DNA from: Myxococcales bacterium
GTDB lineage: Bacteria > UBA10199 > 2-02-FULL-44-16 > JAAZCA01
DNA: 64,000 nt
Reading direction: 5' to 3'
Assembly (NCBI GenBank): GCA_012513515.1
Contig: JAAZCA010000019.1
Location: 1-64,000, forward strand
Numbering within the stretch: position 1 is the stretch's first letter; each line of letters opens with the position of its first letter. The position numbers were made by a program, and so were the translations under genes. The notes below the pieces were generated by a model. The model was not told the DNA's origin. It saw only the letters and a list, made by a program, of their open reading frames with translations, and did not search any database. Of the stretch, positions 1 to 64,000 are shown in pieces.

Positions 1-1
1 C

Positions 2-274
2 ATTTTCGGAGCATTCCGGGGAGCCGCCGCCGTAATCGCAGCGTTCATCAAAAGATGCTCGCTGCTCAACGTCGGCGTCAACTACAGCCACCATAAATCT
101 ACCGCTGTCCCCTCCATGACCGCTCCTAAAAGAGCCGCGAATCCGACAACGGGCGCGATTAGCTACCCGATTAGGCCCTTTTTGTCCAATGATAATTTCA
201 GCCCCTCTTTCGACGGAAGAGCCTCTGAAATCAAGCAGTTGACAGGGAAAAGCAAACGCAATAAGCGGCGTTAA
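2..274 (+). CDS. C-terminal fragment of an unidentified protein (runs off the left edge)
   Basis: An open frame enters from the left edge and stops with TAA at 272-274, giving about 90 residues. It begins with a short hydrophobic stretch (FGAFRGAAAVIAAFI) and continues into a polar, Ser/Lys/Arg-rich tail. No family is recognised. The first ~88 bases are about 70% similar to a non-coding segment at 1228-1319, so at least part of this frame lies in a repeated sequence and the coding call is weak. It lies 23 nt before the next gene on the same strand. Confidence 0.3.
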   Translation: MFGAFRGAAAVIAAFIKRCSLLNVGVNYSHHKSTAVPSMTAPKRAANPTTGAISYPIRPFLSNDNFSPSFDGRASEIKQLTGKSKRNKRR

Positions 275-297
275 ACTATTTACACAAGGGGGCCTAG

Positions 298-981
298 ATG
301 AAACAGTTCCTCGCAATAGCGTTAGCGACCGCGATTTTGGCTATCGGCAGCCAGGCATCGGCCGGAGGATCGGATTTTCCGGAGGAGGGATGGCACAAAG
401 GCGTATATCTGCTTGCCACAGGTGGGATGATGCAGATGACGAATGACAAGAGCTTGCAGACGAACAGGAAGTTCAACGGAACTTTTGACCCCGCTTTCGG
501 TCTCACCTTCGGCTGGGATATCGCCGACTGGATCGGGCCGATGCTTCAGATAACCTACGCTACGACTACTGCCGAAGTTGGTGATGGAGGGGCAACGTAT
601 CCAACCGAAACCGCTCGCCAGCATGCGATCAACATGGGGCTTTTCGCCAGGGCGACGCTCCCGTATTTTACGCAGGCCAGCTGGCAGCACAACACGGTCA
701 AAATTCTTCCATATGCTAAGCTGGGCGGCGTGGGACATGCGATGTTCGTCAATGCTCCAAATGGTAACAATAAACAGGGGGCTTATGGCGTCGGCGTCGG
801 CATGGGGCTCGGATGCGAATTCTTCATCTGGAAGGGGTTGGTGTTTGCTATCGACGCGACCGAGAATATCATATTACAGGGGTCACATAGCCGCGACATA
901 GCCGGCGTGAGCACCAAGATCCTGGACGGCGGAACTAAATTCCAGTTCCAATTGCTTGGCATGCTCGGATGGCATTTCTAA
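298..981 (+). CDS. Small outer-membrane beta-barrel-like protein
   Basis: 227 aa. A clear Sec signal peptide occupies residues 1-22 (MKQFLAIALATAILAIG, cleavage after ASA). The rest has alternating hydrophobic, aromatic and glycine-rich segments and ends in GMLGWHF; a C-terminal aromatic residue is typical of outer-membrane barrels. The start is supported by an AAGGGGG ribosome site about 6 nt upstream of ATG 298. It is related to the protein at 3181-3828: both share the FGLTFGWDI / IGFLFGWNL segment, a KILPyaKlGG / KILPFVKVGG segment and the C-terminal pattern. The two are probably paralogues of an OmpA/OprF-like 8-strand barrel family. Role unknown (structural or adhesive porin-like). An intrinsic terminator follows at 1002. 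Confidence 0.7.
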   Translation: MKQFLAIALATAILAIGSQASAGGSDFPEEGWHKGVYLLATGGMMQMTNDKSLQTNRKFNGTFDPAFGLTFGWDIADWIGPMLQITYATTTAEVGDGGATYPTETARQHAINMGLFARATLPYFTQASWQHNTVKILPYAKLGGVGHAMFVNAPNGNNKQGAYGVGVGMGLGCEFFIWKGLVFAIDATENIILQGSHSRDIAGVSTKILDGGTKFQFQLLGMLGWHF

Positions 982-1001
982 AAAACGCGTCACGCCAACA
1001 C

Positions 1002-1037
1002 AAAAACAGCGGGCACTGAAGGGATCCGCTGTTTTTT
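1002..1037 (+). terminator. Rho-independent terminator of the barrel gene
   Basis: A perfect 11-bp stem (AAAAACAGCGG at 1002-1012 with CCGCTGTTTTT at 1026-1036) encloses a 13-nt loop and ends in a T-run, 21 nt after the stop of the barrel gene. Confidence 0.85.
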
Positions 1038-1188
1038 GTTTCTTCGATTGTCAGGCTAAGATCGAGGTTGAGTTTGAGCGCAAGAGCTTCTCAGCCCTAA
1101 TCTGTCTTTTCAAAATTTTGCGCCAGCATTTCTTTAAATGCGAAAACCCGTGTATCGTATATCGTGACAAGTTTTGCTAGCGCAAAAC

Positions 1189-1210
1189 TTTTGCGCGCCC
1201 ACCAGGAATC
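1189..1210. repeat. Direct repeat of the tRNA-Arg 3' end (att-like)
   Basis: 22 bases are identical to 1384-1405. The repeat covers the last bases after the tRNA, the 3' acceptor strand and most of the 3' T-arm. Such a copy of a tRNA 3' end is the usual footprint of site-specific integration. No integrase gene or cargo lies between the two copies (only about 173 bp), so this is at most a remnant. Confidence 0.6.
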
Positions 1211-1349
1211 ACCCGCCATAAACGCTCGCCAAATAAACCCTTGGCTCGCACTCCGGGTACCCGCCGCTGTAATCACGGCGTCCGCATAATTCGCATCCGC
1301 CACTCAACAACGGCGTGCGAACCAGCCAGCTCCTCACCAGGATGAGCAC

Positions 1350-1386
1350 AAAAAAGTGGGGCGGACAAATCGTCCACCCCACTTTT
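1350..1386 (-). terminator. Bidirectional hairpin terminator after tRNA-Arg
   Basis: The arms AAAAAGTGGGG and CCCCACTTTTT are joined by an inner GGAC/GTCC stem. An A-run on one side and a T-run on the other let it work on both strands. It starts 3 nt after the last base of the tRNA on the minus strand. Confidence 0.8.
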
Positions 1387-1427
1387 TGCGCGCCCACCAG
1401 GAATCGAACCTGGGACCCTCTGCTTAG

Positions 1428-2101
1428 CTTCCTACTCTTGGTTTCCCAAGCATCATCTTCATTGAATGACGACAACTTGTAGGCTGGACTAGATCTTCAC
1501 CATTTCAGGTGCTGCACGTATAGTCTCTACGGAACCCTGCGATAATCGAAAGCCATTTTTACAAATTTCCTCCGGTTATTCTTGGGAGTTTTTACCCTCA
1601 AGCATGCTGTTCCTCGAAATTTTTTAGGATCTATATTCTATATAATAACACTCATCCGTGTCAGGACAGTAAATACAGTAAAGATCGACAGATTTTTTAT
1701 CTACAATCTCTGTGTGGCTTCCTTTCCTGTCCGTCCAATTGCTGCGAAAATTGATTTCGAGTTTCCCTTCGGTATCAAGAGACTTGTAGTTTACCTGTAC
1801 CATTTTGAACTTTCCATCTCTGTAAACAACTATGTCAAATGGGACATATTCTATAAGCGGTATCAGTACCTGATATCCCCGTTGATTTAAATCTGCTTGA
1901 GCCTTTAAAACTCCCAGGTCGCCCTTGTCCTCCGTATGATGCGTAGAAAACAACCTCCAAAGAAAGTCGCTATACAATACAAAAGGACAGGACAACCACA
2001 GGTTTCCTCGGGATTGCCATCAGCATTATCTGTTAAGGTTTCCCCGATACGGTGCAGTCCACTTTGCAGGTTGTGTTTCCCCACAAAGGCTCCTGTCGTT
2101 A
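1428..2101 (-). ncRNA. Group I self-splicing intron in tRNA-Arg (IC3-like)
   Basis: On the minus strand the sequence keeps the group I core in order. The P/P4 side is TCGGGGAAACC near 2037-2048 and the Q side GGCAATCCCGAG at 2007-2018. The R/P7 element is GTAGAGACTATACG at 1517-1530 and the S/P7' element GAAGATCTAGTCC at 1486-1498. The 5' part resembles the cyanobacterial tRNA-Leu(UAA) intron in motif order and wording (GTGGA, GGGGAAACC, GGCAATCC). An internal guide GAG near the intron start can pair with exon CUU, giving the required U-G pair at the 5' splice site. The final base is G (1428). The endonuclease ORF sits in a peripheral loop between the Q and R elements. Subclass assignment is by eye. 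Confidence 0.9.
1624..1995 (-). CDS. Intron-encoded PD-(D/E)XK homing endonuclease, probably decayed
   Basis: The frame gives 123 aa from a TTG at 1995. The family (PF11645, type I-Ssp6803I) is recognised from KGDLG (24-28), the GYQVLIPLIEYVPFD block (40-54), KMVQV (64-68), SNWTDRKGSHTE and the C-terminal YCPDTDECYYIE. Homologues normally start about 6 residues before KGD. Here a GGAGG ribosome site (1958-1954) lies 9 nt before an ACG (1944) exactly where ATG is expected. The Glu that follows KGDxG in active enzymes is Val29, and the catalytic Lys of the QxK pair is Asn69; Asp54 and Gln67 remain. The frame is open, but the enzyme is probably inactive. In active introns it would cut intronless tRNA-Arg alleles to drive homing. 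Confidence 0.85.
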   Translation of the reverse strand: MSCPFVLYSDFLWRLFSTHHTEDKGDLGVLKAQADLNQRGYQVLIPLIEYVPFDIVVYRDGKFKMVQVNYKSLDTEGKLEINFRSNWTDRKGSHTEIVDKKSVDLYCIYCPDTDECYYIEYRS

Positions 2102-2191
2102 AAGGCAGATGCTCTATCCCCTGAGCTACGGGCGCGAATTACATCTATTAATTCATATTTTCAAAGACCAGCGACTTCTCCCGACGACGGC

Positions 2192-2252
2192 TTGATTTTT
2201 CTAAAAGAAAAATCAACCGCCGCGTCGAGGGCCCCGCCGCTTTTTGGCGGGG
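2192..2252 (-). terminator. Tandem hairpins downstream of tRNA-Pro
   Basis: Reading on the minus strand from tRNA-Pro, first comes a 7-bp GC stem (CCCCGCC/GGCGGGG, 2252-2232). Then comes a 10-bp AT-rich stem TTGATTTTTC/GAAAAATCAA (2216-2192). They probably end the tRNA-Pro transcript. A short piece matching the tRNA-Pro variable/T-arm side (CCAGCGACTTCT) lies just beyond, near 2168-2180. Confidence 0.55.
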
Positions 2253-2281
2253 TTGATTCCAAAGTCCCGAAAGAGGCCGGG

Positions 2282-2356
2282 TCGGGGTGACTGGATTCGA
2301 ACCAGCGACTTCTTGCTCCCAAAGCAAGCGCTCTAGCCAAGCTGAGCTACACCCCG
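2282..2356 (-). tRNA. tRNA-Pro(UGG)
   Basis: 75 nt without encoded CCA. The acceptor CGGGGTG pairs with CACCCCG and the discriminator is A. The D-arm is GCTC...GAGC. The anticodon stem CTTGC/GCAAG carries loop TTTGGGA (anticodon TGG). The T-arm is GCTGG-TTCGAAT-CCAGT. It lies 146 nt upstream of tRNA-Arg on the same strand and may share a transcript with it. Confidence 0.95.
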
Positions 2357-2378
2357 ACCCGATGTCTTTCGGGGTGCT

Positions 2379-2424
2379 CGATTCGACATATGACTTTTTA
2401 ATACAAAAAAGTCATGTCGAATCG
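2379..2424. repeat. Long palindrome between two tRNA-Pro 5' copies
   Basis: The left arm (2379-2399) and right arm (2405-2424) are inverted copies of CGATTCGACAT(AT)GACTTTTT, differing by a 2-base AT insertion, with a short loop. The palindrome adjoins the point where the truncated tRNA copy ends, so it may be a terminator or the scar of the rearrangement that truncated the tRNA. Confidence 0.7.
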
Positions 2425-2425
2425 G

Positions 2426-2459
2426 CACAAGCGCTCTAGCCAAGCTGAGCTACACCCCC
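2426..2459 (-). pseudogene. Truncated 5' half of tRNA-Pro
   Basis: 31 consecutive bases (2458-2428) are identical to the 5' half of the intact tRNA-Pro: acceptor, D-arm and start of the anticodon stem. Homology ends in the anticodon stem, where the palindrome at 2379-2424 begins. No 3' half follows, so this cannot fold into a tRNA. Confidence 0.8.
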
Positions 2460-2470
2460 GAAAACGGGGA

Positions 2471-3079
2471 TTATCCATTCCCTTTTTCCGACAAAATTTC
2501 AATCAAAATCGCCCTTATTTGCTGCAGAGCGCGCCCCCTGTGGCTTATGCTGTTTTTCACCCGCAGATCCAGTTCTGCCATGGTTTTGCCGAATTCGGGG
2601 AGATAGAAGAGGGGGTCGAAGCCAAAGCCGCCGCTTCCAGCAAAATCGCGCGCTATAATCCCTTCACAAATCCCTTCACTCTCCCACGTTCTGCCGTCTG
2701 GAGAGATGAGCGCCATAAAGCAGACAAACCTCGCAGTGCGCCTGCCGCAGGGAATCGTTCGCATTTCATCGAGCAGCTTTGAGTTGTTGGCCGCATGATC
2801 CCCCTGCTTGCCGGCATAGCGCGCGGAATGAACGCCTGGGGCGCCTCCCAGCGCATCGACCATTAATCCTGAATCGTCGGCGAGGGATAAGATTCCGGTT
2901 GCAAGGGCCGCCTCGCGCCCTTTCTTCATCGCATTTTCGCGAAAGCTGTCACAGTCCTCGAGAGTTTCGGAAAGATCAGGGAAATCGTCATACGAAAAAA
3001 TCTGCACATCGAGCCCCATCAGAAGATCCTCTATTTCTCTAAGTTTTCCCTTATTTCTCGTCGCAACGAAAAGTTTCAT
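2471..3079 (-). CDS. rdgB: XTP/dITP diphosphatase (RdgB/HAM1 family)
   Basis: 202 aa, the normal family length. It hydrolyses non-canonical purine nucleoside triphosphates (dITP, XTP) to monophosphates, keeping them out of DNA and RNA. Seen: N-terminal LFVATRNKGKLREIE (substrate loop), SLADDSGLMVDALGGAPGVHSARYAG (catalytic Asp and substrate contact), GFGFDPLFYLPEFGKTMAEL and SHRGRAL near the C-terminus. The start ATG 3079 has no strong ribosome site. The stop lies 12 nt from the truncated tRNA copy. It stands alone, divergent from the barrel gene at 3181. Confidence 0.95.
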   Translation of the reverse strand: MKLFVATRNKGKLREIEDLLMGLDVQIFSYDDFPDLSETLEDCDSFRENAMKKGREAALATGILSLADDSGLMVDALGGAPGVHSARYAGKQGDHAANNSKLLDEMRTIPCGRRTARFVCFMALISPDGRTWESEGICEGIIARDFAGSGGFGFDPLFYLPEFGKTMAELDLRVKNSISHRGRALQQIRAILIEILSEKGNG

Positions 3080-3180
3080 GACGGCGAAACTAACAGATAG
3101 AGAGTTTCAAGGCAAGGAGGGTGGAAAGGGCCAACAGCCCCTTCTTGCCTTTTGAAAAGTTCCTGATAAAAATGACACCG

Positions 3181-3828
3181 ATGAAGAAGGTCCTCTCAAT
3201 CGCGATAGTCGCAGTGTTATCGATGCTCCTGCAGACCGATTCTGTGCAAGCGCGCCCGGTAAAGAGGTTTCACACCGGCCCTTATCTCGTTTTCGAAGCC
3301 GGCGCAGTTCAGATGAACTATGATAAAAATGAGGCCGATGGCATAGATGTGGGAAGGGATTTCGAACCATCGATAGGGTTTCTCTTCGGATGGAACCTCA
3401 ATGACGAATTTTCAGCCGAACTTCAGGGGCGCTATGCCACAAATGCCAACGGGGCGAGGCGTATCCACGCAGGAAGCGGAAACATATACGGGAAATACAC
3501 CTTCATCTTTGACCCTCTCGTCGATTTCAATAGCTTGAAGATACTTCCGTTCGTAAAAGTCGGCGGGTCATTTCGGATCGCGTCGCTTCCGGGAGCATCC
3601 AGCGCTGGCAGCGGCAACGTAACACAATTTGGCGCGGGGCCATCTCCCGGTGCTGGAATAACATTCCTCATGTTCAAATATTTTTACTTCGGCATTGATC
3701 TCCAGTATGACCTACTCTTCTTCCGTGATGTCCGCCAAACTGTCGCTGGCATGCCAGGAACGACGATATACAGAGGTGGATTTCATCCATCCTTTGGTGG
3801 CTCAGCCATGCTCGGAGTTCATTACTAA
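3181..3828 (+). CDS. Outer-membrane beta-barrel-like protein, paralogue of the gene at 298
   Basis: 215 aa from ATG 3181 (MKKVLSIAIVAVLSMLL), a clean signal peptide cleaved near residue 24 (VQA). An ATG three codons upstream (3172) is possible. The frame extends to GTG 3121, but that would bury the signal peptide; the AAGGAGG there abuts the GTG with no spacing. The body alternates aromatic/glycine-rich strands with turns and ends GSAMLGVHY, a C-terminal aromatic typical of barrels. It shares the FLFGWNL and KILPFVKVGG segments with the protein at 298-981. The two barrels flank the tRNA region, suggesting an old duplication with the tRNA island between them. Confidence 0.72.
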   Translation: MKKVLSIAIVAVLSMLLQTDSVQARPVKRFHTGPYLVFEAGAVQMNYDKNEADGIDVGRDFEPSIGFLFGWNLNDEFSAELQGRYATNANGARRIHAGSGNIYGKYTFIFDPLVDFNSLKILPFVKVGGSFRIASLPGASSAGSGNVTQFGAGPSPGAGITFLMFKYFYFGIDLQYDLLFFRDVRQTVAGMPGTTIYRGGFHPSFGGSAMLGVHY

Positions 3829-4108
3829 GGGACAGCCGGGAAATTGGCCAACTCATTGTTTCCTGCACCAACCGGTAGTTTTCTGCCGAATTTTACGAAT
3901 GGTGTTTTTAAAACTATCTATGATTGCCGCCTGCCTGGGAAAATTTTTAAGTCTGGAGTGAACCTCATTCATTCGATTTGCTATCGCTCGCTCATGACGG
4001 TGAGTTTGTCGAACCGCCGTGAAGATACGTGAATCTTCCGAGGCAGGTGGTATCATACAGAACGTTTTTCGAAGAGTCCTCTGTACAACTTTTTAAGATT
4101 GCTAAAAA
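3829..4108. other. 280-nt intergenic segment with repeat-like sequence
   Basis: No supported gene. Around 3980-4035 the sequence (CGGTGAGTTTGTCGAACCG) resembles short dispersed repeats common between genes in many proteobacteria. Weak ORFs on both strands have no recognisable content. Confidence 0.4.
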
Positions 4109-4945
4109 TTACGAACTGGGCGAGAGCGACTCATCGCAAAGTCGTGCGTATTTTTCGAACATCTCGAGGTTGCCGCGCTTCTTTGCACCATCGGCTAGGA
4201 TCTTCGATCTGCGAACTATATCAGCGCGAACCAATTTTGCATATTCGTCGGTGAGAAGGGGATCTGAAAGTATCTTCTGTAGAGCGCTGACCCTGTGGAT
4301 ATCCAGCCCCCACTGTTTCGACAGTTGATCGCTGTGACCGCCGCGTTTTACGATGAGAGCCTCATCCATCGTGAATATCTGGTGGCGCAAGGAGGCGCGC
4401 AGCCAGAGGTCGTAATCTTCGCATGCCGGAAGATTTTCATCGAAACCGCCGAGGTCGTCGAATATCCTACGTTCCATCATGACGGCGGAAGGTGAAACGA
4501 TACAAAGAGGAAGGCACTCCCTAAAAATCCAGCCGGAATGTTTTTTGTGATGGTTGCTGGGGTTCATCCTTCTTCCGTCGCGAATCCAGATTTCCTCAGT
4601 CTGGCATATCGAATCGGCTGGAAGCTCGTTCATGAAGGCCAGTTGTTTTTCGATTTTTTCCGGAAGCCATACATCGTCGGAATCGAGGAACGCGACAAAC
4701 TTTCCCCTTGAATTTAAAACCCCCTCGTTTCGCGCGGAGGAAACGCCTGCGTGTTTCTGCCAAAGATAGATTATCCGGTCATCCTCTATCGCTGAAACGG
4801 CGCTTCTGGTCCCATCGTCGCTGCCATCGTCGACCACGATGATTTCGATATCGGAAAAACTCTGCGATACGACCGAACGGATTGCATCGCAAACAAAAAT
4901 CCTCCTCTGATATGTTGGAATTATAACGCTGACCAGTGGCTTCAT
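4109..4945 (-). CDS. Family 2 glycosyltransferase
   Basis: 278 aa GT-A fold enzyme that moves a sugar from a nucleotide donor to an unknown acceptor. Seen: N-terminal VSVIIPTYQRR, the nucleotide-binding VVDDGSDDGT, the metal-binding DxD in AFLDSDDVWLPEK near residue 90, and GGFDENLPACEDYDLWLRA (the ED of the catalytic base region). No membrane segment, so cytoplasmic. The last ~50 residues are helical and charged. It begins 6 nt after the dnaB stop on the same strand and may be co-transcribed. This is an odd partner for the replication/ribosome block. The acceptor cannot be predicted. Confidence 0.9.
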   Translation of the reverse strand: MKPLVSVIIPTYQRRIFVCDAIRSVVSQSFSDIEIIVVDDGSDDGTRSAVSAIEDDRIIYLWQKHAGVSSARNEGVLNSRGKFVAFLDSDDVWLPEKIEKQLAFMNELPADSICQTEEIWIRDGRRMNPSNHHKKHSGWIFRECLPLCIVSPSAVMMERRIFDDLGGFDENLPACEDYDLWLRASLRHQIFTMDEALIVKRGGHSDQLSKQWGLDIHRVSALQKILSDPLLTDEYAKLVRADIVRRSKILADGAKKRGNLEMFEKYARLCDESLSPSS

Positions 4946-4951
4946 AACGAA

Positions 4952-6361
4952 TTAAAAAGGATCATTTTCCCCCTCTGTCGGGGCTCCTGCAACTAGGGTG
5001 CACGGTTCCATGTAGTCATCCATGCCGCGGGCGAGGTCGTCGAAGCGTGTGATATTTCCCCTGAACGCGAGCATGGTCTTCCCGGTCGGGCCGTTTCTCT
5101 GTTTGCCGATCAGGATCTCTGCCTTGCCTGCGTCGGGGCTCTCTTTATTGTACATCTCATCGCGATAGACGAATGCGATTACGTCGGCATCCTGTTCGAT
5201 GGCTCCAGATTCGCGAAGGTCAGATAGCTGAGGGCGTTTGTCCTGTCTGGCTTCGACGCCGCGATTTAGCTGCGACAGTGCAATTACCGGAACAGCGAGC
5301 TCCTTCGCGAGTGCTTTCAGCGCGCGAGAAATTTCGGAAATCTCGCGCTCACGGCTCTCTATTCGGCCGACGCCGCGCATGAGCTGGAGATAATCCACCA
5401 CGATCATATCCAGCCCGTGATTTTTCTGCAGGCGCCTGGACTTGGCGCGAAGCTCCAGCACGTTTATGGCCGGGGTATCGTCGATGAATATCTGAGCCTC
5501 CGAAAGAAGTCCTGCTGCTCTGGTGAGCTTCGGCCAGTCGCTTTCGCTGAGAAAGCCGCCGCGTAGTTTCGAGGCATCGACTTCGGCGCGAGAACAGAGC
5601 ATTCTCTGCACGAGCTGTTCCTTCGACATTTCGAGCGAGAAGATCGCGCATACGGCGCCGGAATTCAGTGCCGCATTTTCGCAGATATTTAGTGCAAATG
5701 CCGTCTTACCCATGCTGGGGCGACCGGCTATTATGATTAGATCGGATTTCTGGAAACCGCATGTAAGCCTGTCTAATTCTTTGAAGCCCGTCGGAACGCC
5801 TGTGATAAGTTCCTTGCGCTCGTAGAGCTGTTCGATAGCTTTGAAGCTGTCTTTGACGACTTCCTTGACGCTGGTAAAACCCTGTTTGAGCCTCTTTTGT
5901 GCGATGTCGAAAATTATCTTTTCGGCTGCGTCGACGCAATCGTCCACATTCCCTTCGTCCATATACCCGCGTTCGGCGATCGCCGATGCCCCCTCGATGA
6001 GTCGCCGCAAAACAGATTTCTCGCGAACTATGCGGGCATAAAAACCTACGTTGGCGGAACTCGGAACAGCATCGACAAGGGATGCGAGATAGGTCGCGCC
6101 GCCCACCTCTTCGAGCGAACCGGAATCCTTGAGTTTAGTGGTGACGGTGACGAGATCGGCGGGCTCGTTTTTCTGATAGAGCTCTACTATGGCCTCGTAG
6201 ATTTTACGATTCGCAGGGCGGTAGAAGTCCTCCGGCATGACCTCCTCGACAACGCGGTTGATCGCATCGTTGTCGATGAGCATGGCTCCGATGACGGACT
6301 GCTCGGCTTCCTGGTTCTGAGGGGGAAGCTTGGGCCCCCTCTTTTCCGGGACGGATGACAT
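4952..6361 (-). CDS. dnaB: Replicative DNA helicase DnaB
   Basis: 469 aa, normal length. A hexameric 5'-3' helicase that unwinds DNA at the replication fork and binds primase. The N-terminal DnaB domain begins PPQNQEAEQSVIGAMLID. The RecA-like motor has Walker A AGRPSMGKTAFALN near residue 210, Walker B MIVVDYLQLM near 315, and the SQLNRGVEARQDKRPQLSDLRESGAIEQDAD arginine-finger region. No intein is present. The start ATG follows GGGGGAAG at good spacing. It is the last conserved gene of the rpsF-rpsR-DUF2232-rplI-dnaB string, 12 nt after rplI. Confidence 0.97.
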   Translation of the reverse strand: MSSVPEKRGPKLPPQNQEAEQSVIGAMLIDNDAINRVVEEVMPEDFYRPANRKIYEAIVELYQKNEPADLVTVTTKLKDSGSLEEVGGATYLASLVDAVPSSANVGFYARIVREKSVLRRLIEGASAIAERGYMDEGNVDDCVDAAEKIIFDIAQKRLKQGFTSVKEVVKDSFKAIEQLYERKELITGVPTGFKELDRLTCGFQKSDLIIIAGRPSMGKTAFALNICENAALNSGAVCAIFSLEMSKEQLVQRMLCSRAEVDASKLRGGFLSESDWPKLTRAAGLLSEAQIFIDDTPAINVLELRAKSRRLQKNHGLDMIVVDYLQLMRGVGRIESREREISEISRALKALAKELAVPVIALSQLNRGVEARQDKRPQLSDLRESGAIEQDADVIAFVYRDEMYNKESPDAGKAEILIGKQRNGPTGKTMLAFRGNITRFDDLARGMDDYMEPCTLVAGAPTEGENDPF

Positions 6362-6373
6362 CGCTTCCCCCGA

Positions 6374-6817
6374 TTACTTTTTAACGACCCAAACCTTCAC
6401 TGTTCCAGTGACCTCAGCGTGAAGCCTCACCGGGATATCGTATATGCCGATCTGTTTGATCGGAGCTTCGAGTTGAAGATCGCGCCTGTCGATGATGAAG
6501 CCCTCATTGCGCAAAGCAGCGATGATGTCCTTGGATGTGACCGAGCCGAAGAGTTTTTCCTCTTCGCCGGCCTCGCGGGCTATCGTGAGCGAAAGGTCCT
6601 TCATCTTGGACGCTATTTCCTCGGCGTGCTTTTTTAGTTTTGCCTGCTTCGCCGAAACTATGCGCTTCTGGTGTTCGAGCTCTTTGATATTGGCAGGGTT
6701 GGCTATTACAGCCAGCTTCCTGGGGACAAGATAATTCCTTCCGTATCCTTCTTTAACTTTTACGATCTCTCCCGCCCTGCCGAGATTCGGAACATCCTGA
6801 TAAAGAATCACCTGCAT
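6374..6817 (-). CDS. rplI: 50S ribosomal protein L9
   Basis: 147 aa. Binds 23S rRNA at the base of the L1 stalk and helps keep the reading frame. The N-terminal domain has the family signature (GEIVKVKEGYGRNYLVPRKLA). The long connecting helix spans about residues 45-75 and the C-terminal domain ends VRLHAEVTGTVKVWVVKK. The start is fixed by AAGGAGG about 7 nt upstream of ATG 6817. It lies between the DUF2232 membrane gene and dnaB. Confidence 0.97.
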   Translation of the reverse strand: MQVILYQDVPNLGRAGEIVKVKEGYGRNYLVPRKLAVIANPANIKELEHQKRIVSAKQAKLKKHAEEIASKMKDLSLTIAREAGEEEKLFGSVTSKDIIAALRNEGFIIDRRDLQLEAPIKQIGIYDIPVRLHAEVTGTVKVWVVKK

Positions 6818-6851
6818 ATAAAACCTCCTTGATAGTTCAAGGCAGCTGTAA

Positions 6852-7880
6852 CTACGCCGAGTCGGCGCTGCCTCTCAGTCTTTTTAATCTGAAGTTTATC
6901 CAAACGTCAGCCAAACCAACGCATACAATAGCTATGCTGACCGTCCTGAAAAAAAATATGATAAAAATGTAAACGATCATTCGCAATGCCGGTTTTTTGA
7001 TACCCCTTAAAACAAATGCGATTACCGCTATCCCCTGCAGGAAGTACATCGCCAGAAGCGATATTATGCCGTTTACTGCTACCGTACCCGCCATGATGGA
7101 ATCGGTCGTGTACTTGTTGGCAAAAAAGAGCGTGCCGTTGGCGATCACCGCCCAAACGAGCGCGTCGGGAAGGCGAAACTTGGCGAAGTCGCCAAATCCC
7201 CTCATTCCCCTCCTGATGAGAATCCTCCTTCCAAGGATCATATTGATCGCAACCACCGCAAGCCCATAGATGAAAAAGATCGACGGAACGATCGACAGGG
7301 CGAAGGAAGCGATCTCGGAACTCTTGTCCAAGAGTAGGTCTATCGGCGCACCGGATATTCCGGCCGAGCGATTGATCTCTGCGATGGAAACGACAGCCTG
7401 CTCAAAATAAGCCCTCACCTCGAGCAGCATCCCTGCCGGCGCCTTTGCGTAGCAATAGGCCGCAGCAACAACCATAGGCAGCGAACCGGCGATCATCGCC
7501 GAAAGGCCGGTTTTGAAGATGCCGACGCGCTTCTTAAAACCATCTCCGATACTCCCACCTATCATTATAAAGGATAGGAGGTAGAAAATGCCGAGAGCTA
7601 TAAGGCAGTTAGGCGGAAGGAACTTGGCAAAGGCGATGATGGGAAGCGGAAGCACCATCGACGCGGCATCCAGTCCATATTTCATCACGGCTAACGAATA
7701 GAGGGAGCCGGCTGCGAGTATCGCGATGGCCCCCGCCTTCAATGCAGCCCTTCTCCCCAGCCTGGAAAAAACATAAAGGATTGGCAGCGGAGTAAGCACC
7801 GCCAGAAAACCGCTTAGATACAAAACCGCCGCGGCAAGCGCCGCCACTAAAACTATTCTTGTGCCGATCATATCGCCCAT
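6852..7880 (-). CDS. DUF2232 (YybS-like) polytopic membrane protein
   Basis: 342 aa, about eight to nine hydrophobic segments spread along the whole length, with short charged loops (SRLGRR, KKRVG, ILGRRILIRRGMRGFGDFAKFRLP). That pattern and the position between rpsR and rplI match the DUF2232/YybS family, whose function is unknown. The family keeps this place beside S18/L9 in many deltaproteobacteria and Firmicutes, which suggests a link to growth or membrane insertion (inference). ATG 7880 is taken; ATG 7871 is an alternative. No strong ribosome site is visible. It starts 12 nt after the rpsR stop. Confidence 0.8.
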   Translation of the reverse strand: MGDMIGTRIVLVAALAAAVLYLSGFLAVLTPLPILYVFSRLGRRAALKAGAIAILAAGSLYSLAVMKYGLDAASMVLPLPIIAFAKFLPPNCLIALGIFYLLSFIMIGGSIGDGFKKRVGIFKTGLSAMIAGSLPMVVAAAYCYAKAPAGMLLEVRAYFEQAVVSIAEINRSAGISGAPIDLLLDKSSEIASFALSIVPSIFFIYGLAVVAINMILGRRILIRRGMRGFGDFAKFRLPDALVWAVIANGTLFFANKYTTDSIMAGTVAVNGIISLLAMYFLQGIAVIAFVLRGIKKPALRMIVYIFIIFFFRTVSIAIVCVGLADVWINFRLKRLRGSADSA

Positions 7881-7892
7881 TTTCCAGTTACC

Positions 7893-8192
7893 TCATGCCA
7901 TCGGGAGCTGTGTGGCAGTGAAGGGTATAAGAGCGATTATCCTCGCTCTCTTGATCGCAGTTGTAATTTCGCGCTGATGAATCGCGCAGTTGCCGGATAT
8001 GCGACGGGCGACGATCTTGCCCCTCTCAGTGATGAATGGGGAAAGAAGGCGGACGTCCTTGTAGTCTATGGTGATCTTTCTGTCGGCGCAAAACCTGCAG
8101 ACCTTGTTGCGTACGATCATATTCCGCTTCTTCTTCATCTTGTCTTTGTCTCTGCCTCTCTCCTTGCCTCTTCCAAATTCTTTTCTAGACAT
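7893..8192 (-). CDS. rpsR: 30S ribosomal protein S18
   Basis: 99 aa. Binds 16S rRNA with S6 in the platform. The core [39 protein letters not shown] is diagnostic; CxxC plus later Cys/His suggest the zinc-binding form. A charged N-terminal extension ([21 protein letters not shown]) precedes it. The start is set by GGGAGGAAT about 6 nt upstream of ATG 8192. It begins 2 nt after the rpsF stop, the usual S6-S18 coupling. Confidence 0.97.
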
Positions 8193-8194
8193 GA

Positions 8195-8638
8195 TTATTC
8201 CTCCCTCTCTGCATCGTCACTGGAATCGCCTTCTGAAGAATCGCCTTCATCGAGATTCTTGACTATGGGAGCTGTTGCAGTTTCTTCCACTGCTGGAGAG
8301 ATATCCTCGCCTTTGGCCACGATCTCGGCCGCCCTTGCTTCGATATCGACGTTTGTGTTTTTGACCACGGTCAAAAACCGCAAAACGTTTTCATCGATGC
8401 GAAGCGCGCGCTCGAAATCTTGGACGACATCTCCGGCCCCTGCATAATCGAAGCAGGTGTAGACGGCTTTGGTCTGCTTCTTGATCGGGTAAGCTAGCGT
8501 CTTTTGGCCCATATCCTTGGCATAGAAGAGCCTTCCGCTTCCCCTTTCGATCAGAGAAGAGAGCTTTGATGAGATCTTCGTGTGGTCGGACTCGGTTGTG
8601 TTGGGTTGTGTAACTACAACGGTTTCGTACTCGTTCAT
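8195..8638 (-). CDS. rpsF: 30S ribosomal protein S6
   Basis: 147 aa from ATG 8638 ([13 protein letters not shown]), preceded by AAAGGAGGT. A longer frame to 8713 would add 25 unrelated residues and overlap pth, so it is rejected. The ferredoxin-like core includes [21 protein letters not shown] and the [15 protein letters not shown] strand. The acidic C-terminal tail ([17 protein letters not shown]) is longer than in many relatives and recalls the modified acidic tail of E. coli S6. First gene of the S6-S18 pair. Confidence 0.96.
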
Positions 8639-8709
8639 GCGACCTCCTTTCGGTTCGACTTCGAAGCTCCGAGACCATCCCGGAACTAAGGAGAGTACTG
8701 AAAAACGTA

Positions 8710-9267
8710 TCAATGAAATTTTCGCTGAGCGGCTTCTAGCCCCTCGGCTATCAAAATTTTAATCGCATCGGTCGCCAGCTTTACTACATCGGCGGCCAAC
8801 TTTTTTTCTTCAGGCGAAAACGGAGCGAGGACATAATCCGCCGTATCCCAGTGCTCAGGAGGACGGCCAACTCCCGCGCGGATCCGAAAAAAATCATTGT
8901 TGCCCAGATGATCTATTATGGAACGGACGCCGTTGTGCCCTCCGTGGCCTGCACCCATGGAGACCTTGATTCTCCCGAGTTCCAAATCGACATCGTCGTG
9001 GACGACTATCAGATCATTCCGGCTGATCTTGTAATACCCCATTATCGGAGCGACCGACTCGCCGGAAAGATTCATATAGCCCTGCGGCTTCGCCAGAAAA
9101 ACTTTTTCAGAATTCAAAGAACCTTCGCCGAGCAGGGCGCCAAAAGATTTTTTCTCTATCGAAACGCCCATCTCGCCGGCCAAAAAATCCACCACATCGA
9201 AGCCTATGTTATGGCGATGCGATGAGTAGCTCCGGCCCGGATTTCCAAGCCCGACTATGAGCCTCAC
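8710..9267 (-). CDS. pth: Peptidyl-tRNA hydrolase
   Basis: 185 aa. Releases tRNA from peptidyl-tRNAs that drop off the ribosome. Seen: LIVGLGNPGRSYSSHRHNIGF with the catalytic His, VVHDDVDLELG with the active-site Asp, and GAGHGGHNGVRSI for tRNA contact. The start is GTG 9267, 2 nt after the rplY stop, reading from the ribosome site AAGGAA; the two genes are probably translationally coupled. Normal length. Confidence 0.96.
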   Translation of the reverse strand: MRLIVGLGNPGRSYSSHRHNIGFDVVDFLAGEMGVSIEKKSFGALLGEGSLNSEKVFLAKPQGYMNLSGESVAPIMGYYKISRNDLIVVHDDVDLELGRIKVSMGAGHGGHNGVRSIIDHLGNNDFFRIRAGVGRPPEHWDTADYVLAPFSPEEKKLAADVVKLATDAIKILIAEGLEAAQRKFH

Positions 9268-9269
9268 GG

Positions 9270-9959
9270 TTATTCCTTCTTCGCCTCAGCAGTGCCTTCC
9301 TTCGCAGGGGCGGCGGCGGGGGCGGCAGCAGCGGCACCCTCGGCAGGAGCGGCGGCAGCGCCCTCAACGGGAGCGGCAGCGGTGACAGCGGCGACCTCTT
9401 CGACCTTGGTTGGAGGCACGACTGCGACCACCGCATAGTTCATCTTGGAAGGATATTCGACGCCTTCCGGCAGCTTTATTTCATCCGCGTGTACGCTGTC
9501 TCCGATGTTGAGGTCGGTAATGTCGAGAGCGATGCTGGCAGGAATCCTGTCGGGAAGGGCTTTGACTAGAAGCGTTCTGCGCATCTGTTCGAGAACTCCG
9601 CCCTCCTTGACTCCTACGGACTTTCCGGTGATCTCGATAGGGACTTCCACTTCGATCTTGTCGGTGATGCTGATCGCTTGAAAATCCAGATGCAGGAACT
9701 CCCTCTTGAACGGATCGGCCTGGTAATCCCTGATTCTCGCAAGTCCGGACTCGCCACCCTTGATCGAAAGGTCGATCAGGATGTTGGTTCCCTGTGAGCC
9801 CTTCACGGCAGCCTCGACCTCTTTCCTGTTCACGACTATCGAGACAGGTTCTATTGACCTGCCGTAAAGCACGGCCGGGATTTGCCCGTCAGACCTGAGT
9901 TTTTTGGAAACCCCCTTGCCGGCCTCCCTGGTTTCTGCAGTTAAAGCTACCCTCTTCAT
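9270..9959 (-). CDS. rplY: 50S ribosomal protein L25 (CTC/TL5 type)
   Basis: 229 aa. Binds 5S rRNA. The N-terminal L25 domain (about 1-95) includes GKGVSKKLRSDGQIPAVLYG and FKREFLHLDFQAI. A C-terminal beta domain (about 95-185) includes VEVPIEITGKSVGVKEGGVLEQ. The last ~40 residues are an Ala/Pro/Glu low-complexity tail, common in CTC forms from deltaproteobacteria. AAGGAGGAAT precedes ATG 9959. It lies between prs and pth, the standard order. Confidence 0.96.
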   Translation of the reverse strand: MKRVALTAETREAGKGVSKKLRSDGQIPAVLYGRSIEPVSIVVNRKEVEAAVKGSQGTNILIDLSIKGGESGLARIRDYQADPFKREFLHLDFQAISITDKIEVEVPIEITGKSVGVKEGGVLEQMRRTLLVKALPDRIPASIALDITDLNIGDSVHADEIKLPEGVEYPSKMNYAVVAVVPPTKVEEVAAVTAAAPVEGAAAAPAEGAAAAAPAAAPAKEGTAEAKKE

Positions 9960-10027
9960 AATTCCTCCTTAAAAAATACCGAGCATTCAAACGAGGCTTT
10001 ATTCCAACCCGTCTGTCGCATTCATAA

Positions 10028-10978
10028 TCACACAAACAAAAGTGAGACTGAATCAGCGCAATGAATCCTTCTTATGGCCTCGCCAAGAAGGCCTGCCACT
10101 GAGAGAACCTTTATCTTCCTGCACTGTCTTCCCTTCTCTGTAAGAGGGATCGAATCCGTCACTATGAGTTCGTCTATCACCGACTCGTTTATTCTATCTA
10201 TCGCAGGACCGGAAAGAACCGGATGAGTTACGCAAGCGCAAACTCCCGTGGCTCCCTTGGCCACAAGAGCCTGGGCGGCTTTGACCATCGAGCCGCCGGT
10301 ATCTATTATATCGTCTATTATCACGGCCCGGAAGCCTTCCACGGAACCGATTATATTCATCACTTCGCTTTCATTTGGCTTCGCTCGGCGTTTGTCTATC
10401 ATCGCCATCGGGCTCTTGAGCATCTTGGCGAATGAGCGTGCTCTCTCCGCGCCGCCTGCGTCGGGGGAAACGACCACGATATTTTCACCCTTGAATCTCT
10501 CCGACAGGTACTCGAGCAGCACCGGCTTCGCGAACAGGTGATCCACCGGAATATCGAAGAAGCCCTGGATCTGACCGGCGTGGAGATCCATGGTGAGCAC
10601 CCTGTCTGCGCCGGCTGCGGTCAGCAGATCTGCAACTAGCTTCGAACTTATCGGCGTGCGCGGACTGACCTTTCTATCCTGCCTCGCATAGCCGTAATAC
10701 GGAAGTACCGCCGTGATCCTGTCGGCCGAAGCGCGCTTCAGAGCGTCGATTATTATCAGCAACTCCATGAGATGTTCATTGGCCGGAGAACAGGTTGGTT
10801 GAATCACAAAAACATCTGCGCCGCGGACGTTATCCTGAATTTCGACCCAGGTTTCGCCGTCGGAGAAATGCATGACGGTCGCCGCCGAAAGCTTTTGTCC
10901 TAACGATTGTGCGATGGCCTCAGCTAAGGGCCTGTTGGCATTCCCGGTAATGAGCTTTATGTTGTTGTTGCCGAACAT
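10028..10978 (-). CDS. prs: Ribose-phosphate pyrophosphokinase
   Basis: 316 aa, normal length. Makes PRPP from ribose 5-phosphate and ATP for nucleotide, His and Trp synthesis. Seen: FSDGETWVEIQDNVRGADVFVIQPT, the flexible loop YGYARQDRKVSPRTPIS, VVSPDAGGAERARSFAKML, and the PRPP-binding VIIDDIIDTGGSM. Start ATG 10978 follows GAGG. Upstream is the hairpin at 11030-11081 and then tRNA-Gln, so prs may have its own promoter in the ~50 nt between the hairpin and the start. Confidence 0.97.
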   Translation of the reverse strand: MFGNNNIKLITGNANRPLAEAIAQSLGQKLSAATVMHFSDGETWVEIQDNVRGADVFVIQPTCSPANEHLMELLIIIDALKRASADRITAVLPYYGYARQDRKVSPRTPISSKLVADLLTAAGADRVLTMDLHAGQIQGFFDIPVDHLFAKPVLLEYLSERFKGENIVVVSPDAGGAERARSFAKMLKSPMAMIDKRRAKPNESEVMNIIGSVEGFRAVIIDDIIDTGGSMVKAAQALVAKGATGVCACVTHPVLSGPAIDRINESVIDELIVTDSIPLTEKGRQCRKIKVLSVAGLLGEAIRRIHCADSVSLLFV

Positions 10979-11029
10979 CCGTACCTCGATTTGCTGCTAC
11001 AAGTGAACTGTATGTACACGCAAAACTTC

Positions 11030-11081
11030 GCGCCGGCAATTTCCGTATATCCGCATATATCGGAGAAAATTTTGCCGGCGC
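11030..11081 (-). terminator. Hairpin between tRNA-Gln and prs
   Basis: A perfect 10-bp GC-rich stem (GCGCCGGCAA / TTGCCGGCGC) encloses an inner CCGTATAT/ATATATCGG hairpin. On the minus strand it follows tRNA-Gln by 11 nt and leads into GAAGTTTTGCG, so it probably ends or processes the tRNA transcript. Confidence 0.6.
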
Positions 11082-11092
11082 AAAATCTCCTG

Positions 11093-11164
11093 CTGGGGCG
11101 GGAGGATTCGAACCTCCGGATACCAGATCCAAAATCTGGTGACTTACCGCTTGTCGACGCCCCA
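11093..11164 (-). tRNA. tRNA-Gln(UUG)
   Basis: 72 nt without encoded CCA. The acceptor TGGGGCG pairs with CGCCCCA and the discriminator is G. The anticodon arm is CCAGA-TTTTGGA-TCTGG (anticodon TTG) and the T-arm GGAGG-TTCGAAT-CCTCC. It lies 31 nt downstream of spoVG and upstream of prs on the same strand. Confidence 0.95.
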
Positions 11165-11195
11165 AAACGTCAACCTTGCGCGGAGACAAAAAGGA

Positions 11196-11495
11196 TCAGA
11201 GATCCCCTTGCTCGGAATCCGCGGCCTGCGGCTTTGCTCCGCTTTCGGCAGCTGCGCGATACGCCTCGAGAACCTTGTTTTCGATGGCGTTGCGCATCTC
11301 GCTGTTGAGCGGATGGGCGACATCCCTGTATGTGCCGTCCTTTCTCTTTTTTGACGGCATCGCCACAAAGAGCCCGCTGGTGCCTGAAATGATCTTGAGA
11401 TCACGGATGACGAAACAGTCGTCGAACGTGATCGTCGCGTAACCTTTCAGCTTCTCCTCCTCGACGGGGAAGACGCGAACATCGGTGATCTGCAT
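11196..11495 (-). CDS. spoVG: SpoVG family RNA/DNA-binding regulator
   Basis: 99 aa. The core ITDVRVFPVEEEKLKGYATI, CFVIRDLKII, GLFVAMPSKKRKDGTYRDVAHPLN and the following helix are nearly canonical; the last ~20 residues are variable. In Firmicutes SpoVG affects septation and gene regulation and binds nucleic acid. In non-sporulating deltaproteobacteria its role is not settled. GGGGGTAGTT precedes ATG 11495. It starts 9 nt after ispE, an association common in this group. Confidence 0.95.
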   Translation of the reverse strand: MQITDVRVFPVEEEKLKGYATITFDDCFVIRDLKIISGTSGLFVAMPSKKRKDGTYRDVAHPLNSEMRNAIENKVLEAYRAAAESGAKPQAADSEQGDL

Positions 11496-11504
11496 AACTA
11501 CCCC

Positions 11505-12368
11505 CTAACTCTTCGTCGGCACAACTCCCTCAGCAGCGAAGAGGCGCCAGCCATTTTCTGGCATCGCCGCAAGCGCGCTGTCTCTCGACTTACTATTTTC
11601 AAACACACCAAAGACGGTCGGACCGCTACCCGACATCATAGCGCCCGCCGCGCCCAACTCGACGAGAAGCCTTTTTATTTCGGCAATTTCAGAATGAGCT
11701 TTGATAGTTACCGATTCCAGATCGTTGTGGAGGTTGGCAACAACATCGCTAAATACCTGAAAATGCGGGCGGACCCTAGCATTCGACCCTTTTTCAGTCA
11801 ACTGCAAATCATATTGCTGATAAACCCAGGGGGTCGAGATGGCGAAATTCGGATTTACCATTAAAATTGATATGTTAGGAAAGGAAGTATAAGGCGTTAC
11901 TACATCTCCTATCCCCTCGACAAAGGCCGGTCCGCCATAACAGAAAAAAGGCACATCGGCTCCGAGCTTCGAACCGATAGCCGCCAGCTCCGAGTTTTCC
12001 AGGCCAAGCTGCCACATCTCATTGAGCCCCCTAAGCACCGCCGCTGCATCGGATGAGCCGCCGCCGAGCCCTGCAGCGACCGGAATCTTTTTCTGCAGCG
12101 ATATCTTGAGCCCCGCCGATATGCTGAATATCTCCCTGATGGCGAGCGCGGCGCGGGAGGCGAGATTTTTTTCCCCCTGCATTCCGGGATCGCTCTGGCC
12201 GTCGATGACTATATCGACCCCTCCTGATGATTCCTCAAGTGTGAGCTCGTCGGCGAGGGAAAGGGGGAGCATCACCATCTCCAGATCGTGATAGCCATCA
12301 GCCCGCCTGCCGATGACGCGCAGGAGGGTGTTTACCTTCGCCGGAGCCCTAACCTCTATTCGCTTCAT
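11505..12368 (-). CDS. ispE: 4-diphosphocytidyl-2-C-methyl-D-erythritol kinase
   Basis: 287 aa from ATG 12368 (MKRIEVRAPAKVNTLL); a frame extending to 12404 adds 12 unlikely residues. A GHMP kinase of the MEP isoprenoid pathway: it phosphorylates CDP-methylerythritol with ATP. Seen: APAKVNTLLRVIGRRADGYHDLEMVM, the ATP loop PVAAGLGGGSSDAAAVLRGL near residue 90, and the C-terminal GAAGAMMSGSGPTVFGVFE. Soluble. First gene of the ispE-spoVG unit. Confidence 0.95.
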   Translation of the reverse strand: MKRIEVRAPAKVNTLLRVIGRRADGYHDLEMVMLPLSLADELTLEESSGGVDIVIDGQSDPGMQGEKNLASRAALAIREIFSISAGLKISLQKKIPVAAGLGGGSSDAAAVLRGLNEMWQLGLENSELAAIGSKLGADVPFFCYGGPAFVEGIGDVVTPYTSFPNISILMVNPNFAISTPWVYQQYDLQLTEKGSNARVRPHFQVFSDVVANLHNDLESVTIKAHSEIAEIKRLLVELGAAGAMMSGSGPTVFGVFENSKSRDSALAAMPENGWRLFAAEGVVPTKS

Positions 12369-12697
12369 GAAAACCCCGCTAACCCAGCGGCGTGAAATCG
12401 TCAACGAAATGTGAGGAATGGCGGAAAATTAATCAAGGAGGGATTGCAAAGCCGATCAGGGCATATTCTGACGAATCAAAGTTAAGTCAAAAATCAGGTC
12501 GTTTTCCTGGTTTGGAGGCCGATAGCGAAGGAGACCAAGCAAGAGCTCGTTGATAATAATGAACAGTAATATCAAAGAGTTAAATGACAGCCCAAAAGCC
12601 CCTGTCTTTCACGCGCCAGCATTTTTTTTATCGACACGCAACTTTTTCTGTGCGCTCACGATAACCTTTCCGTAACTTATGAAAAAGGAGGGTTGAT
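12369..12697. other. 329-nt divergent intergenic region
   Basis: It separates ispE (minus) from the hypothetical gene at 12698 (plus) and must carry both promoters. No convincing -35/-10 pair, hairpin or small ORF with a ribosome site was found, except AAAGGAGG serving the gene at 12698. Confidence 0.5.
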
Positions 12698-13165
12698 ATG
12701 GCGGATGGACCCGTTAAGGTCGTTGGCAAAGGATGTTTCCCGAATTCACCGATGGCTAGGAGGAACTCTCTGGATAAAGCCGGGAGAGATGCCAGAGATG
12801 CTATAGAAAAGCTTTGCCCTGGGGAAAAGCCGGAGGCGGCAGGTTTTATCTGGGATCTCGAGATTGGGGATGATCAGGTATGCGCCACTGTGGAAGTGGG
12901 TATCATCTGTAGATCCCTACCTCCTGATGTCATTGAGGAAGAGCCTTCGGAGGCGGAGGCTGCTATCCCATCAAGAGAGGAAGTTAAAAGGCACCTCCCG
13001 GAGATGGGAGTGAGACCTGACACAAGTGTGCTAAGGTTCATGGAGGAGGTTGGTGAAGCGGTAGAACAGTGGAGAAAAGGTAAACTGTCCGCGGCAGAGG
13101 GTATTGAGGAAGATGCTGAAAGGGCCTTTGACGAGTTACATGAAGGGATGAAATCAGAGTTTTAA
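12698..13165 (+). CDS. Small acidic protein of unknown function
   Basis: 155 aa, no family recognised. Coding is supported by an excellent ribosome site (AAAGGAGGG, 7 nt before ATG), a terminator 24 nt after the stop and even codon use. No signal peptide or membrane segment. The centre (IWDLEIGDDQVCATVEVGIICRSLP) is likely beta. The rest is Glu-rich and helical, with two long acidic helices at 87-155 (EEVKRHLPEMGV, EEDAERAFDELHEGM). It is a single-gene unit just upstream of the alpha-glucan cluster; no functional link is visible. Confidence 0.7.
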   Translation: MADGPVKVVGKGCFPNSPMARRNSLDKAGRDARDAIEKLCPGEKPEAAGFIWDLEIGDDQVCATVEVGIICRSLPPDVIEEEPSEAEAAIPSREEVKRHLPEMGVRPDTSVLRFMEEVGEAVEQWRKGKLSAAEGIEEDAERAFDELHEGMKSEF

Positions 13166-13189
13166 TTTTGGCGAATGGAGCTATTCAAG

Positions 13190-13224
13190 TGGGAACACGC
13201 TGTGTGTGTGTTCCCATTTTTTTT
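13190..13224 (+). terminator. Rho-independent terminator after the 12698 gene
   Basis: A 9-bp stem TGGGAACAC (13190-13198) / GTGTTCCCA (13208-13216) is followed by eight T. Confidence 0.92.
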
Positions 13225-13230
13225 GCCTTC

Positions 13231-13260
13231 TTGACAGGTTTATCCGACGCCCGGTATAAG
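13231..13260 (+). promoter_or_regulatory. Sigma70-type promoter of the alpha-glucan cluster
   Basis: TTGACA at 13231-13236 (consensus) and TATAAG at 13255-13260 are separated by 18 nt, directly after the preceding terminator and 43 nt before ATG 13304. Transcription would start near 13267. Confidence 0.75.
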
Positions 13261-13303
13261 GGGTGCAGCGTTTCGGCCTGTGATATCGATCTGGAGCCAG
13301 CTG

Positions 13304-15649
13304 ATGCCAATAGCCGGTGCAGGATTAGTTGCTTTCAACCCTTCTGCGAACCTTCGCTTCGACGCCTTTCTCGCCAAAAATTTTCTTTCACCTGCGACCA
13401 GTTTTGCCGCCCTTCAGACTTCGTATTCTTTTCAGGGACAGGCTGTTTCACCTGTGGCGCTTCCTGCCGGCAGCAGGTTTTACATTCCCGCACATCACCG
13501 CTTTGGTGAAGAAACTCTTTCCGCTAATCCTTACGTCGATAGCTGGATGCGCAGCGCAGATAAATTCATCAGGAATGGTGAGCTCGAACGGGCTGTTGCT
13601 ATGGCAAATTGTCCGTGGGAATTTGCATCGACGGGGATCGACCCTCTTCTGGCCCAATACGGCTGGGCGGTATCGACCGCGCTTTTCAATTCGATATTGC
13701 CGGAAGGTGCGCGCATGATCGGTGGCAGAGGGGTATTTAGGATATGGGCCCCATATGCGGAGGCGCTGGATCTTATCGTCAACGAAGGAAAGTCGGGCCG
13801 CCTCCGGTCCCTAAAGCGCGACGCCCTCGGGAATTACCTCGCCAGCTTCATGGATATAGGGCCGGGGACCGATTATATGTACAGGATTCGCTATGCAGAT
13901 GGTCGCGTTGAAAATCTCCCCGATCCTTTTTCCAGATATCAGCCGTGCAAGGATCTTGGAATAAACGGGTGGTCGCGCCTCACGGATCTCGGCCGTTTCG
14001 ACTGGGGGGATGCAAAACATCTCTATCGAAGCTTCGAGGATATGCGGATCTACGAGATGCACGTCGGCCTCTGGACGAAAGAGGGGAGCTTCAATGCGAT
14101 TCAGAATCCTTCCGACTGGGATTACCTGGTGAGGAGGCTTCGTGATGAATTGAAAATCAACACCGTCGAGATTATGCCGGTGCATGAGTCGCCCGGCGAG
14201 TTCAACTGGGGATATGACGTAGTCCTTCCGTTCGGAGTGTACAGATCTTACGGCACCCCCGAAGAGTTGCAGATGCTCGTGAAAAAACTTCATGAGGCGG
14301 GGATCTCCGTTATCTTCGATGTGGTCCTTAACCATTTGGGCAAGGTTATGATGAAGGATGGAAGGTGGGAGACCTTCTTCGGATATTTCGGCGACAGGAA
14401 CTCCGAGCCTACCGAATGGGGACCTTCTCTGCGTTTCACAGTCGATGAGGATCTTTCACGGGGGCATTCCGTCGGTGCGGAAGGTTCGATGCACAACCTG
14501 TCGCTCGCCACAGAGCTCGTTCGCATGTACGTCGAGGATTTCGGTGCGGACGGAATCAGGTTCGATATGACCCCATTCATCGGAGATCAGACCGGATGGA
14601 GGAATAAGGAAAATAATTACGCCGTTTTGAAATTTCTGAAGGAGATGATGGGGCGAATAGATCCGCGTGTGATCTTTATAGCCGAGGATTTTCGCCCGAA
14701 GAATGGCGATCTTTCATTTTATGCAAAGACCGGAATCGAGCACTCCTGGAACTTTGCGCTCACTGGCGCGCTTCACAATATGCTCTTTCCGGGACGCGGC
14801 GAGATCGGCGGATATCTTTCGATGGACGATCTGTTCAACGTTGCGATGTATGGAACTTTTCGAAGATTTGGTTATGGCGAAGAAATTCCGCCGCCGATGC
14901 TCAACTATTTCGTTTCGCACGATACGAAGGGAAATCACGAGCACGATCCGGTTCCTCTTGCGGCCGACCGGGAGAGGGCGATGATGGCCTACGCGATATC
15001 GGTGCTGGCTAGAGGGGCTGTGATGTTTTTCATGGGGGATGAATATGGGGCAGGGCTCGCGCCGGCCCCCGGCGATGCGGATTATTTCAGGAAAAACGAG
15101 GTGAGGGCGCTCGAGAATTTTCATTTCTTCGCGAAGTATCCGATTTTTCCTGAGGAGGATTTTCTGATCAGGCGGGGGTATTCGAGCATCGAGGAACAGA
15201 ACGAGAAGGAACCGAAGAGATTTGCCAGCATGAAGCTTCTCAAAGAACTTTCGCCCGCATGGGATGTCAGGATCTTCGAGATGTGGAGGTCGCTCATGGA
15301 GGCGAGGGCTTTGAGCGCCGCGCTCAACTCGGACGAGCTTTTGAGGCGCGATCCGCTCTACGTCCGCAACGACCGCGGAATTTTGATATTCGAGAGGCGT
15401 TTGGGGGATGATGTTGCGGTCGTCGGAATCAACATGAGCGATGTCGATTATCGCGAGCCCGGTTCCGCTCCCCCCCGCGTCGCCCTTTCAACCGGGGATT
15501 ACCGTCTGGCTTTCAACTCTCAGGATCCGAAATTCGGCGGGAGGTATCCCCTTGAGCTATCTCAGGGGGATATGACCGTTCATGGTGCCTTCATCTATCT
15601 CGATGTGCGCATGCCTCCGCGCTCCGTCCTCCTATTCCGCAACGCATAG
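13304..15649 (+). CDS. GH13 alpha-glucan enzyme, branching-enzyme/TreZ-like
   Basis: 781 aa from ATG 13304 (CTGGAG 7 nt upstream); GTG 13280 is possible. After ~120 N-terminal residues without known homology comes a CBM48-like domain (GVFRIWAPYAEALDLIV). The GH13 barrel follows: IYEMHVGLW, FNWGYDVVLPFGVYRSYGTPEEL and VIFDVVLNHLG (region I). The nucleophile is Asp421 in IRFDMT, the acid/base Glu461 in FIAED, and the third Asp is Asp540 in VSHDT. FMGDEYGA precedes the C-terminal beta domain. The barrel is closest in style to TreZ (trehalohydrolase), while the SHD region recalls GlgB, so transfer, branching or hydrolysis cannot be separated by eye. No signal peptide: cytoplasmic. First gene of the cluster, with a clear promoter at 13231. 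Confidence 0.85.
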   Translation: MPIAGAGLVAFNPSANLRFDAFLAKNFLSPATSFAALQTSYSFQGQAVSPVALPAGSRFYIPAHHRFGEETLSANPYVDSWMRSADKFIRNGELERAVAMANCPWEFASTGIDPLLAQYGWAVSTALFNSILPEGARMIGGRGVFRIWAPYAEALDLIVNEGKSGRLRSLKRDALGNYLASFMDIGPGTDYMYRIRYADGRVENLPDPFSRYQPCKDLGINGWSRLTDLGRFDWGDAKHLYRSFEDMRIYEMHVGLWTKEGSFNAIQNPSDWDYLVRRLRDELKINTVEIMPVHESPGEFNWGYDVVLPFGVYRSYGTPEELQMLVKKLHEAGISVIFDVVLNHLGKVMMKDGRWETFFGYFGDRNSEPTEWGPSLRFTVDEDLSRGHSVGAEGSMHNLSLATELVRMYVEDFGADGIRFDMTPFIGDQTGWRNKENNYAVLKFLKEMMGRIDPRVIFIAEDFRPKNGDLSFYAKTGIEHSWNFALTGALHNMLFPGRGEIGGYLSMDDLFNVAMYGTFRRFGYGEEIPPPMLNYFVSHDTKGNHEHDPVPLAADRERAMMAYAISVLARGAVMFFMGDEYGAGLAPAPGDADYFRKNEVRALENFHFFAKYPIFPEEDFLIRRGYSSIEEQNEKEPKRFASMKLLKELSPAWDVRIFEMWRSLMEARALSAALNSDELLRRDPLYVRNDRGILIFERRLGDDVAVVGINMSDVDYREPGSAPPRVALSTGDYRLAFNSQDPKFGGRYPLELSQGDMTVHGAFIYLDVRMPPRSVLLFRNA

Positions 15650-15750
15650 TCATTCCTGCGAAGGCGGGCTAAGCGGCTTGACTTCGACACTCCTCTATAT
15701 TATGCGACATCGCGACCGGGGGCCTGTCTGCGGCCTTTTTGGAGGATGAG

Positions 15751-18708
15751 ATGCGGATATACGGCGGTTTTGAAAGACCACTTACGATGCCGATGCAGCC
15801 CCCTTTTGTCCGGTGGGTCGGGTGGAATTCCCCTCCCCCTGCCGTTCCGAATTCGCTTATTTCCCAGCCGTACAATTTGCACCTCATAAATTCATTCCGC
15901 GATGCCGCAGCCTTTCGATCGATTTCAGCATTTGAATCCACCCCGAGCGATCTCTTACAGGAAAAAATCCCCGAGCGAAGAATTGCCGAGGCGCTGGTGG
16001 TCCTGGCGGATGGAAAAACCGAGGCGGCTGGCGCTCTTTTCAGAAGCGCGCGTGAGGCTCTCGAGCTCGGGTTTGTTACGGCAAATCTGGATGCGGAGCT
16101 TTTTATCGGCTCTGCGATGGGGGAGGCTTTCTGGTTTAAGGAGGCCGACGATTCCACCTATCGGGCTCTGGATATCGCCGAAAACTCTCTAGCATATACA
16201 TCGGGGGGGGACCTCGAAGCTTTTATCCAACTGGCCTTTGCCCGTGCCACGCTCGTTTCACGGACCTCCGGCGATTACGGCGCTGCGATCGAATCTCTTA
16301 ACTGCGTATTATACGCTCTCATCGAAAAGGGCAAGGATGCTTCCGTAGATGAATCCATAGATGATTTGGCCATCCAGGTGAATCTGGGGGTGATCGATCT
16401 GTCTCTGAAAACAGCATCGATCTCCCATGGAACGGATCGTGCGAGTCTGCTCGTATCTGCAGCGAAGGTAATAGCCGAACTTGAAAAATTCATCCTTTCG
16501 CCGATATCGAGAAGAATCGATCCGAACCATGCTCTGGCTCGGACTCATTCATCCGGTGAAGAGGGTGATTATTCATATTTCACAGAGATAGCGCTCAGGG
16601 CGGGCGCATCGCGTGAGGATGGAATCGCTATCCCGAAGGACAAGCTTGAGCTGATAACCGGCCTATACGAACTTCTGATCTCTCTGGCAGCGGAGATGAA
16701 GTATTTTTACATCGCACATGAAAACGCCAGGACTCTTATGACGCGTTATCCGCGCAGCGCGGCTGCGGCGCGGATCGGAGGTGAGAATTCACCCATCAAA
16801 CAATTTTTGCACAGCAACGGCACTTTGATGGATTTTGAGCGAACGCTCACACTCTCCAAGAGATTCACTGCCAGCGCGAAGGAATTTTTGCACCATGCGG
16901 TGATGCCGGATAGCAAAAGCTATCTCAAACTTACAGCGCTTGGTTCGATGGCAGGCATCGGGATCTCCCTCCTGTCAGGATCGACGGATTTTCAGTCGAT
17001 GCTCTTCTGGATATCCGGCGGAGCCACAGCCGCCCATGCGGCGGGGAAAGTCTTTCACGGACTCTCTGCACCGGAGACGGCCGAGGCGTTTTCAGCCGGC
17101 TACTCCCAGTCGGACCATCTGACGGACGCCTCAAAACGAATTCTCGAGCTGGGCGGTACGTTCGCCCTTTTCGGCGGCGTGATTCCGGGCGCCGGTCTCC
17201 TGGAGGACCTCGGTCTGCTCAGCCATCTGCTCGCAAATTCCGACGGGTATCGCGGAAGTTTCAACGGACTTGGAAGTCTTTACGCCTCCCTTTCATCGTT
17301 CGCCGCCAGCAATGTTTCGGATGCCATCGGGATGATTTCAAATCACGGGTTTTCGGAAGGGCTCATATCCTTTTGGAATGATTTTTCAAGCAGAAGCGTC
17401 TTTGGTTCGGCCCTTGAATCCGGAGCAAAATTTTGGAGCGGCCACGGAGTCAGCGGCGATTTCAGCGGACTCTTTGCGATGAATGACTGGTGGAGCTTAT
17501 ACCGCAGCGCATCTGTCACGTGGTCGGCTTCGACGATGGCTTTTCCGTCGCTGCGCGAGAGGGCGATGAAATTAGCTCCCATGCTGGTCCCGCTCGTGGA
17601 ACTTGGAATGCTTCCGGGAATATTCGATTTCGCTGTAGATTTAGGCACTGCGCTCGATGTCGATCTCTATCACGCGAAGAGGATCGCTCTCATAGGAATG
17701 GGGATGCAGGTTCTGTTCCATACGATGAGCGGCGGCTCAATAAAAAATATCGACGTCGCCAACATGGGACGCGGCGCCCTCGTGGAGCAGCTCTATGCTG
17801 GAGTCGGCGGGAAGATTTCCCCCGCCCTGATGCCCGAAGGTTTCAGCGGACTCTTCGCCGCTTCCATGGGAGTGCAGATCATGCTCGCGCCTATTATGGC
17901 GGCACATGGAATACTGGCTAAGTTCAATCAGCACAGGATGTGGCAGAATAAACTTTTGCGCTCTTTTTCCGCGGAATCGATCGGAAACTTCATGAGGCTG
18001 GCCCTCGGTTGGAATACTTGGCAGGGGACCCTTGCGAGCGGACTGATGCAGGCTTTCGTTCAGTGCCCGTGGATGACTCGCGTCGCACAGGAGCCTGCCG
18101 GTTCATCGCCTCAGCGTGGCGCATTTCTGAGCGCGATCAAGCCCCCCGTGAAAACTTCAGGCGCAGGGCAGGCCGAGCGGGATGCTGAAATATTGAAGTC
18201 GGCCGATGATCTTCTGAAACAGGCTCAGGTGGCTGGTCGTAGGTGGCCTTTTCTTCTTCCTCTTACGGGCAAAACCCTCGTAGAAAGATTTCCGATGTTT
18301 CTTGCGCTGTACTTCACCTGGGCTAAGAAACCCGAGCCGTTCGATACGTATCCGGAGGAAAAATATTACAGGATGATATATCGCGCCCTTGATGCCGACA
18401 ATAAAAATGCCCTGAGCGCCGAGCATGTGAAATGGTATCTCTCTATGCTCGATGTCATTACCAGAGATTTGGACCCCGAACTCCGCGACGTTCGTGCCAA
18501 TTTGCTGGTGGCGACCTATGCCGCTATCAAAGGGCCACATCGCGAGGCCATAGAGGATTTCTTTAAAAATCGGGAGTGGCTCTTCGATCACTACGGAATA
18601 AGCTGGCTCGACGAGAATGACCTTCCTACTAAAGGCGGGATTTTAGCCGGGCATCATCAGTCCAAATGGTTTCGTGAAAACCTTATTTCGAAGTCTAGTA
18701 AATTTTAG
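15751..18708 (+). CDS. 985-aa helical protein of unknown function in the alpha-glucan cluster
   Basis: Start ATG 15751 with GGAGG 5 nt upstream; a TTG four codons earlier is rejected. No family is recognised. Residues ~60-340 are helical with TPR-like spacing (RRIAEALVVLADGKTEAAGALF, AFIQLAFARATLV). Residues ~380-760 are rich in Gly, Ala, Ser and Phe with several moderately hydrophobic helices (ALGSMAGIGISLL, LGGTFALFGGVIPGAGLL, GLFAASMGVQIMLAPIMAAHGIL), perhaps membrane-associated. The last ~150 are soluble and charged. No N-terminal signal. It lies between a GH13 enzyme and a DUF4380 protein, 17 nt before the latter, so it is probably co-transcribed. A scaffold or membrane anchor for glucan synthesis is one guess; nothing shows enzymatic activity. 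Confidence 0.75.
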   Translation: MRIYGGFERPLTMPMQPPFVRWVGWNSPPPAVPNSLISQPYNLHLINSFRDAAAFRSISAFESTPSDLLQEKIPERRIAEALVVLADGKTEAAGALFRSAREALELGFVTANLDAELFIGSAMGEAFWFKEADDSTYRALDIAENSLAYTSGGDLEAFIQLAFARATLVSRTSGDYGAAIESLNCVLYALIEKGKDASVDESIDDLAIQVNLGVIDLSLKTASISHGTDRASLLVSAAKVIAELEKFILSPISRRIDPNHALARTHSSGEEGDYSYFTEIALRAGASREDGIAIPKDKLELITGLYELLISLAAEMKYFYIAHENARTLMTRYPRSAAAARIGGENSPIKQFLHSNGTLMDFERTLTLSKRFTASAKEFLHHAVMPDSKSYLKLTALGSMAGIGISLLSGSTDFQSMLFWISGGATAAHAAGKVFHGLSAPETAEAFSAGYSQSDHLTDASKRILELGGTFALFGGVIPGAGLLEDLGLLSHLLANSDGYRGSFNGLGSLYASLSSFAASNVSDAIGMISNHGFSEGLISFWNDFSSRSVFGSALESGAKFWSGHGVSGDFSGLFAMNDWWSLYRSASVTWSASTMAFPSLRERAMKLAPMLVPLVELGMLPGIFDFAVDLGTALDVDLYHAKRIALIGMGMQVLFHTMSGGSIKNIDVANMGRGALVEQLYAGVGGKISPALMPEGFSGLFAASMGVQIMLAPIMAAHGILAKFNQHRMWQNKLLRSFSAESIGNFMRLALGWNTWQGTLASGLMQAFVQCPWMTRVAQEPAGSSPQRGAFLSAIKPPVKTSGAGQAERDAEILKSADDLLKQAQVAGRRWPFLLPLTGKTLVERFPMFLALYFTWAKKPEPFDTYPEEKYYRMIYRALDADNKNALSAEHVKWYLSMLDVITRDLDPELRDVRANLLVATYAAIKGPHREAIEDFFKNREWLFDHYGISWLDENDLPTKGGILAGHHQSKWFRENLISKSSKF

Positions 18709-18725
18709 TTCCTCACGGGGAGAAT

Positions 18726-19913
18726 ATGTCTGAATCTCGGCCCAAGATATCATCTGCAGAAATAGATGGCTGGCCAAAGACGGTCAACATGGACAACTCC
18801 GTTGCAGGTATCTGCGTTTCGCCTGAGGCCGGCAGAATAATTTCCTATTCTTTTCACTGCGGCGAAAACCTCCTTTTTGTAAACAGATCCGAGCTTGGTA
18901 AAATTCCCGAGAAGGATTCTGCGGAGTGGATAAACTTCGGCGGCATCCGCCTGGATCTGGCTCCACAGAGCTTTTGGGCAAAGAGTCCCTGGGGGAAGAG
19001 TTGGCCTCCTCCGCCCATTCTCAACTCGGAGCCATGGTCGCTGTCCTGCTACGATCATGTTATTGAGATGTTAAGCGTTCCAGATTTGAAGTTTTTGGGA
19101 ATCCAGATCGCGGTCCGCATCGGACTGATTAAATCATCGAGCATCGTTTGCATTGACTCGACTATAAAAAACATTACAGAGGTCCCACTTACGCTTGCAA
19201 ACTGGATAGTGGTCCAGCTGGCGGCGATCTCTGGTGAAAGCGAAATTTACCTTCCTGCACCTTCCGGTGATTCGCGTTTTTCGAAAGGGTACTCCCTGCA
19301 GATGGGCAGCCAGTCGGTAAAGCCTGCAATCTCATCGGATATCTCGACTCTGCCGGTATCGATCGTCTATTGCGCCCTCGAGCGCAAGTTCGGCTTCGAC
19401 CTGCGCGAGTGGATCGTCTTTCGAAAATCCGGGGAGAGCGAAATATGTTTTGCGCTCTGGGGAGATTTCGACGCCGCCGGATCGTATCCCGACGACAACT
19501 CGCATATCGAGCTCTATTTTTCAGAGGGGATGCCATATGTCGAGCTGGAGATGCTCGGGCTCATGCGTTCCGTGGAGGCGGGTGGATCGATATCCGATAA
19601 CTTTAAATTTGCAGCGGCGACTTGCTCTGGAAAGGTGGTCGAGTTGGGTGAGTGGGGAGTCGCCTGTGAACCAATCCGCATAGATAAAAACTCAGTGAAA
19701 GGGCGCTTAGGCTTGTTTTACGAGGGTTTCCTGGTCTTGTCCGAACTCGATAATAACGGAGATAAAGTAGAAATTGCGAGACTGCCCGTTTCGCCGAGGG
19801 AGGAGTGCTCTCTCGATTTTCAACTTTCGGATGATATTTCTTTGGGATCGATTCTCGTCGAGATAGAGCAGAAATCAGATCTGGCAAAAAGAATTTTTGT
19901 CAAAAAACTGTAA
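18726..19913 (+). CDS. DUF4380 protein (aldose-1-epimerase-like fold)
   Basis: 395 aa, all-beta. The family is suggested by the N-terminal pattern AGRIISYSFHCGENLLFVN followed by INFGGIRLDLAPQSFW and SWPPPPILNSEPW, as in DUF4380 proteins, which resemble galactose mutarotase folds. Such proteins bind sugars; the reaction is unknown. No signal peptide. It begins 17 nt after the 985-aa gene with a CACGGGGAG ribosome site. The position in a cluster of GH13 and GT enzymes suggests it handles a glucan end or free maltose (inference). Confidence 0.65.
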   Translation: MSESRPKISSAEIDGWPKTVNMDNSVAGICVSPEAGRIISYSFHCGENLLFVNRSELGKIPEKDSAEWINFGGIRLDLAPQSFWAKSPWGKSWPPPPILNSEPWSLSCYDHVIEMLSVPDLKFLGIQIAVRIGLIKSSSIVCIDSTIKNITEVPLTLANWIVVQLAAISGESEIYLPAPSGDSRFSKGYSLQMGSQSVKPAISSDISTLPVSIVYCALERKFGFDLREWIVFRKSGESEICFALWGDFDAAGSYPDDNSHIELYFSEGMPYVELEMLGLMRSVEAGGSISDNFKFAAATCSGKVVELGEWGVACEPIRIDKNSVKGRLGLFYEGFLVLSELDNNGDKVEIARLPVSPREECSLDFQLSDDISLGSILVEIEQKSDLAKRIFVKKL

Positions 19914-20022
19914 ATCTGCTGATTTTGCCAATGATACAGTTGACTTCTGCGTCTGAGATGAATTAACACCTCTGGGTGAGGTAGCTTTGAAAGCTGTTGG
20001 CCAGCGTGGAGGATCCGGAACT

Positions 20023-20118
20023 ATGACCTTTATGAGGCTGAAGCGAATCGGCGTTCCCCGTAAGGGGCTTTGTGGAAGGGTTTGCAAGAGGCAGCATCAC
20101 AAAAAGATCAAGGGTTAA
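20023..20118 (+). CDS. Possible 31-aa basic peptide or leader RNA
   Basis: ATG 20023 follows GTGGAGGAT at 10-nt spacing and reads to TAA 20116. The peptide has 11 Lys/Arg and two Cys (MTFMRLKRIGVPRKG...). A candidate -35 (TTGACT, 19940-19945) lies upstream, with only a weak -10 (TTAACA) 17 nt away, and a terminator lies at 20128-20160. The segment 19970-20160 also contains short stems such as CCCC-GTAA-GGGG, so the product may be a ~190-nt RNA instead. I cannot match it to a known RNA family. Confidence 0.3.
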   Translation: MTFMRLKRIGVPRKGLCGRVCKRQHHKKIKG

Positions 20119-20127
20119 CAAATTGAG

Positions 20128-20160
20128 ACGAGCGAGGTGGATGCCCCGCTCGTTTTATTT
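20128..20160 (+). terminator. Hairpin terminator before the GlgE-like gene
   Basis: ACGAGCG (20128-20134) pairs with CGCTCGT (20147-20153), followed by TTTATTTTA. It ends the DUF4380 or small-transcript unit. It also argues against a start codon at 20137, which would lie inside the hairpin. Confidence 0.7.
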
Positions 20161-20178
20161 TATCCCGAGGAGGTGAGG

Positions 20179-21657
20179 ATGTCCCCGCATTCAGCTGTGT
20201 TTGCGAGAGCCGCTCCCGTGATGGGAACCATCCCCTTACAATTCATCTCCCCGCTTCCAGTTGTCATGGCGCAGATGATCCCCCACAGCACCTTTGAAAA
20301 GGTCGGGGAAGCCGCTCGATGGTTTAGCGCGATAGGTTGTGATGCGATTCACATATCTCCGATCCATCCCCCCAGCCAGATCAACGTCGAAGGAAAGCGC
20401 GGCTCCGTGTATGCGGCGCAGGATCATATGCGCGTTGCCCCGTACCTCTATGATCACTCCCTGAATCCTCACAGATGGTTGGATGGGGATTACGTCGATA
20501 AATACCAGGACCCGGAGGAGGGTTGGCAGGCGCTTGCGGCGCTGGTCAGTGTCGTCAAAGCTTCCAGAATGAAGCTCGTCGGCGATCTCGTTTTTTGCCA
20601 CACGGCGCGCGATCCGCAAGTAGTCAGGCACCACCTTTCCCTTTTGGGAGAGGATTTTTACAAGCGAAGCGCGGATGGCACGATCGCCTACGAAGGGGCG
20701 ATGAACGACGGCCGTTTCGATGCGTGGAAGGACACCGCGGCGATAAATTTTTCGAGCCCTGGCGTTGTTAGCTATTTTACCGACGTAGTGAACAAACATA
20801 TTGATGCCGGGATTTCCGTTTTTCGCGCGGACTCCGCTGGGAAGATTTCTCCGGACGTGTGGCGGCAGATCATCGCAGGCGCGAAGAGCTATGCCAGCGC
20901 GAAGGGGCTCGAAACTCCACATTTCTACGCGGAGGTTTTTGAAAACCAGGCCGCCTACATACGGGCCGGCTTCGAAGGGTCGATCAGCCTCTACAGGTGG
21001 GGGCTCACGAAGTATCATCAGGAAAATTACGAGGGCGTCAGGCGCGCCGGGGGGTCGGAGGTCCTCTATCCCGACAATCACGACGTGGACAGGGCCTCTC
21101 TCACTCATCCTACGAGACAGGAGATGTACACATACTTGGCGCAGATGGCATTTCTCACCTCCTCTTTCATGTTCATGGAGGGGACGACTCATTTCGAAAA
21201 GAGCAAACCCAGCGTATTCCTCGACAGGGTCGGGAGCGAGTATAACACATTCAGCGATCCGGAGCAGAGAGATGCTTCCATGCTGGATCTGCTACGGAAA
21301 CTGGCGAATCTGAAAAAACAGTTTCCAGTTTTTCATTCCGACGCATACACCAGGCTCGAGATCGACGGCTCGGGGCTCATTCAGGTGAGGCGGGTCGTTC
21401 CCCTAGAGGGGGCCGGCGCACAGGCGCAGGAGGCTCTGATTATTTTCAACTCGACCTCCGCCGACCTGAACTTCAGCGTTCCGCTTGAATATCAGTACGG
21501 CGGGCACATCTTCTGGACCAACCGCAATAAATTCGGAACTTCCAACGAGGAGCTAAAAACTGTGGACTATCTGCTCCCTGCGCATGGCCTTTCCCTCTTC
21601 GTCCGCTCGGTCGCGGATATCGACACTCTCGGCTACAGGATTCCGGGGTACAATTGA
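20179..21657 (+). CDS. GH13 enzyme resembling the catalytic part of GlgE maltosyltransferase
   Basis: 492 aa from ATG 20179 (GGAGGTGAGG upstream). The GH13 motifs are LVGDLVFCHT (region I), FRADSA with nucleophile Asp218, HFYAEVF with acid/base Glu252, and PDNHDVDR with Asp302. The run FYKRSADGTIAYEG, ISVFRADSAGKISPDVW and YIRAGFEGSISLYRWGLTKY parallels GlgE (GH13_3), which adds maltosyl units from alpha-maltose-1-phosphate to glucan. GlgE has ~190 extra N-terminal residues that this protein lacks. A maltokinase and a GlgA/GlgM-type transferase follow directly, so an M1P-using role fits. It could instead be an amylase or sucrose-phosphorylase-like enzyme. Cytoplasmic. Confidence 0.75.
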   Translation: MSPHSAVFARAAPVMGTIPLQFISPLPVVMAQMIPHSTFEKVGEAARWFSAIGCDAIHISPIHPPSQINVEGKRGSVYAAQDHMRVAPYLYDHSLNPHRWLDGDYVDKYQDPEEGWQALAALVSVVKASRMKLVGDLVFCHTARDPQVVRHHLSLLGEDFYKRSADGTIAYEGAMNDGRFDAWKDTAAINFSSPGVVSYFTDVVNKHIDAGISVFRADSAGKISPDVWRQIIAGAKSYASAKGLETPHFYAEVFENQAAYIRAGFEGSISLYRWGLTKYHQENYEGVRRAGGSEVLYPDNHDVDRASLTHPTRQEMYTYLAQMAFLTSSFMFMEGTTHFEKSKPSVFLDRVGSEYNTFSDPEQRDASMLDLLRKLANLKKQFPVFHSDAYTRLEIDGSGLIQVRRVVPLEGAGAQAQEALIIFNSTSADLNFSVPLEYQYGGHIFWTNRNKFGTSNEELKTVDYLLPAHGLSLFVRSVADIDTLGYRIPGYN

Positions 21658-21812
21658 GTTATTGTTAAGATGTAACTTCTTGATATGGCTGAATAATTTA
21701 TCTAGGATCCCCCGAATTTCTTGTCTTGCAATAAAGGCTTCTTTCAGTTAACCGCTGACTTCGTTCCAGCGCAGATTTCCAAGGGTTTTTCAGGGAAATC
21801 AGCCTACATAGT

Positions 21813-23267
21813 ATGGAGGATAAATTGAGTTTAAGCGAACTTCGACTTGATGAAAAAAACGTGTCGTTTCTGAGCCAGGCGAGATGGTTTCAACAGAAGG
21901 GCTCCCGCATACTCGCGCTGCGCATCCGCGACGAGGTAGTTTTACATGGCGGGGTGAATCTCTGTTTCGTCGATGTGAAGACCTCCGGGCGCGATTCGGA
22001 ACTCTACCTCATGCTCGTGGACGAATTAGGCGAGCTCCGGGACATCGACCATGAGGCCTTCATTGAATTTTTTACTGCCAATCTCGACATATGTTCCTCC
22101 GTGATGACTCGTGGAGGAAGGATTATGTTCACCAAGCATCAGGACTGGAATCTTGGAAAAGGATGCTGCTTCGAGCCGATGCCGCTCTCTTCGAGCAATA
22201 CGCTGATGAGGATCAAACCGAAAGCGGGCCACGACCTCATGGCGAAGTTCATCAGAAGACTGCAGGCGGGCGACAACGTGGAGGCAAGCATTAATCGGCA
22301 CATATTCGGTGAAGGGAAATTTTCCGCGGCTCCGATGTTTAAGGGTTCGGTTGAATATGTGGATTCAACTTCCAGAAGATATCATATCGCCAGCCTCTTC
22401 GAATATGTCGAGAACCAGGGGAGCGCCTGGGATGTATCGCTGAGAAATCTTTCCTCGTTGATAAGTGAGGCCTCCAGCTCCAAATTTCGGGGGACTCCTG
22501 TAAAAGCCGGCATCGCCCGCGAGGCGGATTTCGCCCGGAGGATAGGCGGGGTTCTCGCTTCCCTGCACCTCTCACTGGCGCGTGACGGAGATGGCAGCTT
22601 CGGAGTCAGGGAAGTGCTCGATGACGACCTTAGAATCTGGCATGACAACTGGATCATGCAATTTGACAGGGCCTTCGCGCTGCTCGAGGCTTCTTCGGTT
22701 CGCAGTCCGAATATGGAAAAAGTGATTTCGATGAAAGCCGATGTACGAAAGTTGCTGGATTCCGGAATCTTCGATCTTAAGTCCATAGGGCACAAGATCA
22801 GACAGCATGGCGATTTTCATCTCGGTCAGCTGCTTGTTTGTGATGGGGATCTTCGCATCATAGATTTTGAGGGGGAGCCTCTGAAAGATTATGCGGAACG
22901 GGCGATTCATTACCCGGCTCTCAAGGATGTTGCCGGGATAGTGCGCTCTTTTAGCTATGCTGCTTTTGCGGCCTACTTCGATGCTGTCAAGGGAGAGCGT
23001 AAAGAATATGACGTGAGCGCTGTTTCCGATCTCTGTTTTGAATGGGAAAGAGTTTCCTGCAGATCTTTTCTGGACGCATACTTCGATTCGTTGCATTCCG
23101 GGGGGGCTACCTTTCTGCCCTCCGAAAACAGGGCGCTCACCGAGAGGGCCCTCAACCTCTTCGTTTTGGATAAGGCTTTGTACGAGATCGAATATGAAAT
23201 CAACAACAGGCCGGATTGGGTGGAGATACCCATAAGCGGCATCATGAAAATAATGGAGGTGAGATGA
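21813..23267 (+). CDS. Maltokinase (Mak/Pep2-type)
   Basis: 484 aa. Phosphorylates maltose at C1 with ATP to give maltose-1-phosphate. The family is recognised from the C-terminal kinase lobe: IRQHGDFHLGQLLV with the catalytic Asp, IIDFEGEPL with the metal-binding Asp, YPALKDVAGIVRSFSYAA, and the ending NLFVLDKALYEIEYEINNRPDWVEIPISGI. The N-terminal cap is divergent. Start: ATG 21813 has a weak ribosome site; TTG 21825 has GGAGG 5 nt upstream and is a real alternative. The stop overlaps the next gene (ATGA), so the two are coupled. TreS is not in the window, so the source of maltose is not shown. Confidence 0.87.
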   Translation: MEDKLSLSELRLDEKNVSFLSQARWFQQKGSRILALRIRDEVVLHGGVNLCFVDVKTSGRDSELYLMLVDELGELRDIDHEAFIEFFTANLDICSSVMTRGGRIMFTKHQDWNLGKGCCFEPMPLSSSNTLMRIKPKAGHDLMAKFIRRLQAGDNVEASINRHIFGEGKFSAAPMFKGSVEYVDSTSRRYHIASLFEYVENQGSAWDVSLRNLSSLISEASSSKFRGTPVKAGIAREADFARRIGGVLASLHLSLARDGDGSFGVREVLDDDLRIWHDNWIMQFDRAFALLEASSVRSPNMEKVISMKADVRKLLDSGIFDLKSIGHKIRQHGDFHLGQLLVCDGDLRIIDFEGEPLKDYAERAIHYPALKDVAGIVRSFSYAAFAAYFDAVKGERKEYDVSAVSDLCFEWERVSCRSFLDAYFDSLHSGGATFLPSENRALTERALNLFVLDKALYEIEYEINNRPDWVEIPISGIMKIMEVR

Positions 23268-24484
23268 AAGCAGTTTTTTTTACCAATGAATTTCCGCCTA
23301 ATGTCTACGGCGGAGCCGGCGTTCATGTCGAATACTTGAGCAGGGAGCTTTCAAAATTGATCGATGTGGAAGTCCATTGTTTCGGAAACCAACGGCTCGA
23401 CACGAAAAATCTCAGGGCGCGCGGGCATGACTCCAAAGTTTCGCATGATTGTTCTAACCCGAAATTCGAAAAGGTACTCGACGCCTTTACGCGCAACATC
23501 AGCATGGCGGCATGTCTCAAAGGGGTCGATATCGTGCACTGCCACACGTGGTATTCGCATCTGGCCGGCCTCATCGCACGGCAGCTTCATCAGGTTCCTA
23601 TGGTGCTTTCCACTCACAGCTTCGAACCTTCGCGTCCCTGGAAGATGGAACAGTTGGGAAACGCGTATCACTTAAGCAGCTGGGTCGAGCGCTGCGCGAT
23701 GGAACAGTCCGATGGAATAATCGCCGTGTCGGATGGGATGAAGAAGGACGCCGTAAAATTCTTCGATGTGGATCCGAAAAAAATAGAAGTCATCTATAAC
23801 GGCATAGATCCTGATGAATACAGATTCAAGGAGAACAAGGATGCGCTCGAGAAATACGGAATAGATAAAAATATTCCTTATGTTCTTTTCGTCGGCAGGA
23901 TTACCAGACAAAAAGGGATCATCCACCTGGTAAACGCGATAGAGCACATGAACAGGGATGTTCAGATAGTGCTTTGCGCCGGGGCTCCCGATACCCCGGA
24001 GATTTCCAAGGAGATGCGCGATGCGGTCGAGAAAGCGAAGCAGAGACATCCGAGGATTCTCTGGATAGAGGAGATGGTCCCCAAAAAGGACGTCATAGAG
24101 CTCTATGGGCATGCCGCCGTTTTTTGCTGTCCCTCGGTCTATGAGCCCTTCGGCATCATCAACCTCGAGGCGATGTCCTGCGAGACGGCGGTTGTGGCAA
24201 GCGCGGTCGGTGGAATTCCTGAAATCGTCGTGAACGGCGAAACAGGATATCTCGTTCCTTTTGTTCCGGCAGCAGCCTCCTCGGGCGAGCCCGCCGATCC
24301 TGCGAAGTTTTCGCGCGACCTTGCCGTGAAGGTCAACGAGCTGCTGGCCGATGAGGATAAGAGGGATCGTTTCGGGAAGGCCGGCCGCAAGCGCGTTGAG
24401 GATGTCTTCAGTTGGAGATCCATCGCGAAGACCACCGCGGATTACTACGAAGGCGTCGTGAAAAAATTCAGATCGAAGAAATGA
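23264..24484 (+). CDS. GT4 glycosyltransferase, GlgA/GlgM type (glycogen or maltose-1-phosphate synthase)
   Basis: 406 aa from ATG 23264 (GGAGGTGAG upstream), overlapping the maltokinase stop. GT-B enzyme using ADP- or UDP-glucose. Seen: FFTNEFPPNVYGGAGVHVEYL (donor-site glycine loop), HCHTWYSHLAG, VLSTHSFEPSRPWK, VLFVGRITRQKGI, and CCPSVYEPFGIINLEAMSC (the E-x7-E motif). It matches the actinobacterial GlgA family, of which the mycobacterial member GlgM makes maltose-1-phosphate from ADP-glucose and glucose-1-phosphate. With maltokinase and a GlgE-like enzyme adjacent, M1P synthesis is a strong candidate, but primer elongation is not excluded. Cytoplasmic. Confidence 0.9.
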   Translation: MKAVFFTNEFPPNVYGGAGVHVEYLSRELSKLIDVEVHCFGNQRLDTKNLRARGHDSKVSHDCSNPKFEKVLDAFTRNISMAACLKGVDIVHCHTWYSHLAGLIARQLHQVPMVLSTHSFEPSRPWKMEQLGNAYHLSSWVERCAMEQSDGIIAVSDGMKKDAVKFFDVDPKKIEVIYNGIDPDEYRFKENKDALEKYGIDKNIPYVLFVGRITRQKGIIHLVNAIEHMNRDVQIVLCAGAPDTPEISKEMRDAVEKAKQRHPRILWIEEMVPKKDVIELYGHAAVFCCPSVYEPFGIINLEAMSCETAVVASAVGGIPEIVVNGETGYLVPFVPAAASSGEPADPAKFSRDLAVKVNELLADEDKRDRFGKAGRKRVEDVFSWRSIAKTTADYYEGVVKKFRSKK

Positions 24485-24504
24485 ACCGGTCGAGGGGGAA
24501 GAAG

Positions 24505-25659
24505 ATGAACCGTGTTTTTATGGCCATATGTGCTGCCGCCGTTGTCCTTGCTGGCTGTGCCAAATCGCAGGATGTCTTTGAAGATGTCGGCGAGGATGTT
24601 GCCGGTCCTTCCGCTATGCTGGTGGATGCCGATTCCGGACGCCTGTATCTCGTTAATTCCAACAGTCGAGTGCTCTACGACTGGCATCAGGGAAATTTTC
24701 AGGTGCTGGATATCAGCGATCCCACTGCGCCGGAACTGATCAAGAGCGTGCCTACCAGAGGTTTCTCCGGCGGGATCTATTTCGACAAGGCGGCATCCAA
24801 GATCTATATGCCCAACAGATACAGCGCCGACGAAAGCGACGAGACGGGGGAGCTGTACCTGTTTTCGACGGATGAGAGCGATCCGGACAAGCTCCTTGAA
24901 TATACGATTTCCGACATAGGAAAGGACGCCTTTTCCATAGCATGCTGCCATCCCGCTGGGAGGATGTGGCTAACTACGAGTCAGAACAAGATACAGTACA
25001 TCGATATCGGAGGCGATCTTGCTCCGCGAGATATTTCACTTCTGACGACGTTCGATGATGGTTCATCGCTGGGATGGGCGGAAACCTATCACATGGTGAT
25101 AAACGCCAACCAAGGCTTCCTCACAAGGCGCGGCTCCGGCGTTATGATAATGAACCTTGATGAAGCGGGGGTCGCCGATGCCTATCCGATGGATTATTTC
25201 ATTCAGGACCTTCAGAATCCTCTTGGCGTAGCCTATCGTGAAGGGATCCTCTACGTCGTAGGAATGGGCGACGAGGACGGCGAGTGGCGCAAGTACCTGG
25301 CTCTCCTGGATGTCTCCGCCTTGACGCCGGTATCTGGCAACAAGCGGACCAAAAAACTGGATAAGGACGATGAGGGGATCCTCCTCGCGATGATAGATGT
25401 AGGCGAGAATCCCCAGGAGGTTCTTCTCTCCACCGACTATGCCTTTGTGACCAATATCGATGACGATACGGTCTCGGTTATCGACCTCTCCAAAAGAAAG
25501 GTGGTAAAGACCATAGAGGTCGGTGAGGAACCCTTTTCCCTTGGCCTATGTACCTATGGGGGAGAGGAGGACAGCTATCTCTACGTCGGCAACGTCCAGT
25601 CCAATACCCTCTCGATAATAGATCTGGTGACCTTGGAAGTTGTCGCCACCTATCCATGA
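24505..25659 (+). CDS. Lipoprotein with YVTN-type beta-propeller
   Basis: 384 aa from ATG 24505 (GGGGGAAGAAG upstream). The signal peptide MNRVFMAICAAAVVLAGC ends in a lipobox (LAGC), so it is a lipid-anchored envelope protein. Beta-propeller blades are seen as VLDISDPTAPELIKSV, DTVSVIDLSKRKVVKTIEVGEEPFSLGL and SNTLSIIDLVTLEVVATYP, as in YncE/YVTN repeat proteins. Function unknown; such propellers usually serve binding. It starts 20 nt after the glycosyltransferase and may be the end of the operon, but its extracytoplasmic location does not fit glucan synthesis directly. Confidence 0.8.
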   Translation: MNRVFMAICAAAVVLAGCAKSQDVFEDVGEDVAGPSAMLVDADSGRLYLVNSNSRVLYDWHQGNFQVLDISDPTAPELIKSVPTRGFSGGIYFDKAASKIYMPNRYSADESDETGELYLFSTDESDPDKLLEYTISDIGKDAFSIACCHPAGRMWLTTSQNKIQYIDIGGDLAPRDISLLTTFDDGSSLGWAETYHMVINANQGFLTRRGSGVMIMNLDEAGVADAYPMDYFIQDLQNPLGVAYREGILYVVGMGDEDGEWRKYLALLDVSALTPVSGNKRTKKLDKDDEGILLAMIDVGENPQEVLLSTDYAFVTNIDDDTVSVIDLSKRKVVKTIEVGEEPFSLGLCTYGGEEDSYLYVGNVQSNTLSIIDLVTLEVVATYP

Positions 25660-25690
25660 GATGTTTTGGGTCATATAAATCGTTTTTCGA

Positions 25691-25719
25691 TTGTCAGCGT
25701 GGGTTCTGTGTGCTAAAGT
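25691..25719 (+). promoter_or_regulatory. Sigma70-type promoter of smc-ftsY
   Basis: TTGTCA (25691-25696), a 17-nt spacer and TAAAGT (25714-25719) lie 65 nt before the smc start. Confidence 0.55.
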
Positions 25720-25783
25720 CCCAGCAATTTTAATGGGTTGAACCGCCTCAGAACCTGTTGCTGGTAAAGCAAAGAGAGAAGAT

Positions 25784-28700
25784 ATGAGAATAAAAACCCT
25801 CGAAATGAGCGGATTTAAGTCATTCGTGGATCGCACAGTCATAAATTTTGAGGACGGAATTACCGGGGTGGTCGGTCCCAATGGCTGCGGAAAATCCAAC
25901 ATCGTGGATTCGATACGCTGGGTCATGGGCGAGATGAGCGCCAAGCATCTGCGCGGTTCGGCGATGGAAGACGTCATCTTCAACGGCTGCGAAAGCCGCC
26001 CGCCGGTTGGAATGGCTCAGGTATTTCTCACCTTCGATAACTCGGACGGCAGGGCGCCTGCAGAATATTCCCAGTACAGCGAAATTCAGGTCGGCAGAAG
26101 GCTCTACCGTTCCGGCGAGAGCGAATATTTCATCAACAAGACCCCGTGCAGGCTGAAAGACATAGTTGATCTCTTCCTGGGAACCGGCGTTGGAACCAAA
26201 GCATATTCGATAGTCGAGCAGGGGATGGTCGGAAATATTGTTTCGTCGAAACCAGAAGACAGGAGAATTCTCGTCGAGGAAGCCGCCGGCATATCCAAGT
26301 TCAAGTCGCGCAAGGAGGCCGCGCTTCGTAAGATGGAGTCAACCCGCCAGAATTTAGCGCGCCTTACCGATGTCCTGGGTGAGTTGGAACGCCAGATGAA
26401 CTCTTTAAATCGTCAGGCCAAAAAGGCGGAGAGGTTCAAAAAAATTTCCGACGAGCTGCGCGATCGCGAACTCGTGTTTTTTGCCAGCAAATATCGTTCC
26501 GCCAGGACCGAGTTAGAGTCGATTCAGAACGAGCACGTGGCCCTTCATCAGGACGAGGTTTCGGCTTTGGCCGAGCTCTCCGGTTTTGAAAGCGGGATGG
26601 AGGAGATGCGACTGGCGATATCCGAACTCGAACGAGAGCTGGATGGAGCTTCGCAGCAGCTCTACGGCGTGAAAAACTCCATCAAGCTTTACGAGGCCGA
26701 GATAGTTCATAAGCAGAACGAGACTGCTTCGATACAGCAGCAAAACAGGGCATATGCCGACGAGCTCGAGTCTCTTCGCAGTAGGCTGCTGGAGCTCTCC
26801 TCTCGCATCGAGGACGCCAACGCTGCCATGGTGGATGCCGACATAAAGCTGGCGGGCTCCTCCAATTTCGTTGAAACCGCCGAGAAGGGGGCCGACGAGA
26901 TCAGGTCTAAGTTCAGCGATATGAAACGCCAGTGCGATGCGGCCGGAACTTCTGTAATGGAGCTCGCCAAAGAGATTGCGAATCTCACCGCTTCCATGGA
27001 TCACCTCGAGCGCAGGCGGATAGAGGTCAACGGACGCATCGCTAAAAATCAGGCGGAGCTAGACGGCATAGATTCACGCCGTCAGCAGATAGAATCCGAT
27101 TTGCACAAGAAGGATGCGGAGCTTTTGGGCCTTCGTCAGATGAAATTCGCAATCGCCGGCGAATCCGAATCCGCGGCCACGACGCTTGAGCAGCAGAAAC
27201 GCGAGTTCGATGAGGCGGAGAAGAGGGTGCGCGAACTTAGGGATCTTGTTTCAGACAGAAGGTCGCGCCTAGACTCCATAGTTGAACTCAGAAAAAATCT
27301 GGAAGGATATCGCGATGGAGTCAGGGCCGTTCTTTCCAGAACCGACTCAGAGGGGAAGAAACTCGAGGGCTTCGTTGGCACGGTCGGGGAAATATTCGAA
27401 ACGGAGAGCGATTACGAACCTGCGCTTGGTGCCGTCCTTGGGGAAAAACTTCAGTATGTGGTTGTCAAGTCGCACGAGGAAGGCGTAGATGCGATAGACT
27501 ATCTTCGCACTGCGACGAGCGGCAGGAGTTCGTTCATACCCGTCGGCGTCAGGGCCTCTGAAGAAGCCACGTCGGAGCCTGAAGGGGAAGGGGTTATCGG
27601 TCCGATCAAAAATTTTGTGAGATTCAGCGACGAATACAAACAGATCTGCAATCATCTTCTGGGTGATGTGGTGCTCGTCAACGATCTGAAGCTGGCGTTG
27701 TCGCTTTGGGAGTCAGGCTCATACAAAAAAACCTTCGTTACGGTCGATGGCTGCGTAGTCGATCCGTACGGCGTCGTTACGGGTGGCTCGGGCGGAGGCG
27801 TCGAGGAGCAGCTCGTGGCGCAGAAACGTCGCGAACGCGAATTGTCCGAGGAGCTCGCTAAGTATAAGGGAGAGCTTACCAGAGCCGAAGGGGAAGCGCA
27901 GAAGTTCAAGGATCACGTTTCTTCGATGGAACTGAGGGTCGATCAGCTTGGGCGCGATGTGCACAACGAAGAACTGAAACTGATCGGCTACGAGCGCGAT
28001 ATCGAACGCATCAAGGATGAAATATCGAGATACGATCGCGAGCGCGACAAGCTTTCAGTCGAAACTGCCGCTCTCGTGGAGGAGCTGGCCGAGACCGATG
28101 CGGAACGCGAGCAGAACGCAAGGAGGCTCGCCGAATGCAACGAACAGCACACCACGCATGAGGAGAGGCTCTCGATCATGCGCAGCGAGCTGGAATCCCT
28201 TTCATCCCTTCTAACGGGAAGGGAAAAGGAGCTCATGGACTTAAAGGTCCAGTTTGCGCAGGCAGGCGAGAGGGCCTCTCTGGTAGCCAGGGAGCTCGAT
28301 GGATTGGTGAGGGACAAATCATCTGTTGTAGCCTCTATCGGAAGGCGACTTGGAGAGATCAACTCGGCCAACCAGAGGTCGGTCGTGCTCTCCCGTGAAA
28401 TAGATGACTTGAGGTGTGATCTGGATCTTGCGATCAGCGCGTCGACGAACCTGGAAAAAGTCCAGAGGGAGCTGCGCGAAAAGTACGAGGCGGAATCGAC
28501 CTCGATGCGCAACCGCGAACTTGATATCCGCGAAATCAGGAAACGCCATGATGAGGTCCTTGCGAAGTATCATGATGCGGACATAAAGCTGACCGAGTAT
28601 AGAGCTAAGGTTCAGTTCATGATCGACGGAATAAGGGAACGCTACCATCTGGATCTCCCTTCCATCGAGGGTCAGTACGCGAAGGACGATCTCGACCTTG

Positions 28701-29371
28701 ATGCCGAAGAGGCGATCGTCGCCGACTTGAAAGATAAGATAGAAAAAATAGGTTCAGTGAATGTCGATGCGATAGGGGAATACAACGAGCTGACCGAGCG
28801 CTTTACGTTCATGTCCAAGCAGCATCAGGATCTCGCATCTTCGCTGGATAACCTCTCGAGGGCGATCGCCAAGATCAACAGGACCAGCCGCCAGAGGTTC
28901 AGACGCGCCTTCGACGCGGTGGATGCCCAGTTCCAGGAGCTCTTCCCCAAGCTTTTCAAGGGTGGGAAGGCTCGCCTGCTGCTCACCGACGAGGAGAATA
29001 TCCTCGAGAGCGGCATAGAGATCGTCGCGCAGCCCCCTGGAAAGAAGCTCCAGTCCATCACGCTGCTTTCTGGCGGAGAGAAGGCGCTTACTGCGGTCGC
29101 GCTTATATTCTCGATATTCCTCATCAAGCCGTCGCCGTTCTGTCTGCTGGACGAAGTCGACGCGCCGCTCGACGACGTCAACATCGATCGCTTCAACGAC
29201 CTGATCCGCTCCATGGTTCCTTACTCACAGTTCATTCTCATCACGCACAACAAGCGCACGATGGAGCTGGCGGATATCCTCTACGGCGTCACGATGGAAG
29301 AGGCCGGAGTTTCCAAGATGGTCTCGGTGAAGCTGGCCGCCGACAAGGCGCAGGAACCCCAAGTAGCCTAA
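25784..29371 (+). CDS. smc: Chromosome segregation protein SMC
   Basis: 1195 aa, full length. ATPase of the condensin complex that compacts and separates chromosomes. The N-terminal head has Walker A GPNGCGKSN (residues ~32-40). Two long coiled coils (about 170-500 and 680-1000) flank the hinge (about 520-660), which includes GAVLGEKLQYVVV and FVTVDGCVVDPYGVVTGG. The C-terminal head has the ABC signature LLSGGEKALTAVALIFSIF and Walker B FCLLDEVDAPLDD. Partners ScpA/ScpB are not in the window. ftsY follows 19 nt downstream, a recurrent pairing in bacteria. Confidence 0.97.
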   Translation: MRIKTLEMSGFKSFVDRTVINFEDGITGVVGPNGCGKSNIVDSIRWVMGEMSAKHLRGSAMEDVIFNGCESRPPVGMAQVFLTFDNSDGRAPAEYSQYSEIQVGRRLYRSGESEYFINKTPCRLKDIVDLFLGTGVGTKAYSIVEQGMVGNIVSSKPEDRRILVEEAAGISKFKSRKEAALRKMESTRQNLARLTDVLGELERQMNSLNRQAKKAERFKKISDELRDRELVFFASKYRSARTELESIQNEHVALHQDEVSALAELSGFESGMEEMRLAISELERELDGASQQLYGVKNSIKLYEAEIVHKQNETASIQQQNRAYADELESLRSRLLELSSRIEDANAAMVDADIKLAGSSNFVETAEKGADEIRSKFSDMKRQCDAAGTSVMELAKEIANLTASMDHLERRRIEVNGRIAKNQAELDGIDSRRQQIESDLHKKDAELLGLRQMKFAIAGESESAATTLEQQKREFDEAEKRVRELRDLVSDRRSRLDSIVELRKNLEGYRDGVRAVLSRTDSEGKKLEGFVGTVGEIFETESDYEPALGAVLGEKLQYVVVKSHEEGVDAIDYLRTATSGRSSFIPVGVRASEEATSEPEGEGVIGPIKNFVRFSDEYKQICNHLLGDVVLVNDLKLALSLWESGSYKKTFVTVDGCVVDPYGVVTGGSGGGVEEQLVAQKRRERELSEELAKYKGELTRAEGEAQKFKDHVSSMELRVDQLGRDVHNEELKLIGYERDIERIKDEISRYDRERDKLSVETAALVEELAETDAEREQNARRLAECNEQHTTHEERLSIMRSELESLSSLLTGREKELMDLKVQFAQAGERASLVARELDGLVRDKSSVVASIGRRLGEINSANQRSVVLSREIDDLRCDLDLAISASTNLEKVQRELREKYEAESTSMRNRELDIREIRKRHDEVLAKYHDADIKLTEYRAKVQFMIDGIRERYHLDLPSIEGQYAKDDLDLDAEEAIVADLKDKIEKIGSVNVDAIGEYNELTERFTFMSKQHQDLASSLDNLSRAIAKINRTSRQRFRRAFDAVDAQFQELFPKLFKGGKARLLLTDEENILESGIEIVAQPPGKKLQSITLLSGGEKALTAVALIFSIFLIKPSPFCLLDEVDAPLDDVNIDRFNDLIRSMVPYSQFILITHNKRTMELADILYGVTMEEAGVSKMVSVKLAADKAQEPQVA

Positions 29372-29390
29372 AATAAAAGACGCTATTATT

Positions 29391-30374
29391 ATGAACGATA
29401 TCTCATTTCTGGCTGTTGCCGTACCTTCGATATCCATCCTCGTCCTGATGCTAGTTCTGTTTTTGCCGAGGCTAAGGCGGAGGCGTGCTAAAACCCAAGG
29501 GATGATCACCTCCACCTCGGATGCGTCGCTCTCCGATAAAATTTTAATGCGCATGTGGTCGCTTTTTGGAGATGGGGATGCTGATGAAAAGCTATTTGCC
29601 TCTCTCGAGGAAGCCCTTATCTTTGCGGATGCCGGAATACCATTCACATCGGATGCGATGGCCAACGTCAGGGGAGAAAAATCGGCTCACGATGTCAGAA
29701 AAAAATTGGCGGCCTACATGTCATCCGTCTTCCCGAATCGTATCTCTTCGGACCTCGCCTCTCCAGAGGTGGTGATAGTGGTCGGTGTCAACGGCGTCGG
29801 GAAAACGACCACCATTGCGAAGCTCGCCGCCTCCAAAATAGCGTCTGGGAAAAAAGTTTTGCTGGTTGCCGCCGACACTTTCAGAGCGGCTGCGGTTGAA
29901 CAACTGAAAACTTGGGCGGCAAGGCTTTCGTGCGACATTCTCTCTCAGGACAGCGGAGCCGATCCTGCATCGGTCGTCTTCGATGGAGTGGAAAAGGCGA
30001 GGGCGAAGGGTTACGATGCGGTTATTATAGATACCGCCGGACGCTTACACACCAAGCAAAACCTGATGGAAGAGCTCAAGAAGATCTGCAGAGTAGCTGG
30101 CAAGGCGATGCCGGGGGCGCCTCACGAAAAGCTCATAGTTCTCGATGCTACGGTTGGGACTAACGGTCTTTCGCAGGCCAGACAGTTCCATGATGCGATA
30201 GGTCTCACCGGCGCAATAGTGACCAAGATGGATGGGACGGCGAAGGGCGGAATTGTCTTCGCGGTCGCAAAAGAGCTGAGAATTCCCATTTCACATATCG
30301 GCGTTGGTGAAGGGATGAATGACCTTCGTCCCTTTGATTCCATAAAATTCGTCGAATCGATTTTGGAAGGATGA
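29391..30374 (+). CDS. ftsY: Signal recognition particle receptor FtsY
   Basis: 327 aa. GTPase that docks SRP-ribosome complexes at the membrane. The N-terminus has a predicted membrane helix (LAVAVPSISILVLMLVLFLP) followed by a basic patch RLRRRRAK, an anchor form found where the long acidic A domain is absent. NG domain: G1 GVNGVGKTTTIAKLA, RAAAVEQLKTWA, G3 DTAGR, G4 TKMDG, and the closing GVGEGMNDLRPFD. The ribosome site is weak, so translation may be coupled to smc. Confidence 0.96.
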   Translation: MNDISFLAVAVPSISILVLMLVLFLPRLRRRRAKTQGMITSTSDASLSDKILMRMWSLFGDGDADEKLFASLEEALIFADAGIPFTSDAMANVRGEKSAHDVRKKLAAYMSSVFPNRISSDLASPEVVIVVGVNGVGKTTTIAKLAASKIASGKKVLLVAADTFRAAAVEQLKTWAARLSCDILSQDSGADPASVVFDGVEKARAKGYDAVIIDTAGRLHTKQNLMEELKKICRVAGKAMPGAPHEKLIVLDATVGTNGLSQARQFHDAIGLTGAIVTKMDGTAKGGIVFAVAKELRIPISHIGVGEGMNDLRPFDSIKFVESILEG

Positions 30375-30422
30375 GGCTTAGTTCCTATCTTTTGACAGGT
30401 CTTGTTTCTGATCAAAAACAAT

Positions 30423-30454
30423 AAAAACGCCGGACTTGAATTGCAAGCCCGGCG
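30423..30454 (-). terminator. Terminator of the small basic gene
   Basis: The stem CGCCGG.CTTG / CAAG.CCGGCG (30428-30454) is followed on the minus strand by TTTTTATTGTTTTT. ftsY ends 48 nt before, so it may also serve that gene, although the plus side has no T-run. Confidence 0.8.
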
Positions 30455-30477
30455 CAATTACTTCAATTCATAGACTA

Positions 30478-30828
30478 TTACTTGAAATTCTTTTGAAGCG
30501 TCTTGCTGCGTTCGATCAACCTTGCGTTTCGGGCTATTGCCGCATCCATCGCGCCGATCTTGCGGAGTGCGATAGCCGTCTTTGCCGTATTTCCGGATTT
30601 TCTGTATTCGGCTGACTTGGCGATAAGCGCCTTTTTCTTTTCGACAGTCTTCGAAACTATCTTCGCCGTTTTTTCTTCCCGCTCCGAGAGATATTTCTTT
30701 ACGAAGGTCTTGTAGGCCGCTTCGAAAGCCTTCCTCCCCTCGGCGCTGGTCCTTTTGGTCTTCTTCTCCCTGTGCTCCGGATGTTCCTTCAGGAAGTCCT
30801 GCCATGTGTATTTCTGATTCAGTGACAT
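30478..30828 (-). CDS. Small basic helical protein of unknown function
   Basis: 116 aa from ATG 30828 (AAAGGATGG at ~9 nt); ATG 30837 is an alternative. Lys-, Ala- and Arg-rich and helical throughout, with predicted pI well above 9. The start NQKYTWQDFLKEHPEHREKKTKRTS precedes a long amphipathic helix region and IALRKIGAMDAAIARNARLIER. No membrane segment or signal. It resembles nucleoid- or ribosome-associated small proteins in composition only; no family is recognised. A terminator follows, and it stands alone between ftsY and coaX on the opposite strand. Confidence 0.65.
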   Translation of the reverse strand: MSLNQKYTWQDFLKEHPEHREKKTKRTSAEGRKAFEAAYKTFVKKYLSEREEKTAKIVSKTVEKKKALIAKSAEYRKSGNTAKTAIALRKIGAMDAAIARNARLIERSKTLQKNFK

Positions 30829-30973
30829 CTTAACCATCCTTTCTTGCGTGATGACGAGGTCGCGCTGTTATATATTTTTCCCTTTAAAGTCAAGGATTTA
30901 GTTCTAAAAAACAGGCGAGCAGCCAAAGAAGGTTGTTGCTTAACCTCATGATATTACTTAGAAACCTCTCACC

Positions 30974-31735
30974 ATGAAGCTTCTAGCGGTGAATATAGGG
31001 AACACGAGCTTTTCCGCGGCTATGATTTCAGACCGCAGGATAGTTGCGCGAGCCGGCATTCCTACCGGCTATGTCAGCTCCAAACGCGGGGTGAGGGCCC
31101 TTCTGAAATCGCTCAAGGACGAAGCAAGATTTTTGCCGGATGCGATATGCGTTTCGAGCGTCGTTCCTTCAGTGGAGGGGAAATGCAGGGCCGCTTGCGT
31201 CGGGCTTTTTTCACTGAAGCCGCTTTTTGCCTCACATGAAAATATCGGGATGAAGATCCGCGGCTATGATACGAAAAATATCGGTCCCGATCGCCTGCTT
31301 TGTTCGATGGCGGCGTATGATAAGTACCGAGATGCGCTGATAGTCATCGATGCCGGGAGCTGTATAACTATCGACGCGGTTTCCAAACGCGGGGAATTTT
31401 TGGGCGGCGCGATTCTTCCCGGTATAGAGATCTCCCTGTCGGCGCTGCAGGGCAGGACGGAACGCCTTCCGCGCGTGAAATTCAAAAAATCACGCTCGCC
31501 GGTGGGAAAGGATACAGAAGGGTGCATCCTATCGGGGATCAATTTTGGGATCGCCGGTGCGATTGAAAATATAATCTCAAAAATTTCCACTAAGATGGAA
31601 GCCGCCCCTCTCATCGTAGTAACCGGAGGGGATGCCGAAGCGATATTCACGCTTTATTCCGGATCAGCTTTTCTGGAGAGGGACCTCATTTTCGAAGGCC
31701 TGGTCACCTTCGCCAGAAGGACTTGCACAGTTTGA
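30974..31735 (+). CDS. coaX: Type III pantothenate kinase
   Basis: 253 aa. Phosphorylates pantothenate, the first step of CoA synthesis; needs a monovalent cation and resists CoA feedback. Seen: MKLLAVNIGNTSFSAA (phosphate-1 loop), NIGPDRLLCSMAAYDKY, VIDAGSCITIDAV with the catalytic Asp, FLGGAILPGIEISLSAL and the C-terminal VVTGGDAE. The ASKHA fold and length are typical. No strong ribosome site is visible at ATG 30974. It appears monocistronic here, without the common birA neighbour. Confidence 0.93.
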   Translation: MKLLAVNIGNTSFSAAMISDRRIVARAGIPTGYVSSKRGVRALLKSLKDEARFLPDAICVSSVVPSVEGKCRAACVGLFSLKPLFASHENIGMKIRGYDTKNIGPDRLLCSMAAYDKYRDALIVIDAGSCITIDAVSKRGEFLGGAILPGIEISLSALQGRTERLPRVKFKKSRSPVGKDTEGCILSGINFGIAGAIENIISKISTKMEAAPLIVVTGGDAEAIFTLYSGSAFLERDLIFEGLVTFARRTCTV

Positions 31736-31795
31736 ATTCGGCAATTTTCATGTTGAAGTCCCGAAGAGTGATCGAAGTGAGGATGAAATCCGATC

Positions 31796-31830
<35 letters not shown>

Positions 31831-31835
<5 letters not shown>

Positions 31836-31859
31836 CCGCCGGGGTTGCCGGCGGTTTTT
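31831..31859. terminator. Bidirectional terminator between coaX and the metalloprotease gene
   Basis: AAAAACCGCCGG and CCGGCGGTTTTT form a 12-bp stem with a small loop. The genes converge here, and the A-run and T-run allow function on both strands. Confidence 0.9.
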
Positions 31860-31881
31860 GTAATCAAGATCAAATCCTGTT

Positions 31882-33639
31882 TCAGAACTGTTTGATCTGC
31901 TGTGTCACTACCACGCCCGTGTCGGCGTTGACGTAAAACCTCACGTGTCCGAACGCGAACCTCCAGTAGAGGTCTTCAGCGGATTGTTTAGGGCCGACGC
32001 CCTTTGGCAGCACGACCAGTTCCGTTATGTCGCTGGCGGAGGTGATGCTCTCGGCGACCCTGAGCGCGTCCACAAATACCTCTCTCTCGATGACCTGTAT
32101 GTCGCGCTGAGCTCCCTTTTCGAGTTCATCGTATTCGCTGAGAGAAGGCCTCTCCTCTATTTGAGCCAGGACCCTGTCGTGATTATCGAGGATTGCGCGC
32201 GCGGTCTCGCGGGCCTTTTCCAGCGCTTGTCTAGGCTCGACCTTTACGGTCGGGTTTATTTTGATGTTTAAGCGTGCATCGCTTGAGGAATATGCGCGTG
32301 AGTCGCCATTTGCATCCTTGAAGACGATCAGCCCCGACCCCAAAACCCTCGCAACCTTGCCGCCTTCGGCGAAGGCGTATTGGAGCATGTGGGTTCTTGA
32401 GAGGTGCGGGCCATAAGCGGTAGGCTGCGGTATGAAGAGGAATGTGTCGGAGTGGTCGGCTATTATCCTTGCGAATTCGACTCCGAATTTGGTTCTTTTC
32501 CCGGTTGGCTTTTTATCCTTGCCGAACAGATCCCTGTTCATAGCCGCGGTCTTTATGATCTCCGCCAGTTTTGCGTAGTCCAAGCCATACTTCGAATTTC
32601 CTTCGACGAGCACTTTAGCACCAGCTAAGACTGCATCGACGAAGTCGGCAGGGCCCGGTTTATTCGTGGCGTAATGGAACCCATGTTCTAGCAACAAGGC
32701 GGCTCCGAGATCCATGGCTGCGCGCGTGTCGCGAAGGAGATCCTCCATCGCCAGCTTGGTGCTCCACCAGAATCCGCCGTAGATCTGTCCTCTGTCATGG
32801 ACCTCGGAGGATACGTCAGCGTATTTGAGTGAGTGAGCCACGGTCCTCAAACCCAGCGTCGGTCCATAGTTCCTTCCGATGTTGGGAGGAAAATCTTCAG
32901 AGAGTTCCGGGTCGTTGCGCATTAGCGCGACGATGCTGTCGGCAAACCCTTCATGTATGGCGCCGCCGTCCCCTGAATACCACTGGCTGAGGGCTGGGAT
33001 TATTCTGTCGAAAGCCAGATGCCCACCTTCGTGTCCAACGATATCATGATCGCTGGCAAGATGCCACTCGCCCACGCTTGACCTTCTGCCGGTTCCGAAT
33101 GTGAGATCGACAGCTGAAGGATTGTACCATGCGTTAACATCGTCGACCGCATTCACATTGATGAGGATCGGGAAGACGTTGGGGGCTATCTTCGCCATAT
33201 CGTAGCCGAGTGTACCCATGTATATCATGAGGCTGGTGAAGGCGTAGTAGGCTTGCACCTGATCGAAGCCGTCCGTGGTCACCAGGTTTTGCAAATACCC
33301 TCTGCTGTTCTTAGGCGGTTCCGGCGTGAAAGGACTCTGCATGAAATTTCCATTTAGCTGCGTTCGCCCCTTTACGCGAGCCCACTGGCCGATGAGTTCC
33401 TGCGATCCTTCGGGGAGGCCGGGGAGCGCGACCATCATCGTGCGCCCGTAGCTTGAGACGAGATTCGCATTTGTCCAGACCTGAGCGTTGTATGGAGTCG
33501 TTCGCGGAACGTTGGTCGGCAAATACCACCTGTGCTCGGGGCTGCATCCTATCGGCCTTGCTACTTGGATATATCCGAACGGAAATGCGATGCCAGCAGA
33601 CAGACCTGCCTCGGGGATACCTACGGCTGCGGATATCAT
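31882..33639 (-). CDS. Gluzincin-type zinc metalloprotease-like protein
   Basis: 585 aa. HEGGH at 203-207 is a HExxH zinc site, with Glu230 in AIHEGFADSI as the likely third ligand (the E-x2-x-D pattern of M4/M36-type gluzincins). DxxDIVGHEGGHLAF and the conserved context downstream (QIYGGFWWSTKLAMEDLL, ADFVDAVLAGAKVLVEG) fit an intact peptidase domain about 120-370. The C-terminal ~200 residues include an FTP/PepSY-like ending (DLYWRFAFGHVRFYVNADTGVVV). No signal peptide is visible from ATG 33639, which has AAGGAG at good spacing, so export is uncertain. Substrate unknown. Divergent from pntAA. Confidence 0.72.
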   Translation of the reverse strand: MISAAVGIPEAGLSAGIAFPFGYIQVARPIGCSPEHRWYLPTNVPRTTPYNAQVWTNANLVSSYGRTMMVALPGLPEGSQELIGQWARVKGRTQLNGNFMQSPFTPEPPKNSRGYLQNLVTTDGFDQVQAYYAFTSLMIYMGTLGYDMAKIAPNVFPILINVNAVDDVNAWYNPSAVDLTFGTGRRSSVGEWHLASDHDIVGHEGGHLAFDRIIPALSQWYSGDGGAIHEGFADSIVALMRNDPELSEDFPPNIGRNYGPTLGLRTVAHSLKYADVSSEVHDRGQIYGGFWWSTKLAMEDLLRDTRAAMDLGAALLLEHGFHYATNKPGPADFVDAVLAGAKVLVEGNSKYGLDYAKLAEIIKTAAMNRDLFGKDKKPTGKRTKFGVEFARIIADHSDTFLFIPQPTAYGPHLSRTHMLQYAFAEGGKVARVLGSGLIVFKDANGDSRAYSSSDARLNIKINPTVKVEPRQALEKARETARAILDNHDRVLAQIEERPSLSEYDELEKGAQRDIQVIEREVFVDALRVAESITSASDITELVVLPKGVGPKQSAEDLYWRFAFGHVRFYVNADTGVVVTQQIKQF

Positions 33640-33892
33640 AACGAACTCCTTTTCTCTCCCCCGATATCTGGAACTCTAGTATGACGCAGGGTTCCAAGTC
33701 AATCCATCTTATTTCTTTTTATGGGGAGAATAGGGCTTCGATGGTGTTGACAATGCGCCCCCCCGGTAGTAGCAGAACGCTGTTTGCCTCAAGGGGTGTC
33801 CCCTTTTGATCTTTGTAAATAGTGTAATTGATAGCCGTATTTCAAATTGACTGTCGCCTCGCAATGAGGCGGCCATGGGAGAGAGGGATATC

Positions 33893-35053
33893 ATGCTGAT
33901 CGGTATACCGAAGGAGATTCTTCATCACGAAAATCGTGTCGCGGCCACGCCGGAGACGGTTAAAAAGTACAGGGAGATGGGTTTTGAGGTCCTGGTAGAG
34001 GGCGATGCCGGAAAGGGGGTTTATGTTTCCGATGAACAATATCGCGAGGCCGGCGCCAGGGTCCTTACCGATGCGGTCGAGCTCTTTCAACAGTCAGACA
34101 TAATCCTGAAGGTCAAACAACCGTGTCCTAACGAGCGCTATGGAAAGCACGAAGCTGAGATGATAAAAGAGGGAGGGACCTTGATCACCTTCCTTCATCC
34201 GGCCGCCCCTTCCAACCACTCGATGATAAAGACATTGAGAGATCGCAGAATTCTCTCTTTCACGATGGACAGCATACCACGTACCTCCCGCGCCCAAAAG
34301 ATGGATGCCCTTACCTCAATGAGCACGATAACCGGTTATAAATCCGTACTGGTCGCCGCAGGGCATCTGCCGCAATTTATTCCGATGGTCGGAACAGCCA
34401 TAGGGATGACAAAACCGGCGAAGGTTTTAGTCATAGGTGCTGGGGTGGTGGGACTTCAGGCCCTTGCGACTGCAAAGCGTCTTGGTGGAATAACTACCTG
34501 CGTAGATATTCGACCGGAGGCTAGGGAAGAGGCCAAGAGCCTCGGAGCGAAGGTCGGCGAGTTCGAAGTTCCCGTCGAACTTGCAAAAGGGGAGGGAGGT
34601 TACGCAAAGGCGCTTCCCAAGGAATGGATTGAGAAGGAACGCGCATTTTTGGCTCCGATTGTGGCGGATTCGGACATCATAATACTCAGCGCTCTGGTCC
34701 CCGGGGAGGTCGCCCCGGTCCTGATTACCGAAAAGATGATAGCCGGTATGCGTCCGGGCTCCGTCATCGTGGATGTTTCTGTCGATCAGGGCGGTAATTG
34801 CGAGGCCACTAAACCGGGCGAAGAGGTAAGGGTCCACGATGTGATGGTCAGCGGAGTACAGAACATACCTGGAAGCGTGCCCGTGCATGCGAGTTGGCTC
34901 TATGCGAACAACATGGTTCAGTATCTGTCAAATCTGTACAAGCAGGGCCCTGGACAGATCGACTGGAATGACGATATAGTGAAAGCCACCCTTGTCACCA
35001 AGAACGGCGAGATAGTTCACGATGGCGCGAGAAAGGCGATGGGGTTGGCATAA
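33893..35053 (+). CDS. pntAA: NAD(P) transhydrogenase subunit alpha, part 1
   Basis: 386 aa from ATG 33893 (GGGAGAGAGG at 6 nt); ATG 33875 is less likely. NAD(H)-binding domain I of the proton-pumping transhydrogenase, which swaps hydride between NADH and NADP. It is related to alanine dehydrogenase, but the next two genes settle the identity. Seen: IGIPKEILHHENRVAATPETV, the Rossmann loop VLVIGAGVVGLQALATAKRLG, and SVIVDVSVDQGGNCE. Cytoplasmic face of the membrane complex. Confidence 0.94.
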   Translation: MLIGIPKEILHHENRVAATPETVKKYREMGFEVLVEGDAGKGVYVSDEQYREAGARVLTDAVELFQQSDIILKVKQPCPNERYGKHEAEMIKEGGTLITFLHPAAPSNHSMIKTLRDRRILSFTMDSIPRTSRAQKMDALTSMSTITGYKSVLVAAGHLPQFIPMVGTAIGMTKPAKVLVIGAGVVGLQALATAKRLGGITTCVDIRPEAREEAKSLGAKVGEFEVPVELAKGEGGYAKALPKEWIEKERAFLAPIVADSDIIILSALVPGEVAPVLITEKMIAGMRPGSVIVDVSVDQGGNCEATKPGEEVRVHDVMVSGVQNIPGSVPVHASWLYANNMVQYLSNLYKQGPGQIDWNDDIVKATLVTKNGEIVHDGARKAMGLA

Positions 35054-35076
35054 ACTCAGGAAAGGTAGAATAAATC

Positions 35077-35367
35077 ATGACTGATCTTTACGTTCTGCTG
35101 GGCGTGTTCGGAGGATCTCTTCTGGTCAGCTATTTCCTGGTCTCAAAGGTCCCGCCGCTTCTCCATACTCCGCTTATGTCCATGACTAATGCGATTTCGG
35201 GCGTGACTATCATCGGTGCGCTGATTCTATTTTCTACATCGATGAATGTTATCGAAAAGATCATAGGCTCTGTCGCTCTGCTCATGGCGACCTTCAACGT
35301 CATCGGGGGCTTTGCGATAACCGATCGCATGCTCGGTCTTTTCAAAAAGCGCAAGGAGGAGGCGTGA
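35077..35367 (+). CDS. pntAB: NAD(P) transhydrogenase subunit alpha, part 2
   Basis: 96 aa with three to four membrane helices (LYVLLGVFGGSLLVSYFLV, NAISGVTIIGALILF, IIGSVALLMATFNVIGGFAITDRML) and the conserved HTPLMSMTNAISG. It forms part of the proton channel. Its stop overlaps the pntB start (GTGA). Confidence 0.95.
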   Translation: MTDLYVLLGVFGGSLLVSYFLVSKVPPLLHTPLMSMTNAISGVTIIGALILFSTSMNVIEKIIGSVALLMATFNVIGGFAITDRMLGLFKKRKEEA

Positions 35368-36770
35368 ATTCATCAGTTTCGATTATAGTTGATGCCCTGA
35401 TAGTCCTGATACTCTTTGTGGGGCTCGCTCAGTTTCGGAATCCCAAGGGGGCGAGAAAGGGAAACGCCATGGCCGCAATCGCTATGATGTGCGGCATACT
35501 GGTTGTATTTTTTCACGATGGCCTTGCCTATCCCGCACTCGTTTTGCCCTTGCTTATCATAGGTGCCGTAGTCGGATGGGCTGTCGCGGCTAAGGTCACG
35601 ATGATACACATTCCGGGAATGGTAGCTTTCCAAAATGGGGCCGGTGGGGCTGCGGCGCTTCTGGTCTCTTTCATAGAACTCTGGAGAGGCGGGGGGGGCG
35701 AGGGTTTGATGGTGATCTCTAAGGTCTCGGGGCTTTTGGGGGTGATAGTGGGTGCCGGAACGTTCAGCGGCAGCATGGTCGCAAGCGCAAAGCTCATGGG
35801 AATGATGAATCCAAAACCGTCGGTTCTCAAGTTCCATGATTCAATCATGGCCTTTCTTACAATTGCGATAGTTATCCTTTCATTTTTTGTAGGGAGTTCC
35901 AATCCTGTAGCTGTGATCGCTGTTCCTGCTGCGCTGGCTGTTTTAGGATGTGCGTTGGGAATCATATTTTCCATCCGCATAGGCGGTGCTGATATGCCAG
36001 TGCTCATTTCTTTTCTAAATACGACTTCAGGTGTAGCTGCTGCGTTTTGTGGAATCATAGTCAGCAATCGCCTTTTGATTTCCGCAGGCGCGATCGTCGC
36101 GGCTTCCGGTTCGATACTTACGTACATGATGTGCAAGGCTATGAACCGGAGCATGCTCAAGGTGTTCTGGGGAGGTTCTCTTTCAGATGGCATGGCGGCT
36201 GCTACTGAGCCGGTTTTAAACGAAATTTCCGGTGCCGCTTCCGGCGATCCGCTGGAAAGGGCGGTGGAGGCGCTTGGTTCCGCAAAGAGCGTCGTAATAG
36301 TTCCCGGATACGGCATGGCGATAGGTCAGGCGCAATTCAGAGTGAATGAATTAGCGCAGCTCCTTGAAAAGGCCGGCAAGGAGGTTCGCTTTGCGATTCA
36401 TCCGGTGGCGGGGCGAATGCCGGGGCACATGAACGTCCTTCTTGCTGAAGCCGATGTCCCCTATGACAAACTTTTCGAGATGGATGCGATAAATCCATCA
36501 TTTCCGGAGACGGATGTAGCGATGGTCGTCGGCGCCTGCGATGTCGTCAATCCCTCTGCTATAGATAAACCAGGAACTCCTATAACTGGAATGCCTATCT
36601 TGAAGGTCTACGAGGCGAAAAGCGTCATAGTGTGCAATCTCGACGAAAAGCCGGGCTACTCCGGGGTTCCCAACTCACTGTATGAACAGCCGCACGCAAT
36701 CTTGCTCTTTGGGAATGCGCTGGAAACGGTCGGCAGCATCATAGATGGGATGTCAGTCAATCCGGCTTAA
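35364..36770 (+). CDS. pntB: NAD(P) transhydrogenase subunit beta
   Basis: 468 aa, GTG start at 35364 with AAGGAGGAGG upstream. The N-terminal half holds about eight to nine membrane helices (PGMVAFQNGAGGAAALLVSF, VGAGTFSGSMVASAKL). The C-terminal domain III binds NADP(H): VVIVPGYGMAIGQAQ, FAIHPVAGRMPGHMNVLLAEADVPYD, VVGACDVVNPSA and GYSGVPNSLYEQPHAILLFG. A terminator follows. The three-subunit arrangement is the alpha/deltaproteobacterial form, unlike the two-gene E. coli form. Confidence 0.96.
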   Translation: MNSSVSIIVDALIVLILFVGLAQFRNPKGARKGNAMAAIAMMCGILVVFFHDGLAYPALVLPLLIIGAVVGWAVAAKVTMIHIPGMVAFQNGAGGAAALLVSFIELWRGGGGEGLMVISKVSGLLGVIVGAGTFSGSMVASAKLMGMMNPKPSVLKFHDSIMAFLTIAIVILSFFVGSSNPVAVIAVPAALAVLGCALGIIFSIRIGGADMPVLISFLNTTSGVAAAFCGIIVSNRLLISAGAIVAASGSILTYMMCKAMNRSMLKVFWGGSLSDGMAAATEPVLNEISGAASGDPLERAVEALGSAKSVVIVPGYGMAIGQAQFRVNELAQLLEKAGKEVRFAIHPVAGRMPGHMNVLLAEADVPYDKLFEMDAINPSFPETDVAMVVGACDVVNPSAIDKPGTPITGMPILKVYEAKSVIVCNLDEKPGYSGVPNSLYEQPHAILLFGNALETVGSIIDGMSVNPA

Positions 36771-36809
36771 GTATAATGTTCTTATAAATCAACACGTTAA
36801 CCATGACGC

Positions 36810-36846
36810 GGCGGGGTGATGTCGATGCTGCACCCCGCCTTTTCTA
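36810..36846 (+). terminator. Terminator of the pnt operon
   Basis: GGCGGGGTG (36810-36818) pairs with CACCCCGCC (36831-36839), followed by TTTTCTATT. Confidence 0.88.
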
Positions 36847-36919
36847 TTCTGCAAAATCCGTCTAAAAAATCTTCATCAAATTTCGCAACAAAATCTTCAT
36901 AGGGGCGATAAGGTTGCAA

Positions 36920-39900
36920 ATGCCAAACAAAATCTCATTTAGATTTTTGTGTATCTTTGCCCTCCTGCTTTTTACCTCGTGCAGCGGGAGCAAGGGAGGG
37001 CATTTATTCAATTCAGATGGATCGCTGTATCCTGTGACGCCTTTTACGATCACGGATGATTCGCAGCTGATAGGTGGACCTGTGGCCCAGGGGCGCGTCG
37101 GCGATGTTCTTCTGCAGAACGATCGGATCAGGGTAATAATACAGAAACCTAGAAAAAATGCCGGTGTAAATTCCTTCGGTGGACACATAATCGATGCGGA
37201 TATAGTCAGAAAAGAGGGGGGGGCCGGACAGGATAACCTTGGTTCGCTCTTTCCGCTGGTGAATATCGAGTGGACGGTCAACAACCGCAACTACGAGGTG
37301 ATCTCGGATGGCTCCGACGGGTCGAATAAGATACTTCGTGCCTACGGAATAATAGACGTGTACGATTATCTCGATCTGGATTTTATAGGCGATGTTGCAG
37401 AGGCCGTTGCAGGGCAGCGCATAAGTTTTCCAAACAGGTTTGACGACAGGCGTAATCCATTCAATATCTACGAAGACTTGAGAAAAATCAGCAGGGAGGT
37501 TGTGACCGATTTTATTCTCGAGCCCGGCAAGAACTACGTCAGAATAGAGATGACTTTCAGAAACGATGGCGACCGCGATGTGAAGCTTCCTATTGGTCAG
37601 TTCATAAATGATTCGGGGCAGATTTCGATGTTGATACCGGGGGTTGGCTTTACGCCGGATCTCATGACCCAGCTGGGCAGCAACACTCCCGCTATGATCT
37701 TCGCCGGATTCGAAGGGGTCGACGTCTCCTACGGATTTTTCTTCGACCCATCGCAGTTCGTAAATTCCGAGACCGGCGACTATCTGACGACAACTTCAGT
37801 CAGCTATTCAGGTGTGAACGGAATAATCTTCGGAGAAGAATTTCTCAAGCTCACCCCGCTCGGCGGTGGTGATCCGGCGATAAATTTTACCATCCCGGCT
37901 GGGGAGTCCAGGACGGTGAAGAGCATCTTCGTCGTGGGCGACGGCTCGGCAGGCTCGGTGTTCGATGCAGGGCTTGCTGCGATAGGCGTAGCGGCGCGAC
38001 CGATAACCGGTTCGGTTGTGGACTCAGATGGGAATCCCGTCGAAGGGGCTACTGTCGCAGTTATGCACAAAGGATCGACTCTTATCACCTATCGTACGAA
38101 TTCCTCCGGAGGTTTTGGAGGGCTTCTTCCAACAGGTGGCGATTCAAAATCCCGTCTGTTCGGCAGAGGTAAGTACAGCATCATCGTGGAATACCCCGGG
38201 TATCACCTCAACGGGACATCCGATGCGGGTGAATGTTCGCCCGGAGATATCGATCTCTTTGCAGAGGCGAAGGCACACGTCGTTTGCACGCTCGGCGAGA
38301 CGGGGACTGTTGAAATGACAGGCCCGGTGATTGACGATGAGACTGGAGATGCCATCCCTGCGAGGCTTACGATAGTCGGCGAGGACCCGAGCCCGAACAA
38401 GGTAGGTTCGGCCGGGCGCTTCAGGTCTACGATATACTGGGAGCTGACGTTTGGGATTTCTGGCTTTAAATACATCGGCGTCGACGGCAGCTTCGATCTT
38501 ACGGGCGAGAAGTCTTTCAATATAGAGCCTGGGATTTACAGATTCGTGATAACCCATGGTCCGGAATATACTTCGCATGAACAGGTAGTCGAAGTTTCGG
38601 CCGGCTCGAAGATATCGCTTTCGAATATCGTTCTTTCGCGTGCTACAAGAACCCCAGGTTATATAGGGGCGGACTTGCACGTTCACTCTATCGTCAGCCC
38701 TGATTCAAATATGCCTCTGGAGCTCAGAGTTTTATCCGCAGCCGCCGAAGGCATCGACGTGCTTCAATCTACGGACCACGATTTTCTTTTGGATTATTCG
38801 GATGCCCTTTCGAACGCTGTCAAAATGGGAATCGTCAGGGCCGATTCAATAAAGGTTTCAGTGGGGGATGAAGTCACCCCCAATCATTACGGGCATCTTA
38901 ATGTTTTTCCCCTGCTTGCGGATCCTCTCGATCCCGAGGGGGGCGCGGTTGATTGGAGCGCGTCGGATCGCGATGAGGTTTCACCCTCTCCCGACTACGG
39001 CCTTTCCTTAGACGATCTTATCTCGCGCCTCAGGGAGGACCCTGGTGAGGAGGTAATTCAGATCAATCACATCATGGATAACCCCACAGGCCTTCCTCTC
39101 GCCAGCGGCTGGGTGACGACGCCATTTTATATGGATACGCATGGAGTCGCGCCCCTGGCTAGTTATGCCGATCCGGTTGAAAGAAGGATGGAGCCGCGTT
39201 CGAGCGGTACATCTTTTCCGTTGGAGTTTGGTACGAGTGCCCTGGTGACGACAGATTTCGATGCCATGGAACTGACGATCGGCCCTCATCAGCATGACGG
39301 TGACATATTTTTCAAGTCCGCGCTGCCGACATGGTTCAACATGCTCAATTTGGGTTTTCAGGTCACCGCTACTGCGTCATCCGACAGCCATAGGTCTGCG
39401 GCCAATCCCATGGGGCTGCCGAGGAATTACATAGCGAGCAGCGTCGATCCGCGCGACGCCATCGGAGGCGGATATTCCGATATCGATCTCGAAGAATATG
39501 CGATCTCCATCAAGGGTGGAAGGGTAACCGTATCCTGCGGGCCGGTTGTGATGATGTTTGCAAAAAATGAATCCGGCGAAAAGGTTTCGATAGGAGAAAA
39601 AATATCGGGCCGCGATATAGAAATCACAGTATCGGTTAGCGCCCCCTCTTGGGCGTGGTTCGACACTGTGGAAATTTACGCGAACTCCGAGCCGATTCCA
39701 GTCGACGACGATACAGGAATTCCGATGCAGGGCTCCGCAGCGGACCCCGCCGACTTCTACAAACCGTATCATCTTCCAAAATATACATACAATACCTCGC
39801 GGGTTTTCAGGCTTTCCGACGGCACTCTTGAGAATTGGAGCGAAGAAGGGGGGGTCATAAATGCCAGCCTTTCGTTCAAGATGAACTTTAGCGAGGATTC

Positions 39901-40150
39901 ATGGGTGGTCGCGCTCGCTCGCGGGACGAGGAAGACAGACGGGTATAGGTCCCTCTTTCCGGTGGTGACCAATGTGCTTGTCAAAAGCGGCAATGAGCCG
40001 GAGGAATTCGATCCTGCCGACCTTTCATCCTTTCATGTTGACAAGAAGGTCGGCGCTGTGGCGTGGGGACTTAGCAATCCTATCTATGTGGATGTCGACG
40101 GCGATGGCTTTCAGGCAAAATGGAAGAAATACTCTCCGGTTTCGAAATAA
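36920..40150 (+). CDS. CehA/McbA-type metallohydrolase lipoprotein with PHP-like domain
   Basis: 1076 aa from ATG 36920. The signal peptide ends in lipobox FTSC, so it is a lipid-anchored envelope protein. Residues ~30-350 form a beta-rich domain. About 355-440 is a carboxypeptidase-regulatory-like repeat (ITGSVVDSDGNPVEGATVAV, TNSSGGFGGLLPTGG), and a second beta-sandwich region follows. Residues ~590-880 carry PHP-like metal ligands: GADLHVHSIVSPDS, STDHDFLLDY, VSVGDEVTPNHYGHLN, INHIMD and ASSDSH. This set is characteristic of CehA/McbA phosphoesterase-like enzymes. Substrate unknown; a phosphodiester or amide on the cell surface is possible. The C-terminus is beta again. It stands alone after the pnt terminator. 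Confidence 0.8.
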   Translation: MPNKISFRFLCIFALLLFTSCSGSKGGHLFNSDGSLYPVTPFTITDDSQLIGGPVAQGRVGDVLLQNDRIRVIIQKPRKNAGVNSFGGHIIDADIVRKEGGAGQDNLGSLFPLVNIEWTVNNRNYEVISDGSDGSNKILRAYGIIDVYDYLDLDFIGDVAEAVAGQRISFPNRFDDRRNPFNIYEDLRKISREVVTDFILEPGKNYVRIEMTFRNDGDRDVKLPIGQFINDSGQISMLIPGVGFTPDLMTQLGSNTPAMIFAGFEGVDVSYGFFFDPSQFVNSETGDYLTTTSVSYSGVNGIIFGEEFLKLTPLGGGDPAINFTIPAGESRTVKSIFVVGDGSAGSVFDAGLAAIGVAARPITGSVVDSDGNPVEGATVAVMHKGSTLITYRTNSSGGFGGLLPTGGDSKSRLFGRGKYSIIVEYPGYHLNGTSDAGECSPGDIDLFAEAKAHVVCTLGETGTVEMTGPVIDDETGDAIPARLTIVGEDPSPNKVGSAGRFRSTIYWELTFGISGFKYIGVDGSFDLTGEKSFNIEPGIYRFVITHGPEYTSHEQVVEVSAGSKISLSNIVLSRATRTPGYIGADLHVHSIVSPDSNMPLELRVLSAAAEGIDVLQSTDHDFLLDYSDALSNAVKMGIVRADSIKVSVGDEVTPNHYGHLNVFPLLADPLDPEGGAVDWSASDRDEVSPSPDYGLSLDDLISRLREDPGEEVIQINHIMDNPTGLPLASGWVTTPFYMDTHGVAPLASYADPVERRMEPRSSGTSFPLEFGTSALVTTDFDAMELTIGPHQHDGDIFFKSALPTWFNMLNLGFQVTATASSDSHRSAANPMGLPRNYIASSVDPRDAIGGGYSDIDLEEYAISIKGGRVTVSCGPVVMMFAKNESGEKVSIGEKISGRDIEITVSVSAPSWAWFDTVEIYANSEPIPVDDDTGIPMQGSAADPADFYKPYHLPKYTYNTSRVFRLSDGTLENWSEEGGVINASLSFKMNFSEDSWVVALARGTRKTDGYRSLFPVVTNVLVKSGNEPEEFDPADLSSFHVDKKVGAVAWGLSNPIYVDVDGDGFQAKWKKYSPVSK

Positions 40151-40451
40151 ACTCTATGGGAGTGGCGAAGACTTGTTCCTGTTGTGATGTCTGGGCTTGA
40201 ACTGGTGCATGCCTGTCCCTGTCCCTGCCTGCCTGTCAGACGGAGCAAAACGATCCAAATCAATCCAGGTTGACATGGGCTATCCTTAAAATCGATTATT
40301 AGATTATTTTTATGGAGAGATCGTACCTGTAAAAAGGGTGATTCAGAGTTCGAAGTTCTTTGTAGCTACTAATGAATAAAATTTGTAAATGTAAATGGAT
40401 ATGGAATTGCACGTTTTTCAAGTTAGAGAAAAATATTTTTTAAATTCTGTT
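40151..40451. other. 301-nt spacer before the RAYT gene
   Basis: No gene. It holds a CCTGTC/CCTGCC-rich short tandem run (about 40211-40237), the left inverted repeat of the RAYT element (40235-40250) and AT-rich DNA near 40370-40440. Confidence 0.55.
40235..40250. repeat. Left inverted repeat of the RAYT element
   Basis: GTCAGACGGAGCAAAA matches the reverse complement of 41281-41296 at 15 of 16 positions. The pair brackets the transposase gene. Confidence 0.7.
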
Positions 40452-41165
40452 CTATTCCTCTGCTTCTGGTCCCGGAGGACTAGTCAGCCTTAGAAATATC
40501 GCCTCGTTTATTTTTCGTCCAAGCCTTGTGCATAACTCTCGATATTTTCCAAGCACCCAGTCCGGGTTTCCTATGAAATACGTGTGGGAGATGTTCAGCT
40601 CTTTTCGATGTTCTATGATGGATTCAACGATGGCACGATATTCCCGTCGTCGTTCGATTGGATCTTCACTTAGGGCGAGATATGAAGGGGATGGTGTTAT
40701 TAAGGGATCTTCTCTGCCATAGGCGTAATATCCATAGGATGACCAGTCGTTATCCCTCGGATGCCTCACCTTTTTGGCCCTGTGTTGGTTGAGGTCGATG
40801 TATGCCATGACGGTCAGCATTTGGTGGTCGGACTCGATTATCGGAGATTTGAAACGATCCATTACCACCTGCCCGCGTCTTTTGAGCTGCTTGTTGACGA
40901 TCCTCGCGAATCTGCTGTTCACGAGGCGGAAAAATGCGGAAAACTGTTCTTTGCTATCCAGTTTTCCCGCAAGATGCGGATGGTTGTCCATGAAATTGTA
41001 TGAATATATTTCTACGCCGTATCTGTTTTTGTATTTCAGGAGGAGATCATAGTACGCGCGTTTTGCCCATTCCCATTGCAGCAACCAGTCCCTGTTGTGA
41101 CACTGCCAGGTGACATGGAAGAAAGCGCCATCATAAATGATTTCATATCTAGGCAGATAGGCCAT
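40452..41165 (-). CDS. REP-associated tyrosine transposase (RAYT, Y1/HUH family)
   Basis: 237 aa from ATG 41165 (MAYLPRYEIIYDGAFFHVTWQ); an ATG at 41195 would add 10 residues. The Y1_Tnp domain is recognised from HVTWQCHNRDWLL, YSYNFMDNHPHLAGK with the HUH histidines (HPH), and VMAYIDLNQHRAKKVRHP carrying the likely catalytic Tyr. RAYTs are IS200-like single-strand transposases, usually domesticated and linked to REP repeats. Flanking inverted repeats and three nearby copies of GCTCCGTC(C/T)GA fit that role. The frame is intact. Lower-GC flanks suggest insertion between the lipoprotein and feo genes. Confidence 0.92.
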   Translation of the reverse strand: MAYLPRYEIIYDGAFFHVTWQCHNRDWLLQWEWAKRAYYDLLLKYKNRYGVEIYSYNFMDNHPHLAGKLDSKEQFSAFFRLVNSRFARIVNKQLKRRGQVVMDRFKSPIIESDHQMLTVMAYIDLNQHRAKKVRHPRDNDWSSYGYYAYGREDPLITPSPSYLALSEDPIERRREYRAIVESIIEHRKELNISHTYFIGNPDWVLGKYRELCTRLGRKINEAIFLRLTSPPGPEAEE

Positions 41166-41280
41166 GGTAAATGGTGAAAGCAAATCGGATGCCATTTGGA
41201 ACTCTCATAAAATAGCTCTAAACGTGTGTTTGGGTGGAATCGCTTAGGCAGGAGTGACCGATTTTACTCCAGTTGGCTGT

Positions 41281-41370
41281 TTTTGCTCCGTCCGACGTGC
41301 TCCGTCCGACGTGCGTCCGACCTGGACTGACGGTGGATGGAAGGTGAGTGGCTGTTGCTCCGTCTGATTG
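41281..41370. repeat. REP-like repeat cluster at the RAYT right end
   Basis: The core GCTCCGTC(C/T)GA occurs at 41285, 41299 and 41358 in the same direction and once inverted on the left side (40235-40250). A partial fourth copy (GTCCGACC) lies near 41315. Directly after it are GATTGAATT repeats (41366-41400). Confidence 0.75.
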
Positions 41371-41407
41371 AATTTGATTGAATTATGATTGAATTGATTG
41401 AATTCCC

Positions 41408-41448
41408 TTGACCTTTAGTTCTGCCTTATATAGTTAGCCACGCCTAAC
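41408..41448 (+). promoter_or_regulatory. Promoter with candidate DtxR-type operator for the feo operon
   Basis: A -35-like TTGACC (41408-41413) and a -10-like TATAGT (41429-41434, spacer 15) are followed by the dyad GTTAG-N6-CTAAC (41433-41448). It resembles DtxR/IdeR boxes (TTAGG...CCTAA) and overlaps the -10, as expected for iron-dependent repression by the adjacent regulator. Confidence 0.5.
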
Positions 41449-41466
41449 ATTTTAAAGGAGCGAGAG

Positions 41467-41877
41467 ATGACGGAACAGCTCTCCCAGAGCATGGAGGACT
41501 ACCTCGAGGCGATACTCAGGATCTCCGCCGATAAGAAGGTCGTGCGGGTGCGGGATCTCGCCTCCGAGCAGGGAGTTTCGATGGCATCGGTCAGCGGTGC
41601 TATGAAAAAACTGGAAAAGCAGAATCTGGTAACCCACGGCAAATACGATTTCATCAGACTCACACCTTCAGGAATAAAGGCCGCTACGGAGGTGGCGAGG
41701 CGTCATTACATACTGAAAAATTTTTTCATCAACGTCGTAGGGGTCGATCCGAAAACTGCGGATGACGACGCCTGTGCGATCGAACATCATATAAGCCGAA
41801 AGAGCATCAAGGGAATTTCCGACCTGCTTGCATCCGCAGGAGAAGCCTTCGACGACAAGGGGGAGCCCTCTATATGA
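41467..41877 (+). CDS. DtxR/MntR-family metal-dependent regulator
   Basis: 136 aa. N-terminal winged helix (SQSMEDYLEAILRIS, VRVRDLASEQGVSMASVSGAMKKLEKQNLV) and a dimerisation/metal-binding region (RRHYILKNFFINVVGVDPKTADDDACAIEHHIS) containing the usual Glu-His metal ligands. There is no SH3-like third domain, so it is MntR-like in length. The first gene of a dtxR-feoA-feoB operon is probably an Fe(II)-sensing autorepressor, and a dyad operator lies at 41433-41448. AAAGGAG precedes ATG. The stop overlaps the feoA start (ATGA). Confidence 0.92.
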   Translation: MTEQLSQSMEDYLEAILRISADKKVVRVRDLASEQGVSMASVSGAMKKLEKQNLVTHGKYDFIRLTPSGIKAATEVARRHYILKNFFINVVGVDPKTADDDACAIEHHISRKSIKGISDLLASAGEAFDDKGEPSI

Positions 41878-42101
41878 CTACGCTCAACATGATCAAGCCC
41901 GGAGAGCACGCCGTCGTATGCGGCGTGTCAGGCCCCATAAGAAGGCGCCTTACGGAGATGGGGTTCGTCAGAGGAGCCTGCGTATACGTGAGGAGGGTGG
42001 CGCCGCTGGGCGACCCCATGGAAATCAGATTTTCCGGCTATAGCCTTTCGATCAGGAAACACGAGGCCGCAGATATCAGCGTTGAGAGGGTTTCGCCATA
42101 A
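41874..42101 (+). CDS. feoA: Ferrous iron transport protein A
   Basis: 75 aa SH3-like protein that associates with FeoB. The family pattern is seen as GEHAVVCGVSGPIRRRLTEMGFVRGACVYVRRVAPLGDPMEIRFSGYSLSIRKHEAADI. It overlaps the regulator by 4 nt and ends 3 nt before feoB. Confidence 0.94.
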   Translation: MTTLNMIKPGEHAVVCGVSGPIRRRLTEMGFVRGACVYVRRVAPLGDPMEIRFSGYSLSIRKHEAADISVERVSP

Positions 42102-42104
42102 TCT

Positions 42105-44204
42105 ATGAAAAAGAGAATTCTGAAGGTAGCTATAGCGGGAAATCCCAACTCGGGGAAGACCACGATATTCAATTCACTGACCGGGACTCGGCAAAAGGTT
42201 GCGAACTATCCTGGTGTGACCGTCGAGAAGAAAGAGGGGAAGTTCAACTGCTCGGGCTATGAATTCCACGCAGTAGATCTTCCGGGTACGTATAGCCTTA
42301 CGGTCAGTTCGGAGGACGAGCGCGTCGCGAGGGATTTTCTTCTGGAAGAAAATCCGGACGTCATAGTCGATGTGGTCGACGCATCTAATTTTGAAAGAAA
42401 CGCCTATCTCACTTCCCAGCTTTTGGAGCTGGGGAGGCCTCTCGTTCTTGTTCTGAACATGAGCGATCGCGCTGCGTCGATGGGACAGAAGCTCGATCTC
42501 GCCATGATATCCGAGCTGCTCGGGTGCGAGGTGGTGGAAACTGTCGGGTCCAGAGGGTGTGGGATATCAGCGCTGAAAGAGGCCATACTCAGGGCCTCTT
42601 TCTCATCGAGGATTCCAAACGCAGTGGATTACGGCCAGGAAATAGGCGACGCTGTTTCGACAATAGCGTCGAAGATAGATGCTGCCTCCGAAAAATCTTC
42701 ATCAGTGCGGCACAAGTCGAGATGGTTTGCGGTAAAACTTCTGGAGGCCGAACGCGGAATCGACGAAAAGCTCGCGGGTTTTACGGGAAGCGCGGCAAAG
42801 GGGATCTACGAGGAGGCGCGCCGAATGGCCGATGGGATAGAGGGACATCACGGCGCACCGATGGATATTTTGATAGCGGAGCGTCGGCACGGATTTGCCG
42901 CAGGGCTCTACCGCGAAGTTCAGATCAGCGCCCCTGCCTATGTAAAAGGAGGATTTTCTGAAAGCATAGACGATATACTCACGCACAGAATTTTTGGGAT
43001 CCCGCTTTTTTTCGCGATCATGTACGCTGTTTTCTATATCACCTTCACATTGAGCGAATTTCCGATGCGGCTGATAGAGGGTGGAATAGGCTGGATTGCC
43101 GAAAGCATCGAAATCCTCTGGCCGGCTGAAAGCATGCTCAAATCCCTCGTTATCGACGGAATGATATCCGGCGTCGGCGGGGTGATGGTCTTTCTTCCCA
43201 ATATAGCCCTCCTGTTCATGTGCATATCGATCCTGGAGGACAGCGGCTACATGGCGCGCGTAGCGTTTATCATGGACAAACTAATGCACAAGATAGGGCT
43301 GCATGGAAAGAGCTTCATACCCATGGTGATCGGCTTCGGATGTTCAGTGCCGGCCATCGTGGCGACCCGTACCCTCGAGAACAGGCGCGACAGACTTGCG
43401 ACTATTTTTGTCATACCCCTGATGAGCTGCGGCGCGCGGCTGCCCATATACACCCTCATCATCCCGGCATTTTTTCCGGAAAGCTGGAGGCCGAAGGTTT
43501 TGTGGATCATCTACTTTGTGGGGATCGTTCTGGCTGTCGCCGTGATAAAACTCCTCAGGGTTTCGGTTCTAAAGGGGGATTCCTCTCCATTCGTGATGGA
43601 GCTTCCTCCTTACAGGATGCCGACCTTGTCCGGCATATTGATTCATATGTGGGAACGCTCCAAGCTGTACCTGAAAAAAGCAGGCACGCTCATATTGGCA
43701 GTCTCAATCATAATGTGGTTTCTTACATCGTATCCACGCCCCGTTTTCAATCCCGCCATGGAGGCGGGTTCCCGCCAAGATAGTGAGGTCATCTTGCAGG
43801 CTGTCGCTCTCAAGAGCTCCATAGCCGGAAAGATTGGCGCTGCCATCGAACCGGCCATAAAACCCCTCGGCTTCGATTGGAGAATCGGGACGGCTCTGAT
43901 AGGGGCCTTTGCCGCGAAAGAGGTTTTTGTCTCACAGATGTCGATCATATTTTCACTCGAAGGCGAAGGCGTATCCTCTATGACCGAAGTCCTGCAGCGC
44001 TTTTACAGCCCTTTGGTAGGGGTATGTGTCATGTTGTTCTGCCTGATAGGGTTTCCCTGTTTCGCAACGCTTGTGATGACGCGCAAGGAGACCGGTTCGA
44101 CGAAATGGGCAATCTTTCAAGCCGTGGGGCTTACCGCGCTTGCCTATGTGGTGACTTTTGCGGTATATCAGTTCGGCCAGGCCTTTGGGATAGGCCTGAT
44201 TTAG
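42105..44204 (+). CDS. feoB: Ferrous iron transport protein B
   Basis: 699 aa. Inner-membrane Fe(II) transporter with an N-terminal G domain: G1 GNPNSGKTT, G2 region NYPGVTVEKKEG, G3 DLPGTYS and G4 NMSD. A helical GDI-like spacer is followed by the membrane part with two Gate motifs: FIPMVIGFGCSVPAIVATRTLENRRDRLATIFVIPLMSCGARLPIY and FAAKEVFVSQM. Typical length. It is followed by a Cys-rich small membrane protein in the same operon. Confidence 0.97.
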   Translation: MKKRILKVAIAGNPNSGKTTIFNSLTGTRQKVANYPGVTVEKKEGKFNCSGYEFHAVDLPGTYSLTVSSEDERVARDFLLEENPDVIVDVVDASNFERNAYLTSQLLELGRPLVLVLNMSDRAASMGQKLDLAMISELLGCEVVETVGSRGCGISALKEAILRASFSSRIPNAVDYGQEIGDAVSTIASKIDAASEKSSSVRHKSRWFAVKLLEAERGIDEKLAGFTGSAAKGIYEEARRMADGIEGHHGAPMDILIAERRHGFAAGLYREVQISAPAYVKGGFSESIDDILTHRIFGIPLFFAIMYAVFYITFTLSEFPMRLIEGGIGWIAESIEILWPAESMLKSLVIDGMISGVGGVMVFLPNIALLFMCISILEDSGYMARVAFIMDKLMHKIGLHGKSFIPMVIGFGCSVPAIVATRTLENRRDRLATIFVIPLMSCGARLPIYTLIIPAFFPESWRPKVLWIIYFVGIVLAVAVIKLLRVSVLKGDSSPFVMELPPYRMPTLSGILIHMWERSKLYLKKAGTLILAVSIIMWFLTSYPRPVFNPAMEAGSRQDSEVILQAVALKSSIAGKIGAAIEPAIKPLGFDWRIGTALIGAFAAKEVFVSQMSIIFSLEGEGVSSMTEVLQRFYSPLVGVCVMLFCLIGFPCFATLVMTRKETGSTKWAIFQAVGLTALAYVVTFAVYQFGQAFGIGLI

Positions 44205-44213
44205 GAGGAAATC

Positions 44214-44375
44214 GTGGAAAAAATCGTTTTGGGTCTGCTCGTAGTTGCTGCGGTGGCATATCTGGTCTGTAAATTCAAGAATTCCTCTAAAGGTTGTTCT
44301 TCGGGAGGTTGCTGCTGTGGAAGCGCTGGCGATAAGGAGGAAACCGACGACAAAAAGGATTGTGATCACCGCTGA
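44214..44375 (+). CDS. FeoB-associated Cys-rich membrane protein
   Basis: 53 aa from GTG 44214 with AGGAGG 5 nt upstream. One N-terminal membrane helix (KIVLGLLVVAAVAYLVC), then a Cys-rich cytoplasmic stretch (GCSSGGCCCGS) and an acidic/lysine tail ending in DCDHR. This architecture and position match the small FeoB-associated proteins (PF12669 type), thought to assist Fe(II) uptake, perhaps as a metal or redox sensor in place of FeoC. It begins 9 nt after feoB. Confidence 0.85.
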   Translation: MEKIVLGLLVVAAVAYLVCKFKNSSKGCSSGGCCCGSAGDKEETDDKKDCDHR

Positions 44376-44396
44376 AATTAGGTAAATTCGCACGCG

Positions 44397-47300
44397 ATGC
44401 GAACTCTAAAATTATCTGATTTTAAAGGATTTTCAGTAGTCATCCTTCTTCTTGTGGCCGTATTTTCGGCGAGTTTCGCCGATGCGGCCGTTTTCAATCC
44501 AAAGCTCAATTGGAGGACGATCCGAACCGAGCATTTCAAGATAAACTTTCCGGAGAAGATAGAGCCCGTTGCGAAAAAGGCGGCGCAGATTCTCGAAGAG
44601 GCTTATCCTCAGGTCACTGAGAGATGGGACTGGCGTCCGTGGGGCCAGACCGAAGTTGTGCTGGTCGATAACACCGATGATTCAAATGGGATGGCGACCG
44701 TTCTTCCCTATAACTGGATGCTCATATATGTGGTTCCTCCCGATCCGGATTCGCCCCTCGCGCATTACGACGACTGGCTCAAGATGCTCCTCATTCACGA
44801 GTTCACACACATCGTCCAGATAGATGCCTATGGCGGCATCTGGTATCCGGTGAGGGTTTTGCTCGGCAAGACGGTATCCCCAACCGGAATAAACCCGACC
44901 TGGCTGAGGGAAGGCATTGCTCAGTATGACGAGACGACGCTCACCGAAGGCGGAAGGGGACGCGGCAGCAGCAGCGAGATGATCGTCAGAACTTCAGTTC
45001 TTGAAAATAAATTTCCTGCAATAGATCAGGCCGACGGTCTGTCGTGGAAGTGGCCTGGATACAGGGCCGCTTATGCCTACGGAATCATGTTTGTGCACTG
45101 GCTCGTCGATAACTATGGAGAGGAAAAATTCCTGGAATTCGACAAGCGCGTCAGAAAGTCGGTTTTGCTGGGCATGATTAATCATCAAGCGAGAAATGTC
45201 TATGGCAAGACCTTCTACGAGCTCTGGCGCGAATGGTATCAGTCTCTCAAAGACAAGTACGAAAAGGAATGTGCTCCTCTCGTGGCAGCAGGGCTGACCG
45301 AGTTTTCGATAATGATCTCAAGCGCGAGAGATGAACAACTCTCCGCACCAGAGATTTCTCCAGATGGGAAAAAGATCGCTTACACAGCGACATCTCCTCA
45401 TCATTCCCCGCGTGTTCTTGTGAAGGATCTGGAGAGTGGAAAAATTGAAACGATCGCCAAGAAGGCCAACGCCAGCCAGATTTCCTGGAGTTCCGACGGA
45501 AGAAAGCTGGCATATTCGGCTATGGCGCGTTACAAGAGGTATGACTACTTCTACGACATTTCTGTCTATGATTTTGACATCGAAAAGAAAAACAAACGCA
45601 TCAAAAAAATAACGAATGGCAAGAGGGCGCGCGACCCCGATTTTTCGTCTGACGGAAAGTTTTTGGTCTATGTCGCAGGCAGCATGGGAAGCGACTCCTT
45701 GATGCGCTACGATTTTGAGGGGAAAAAGAGTTCGATCTTAGCCAAGGGCGAAAGCCAGTTTGTCCAATTTGCAAACCCGCGCGTTTCGAATGACGGAAAA
45801 TACATAGCCGTGTCGGTTTGGAAGAAAGGGGACGGCTGGCGCGTGTACAGGTATGACATAGACGGAAAAAATCCTCGCAGGCTCACGTCGGGAAGCGGAC
45901 TCATCATAGAGGCGCGCCCGTCGTGGAGTTCTGACGACAAGTTCGTATTGTTCGCTTCAGACGAGAGCGGCATCAGCAATATCTACAGGGTTAATTCCTT
46001 CGGCGGCAAAAAGGAGATGCTCACCAATGTTCTGACCGGGGTGTTTCAGCCCGTCTTTGTTCATGGCGTCGGCATCATCGCTCAAATGTACGGGGTGAAG
46101 GGATTTGAGATAGCGAGCATGGTGGTTCATCCCGACGCCAAGGAGCCAGTTTCCTCTTTGAAAAAACAGGAGAGCTCAGGTTCGTACTATTTAAAAAGTA
46201 AGAGCGGGAATCTCACTGGCGTCGGCATCGGTGAATCCGGTGAAGAGAGTTCCCTGCCAAAAGGACTTTCACTGGTCGGCGCAAATCCATTTGCTGGTGA
46301 GCAGGAGATAAAATCTGAAAAGTACGTGGCGTTCGGTAAATCGCTGTTTCTTCCGAGGTTTGTGATTCCAGGGGCGGCCTACGGCGATGATGCCTTCTTT
46401 GCCACGATATTCACAGGCGGAACCGACCCTCTTAACTGGCACAGATGGATTCTTTCAGGAACGTATAGGTCCGATGCTAATTATTTTGGGTCTGCTTTCA
46501 GCTATAGCTACAACAGATTCAGACCGAGCCTTGGTTTTGGTTTCAGAGATTACGCCGTTGATTTTGGAGAGGTGCTTTTTGCAGCTACCGGCAGGCAGAT
46601 GCATCTTTATGAAAAGAGACGCGGTTTTTTTACTTACTTATCGGTCCCTGTTCAGAGGCATGCATTTTCTTTTGGGTACTATTATGAAGACCATAAGGCA
46701 AAAAATTCTCTGATGCCGATAGAAGCTGCAGGTCTCAACCTCGGTAAATTTGCGGGGCTGCGGGGGCAGTATCGCTATGGCGATGCAGAGGAATATCCGG
46801 CGTCGATAAGCCCTGAAAATGGCAGGACGATAAATCTCCATATTACCGGAACGAATAAAATTTTTGGCAGCGGCGATAGAAATGAACAGATAATATTCGC
46901 AGGGGATTGGCGAGAGTATGTAAGGCTATGGCATCATCACGTCCTGGCGCTCCGAGCCAGCGGCGGTATTACGTGGGGAGATATCCTGGTTCAGGGAACC
47001 TTCGGAATGGGAGGCGCGATAGGGGAAGGGACGCTCGCTAGCGGCGGTTCCTATAACTATTTCCCGTTCAGGGGGCTTCCAGTTTCGGCGTTGTCGAGAA
47101 CGAGAGCCATGCTCTTTTCAGCTGAGTACAGATTTCCAATAGTGGACGTGCTGCGCGGCCCCGGGACAGTTCCTTTCTTCCTCAAGGATATCAGCGGGGC
47201 GCTGCTCGCAGATTATGGAAACGCATGGAACGCTCATGAAGGCGGTTCGGACAGCATTTCCACATTCTTTGATGATTTTCTGCTGAGCGTAGGCGCCGAG

Positions 47301-47465
47301 CTGAGAGCAAATTTTATAATAGGCCACGGGCTTCCTATACACGGAAGGCTTGGCTATGCAGTGGTGGTTGTCAACAGAGACAGGCTCGGCAATCTCATAG
47401 ATCCTCTGCTCAAGACCAACGTCAAAGACGGCATGCTCATCATCGCGATAGGAACCGCATTCTGA
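44397..47465 (+). CDS. Exported PD40/beta-barrel protein with peptidase-MA-like domain
   Basis: 1022 aa. N-terminal signal or anchor (VVILLLVAVFSASFADA). Residues ~40-290 form a peptidase-MA-like domain with HEFTH at 134-138 (HExxH) and Glu172 in REGIAQYDE as a possible third zinc ligand. Residues ~310-600 are TolB-type PD40 propeller repeats: APEISPDGKKIAYTA, ISWSSDGRKLAYSA, DPDFSSDGKFLVYVAG, RPSWSSDDKFVLFASDESG. Residues ~680-1022 are beta strands ending IIAIGTAF, like an Omp85/surface-antigen barrel. It is probably an outer-membrane protein displaying a metallopeptidase-like propeller. The exact role is unknown, but the architecture recurs in deltaproteobacteria and Bacteroidetes. slt follows 14 nt downstream. 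Confidence 0.8.
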   Translation: MRTLKLSDFKGFSVVILLLVAVFSASFADAAVFNPKLNWRTIRTEHFKINFPEKIEPVAKKAAQILEEAYPQVTERWDWRPWGQTEVVLVDNTDDSNGMATVLPYNWMLIYVVPPDPDSPLAHYDDWLKMLLIHEFTHIVQIDAYGGIWYPVRVLLGKTVSPTGINPTWLREGIAQYDETTLTEGGRGRGSSSEMIVRTSVLENKFPAIDQADGLSWKWPGYRAAYAYGIMFVHWLVDNYGEEKFLEFDKRVRKSVLLGMINHQARNVYGKTFYELWREWYQSLKDKYEKECAPLVAAGLTEFSIMISSARDEQLSAPEISPDGKKIAYTATSPHHSPRVLVKDLESGKIETIAKKANASQISWSSDGRKLAYSAMARYKRYDYFYDISVYDFDIEKKNKRIKKITNGKRARDPDFSSDGKFLVYVAGSMGSDSLMRYDFEGKKSSILAKGESQFVQFANPRVSNDGKYIAVSVWKKGDGWRVYRYDIDGKNPRRLTSGSGLIIEARPSWSSDDKFVLFASDESGISNIYRVNSFGGKKEMLTNVLTGVFQPVFVHGVGIIAQMYGVKGFEIASMVVHPDAKEPVSSLKKQESSGSYYLKSKSGNLTGVGIGESGEESSLPKGLSLVGANPFAGEQEIKSEKYVAFGKSLFLPRFVIPGAAYGDDAFFATIFTGGTDPLNWHRWILSGTYRSDANYFGSAFSYSYNRFRPSLGFGFRDYAVDFGEVLFAATGRQMHLYEKRRGFFTYLSVPVQRHAFSFGYYYEDHKAKNSLMPIEAAGLNLGKFAGLRGQYRYGDAEEYPASISPENGRTINLHITGTNKIFGSGDRNEQIIFAGDWREYVRLWHHHVLALRASGGITWGDILVQGTFGMGGAIGEGTLASGGSYNYFPFRGLPVSALSRTRAMLFSAEYRFPIVDVLRGPGTVPFFLKDISGALLADYGNAWNAHEGGSDSISTFFDDFLLSVGAELRANFIIGHGLPIHGRLGYAVVVVNRDRLGNLIDPLLKTNVKDGMLIIAIGTAF

Positions 47466-47479
47466 TTCAAAATATCCAC

Positions 47480-49648
47480 ATGAAAAGATTTTTATCGTTC
47501 ATCTCATTTGCCGTGTGCATATCGATAGCTATGCTGCCCGATTCTTCCTATGCGAAGAAGGGGGAGAGACAAAAACCGGCTGGGGATCGCAGGGTTTCCG
47601 AATTGCTGGAGCAGATTTCTGAGCTTGGTAAGATATCGAACAGGTACGAAAGGGATTTTCTCTTCGGTTATTCAGCTATGCAAGTGGGCAAATTGAAGGA
47701 GGCCGATGCCCTGATTTCAGGGGCCATGCCAGGCGTAGAAGTGGTGAAAGACTACGCCCTTTATTACAGGGCTGTGATCGCAAACGCTGAAAAGAGATTT
47801 TCTGAAGCGCAAAAATTTATCGAAGAGCTTTTTGAAAAACATCCTTCGAGCGTGCTTTATAACCAAGGCAGATTTGAGATGGCGAAGGCCAGGTCAGGGC
47901 TGGGGTTCTACGAAGAGGCCGTCAGAATTCTTTCGGAATACAAAAAAAGAGCAGACTCCCAAGGGGCGCGCGAAGCCGACCTCATGATTCTTTCCGTAAG
48001 CATAGAGATGGGAGATTCATCCGCGCCATCCCTTGCCAGGAATATGATTCTGCATTCCGGCGGCGAGGTCTCTCTGAAGGAAGTTCTTCCATACTTCGAT
48101 TCGATAAAGAAAAAATTCGGCGTCGACATCTCTCAGTGGATGGATGGCCCCTCCATTCAATATCAGATAGCATCATCGTTCGGAGATATGTCGCAGTGGG
48201 ACGAGGCTGCGGTAAGGCTTGAGAAAATAATTTCGTCGAAAAAATTAGATGAAGAGTTGAATATAAAATCCAAATGGCTGCTCGCTCGCGCCTACAGATG
48301 GCTGCACCGCTACGACGAGTCGATCGCACTGATGAACGAACTGATTTCTACCAAAGGCGCGCTTACCTACGCTCCTGGTCTTCGTTCTACGCTGGCGATG
48401 GTCTATGCGAAGAAGGACGAATACGCCAAGGCGATAGAAATAAGGTATCAGCTTCTCGAGGACGCCCCTCCGAGATCGCGCATGGCTTTCAATATCGCTT
48501 TTCAGATTGCATACCTGCTCATGGACGAGGGGAAGTATGACGAGGCCCTTTCCGTATGGAGGAAGATCATCAATGCACATGTCGGCGTAAAACAGAAGGC
48601 GATGGTTGAGTGGAATATCGCATGGTGTCATTACATGCTTGCGCAATACGACAGGGCGCTTTCGGATCTCGATCACCTGATGGGAACCGTGGCTAAAAAG
48701 GCAAAGATCCACGACAGGGTACTTTACTGGAAAGGGAGGACGCTGGAAAAGATGGGGCGAACCGAGAGCTCTCACGCTTCTTACCAAGAGGTGATCTCGA
48801 AATATCCGAAGGGGTACTACGCATTTTTGGCAAAAAAGAGGCTTTCAGGTCCGGCGAAGGGCGGTTTTATGGGGCTCTCTCCTCTGGAAAAAGGAAAGCC
48901 CCATCTTTCGAAATGGGAGCCTTCAGATAGGGACTCTTTCAGCTGTTCGGATCATCTCCGGAAAGCTGATTTTTTTGCAAGGATAGGGATGAATGAAAAC
49001 GTCGCCAGTGAGCTTTCGGCTGTGGATCTGAAACAGTGCTCTGATTCTATGGAAACGGTCTTGTGGCTCGCAAGAAAAAACAGCGCCTACAATCTCGCGA
49101 TAAGAATTGCCAAGTCACATTTTAAAAGCGCGCTTGATTCACCTCCGAATTCCTCCCAGCTCACCAGGTTTATATGGGAGACCGACTATCCGAGGGCTTA
49201 CGAGAAGACGCTTTTTTCCGCTGCCTCCGCTGATGGCGTGGATGAGCTTCTTGCCTGGTCGATAATGAAAAATGAATCGGCTTTCCGGCCTGCCGTGATA
49301 TCTCCGGCTGGTGCCGTGGGCCTGCTGCAACTGATGCCATCCACTGCCAACAGAATGGCGCGAAGCTTAGGCGGCGACAGCGTGGATAGAAGGGACTTGG
49401 CCAAACCAGCGGTTAATATCAAACTGGGGGTAAGGTATCTGTCCGAGCTAGGCAGGCTTTTTCCGAATAACCCGGTGGCTGTAATCGCATCCTATAATGC
49501 GGGTGAAGAGGCTGTAGCGAGATGGATCAAAAACGGTTCGGCGAACCAGGATATCGAAGAATGGATAGAGGAGATTCCCTATTCTGAGACGAATCTCTAC
49601 GTTAAAAAAGTCATGACGAGTTACTGGAATTACAAAGCGCTCTATTGA
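47480..49648 (+). CDS. Soluble lytic murein transglycosylase (Slt-type)
   Basis: 722 aa. Signal peptide MKRFLSFISFAVCISIAMLPDSSYA. Residues ~40-480 are helical TPR-like repeats (FLFGYSAMQVGKLKEADAL, YNQGRFEMAKARSGLGFYEEAV, IDKAR-like units), and the C-terminal ~170 residues are the SLT domain. Catalytic Glu lies in IMKNESAFRPAVISPAGAVGLLQLMPSTA, with NIKLGVRYL and VIASYNAGEEAV also conserved. It cleaves peptidoglycan glycan strands to 1,6-anhydroMurNAc ends in the periplasm. No Cys lipobox, so soluble. Probably co-transcribed with the upstream PD40/barrel gene. Confidence 0.93.
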   Translation: MKRFLSFISFAVCISIAMLPDSSYAKKGERQKPAGDRRVSELLEQISELGKISNRYERDFLFGYSAMQVGKLKEADALISGAMPGVEVVKDYALYYRAVIANAEKRFSEAQKFIEELFEKHPSSVLYNQGRFEMAKARSGLGFYEEAVRILSEYKKRADSQGAREADLMILSVSIEMGDSSAPSLARNMILHSGGEVSLKEVLPYFDSIKKKFGVDISQWMDGPSIQYQIASSFGDMSQWDEAAVRLEKIISSKKLDEELNIKSKWLLARAYRWLHRYDESIALMNELISTKGALTYAPGLRSTLAMVYAKKDEYAKAIEIRYQLLEDAPPRSRMAFNIAFQIAYLLMDEGKYDEALSVWRKIINAHVGVKQKAMVEWNIAWCHYMLAQYDRALSDLDHLMGTVAKKAKIHDRVLYWKGRTLEKMGRTESSHASYQEVISKYPKGYYAFLAKKRLSGPAKGGFMGLSPLEKGKPHLSKWEPSDRDSFSCSDHLRKADFFARIGMNENVASELSAVDLKQCSDSMETVLWLARKNSAYNLAIRIAKSHFKSALDSPPNSSQLTRFIWETDYPRAYEKTLFSAASADGVDELLAWSIMKNESAFRPAVISPAGAVGLLQLMPSTANRMARSLGGDSVDRRDLAKPAVNIKLGVRYLSELGRLFPNNPVAVIASYNAGEEAVARWIKNGSANQDIEEWIEEIPYSETNLYVKKVMTSYWNYKALY

Positions 49649-49658
49649 TTTTCAAGTT

Positions 49659-50285
49659 TTACTTTCCAAACTTTTTCAGTTTTGCGCCAAGCTCGATGAC
49701 GACGGCTCTGCCGGCCAAATTTGCGGAATAGTCTGGGTCTTCCATGGACGGCAGCTCGGTTTTTCCAACTAGATATATCTGCATATTTTTCAAATCGACG
49801 AAGCCCCGCGCCTGGTAGCCATTTACGGATATCTTTTCGGTTGAGAGCTCCATGGCGGGCAATGAAAATTCTACAAATGGAGCATAGCGATCTATTTCCT
49901 CAGGAAGGCATTCGAAGGCCCTTATATGCAGGCTTAAACCGGCAAGTTTTACCCTGGGGAACTCTTTCCAAGAGGCCTTGGCCGAAGTTCCAAGCGTACC
50001 CGTTATTTCAATGGTCAGGGCCTCGAACCCTTCCGGAGGATCGTCCATTGAAAAAACCAGCTTTGGTATGCTCGACGCCGGTATCTCCACGCCTCCCTCG
50101 AGGGAGGTGTAAGAAAGGGATGCGTCGGCGATTGTCGAATAACGTCTTGAGTCATCGCCATCAGGTATAACCATTGCCAGTTCTATCTCCCCTTCGACGA
50201 CGCTGGGCGAAGGAGCTCCTTTCGCTGTGAAATTTAAAAACAAGGAGGCTGTCAGTAAAAACAAAAAGAGATATTTTTTCATCAT
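49659..50285 (-). CDS. Exported protein of unknown function
   Basis: 208 aa from ATG 50285 (MMKKYLFLFLLTASLFLNFTAKG signal peptide); the longer frame to 50321 adds a non-signal extension. The mature part is beta-rich (IELAMVIPDGDDSRRYSTI, VDLKNMQIYLVGKTEL) without Cys, so it is periplasmic or outer-membrane associated. No family is recognised. It lies between slt (convergent) and the phosphate-uptake pair on its own strand. Confidence 0.65.
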   Translation of the reverse strand: MMKKYLFLFLLTASLFLNFTAKGAPSPSVVEGEIELAMVIPDGDDSRRYSTIADASLSYTSLEGGVEIPASSIPKLVFSMDDPPEGFEALTIEITGTLGTSAKASWKEFPRVKLAGLSLHIRAFECLPEEIDRYAPFVEFSLPAMELSTEKISVNGYQARGFVDLKNMQIYLVGKTELPSMEDPDYSANLAGRAVVIELGAKLKKFGK

Positions 50286-50361
50286 GCGGCGAAATAGACA
50301 GGAAAAAATTGCTACGAACAATACGCATCGCGTCGGTTATGCGCGGTGAGTCAATCCTGTT

Positions 50362-51033
50362 TTATTCAGCTGGGGGTTTCTGGAAATAGTCGAGCTTGTC
50401 CAGGGGCTGGCTGACGCTGGTGCAAATATTACCGAGGTGTGCAGCTGTTCTTTTGAAAAAGCGAACCAGCACTGCCATGGAAACGGCATTTCTACCTTGG
50501 TTGTCCTCCGAGAGGCTCCAGACGATTTTGTCGCATTCCTTTTCCATAAAATAGGACTCTTCGCGCGTTGCCCTGGCGAGGCTCGCATCCATCTTGTCGA
50601 AAGCTTTTTTAGTTTGGTCGAACCAGATGAGTATCTTGTTTCGCATTTCGAGGGCTTTTGGGATAAGGGGATCCTGCGGTAGCTTGGGGCTCCTCTGTAG
50701 TATTTCCAGGATATTTTTGCAGTAGTCCCCGATCCTTTCCGCATCTTTGGTCAGGCTCATCAACTGAAGGCAGGGGATCAGGTCGCCGGTTCCCTGAACC
50801 GATATGTGCGTAACTATTCCGCGGCGTATCTGTTGCTGGAGCTTGTTCAAATCACGATCCATCGTTTTAAGAAGGGACTCATCCGACTGCAACGGCATCC
50901 CTTGGTCAAGTTTTGACGTGCAAAGAGAGAACATCTCCTTCGCCTTAATCAGCATATCGTCGAATTCACCGAGAAGCTCCGTCATGGCGGAATCATCATC
51001 ATGCCAAAGGCTTAGCAATTCTTTCCAGACCAT
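50362..51033 (-). CDS. PhoU-like protein paired with a Na/Pi cotransporter
   Basis: 223 aa, all-helical. PhoU-type repeats are seen as KTMDRDLNKLQQQIRRGIVTHISVQG, LQLMSLTKDAERIGDYCKNILEIL and the second half KECDKIVWSLSEDNQGRNAVSMAVLVRFFKRTAAHLGNICTSV. The E(R/H)xxD metal-binding pattern (DAERIGD) is present. It starts 20 nt after the transporter on the same strand; such pairs are common and suggest control of phosphate entry. Confidence 0.85.
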   Translation of the reverse strand: MVWKELLSLWHDDDSAMTELLGEFDDMLIKAKEMFSLCTSKLDQGMPLQSDESLLKTMDRDLNKLQQQIRRGIVTHISVQGTGDLIPCLQLMSLTKDAERIGDYCKNILEILQRSPKLPQDPLIPKALEMRNKILIWFDQTKKAFDKMDASLARATREESYFMEKECDKIVWSLSEDNQGRNAVSMAVLVRFFKRTAAHLGNICTSVSQPLDKLDYFQKPPAE

Positions 51034-51053
51034 TTAGATATCTCCTTTCAACC

Positions 51054-52214
51054 TCATTTAGAGCGGGTGGCGAACATAAGCACCAAAGGCAGTGCGTAAA
51101 ATACAACGAGCAGATATGCTATGGCAAGCTTCTTCCTCTTGATGATAAAACCTGCCAGGGCCCTCGCTATAGTTATGGGAATTTTTCGCGTCCACGGGGG
51201 GACAAAGAAGATTAGAGTACCGCAGATGTTAAAAAGCAGATGTACGAAGGCTATCGTCAGCCCCGCCTGATTTCCGGCCAGCGATGCCATAAGGGCTGTG
51301 ATCGTCGTGCCTATGTTGGCTCCGACCGTAACCGGGAAGGCCTGTTCCAGAGATATGATGCCCGCCCCTATGATCGGGATCATTATAGATGTCGTTATGG
51401 AGCTGGATTGGACGAACATCGTCACCGCCGCCCCTATCATGAATACCACGTAGGGATTGGCAGAAAATACCTTATTGATGGACTTTTCCAGGCGTGATGC
51501 GGTGATGGCCCGCATGCATTTTACCATGTATGTAAGCGCCGCGAAGATCAGCAGAAGGGATATTATCACGCTCAAAATTCCGGCGGCTTTATCTGAAAAA
51601 CCTAGAGGACCCATCAACGAGGCATGTATTTCGTGAACCACGGGGTCCACCGCTATTTTTAGGGGGCTGTTGAAGCTCTGCGACTGCGATCCGTAGAATA
51701 TTCCAGCGAGAAAGGATGAAGCTTTTTCCAGAAATCCGGTAGCAACCTGGAGAGGGAAGAGGAGCAGCACTGTCAGGACGTTGAAGGCATCGTGCATATT
51801 GGCGCCAGCAAATGCCCTTTCGAATTCGTCGTTTCTGGAAAAGTGGCCCAACGAAACGAGCAGGCAGGTTACCGTCGTTCCGATATTTGCCCCCATGATG
51901 ATGGGGATCGCATTATGTATGGATATCGCTCCGCCTGATACGAGAGCCACGGTGATGGATGTCGTAACCGATGAGCTCTGCACTATGGATGTTGTCAGAA
52001 TTCCTATGAAAAGCCCAGCAAATGGGTTGGCCGTGGTGACAAGCAAGGCCTCTGCTATTCCCTTTCCCAGCATCTTGAAGGAACCGCCGAGCAGGCCTAT
52101 CCCGAGCAGAAAGAGATAGAGGAGCATTAAAAAAAGCGAGGCCTTGACTATGTTCGCCGCGAGGGTGTTTGGCCTTGCCCTCTTCCTGACCGCTACGAGG
52201 TCGTCGTTCTTCAT
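51054..52214 (-). CDS. Na/Pi cotransporter family protein (NptA/YjbB type)
   Basis: 386 aa from ATG 52214 (CCGGAGGG at ~7 nt); a frame from 52274 adds 20 unlikely residues. Two inverted NaPi-II repeats are plain: GANIGTTVTCLLV with SIVQSSSVTTSITVALVSGG, and GANIGTTITALMAS with MFVQSSSITTSIMIPIIGAG. The QSSS motifs bind sodium and phosphate. About eight membrane segments. It lacks the fused C-terminal PhoU domain of YjbB; a separate PhoU-like gene follows. Confidence 0.94.
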   Translation of the reverse strand: MKNDDLVAVRKRARPNTLAANIVKASLFLMLLYLFLLGIGLLGGSFKMLGKGIAEALLVTTANPFAGLFIGILTTSIVQSSSVTTSITVALVSGGAISIHNAIPIIMGANIGTTVTCLLVSLGHFSRNDEFERAFAGANMHDAFNVLTVLLLFPLQVATGFLEKASSFLAGIFYGSQSQSFNSPLKIAVDPVVHEIHASLMGPLGFSDKAAGILSVIISLLLIFAALTYMVKCMRAITASRLEKSINKVFSANPYVVFMIGAAVTMFVQSSSITTSIMIPIIGAGIISLEQAFPVTVGANIGTTITALMASLAGNQAGLTIAFVHLLFNICGTLIFFVPPWTRKIPITIARALAGFIIKRKKLAIAYLLVVFYALPLVLMFATRSK

Positions 52215-52344
52215 TTCGGTCCCTCCGGCTCTGGTTTTTGGCAACGGAATTGAAAGTGTGTTTTGAGCATCCATGGGCGGATGAATATTTTATGGGAGTA
52301 TTTTTTACAACAGATGAAGTGTTAGAAGTTTGTTAAGAGGATTG

Positions 52345-52548
52345 CTACTTTCTGGTGAGAAGTGGATTTCCCTGCGATCTTCTATCCCTGCCCCCTGTTA
52401 AATCGTTGAGCGAGGTGCACCCTGCGAACTTATTTGTCTCGTTGGTCGCTCTATCGCCCGAGTCATCGGCGTGGCTGACTATTTTGGGTGTATAGGGGGT
52501 CTTAGTCCCTTGTATCGGCCTCAAATTTCCAGAAACCTCTCTTACCAT
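52345..52548 (-). CDS. Small protein of unknown function
   Basis: 67 aa from ATG 52548 with GGAGG 7 nt upstream. A frame extending to a TTG at 52653 overlaps queE and is less likely. Polar, Thr/Asn/Arg-rich (IQGTKTPYTPKIVSHADDSGDRATNETNK), one Cys, no signal or membrane segment, likely disordered. It follows queE by 89 nt on the same strand. No family is recognised. Confidence 0.45.
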   Translation of the reverse strand: MVREVSGNLRPIQGTKTPYTPKIVSHADDSGDRATNETNKFAGCTSLNDLTGGRDRRSQGNPLLTRK

Positions 52549-52637
52549 ATGTATGCCTCCAATGATCCCTACGGATACAGTATCGTCCGCAGGATATGGC
52601 AGAGTTGCTTTAGCCAGGGCCGAATTTAAAAATAAAT

Positions 52638-53393
52638 CTACAGGATGCCCCAATGCTTGTGCATTTGGGGCTGGACGCGGACATCCCTCAAATAGGCGCT
52701 GCAGAGCCTCTGCAGGGATTTTATCCTGCCGTGCTGAATTTCCTTGTGAAATCGAAGCGTTGGACTAGCAGGCTGTATGAAGGTCGGTATGTATTTATTT
52801 ATAGAGGTGATTATTCGGATTACCTTTTCGATGTCGTGGTCGGTTGTTTCCGGGGTTACCACTATCTTTATGTAGATCTCTTTTCCGGAGGCGACGGAAT
52901 TTTGGAGGAAAATGGAGTGTTCTTCCCAGAACTCCTTTTCGCCGGTGGAGGAGGGGAGTTTGAAATCCATGCTTATTATGTCGATATTGGGCAGGAGGAT
53001 TTTAAGTTCCTCATGGAGCACCCCGTTTGTCTCCAAAAGAATGGTTCTGTTTGGGCGTTGGCTGGGAAGCCACTGTTCGAGAAAGGCGGCCTGTTTCAGA
53101 GGTTCTCCACCGGTTATGCTCAGGATACTGTCATCGAATCTTGACATCATTTCGCATAGCTGTGCAGCCGAAACCGGGTTGGATATTTTGTCGAACTTGG
53201 CTGAGCCGGGAACCTTTTCAATCAGGCAATGATCCCTGGTGCACATCCCCTGAGGTGTATCGCAGAACCTGCATTTAAGGTTGCAGCTGCCAAACCTCAC
53301 GAAAGTCATCTTCCGGCCTACGTAGGCCCCCTCGCCCTGAAGCGAGCTGAAGATCTCTACCAAGCTTGCGGTATGTGAATTAGACTCCCTCAT
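52638..53393 (-). CDS. queE: 7-carboxy-7-deazaguanine synthase
   Basis: 251 aa radical SAM enzyme that contracts 6-carboxytetrahydropterin to 7-carboxy-7-deazaguanine, the precursor of preQ0 and queuosine. Seen: EIFSSLQGEGAYVGRKMTFVRFGSCNLKCRFCDT with the CxxxCxxC cluster motif, SITGGEPLKQ, and the C-terminal RDVRVQPQMHKHWGI. Last of the queD-queC-DUF366-queE block. Confidence 0.95.
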   Translation of the reverse strand: MRESNSHTASLVEIFSSLQGEGAYVGRKMTFVRFGSCNLKCRFCDTPQGMCTRDHCLIEKVPGSAKFDKISNPVSAAQLCEMMSRFDDSILSITGGEPLKQAAFLEQWLPSQRPNRTILLETNGVLHEELKILLPNIDIISMDFKLPSSTGEKEFWEEHSIFLQNSVASGKEIYIKIVVTPETTDHDIEKVIRIITSINKYIPTFIQPASPTLRFHKEIQHGRIKSLQRLCSAYLRDVRVQPQMHKHWGIL

Positions 53394-53448
53394 CGCCCAG
53401 CCGCTCTATAACATTTTTTTGTAAGATTAAAGTTGAAAAAAACTTTTT

Positions 53449-54009
53449 TTAGTCGACGAAACGGACTTTTTCCACGGCATGTTGCATAGTGTGAATTTCA
53501 TTGGCATATTTCGTCAATATTGATTCTCCGATTTTTTTTGGATCCACCGAATAATCGGCAAGTCCCCGCGTCTTTACGGGAGTACCAACGCTTATTATGT
53601 TCATCGCGAAATGTATCAACGATGAGGATGGTGAAAGCGTTGCTATAGAAACCGATATTTTGTATTCGCCGTCCATTATATCATCTCCTACTCGCTCTAT
53701 CGGATATCCTTTGGTCATTGCGCGAAGCTCATCAGCTGCTATCGAGACGAGAAGCCGCTGCCTTGCCACCGCAAGTGCCAGATCGCGGCTGGAATGTGCA
53801 ACTATGAAGTGGAGCATGGAGCGGGAAAAGATGGGGGCATTGGTGGCGACATCCTCAAGGTCCACCATATGTTCTATGGGCACATCCGCCGGTCCGATGA
53901 ATGCGACTATGGCGTCCCCCTCTATCCCGGTTTCATTTCTTATGAATGAGGAGCATAGCTGAAGCCCGTCGTATTTCAGTTCCCGATCTATCCATTTTGT
54001 TTTTATCAT
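53449..54009 (-). CDS. DUF366 protein in a queuosine operon
   Basis: 186 aa from ATG 54009, overlapping the queC stop (ATGA) and coupled to it. The family (PF04017) is recognised from IKTKWIDRELKYDGLQLCSSFI, GDAIVAFIGPADVPIEHMVDLEDV and SRSMLHFIVAHSSRDLALAVARQRLL. DUF366 is best known from archaea; its function is not established. Its place inside queD-queC-X-queE, with tgt and queA nearby, suggests a part in 7-deazaguanine metabolism, for example preQ0 handling (inference). No queF is visible in the window. Confidence 0.83.
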   Translation of the reverse strand: MIKTKWIDRELKYDGLQLCSSFIRNETGIEGDAIVAFIGPADVPIEHMVDLEDVATNAPIFSRSMLHFIVAHSSRDLALAVARQRLLVSIAADELRAMTKGYPIERVGDDIMDGEYKISVSIATLSPSSSLIHFAMNIISVGTPVKTRGLADYSVDPKKIGESILTKYANEIHTMQHAVEKVRFVD

Positions 54010-54710
54010 CTCTCGGCAAACCTCTTCTTTATCACCTTCCAAATTGGAGTTTTTCGGAAGGCTCTTATGGTTCGTGCGCACGATTCGCAGCGTCCGCAGA
54101 GGAGCTTCTTTCCAAAGTAGCAGCACCAGATTTTTTCGGGATCGAGTTTGAGATTGCAGAATTCGTTCGCTATTTCAGCCTTGGTCATCTTCGATGTAGG
54201 GCTCAAAAGCTTTACTCCGCTCATCGTCGACATCGACAGGGAGAGATTGGATGCCTTTATGAATTTTTCAGAGTTGTCGGGAAATGTCATGGCTTCCTCC
54301 GCGTTGAAGCCGGCTATCACCGATCCTATCCCCCTTGCTTCAGAAAAGGCGGCTGCTATAGAAATAAAAACGCCATTTCTGTTCGGCACCCATACTGCGG
54401 CGGCGTTCTCTGCAGCCTTTGCATCCACGCGCCTGGCGTCGGTGGAGGGAATTTTTTTGTGCAGATCCACCAGCGCAGTCCTGGTCTCGTCGCGCATCCA
54501 TCCGATCTCTATGACTTTGTGTTCAGCGTTAAATTCCGATGCTATCCTTGCCGCCGTATCTATTTCTTTTTTGGCCGCGCGCTGGCCGTAGTCGAAGGTT
54601 ATGGCGAGGTTGAACTTCATCCTCGATGCTGCCATCCTGACTGCGACGTAGCTGTCGAGTCCTCCTGAGAGGAGGGCAACAAAATCATTCCCTGATGAAC
54701 GATGCTGCAT
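54006..54710 (-). CDS. queC: 7-cyano-7-deazaguanine (preQ0) synthase
   Basis: 234 aa. Converts CDG to preQ0 using ATP and ammonia. The PP-loop ATP-binding motif is LLSGGLDSYVAV near residue 15. The middle carries VPNRNGVFISIAAAFSEARG, and the C-terminal zinc site is WCCYFGKKLLCGRCESCARTIRAF with four to five Cys. Its start overlaps the queD stop by 26 nt, and it overlaps DUF366 at its end. Confidence 0.94.
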   Translation of the reverse strand: MQHRSSGNDFVALLSGGLDSYVAVRMAASRMKFNLAITFDYGQRAAKKEIDTAARIASEFNAEHKVIEIGWMRDETRTALVDLHKKIPSTDARRVDAKAAENAAAVWVPNRNGVFISIAAAFSEARGIGSVIAGFNAEEAMTFPDNSEKFIKASNLSLSMSTMSGVKLLSPTSKMTKAEIANEFCNLKLDPEKIWCCYFGKKLLCGRCESCARTIRAFRKTPIWKVIKKRFAER

Positions 54711-55056
54711 GATCGGGATCCTCTGAAATGGTTACGCGAACGAGTTTTGCGCCGTGGTTTTCTATTTTCGATTCAAGTTTCTTAAAAATGAAAAACGCCA
54801 TATTTTCCGCCGAAGGGCTTTTACCATTAAAAAATGGGTGTGCGTTTACATCCGACCCCTCTATCTCTGAAGTGATTTTTGAAAGTGCTTCGTCGACTTT
54901 AATGAAATCGACAGCACATCCGGCTTCGTCGAGATTCTCTGATCTTATGAATGCCTCGCAGAGCCATTCATGGTTGTGGCTTTTTTCCGTTGCGCCCCTA
55001 TAGTTGGTAAGGGCATGGCGCGCTATGAATTTGTGTTTTACGCGTATCTCGAACAT
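54685..55056 (-). CDS. queD: QueD-like 6-pyruvoyltetrahydropterin synthase homologue
   Basis: 123 aa from ATG 55056 (GAGG upstream, right after the recJ stop). Expected to make 6-carboxytetrahydropterin from dihydroneopterin triphosphate. T-fold family: ARHALTNYRG, then HNHEW in place of HGH for zinc, AGCAVDFIKVDEAL, HPFFNGKSPSAENMAFFIF and VRVTISEDPDHAASF. The catalytic Cys that normally lies four residues before the zinc HxH is Thr, with Glu one residue later (ATEKSHNH), as in PTPS-III-like proteins. The operon with queC/queE still argues for the queuosine route, but the chemistry may differ. Confidence 0.82.
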   Translation of the reverse strand: MFEIRVKHKFIARHALTNYRGATEKSHNHEWLCEAFIRSENLDEAGCAVDFIKVDEALSKITSEIEGSDVNAHPFFNGKSPSAENMAFFIFKKLESKIENHGAKLVRVTISEDPDHAASFIRE

Positions 55057-55057
55057 C

Positions 55058-56761
55058 TCATTCCTCGACAATTAAATCCCTTATCTTGAGCTGGAGATTG
55101 ACCGAACCGTTCCAGTCATTGAGCCGTGGCACGAATGCCAGCGATATGTTCTTAGCCTCTTGCGGCAGCCTTTCGCCGAGTTCGAAACCTATGGAATCGA
55201 AGTTGCCAGCCGGTGTTTTCAGGAGCATCTTCAGGTGATTTAAGCCGACTATTCTTCTGTTTACGATGCTGGCGTTTTCCAGCTTTAAAACCGGCTCCGG
55301 GTTTCCGCAGCCAAAAGGTTTTAAAAGGTCGAGTTCTTCAACAAGTCTCGTGCTTATCTCGCTGGGATCTGCAACTGCGTCGATGGATATCTCGCTCTGT
55401 CGCCTACCCAACATGGCCTCCGAGCATATCTCGGAGATTTTATTTTTGAACTTGGGTATCTCCTCCTTTTTTATTGTGATGCCGGCCGCCATCGGATGGC
55501 CGCCATATCCAATCAGGTCGTCGCTGCACCTTGAGAGTAGATCCACAAGGTTTATTCCCTCGATGCTTCTGGCAGAGCCTCGCGCAGGCTCGGAGGACGT
55601 AGATATTATGAAGGCTGGAACGCCGAATTTCTCGGCGATTCTCGTGGCTATTATCCCTATGACGCCGACATGCCATCTGTCCGAATGGAGCACCGCGACA
55701 TCTCCGGATATGATTTCAGGATCGGCGTTTATTGCGGATTCAATTTCCTCGAGAATTTCCTTTTCCATCGATTGTCTGGCCTTGTTGGCGGCATCGAGTT
55801 CCACCGCAAGCGATGCGGCTTCAACCTCGTCTTCAGTGGTGAGAATCTCCAGCGCCTTCATCGCATCGCCGATTCGGCCGGCCGCATTGAGCCGCGGGGC
55901 GAGGCGAAAGCCTATGCTCCCCGGGCTTATGTCGTTTCTCGGAGTTGCGCTGATATCAAGAAGGGCTGCGACCCCCGGCCTCGGCGCGCGCGTGATTTCC
56001 TGAAGGCCGTACTTCACAAGTGTTCTGTTCGTTCCGGTGAGCGGAACGACGTCTGCCACCGTTCCCATGGCGACCAGATCGAGATACTTTTTCAGGTTTG
56101 GCTCTTCAGAGGGGAAGAGGTTGTGATCCCTCATGCGCTTTCTAAGTGCCAAAAGCAGCATGAAGGCGACCCCGCATCCGCAGAGATTTGCGAAAGGCGA
56201 CCCGGATCCGTCTATATGGGGATTTAAAGTTGCACAGGTTTTTGGAACGGATTCGCCAAGTTCGTGATGGTCGGTTATTATCAGGTCGATGCCAAGTCTT
56301 TCGGCGAGTTCAGCCTCTTCGACTGCTCTGATTCCGTTGTCGACGGTTATTAGCAGTTCTGTGCCGGCTTCCTTAAACTTTTGAATGTGGGATTTGAGCA
56401 GGCCGTAGCCTTCGTTTCGTTTCGGCAGTATCGTCAACGCCTCGATGCCAGATTCGCGAAGAAAGTTTGTAAGCAGCGCCGCACCGGTCACTCCGTCTAC
56501 GTCATAGTCTCCGAATACGCCGATCTTCTCTCTATTTTTGATGGCGGAAGCTATTTTTGAAACCGCCTCCTCCATGCCGTTCATGAGAAATGGGTCGGGG
56601 AGCGAAGCTAGGTCTGGATGGAGAAAGGCATCAGCTTCTTCCGCGCTGTCGAGGCCGCGGGAAACTAGTATCGAGGAGACGAGATTCGTCAGGCCGAGCG
56701 ACGACGCAAGCCTTGAGACCTTCTCCCCGTCAGGCCTTTTTATGTGCCATTTTTTTTTCAC
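55058..56761 (-). CDS. recJ: Single-stranded-DNA exonuclease RecJ
   Basis: 567 aa. 5'-3' ssDNA exonuclease for recombination and mismatch repair. DHH family: IGVFGDYDVDGVTGAALLTNFL, LLITVDNGIRAVEEAE, LIITDHHELGESVP (the DHH motif), GCGVAFMLLLAL, SDRWHVGVIGIIATRIAEKF and GYGGHPMAAGITI (DHHA1). C-terminal OB-like domain. It begins 5 nt after secF and its stop abuts queD. Confidence 0.96.
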   Translation of the reverse strand: MKKKWHIKRPDGEKVSRLASSLGLTNLVSSILVSRGLDSAEEADAFLHPDLASLPDPFLMNGMEEAVSKIASAIKNREKIGVFGDYDVDGVTGAALLTNFLRESGIEALTILPKRNEGYGLLKSHIQKFKEAGTELLITVDNGIRAVEEAELAERLGIDLIITDHHELGESVPKTCATLNPHIDGSGSPFANLCGCGVAFMLLLALRKRMRDHNLFPSEEPNLKKYLDLVAMGTVADVVPLTGTNRTLVKYGLQEITRAPRPGVAALLDISATPRNDISPGSIGFRLAPRLNAAGRIGDAMKALEILTTEDEVEAASLAVELDAANKARQSMEKEILEEIESAINADPEIISGDVAVLHSDRWHVGVIGIIATRIAEKFGVPAFIISTSSEPARGSARSIEGINLVDLLSRCSDDLIGYGGHPMAAGITIKKEEIPKFKNKISEICSEAMLGRRQSEISIDAVADPSEISTRLVEELDLLKPFGCGNPEPVLKLENASIVNRRIVGLNHLKMLLKTPAGNFDSIGFELGERLPQEAKNISLAFVPRLNDWNGSVNLQLKIRDLIVEE

Positions 56762-56766
56762 GGTCC

Positions 56767-57675
56767 TTAGCCCTTGGATAGCATCTTCCGCATCTTGGGC
56801 ATGTTTTTATAGAAGAAGATGTATATGGGAGATGCGACGAAGACCGATGAGTAGGTTCCAACGATGATTCCGACCGTCAGCACGAGTGCGAAGTCATGAA
56901 GCGTGGCTCCGCCTTTCAGCAATAGGACCACAACGACCATGAGAGTTGTCAGGGATGTTATCATCGTCCGCGATAGCGTCGAATTGATGCTGTCATTTAC
57001 CACATCGTATATTGTCGTTGCGTTTATTCGGGCCTTGTTTTCCCTGATCCTGTCGAAAATCACGATAGTGTCGTTGATCGAGTAGCCTATCAGCGTGAGT
57101 ATGGCTGCTAGTATTGTGAGGTCGATATCCTTCCCCAGAAACGCAAAGACTCCAAGGGTTATTACGACGTCGTGCATCAGCGCAAGGACCGCTCCGGGGG
57201 CGAACATGTAGTCGAACCTGTAGCCGATGTAGATGAGCATGAGCGCCCACGAAAAGAATATCGTCAGCAAGGCTCTTCTACGCAGTTCTTCGCCTACCTT
57301 CGGGCCAACGGTCCCTTCCTGTTCGAGCTTAACGCCATCTTCTCCAAATGTTTTTTCAAGAGCCGGGCTTATTATCCCCGAGATTTGAGCGTGTTCTTTG
57401 GGCAGCTCGACCTTGATGCTCATCATGTTGTCAGAGGGTTGTCCGAATCTAACGACCGATAGATTGGCGAGTTCCAAATCTTCCAGCGCGCTTCTGACTT
57501 CGTCTTCGGCGACATGCCTGCTGAATTTATATTCGAGTTTGGCGCCCCCCTGAAAATCGATGCCGTAGTTGAAGCCCTTGGTGGATATCACGAAGATGGA
57601 TGCTGCAACTGCGATAGCGGAAATCAGCACGAAGATGCCACGATACTTGACAAATGGAAAATTGAATTTTTTCAT
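56767..57675 (-). CDS. secF: Protein translocase subunit SecF
   Basis: 302 aa RND-type membrane protein of the SecDF complex, which uses proton motive force to pull exported proteins. First helix YRGIFVLISAIAVAASIFVIS, periplasmic GIDFQGGAKLEYKFSR, then five helices with VIFDRIRENKA and the conserved TLMVVVVLLLKGG. It follows secD by 12 nt. Confidence 0.96.
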   Translation of the reverse strand: MKKFNFPFVKYRGIFVLISAIAVAASIFVISTKGFNYGIDFQGGAKLEYKFSRHVAEDEVRSALEDLELANLSVVRFGQPSDNMMSIKVELPKEHAQISGIISPALEKTFGEDGVKLEQEGTVGPKVGEELRRRALLTIFFSWALMLIYIGYRFDYMFAPGAVLALMHDVVITLGVFAFLGKDIDLTILAAILTLIGYSINDTIVIFDRIRENKARINATTIYDVVNDSINSTLSRTMITSLTTLMVVVVLLLKGGATLHDFALVLTVGIIVGTYSSVFVASPIYIFFYKNMPKMRKMLSKG

Positions 57676-57687
57676 CTTTAGCCTCTC

Positions 57688-59427
57688 TTAGATGCTGATC
57701 GAGGAGATCTTCCTCTTGGTTACAAAATAGTCATACACCATCCTGGTGCAGATGCATGCGGTATACATGCTTATCGCGAGCCCTATTATCAGCGTTATGG
57801 CAAAGCCTCTGATTGGACCGGTGCCGAACTGGTATAGGACTATGCCAGCCATAAGCGTAGTTACGTTAGAGTCGATGATGGTCCTCATCGCGTTGCTATA
57901 CCCGGATTCAATCGCGCCTTTGGGCGTTTTTCCGTCTCTTATTTCTTCTCGTATTCTTTCATATATGATGATGTTGGCATCCACCGCCATCCCAAGGGTG
58001 AACGCCATTCCCGCTATACCGGGAAGGGTCAGCGTAGCTTGGAGGAGGGCCAGTGCGGATAGTATGAAGAGAAGGTTCAGCGCAAGCGCCATGTTGGCGA
58101 TGAGTCCGGACCCTTTGTAGTAGATTATCATGAAGAGGGCGATTATCGTGCCGCCGATCAAAGTGGCTATCACCCCCGAACGTATGGAATCCGCCCCGAG
58201 GCTTGGGCCCACGACGGTTTTCGTAGCTTCGATCATTCGAGCGGGGAGGGCCCCTTCCTGAAGTATCAGCACGAGATCTTCCGCCTCCTTTTGCATGTCG
58301 GAGAAGTTTCCATATCCAAGAGTTATCTGGGCCTGTCCGCCCAGGATCGGCTCGCGTATCTGGGGGGCCTTCATCACGTTGCCGTCAAGCATGATTGCCA
58401 TTCTCTTCCCTACGTTGTTTTTAGTAGCTTCGCCAAAAAGTTCTGCGCCGTAGCGATCGAATGTGAGGCTCACGTAAGGCTCATTGTCATGAACATTGAC
58501 TTGGGCGTTTTTCAGCGATTGGCCGGTAACCTCCGCCTTTCTATTCAGAAGGTATGGTGTGGCCCCCACGACTTTTTTGGTCACCGGGTCCTGCTGCAGT
58601 TCAAAGGCGATTTCGGTGTCGGCTGGAAGCTCGGATTTAACGCTCTGATTTATCGCGGCGACAGTTTCGGCTGAATAGTTCTCCGGAAGCGTCCCTGACT
58701 TTCTTGCATCAGCAACCATCTGAACGAGTTTGGCCTCTGGAATCGATTCATTCACTATCTTGAATTCTAGCTGGCCGGCCTGTTTGATTATGCCGATCGC
58801 TCTGTCCGGATCCTTGATTCCGGGAAGTTCGACTGCGATGCGATTCGAACCGACTCTCTGGATCGAAGGTTCGGCGACGCCATAGCGATCGATCCTGTTA
58901 CGTACCTTTTCGAGCGACTGCTTCGCTATCATGGAATGGAGGTTCTTTTTGAAATCATCAGTAGGTTCGAATGTCAGCTCGTATGTGTTTGACGCGTCGA
59001 CGCGCTTGAGCATTCTATCCAGAGAGGTCCTGATGTGTCTTATAGTTTCGGATGCGCCGTCATTGGTAAGTCCGGTGATTATGATTCTGTGCTTGGCTGT
59101 ATCCTGGCTGGCCTTTCCCCCGCTTATCTTATTCTTTTCCCAGAAACGCTCGATGTCGGAGATCATCGCGTCCAGCTGATTCACGATCGCAGCGGATGTA
59201 TCTATTTCAAACTCCAGATAGGTTCCACCGCGAAGATCGAGGCCGAGGTTTATTCCCTTATCGGGGAATATGGAGAAATACCACGGCAGCGGCGTCATGT
59301 TGTTTATTGCTTCTTCCTTCTTTTCGGCAAAACCGAAGAATGTCGGAACGAGCATATAGAAAGAAAGGAGGATGAGTCCGACGAGAAGGATGAGTTTCCA
59401 TTTCCAAGAATTCGGCATCATTTTCAA
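57688..59427 (-). CDS. secD: Protein translocase subunit SecD
   Basis: 579 aa. First helix LILLVGLILLSFYMLVP, a large periplasmic domain opening with GINLGLDLRGGTYLEFEID and including RNRIDRYGVAEPSIQRVGSNRIAVELPG, then a five-helix membrane domain with GMAFTLGMAVDANIIIYERIREEIRDGKTPKGAIESGY. Length is typical for the separate SecD form. Confidence 0.97.
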   Translation of the reverse strand: MKMMPNSWKWKLILLVGLILLSFYMLVPTFFGFAEKKEEAINNMTPLPWYFSIFPDKGINLGLDLRGGTYLEFEIDTSAAIVNQLDAMISDIERFWEKNKISGGKASQDTAKHRIIITGLTNDGASETIRHIRTSLDRMLKRVDASNTYELTFEPTDDFKKNLHSMIAKQSLEKVRNRIDRYGVAEPSIQRVGSNRIAVELPGIKDPDRAIGIIKQAGQLEFKIVNESIPEAKLVQMVADARKSGTLPENYSAETVAAINQSVKSELPADTEIAFELQQDPVTKKVVGATPYLLNRKAEVTGQSLKNAQVNVHDNEPYVSLTFDRYGAELFGEATKNNVGKRMAIMLDGNVMKAPQIREPILGGQAQITLGYGNFSDMQKEAEDLVLILQEGALPARMIEATKTVVGPSLGADSIRSGVIATLIGGTIIALFMIIYYKGSGLIANMALALNLLFILSALALLQATLTLPGIAGMAFTLGMAVDANIIIYERIREEIRDGKTPKGAIESGYSNAMRTIIDSNVTTLMAGIVLYQFGTGPIRGFAITLIIGLAISMYTACICTRMVYDYFVTKRKISSISI

Positions 59428-59447
59428 ATCCTCATCTGGCTGTATTT

Positions 59448-60952
<1,505 letters not shown>

Positions 60953-60984
60953 CTATGCGCCGGGGCGCAAAAACTTGCGCGAAA

Positions 60985-61010
60985 CTGCGATATTTCACCG
61001 TTCTTGTCAA
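60985..61010 (-). promoter_or_regulatory. Possible promoter of the tgt-secDF-queE run
   Basis: On the minus strand an exact -35 TTGACA (61010-61005) lies in the 132-nt gap between queA and tgt. The -10 is poor (near CAGTTT), so the call is tentative. A GC hairpin follows before the tgt start. Confidence 0.3.
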
Positions 61011-61066
61011 ATCGGCCCTGACTCATTAATCAATAAAATCAATTGGTTATGGTGCTTAAAAAGATG

Positions 61067-62107
61067 CTAGAGGATGAGCATGCAGTCCCCGAAGGAAAAG
61101 AGCCTGTAGCGCTCTTTTATCGCTTCTTCATAGCATGACAGTATGAACTCCCTCCCTGCGAATGCGGATATCATCACGAGCAGCGTCGACTTCGGCTGAT
61201 GGAAGTTCGTGAGCATCGCATCGACCACCTTGAATTCAAAACCCGGCTTGATGAAGAGGTCGGTGGTCCACTGGTCATGTGCGATCTCGCCGGTTTCTGA
61301 CCTGAGAGCCGCCGATTCAAGCGCGCGGGTTGTCGTCGTTCCAACTGCTACGATGCGTCGCCCGAGTTTTTTTGCGTCAAAAATTTTTTTGGACGTCTCC
61401 CTTTGAATGATGACCCTTTCGCCGTGCATCTTGTGGTCGTCCAGTTTTTCGGCGCGCACCGGAGCGAAGGTGTCTATTCCTACGTGAAGCACGATTTTTT
61501 CTACCGATGCTTTGCGATCTTCGATGGATCTGACTATTTGAGGGGTGAGGTGAAGCCCAGCCGTCGGTGCGGCTGCCGAACCGGTATGGCGTGCATATAC
61601 GGTCTGATATCTCTCGCGGTCCTCCTGTGAATATGCTTCGAATCCCCTTCTCTCGATGTAGGGGGGGAGCGGTGGTACGCCGTGTTTTTCCATTGCCAGC
61701 TTCAGCGAGTTTCCCTTGAACTCCAGCATGAGATATATGCCGTCGCGTCCCCTGGCTGTCGCCGTAGCTTGCATTCCGAAAAAGAACTTTTCGCCGGGGC
61801 GGATTTTTTTTGCGCGTTTCAGCAGTGCCTTCCAGAGGTTTGGCGTCTTGGTTTGCTCGATGAGAAGTATTTCCGCCTCTTCGCCGTTGCCGCGTTTGCC
61901 GAATATGCGAGCTGGAGCGACCTTTGTTTCGTTTATCACGACGATATCCCCCGGCTCGATGAACGATGCTATCTCTTTGATACACGAATGCGAGAAGCTG
62001 CTGTCGCTGCGGTGTACCACCATCATTCGCGATTCGTCACGAGCCGCGAGGGGGTGCTGCGCGATGAGCTCTTTTGGATATTCGTAATCGAAATCTGATA
62101 AGTTCAT
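61067..62107 (-). CDS. queA: S-adenosylmethionine:tRNA ribosyltransferase-isomerase
   Basis: 346 aa. Transfers and rearranges the ribose of AdoMet onto preQ1-tRNA to form epoxyqueuosine. Seen: the start LSDFDYEYPKELIAQHPLAARDESRMMVV, VVINETKVAPARIFG, HTGSAAAPTAGLHLT, ILHVGIDTF-type strand (LHVGIDTFAPVR), VGTTTTRALES and NFHQPKSTLLVMISAFAG. It starts 3 nt after the spoIID-like gene. Confidence 0.97.
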   Translation of the reverse strand: MNLSDFDYEYPKELIAQHPLAARDESRMMVVHRSDSSFSHSCIKEIASFIEPGDIVVINETKVAPARIFGKRGNGEEAEILLIEQTKTPNLWKALLKRAKKIRPGEKFFFGMQATATARGRDGIYLMLEFKGNSLKLAMEKHGVPPLPPYIERRGFEAYSQEDRERYQTVYARHTGSAAAPTAGLHLTPQIVRSIEDRKASVEKIVLHVGIDTFAPVRAEKLDDHKMHGERVIIQRETSKKIFDAKKLGRRIVAVGTTTTRALESAALRSETGEIAHDQWTTDLFIKPGFEFKVVDAMLTNFHQPKSTLLVMISAFAGREFILSCYEEAIKERYRLFSFGDCMLIL

Positions 62108-62110
62108 GTT

Positions 62111-63244
62111 TCAGTAGGCCCTTTTGATAACGGCGTCCGGATAGTAGTGGAAGAGAATTTCCTTGTAGTGTTTTCCCGCCTCGGCCATCGCTTTTGCGCC
62201 CCATTGACACATTCCGACGCCATGCCCGTACCCATTTCCAGTGAAGCTGATCTTTGCTTCGGAAAGAGATGCGTTGAACCATGTGCTCTTGATATTTTGA
62301 TATCCGAATATTTTTCTAAGCTCCCGTGCCTCCACCATCTGCAGACCGTTTTCATCCTCTATGACCAATAAATCGACTCTGGGAGAATCGGGAAGGGGTA
62401 TCGTCTCGACTGCCGATATCTCACCTATTGTCTTGCCGCTGTTTCTCAAGGCGCTTCGAAAAGAGGAGAGCGATACCTCGTAATTCCACTTCGCCTTGGG
62501 AGATTTTTTGCAGAAGCTGTCGGCGATTGCGGGGCCGCCGCGTTCTCCGTCCCAGACGTTGTGGGCATGCTCAGTGAGTCCGCCGCAGCAGCTGTGATAA
62601 TATGCCGGGAATATCGCCCCGTTTCTGTAGAGCATCTCGCCCCGCGTTTCATCCACGGCGGCGACGGCCCGCGGATCTTCGACGTGCGATCCGTGGTAAA
62701 CCTGCGCAAGAACGGTTGCCACTATGTCGTAAGGTTTTTGCGAATGGGTTTTTTTCATGGCTTGTATCTTGTTCATGGCGTAGGTTCTCGCAGCTACGAC
62801 CTGCGCCTTCATCGCCTCGATCGGCCATCTCGGCGAAATTTCACTTCCTACTATCCCTACCAGGTATCTTTCGATCGGCAACCGATTGATCACCTTGAGC
62901 AAACCTCCGTCGTTTCGATGAAGTTCCAGTGATCCGTGAAATGTTCGATCGCCTATCGAATAAGTGCTCCCCCTGTTTGTCAGAACGGTTCCGTCCGGAT
63001 AGGGCTTATCGTCGATATAAATGCCGGAGCTGTCGGATTTCACGAGCAGGCGCTTGCCGAGGGCAGCCCCTTTTTTCGACTGGCTGAAGGCAGCCGATAT
63101 TTGGGAATTCCCTCCCGATATGGTTATAGGTCCGGACCCGTCTATCACGAGCACTCTTATCTCAGGGGGAGGCGATGCAAAGGAGGACATCGGAAGCGCC
63201 ATGGTGACAGCTGCGATCAACAAAATTGCCCATTCCCTGATCAT
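62111..63244 (-). CDS. SpoIID/LytB-domain protein
   Basis: 377 aa with a signal peptide (LLIAAVTMALPMSSFA). The SpoIID domain is seen as LLKVINRLPIERYLVGIVGSEISPRWPIEAMKAQVVAARTYAM, AVDETRGEMLYRNGAIFPAYYHSCCGGLTEHAHNVW and the end GNGYGHGVGMCQWGAKAMAEAG. Family members are peptidoglycan lytic transglycosylases; in diderms the domain is linked to septal murein processing. Catalytic Glu lies in GSEISP. Upstream of queA by 3 nt, so probably the same transcript. Confidence 0.92.
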   Translation of the reverse strand: MIREWAILLIAAVTMALPMSSFASPPPEIRVLVIDGSGPITISGGNSQISAAFSQSKKGAALGKRLLVKSDSSGIYIDDKPYPDGTVLTNRGSTYSIGDRTFHGSLELHRNDGGLLKVINRLPIERYLVGIVGSEISPRWPIEAMKAQVVAARTYAMNKIQAMKKTHSQKPYDIVATVLAQVYHGSHVEDPRAVAAVDETRGEMLYRNGAIFPAYYHSCCGGLTEHAHNVWDGERGGPAIADSFCKKSPKAKWNYEVSLSSFRSALRNSGKTIGEISAVETIPLPDSPRVDLLVIEDENGLQMVEARELRKIFGYQNIKSTWFNASLSEAKISFTGNGYGHGVGMCQWGAKAMAEAGKHYKEILFHYYPDAVIKRAY

Positions 63245-63382
63245 AGCCGTGAATATGGTACAGAATACAAATCTGAGTCAATAAAATAAATGATTGAAAT
63301 TACAGGGCTTTTCGTCTTAAAAATGAAGCAACATTTTTCTGTTTCAGACGATAACCACTATGGGTTAAGGGATTATTCCAGA

Positions 63383-64000
63383 ATGGGTAAACTCGGAAGA
63401 TCATTCATGCGTCATATCTCGGTCCCGGTGAAGGTGATATCCTTCACTGCGATCGTCTATCTCTGCGTGTGGTCTTTGGAAATCTTGCTTTTGAAGCTCG
63501 GAGTGGTCGATGCGGGCGTTTCCTTCCTTGGAATATCCATCGAGCATATTTTCTTCGCTGTAGAGATACTCTCCGTGGCCCTAGCCGCCTCAGTGGGGAT
63601 GCACCTCTTTCTCGAAAGGCCGATGGAGCGGCTTACGGCTGTCATGAAAAAAGCGAAAGAGGGAGACTTTCTCGTGCGTGCCCCCGTCACTTCGGAGGAC
63701 GAAATCGGCGATCTCGCTAGGGCATTCAACCAGATGCTTTCGAAGATGACCGACCTTTCAGCCAATAAGATCCAGTCCGACCAGGATGTAGCGATGATTC
63801 AGGAACAGCTCAGGCTTCAGAGCAGGCTCGAAGAGAAGAGCGCGATCATAGAGAGGACAAATAGGACGTTGGAACATCTAGTCAAAGACCTCTCGCTCAT
63901 CTACGAGATAGGTCAGGAGGTTAACTCCATCGTCGACATAGACGATCTCTATGCAAATATAACCGAAACCCTGAAGAGATATCTTCGAATAAGCGAGTTT
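63383..64000 (+). CDS. HAMP-domain sensor protein, cut by the window edge
   Basis: 206 residues are visible from ATG 63383 (preceded by an in-frame stop); ATG 63407 is an alternative. Two membrane helices (SVPVKVISFTAIVYLCVW and IFFAVEILSVALAASVGMHLF) frame a short periplasmic loop. A HAMP domain follows (ERPMERLTAVMKKAKEGDFLVRAPVTSEDEIGDLARAFNQML), then a coiled coil with the start of a likely GAF domain (LSLIYEIGQEVNSIVDIDDLYANI). It is most likely a histidine kinase or diguanylate cyclase-type sensor; the output domain lies outside the window. Confidence 0.8.
   Translation, partial: MGKLGRSFMRHISVPVKVISFTAIVYLCVWSLEILLLKLGVVDAGVSFLGISIEHIFFAVEILSVALAASVGMHLFLERPMERLTAVMKKAKEGDFLVRAPVTSEDEIGDLARAFNQMLSKMTDLSANKIQSDQDVAMIQEQLRLQSRLEEKSAIIERTNRTLEHLVKDLSLIYEIGQEVNSIVDIDDLYANITETLKRYLRISEF

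Follow-up and report, generated by a model that had tools for sequence, protein, structure and literature searches.

Putative group I introns that interrupt tRNA-Arg-TCT genes have been recorded in Ca. Maribeggiatoa (BOGUAY) and Ca. Thiomargarita nelsonii, according to PMC4853749, which cites MacGregor et al. 2013. The locus described here lies in a window of 64,000 nucleotides from a Myxococcales bacterium (contig JAAZCA010000019.1). The host tRNA is the same as in these Beggiatoaceae and a putative group I element interrupts it in both. The first-pass annotation of the window had suggested a new host tRNA; this suggestion fails, the reports of 2013 and 2016 already covering it. The split Thiomargarita gene spans 324 nt only and thus leaves no room for an endonuclease, whereas the intron in the window contains an endonuclease gene. 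The 22-49 nt 'group I introns' of cyanobacterial Arg, Gly and Lys tRNAs (PMC5733544) were not counted as precedents, since a group I core would not fit into such lengths.

For the enzyme, the closest described system is the tRNA-fMet intron of Synechocystis PCC 6803, whose I-Ssp6803I is the sole enzyme of the PD-(D/E)XK kind that PMC1995217 lists among the homing endonucleases of bacterial tRNA introns. The ORF in the window belongs to the same protein family as I-Ssp6803I. The fMet and Arg(UCU) introns differ in host tRNA, in loop position and in the placement of the ORF, which is near the 5′ end in the fMet introns examined and in P6 in Arg(UCU) introns. The introns of tRNA-Leu(UAA) share with the window the 34|35 position, the P1 (CUU.GAG) and the order of the P, Q, R and S elements, but fall in a separate clade of the core tree (gammaproteobacterial rows compared). 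To our knowledge, they typically do not carry a PD-(D/E)XK gene. Free-standing endonucleases of the T4 Seg type, with their genes beside an uninterrupted target, resemble the mycobacterial and phage relatives of the ORF described below. However, the Seg proteins are of a different nuclease family, and the target of the window's family can also carry the enzyme gene within an intron. In the open-licence literature, no account was found of an Arg(UCU) intron lineage that crosses phyla, of the P6 location of the enzyme or of free-standing forms beside tRNA-Arg(UCU). The association of the enzyme with tRNA-Arg(UCU), rather than the intron of the window itself, is the more novel part of the present findings.

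The features of the locus are listed in Table 1. When the two exons were joined and submitted to ARAGORN, a 73-nt tRNA-Arg(tct) with all stems complete was obtained. Its anticodon loop reads C-U-U-C-U-A-A and is broken between bases 34 and 35. The coordinates given in the first pass, the exons of 34 and 39 nt, the intron of 674 nt, the loop CTTCTAA and the perfect tRNA-Arg formed on joining were all exact, with the gene on the minus strand. By its sequence, the hairpin directly 3′ of the 3′ exon is likely to be the terminator of the tRNA unit. An rdgB-like gene (2471-3079) adjoins tRNA-Pro-Arg in the window, and a similar coding stretch lies just upstream of tRNA-Pro and split tRNA-Arg in one relative (L065), which suggests an old gene order.

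Table 1. Features of the split tRNA-Arg(UCU) locus (window positions; all on the minus strand)
Feature	Position	Strand	Remarks
Strong hairpin and T-run	1346..1388	-	directly 3′ of the 3′ exon
tRNA-Arg(UCU) 3′ exon, 39 nt	1389..1427	-	begins CTAAGCAGAGGG
Group I intron, 674 nt	1428..2101	-	terminal G (GTAGGAAG)
P9 domain CCTAC...GTAGG	1431..1483	-	GAAA-capped hairpin CTTGG-GAAA-CCAAG (1450-1437)
S element AAGATCTAGTCC	1486..1497	-	with P7 3′ strand TAGTC (1491-1487)
P8 hairpin CACCTGAAATGGTG	1498..1511	-	29-intron alignment
P3 3′ strand GTGCAG	1512..1517	-	174/174 cells paired
R element GTTCCGTAGAGACTATACG	1517..1535	-	with P7 5′ strand GACTA (1525-1521)
Decayed C-terminal part of endonuclease	1527..1641	-	other frame after short tandem repeat 1641-1627; family's usual TAG at 1529-1527 in R/P7 region
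P6 insert with endonuclease gene	1537..2000	-	flanked by P6 strands GGAAACC (2007-2001) and GGTTCC (1536-1531)
Homing-endonuclease frame to early stop	1624..1953	-	TTG at 1953; open up to 1995; PF11645, E = 9e-27
AAC (Asn) codon at catalytic Lys of Q-V-K motif	1789..1791	-	Lys in 14/14 relatives of the alignment
Q element (P4 3′ strand) GGCAATCCCGAGG	2006..2018	-	
P element (P4 5′ strand) TATCGGGGAAACC	2037..2049	-	
P3 5′ strand CTGCAC	2052..2057	-	29-intron alignment
P2 hairpin CTTTGTGGG...CCTGCAAAG	2062..2088	-	97% paired over 29 introns; shuffles <=80%
Internal guide AGGAG	2090..2094	-	GAG:C32-U33-U34 = P1, U.G at 5′ splice site; AG:C35-U36 = P10
tRNA-Arg(UCU) 5′ exon, 34 nt	2102..2135	-	3′ end ...CTGCCTT (C32 U33 U34); ARAGORN on joined exons
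tRNA-Pro(UGG)	2279..2357	-	just upstream; conserved neighbour of interrupted or intact tRNA-Arg(UCU) in relatives

All of the P, Q, R and S elements are present and in order in the intron, as had been noted in the first pass. Both the U.G pair at the 5′ splice site and the terminal G of group I introns were found. In its peripheral elements the intron may resemble the subgroup IC3 introns of Azoarcus and Anabaena, which we take as a resemblance only. To assess the fold, Arg(UCU) introns at the 34|35 site were aligned (n = 29) and compared with shuffled partners, a comparison that ignores the kinship among them. The P3 strands, separated by about 70 to 540 nt, pair in all 174 cells (100%; shuffles <=82%), with as many as four pair types at one position and 18 distinct strand pairs despite wide sequence change. 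P7 and P8 are each 99% paired with compensatory changes, and P2 likewise covaries. The identical splice site and core of the 29 introns, together with the full covariation of P3, exclude chance. The locus is thus confirmed, at the level of sequence comparison, as a group I intron inside the anticodon of tRNA-Arg(UCU) at 34|35.

The internal guide accounts for the choice of site. Its (U)AG-GAG form is seen in most of the 29 Arg(UCU) introns. GAG occurs in 28 of them and GGG, which pairs too, in the remaining one; the preceding base is G in 29/29 (pairing with C35) and the next A in 26/29 (pairing with U36). Where the host is Leu(UAA), GAG is preceded by U-U, which matches A35-A36. The P10 bases of the two kinds of intron differ because their 3′ exons differ, and each guide matches its own 3′ exon, so that the host anticodon is matched by the guide to the left and to the right of the splice junction. 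The 34|35 site is common to the two tRNAs as both loops start with C-U-U. The position had been likened to the tRNA-Leu(UAA) intron site in the first pass, and this is supported. In the window P10 consists of two pairs only, which was counted against the best explanation given below.

The first-pass annotation had named a covariance match to RF00028 as the test on which the assignment could fall. At the locus nothing beyond chance matches appeared, although E values as high as 10 were admitted, and the failure was traced to the long insert: RF00028 misses the locus because about 460 nt sit in P6. A relative of the same class without the insert (L063, 222-nt intron) scored 40.7 bits (E = 3e-9) against a gathering score of 50 bits, which is a detection threshold and not a biological feature; related fMet introns exceed it (54-58 bits). 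The split gene was also not seen by ARAGORN, whose intron mode called tRNA-Pro on one relative, a misreading of the split gene. Relatives were collected with a model of the 3′ half of the intron, built from the window and two relatives.

The ORF in the P6 insert scored 94 bits with PF11645 (cut-off 26). A profile of the family matches I-Ssp6803I (2OST) at E = 1e-39, a match helped by the fMet-type members in the profile. Single-ORF phmmer searches of the PDB gave chance matches only, the family profile being required, and the ORF matched no NCBIfam family. The reading frame of relatives enters the intron core and stops at a TAG within R/P7, and the catalytic D...Q-x-K is kept in full. In the window D and Q are kept, K has become N (Q-V-N), and the final ~35 residues lie beyond the point where the frame is broken. 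The frameshift and the lost lysine together indicate that the enzyme is probably dead. By sequence, the window thus holds a decayed PD-(D/E)XK member of the I-Ssp6803I type. Neither this gene and its decay nor the wide spread of the intron lineage had been noticed in the first pass.

An alternative is that the endonuclease is still active and the intron still mobile, the frameshift being an assembly error and the Asn being tolerated. The break lies at a short tandem repeat, which might indeed reflect an assembly or sequencing error, and the fold-defining region is mostly open. Against this, there are two independent defects, the Lys to Asn change at a residue that is Lys in 14/14 aligned relatives and the frame break, and the protein sits on one of the longest branches of the enzyme tree. 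An active enzyme is therefore unlikely. The introns related to that of the window show the gene in several states: it is intact in seven (L061, L009, L019, L154, L157, L180, L183), broken in the window, L064 and L158, a fossil in L062 and L151, and absent in many. This series is what a gain, decay and loss cycle of homing genes predicts.

The dependence of the host on splicing was addressed from its genome (1.79 Mb, 99.3% complete, a 42-contig draft). The Arg tRNAs CCU, UCG, CCG and ACG are intact, as is the Leu(UAA) gene, and AGA codons are used in ordinary genes. No other Arg(UCU) tRNA was found in this draft, from which one could be missing, nor was a second intron of the same type found in the host genome. 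With no other Arg(UCU) tRNA, splicing should be essential. If, instead, the locus were a dead, disrupted pseudogene, an unassembled Arg(UCU) gene would have to do the work; the draft state of the genome, in which other tRNAs such as Val(UAC) and Ile(CAU) are likewise not found, gives this some room. However, the joined exons form a perfect tRNA, the core is intact, the genome is nearly complete and has no other UCU gene, and in relatives, too, the gene has its conserved location in the tRNA-Pro-Arg(UCU) pair. We regard a pseudogene as very improbable. Host genes were also not found for tRNA-Ile(GAU), His and Ala(UGC); some of the missing tRNAs may lie in unassembled rRNA operons or be split.

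The search for Arg(UCU) introns in related genomes, proposed in the first pass, yielded them in three bacterial groups. The gene is split in 8/46 genomes of the class of the window. It is intact directly after tRNA-Pro(UGG) in 3/3 genomes of the same family and in one of the same order, giving occupied and empty sites at one place. The 34|35 intron was also read in 17 genomes in a sample of 369 from gammaproteobacteria, and several were seen among 297 genomes of the phylum of a Rhodothermales MAG. A tree built from 49 core sequences places every Arg(UCU) 34|35 intron of the three groups in a single clade (100/100), to which neither fMet introns nor Leu(UAA) introns belong, the latter represented by gammaproteobacterial and not cyanobacterial rows. 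The nearest neighbours of the window intron include gammaproteobacterial introns. These results fit horizontal spread of one Arg(UCU)-adapted intron lineage, and the window intron appears to be part of a lineage spread among distant bacteria and present also in phages. The other suggestion of the first pass, an independent invasion of the same loop position, stands to the extent that Arg(UCU) introns are a clade distinct from those of Leu(UAA). Reverse splicing of a tRNA-Leu(UAA) intron into the Arg(UCU) gene within this lineage, with no transfer of an Arg(UCU) intron, would explain the common P1 (CUU.GAG) and 34|35 site, but it was already disfavoured and is the least credible reading, since the host's own Leu(UAA) gene is intact and the Arg(UCU) introns of distant phyla group apart from Leu(UAA).

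Other splits were met in the same survey. Arg(UCU) is split at a second site, 36|37 (CUUCU|AA), in L166, L184, L196, L207 and L208; the introns of L166 and L184 belong to the 34|35 clade, with the guide changed to match. A reading of L184 as an Arg(UCG) host was a misparse: with both splice sites moved by two bases it becomes Arg(UCU) at 36|37 with a matching guide. In four genomes of the window's class (L068-L071) tRNA-fMet is split by group I introns, each with an I-Ssp6803I-like ORF close to its 5′ end. Group I introns apparently also occur in tRNA-Lys(UUU) at CUU|UUAA (L187-L191, L203), a host for which no report was seen.

Taken together, the best explanation, which we hold with high confidence, is that a spliced group I intron splits the sole AGA-reading tRNA of the host, and that its P6 endonuclease has decayed, leaving it probably immobile. 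The anatomy, the covariation, the sole copy, the empty sites of relatives at the same place and the clade were observed; we infer self-splicing, DNA cleavage, homing and the loss of activity. The primary transcript, probably tRNA-Pro followed by split tRNA-Arg, would fold into the P1-P10 core. The guide 5′-AG.GAG-3′ would pair with the anticodon loop, at C32-U33-U34 in P1 (with U.G at the splice site) and at C35-U36 in P10. Transesterification initiated by guanosine would then excise the intron and join the exons to give the only AGA-reading tRNA of the genome; protein helpers may take part. In relatives, the P6 endonuclease probably cuts intron-less tRNA-Arg(UCU), and repair would copy the intron in. 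The gene in the window is frameshifted and without the catalytic lysine, so that its intron is probably no longer mobile, and would persist through the need of the host for splicing.

Relatives of the endonuclease occur outside introns as well. In nine mycobacterial records, ORFs 55-57% identical to that of the window lie ~50-110 bp from an intact tRNA-Arg(UCU), outside any intron. The gene is present in 7/79 sampled genomes of the mycobacterial genus, beside tRNA-Arg(UCU) in 7/7, and two copies are degenerate. The mycobacterial genes (L010-L018, L140, L143-L148) are divergent to the adjoining intact tRNA. On viral contigs and in phages (L209-L232, including Synechococcus phage Sf-FR1 and Acinetobacter phage Herod), 21/24 genes lie <=67 bp from an intact tRNA-Arg(UCU), representing perhaps 14 independent cases as some contigs are near-copies; Arg(UCU) makes up 22/102 of the tRNAs at these loci. 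On one viral contig (L225), a group I intron of Arg(UCU) (112 bits) houses the endonuclease gene. No plasmid records with the gene were found. A single clade of intron-borne endonucleases was not rejected in a tree test (p-AU 0.44). Beside the endonuclease of L209 is a tRNA with anticodon CUA (2902-2975) that was called as tRNA-Pyl; it may be a suppressor that arose from the Arg(UCU) tRNA usually found next to the enzyme.

The proximity of the enzyme to tRNA-Arg(UCU) supports this tRNA as its target and makes phages a plausible vehicle. We lean, somewhat beyond an even chance, towards a PD-(D/E)XK family dedicated to tRNA-Arg(UCU), intronic in several phyla and on a viral contig and free-standing in mycobacteria and phages, with phage tRNA genes spreading enzyme and intron between phyla. 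The association was observed directly, and the target and the phage route would follow from it.

Missed by ARAGORN and Rfam alike, the split tRNA-Arg(UCU) is omitted by standard annotation. An essential tRNA would be dependent on a ribozyme, and the lineage shows every stage of the homing cycle, with four states of the endonuclease gene and with occupied and empty sites at one place. A dedicated family, if true, would offer a natural experiment on the coming together of introns and endonuclease genes, and the link to phage tRNA genes offers a testable route for spread across phyla.
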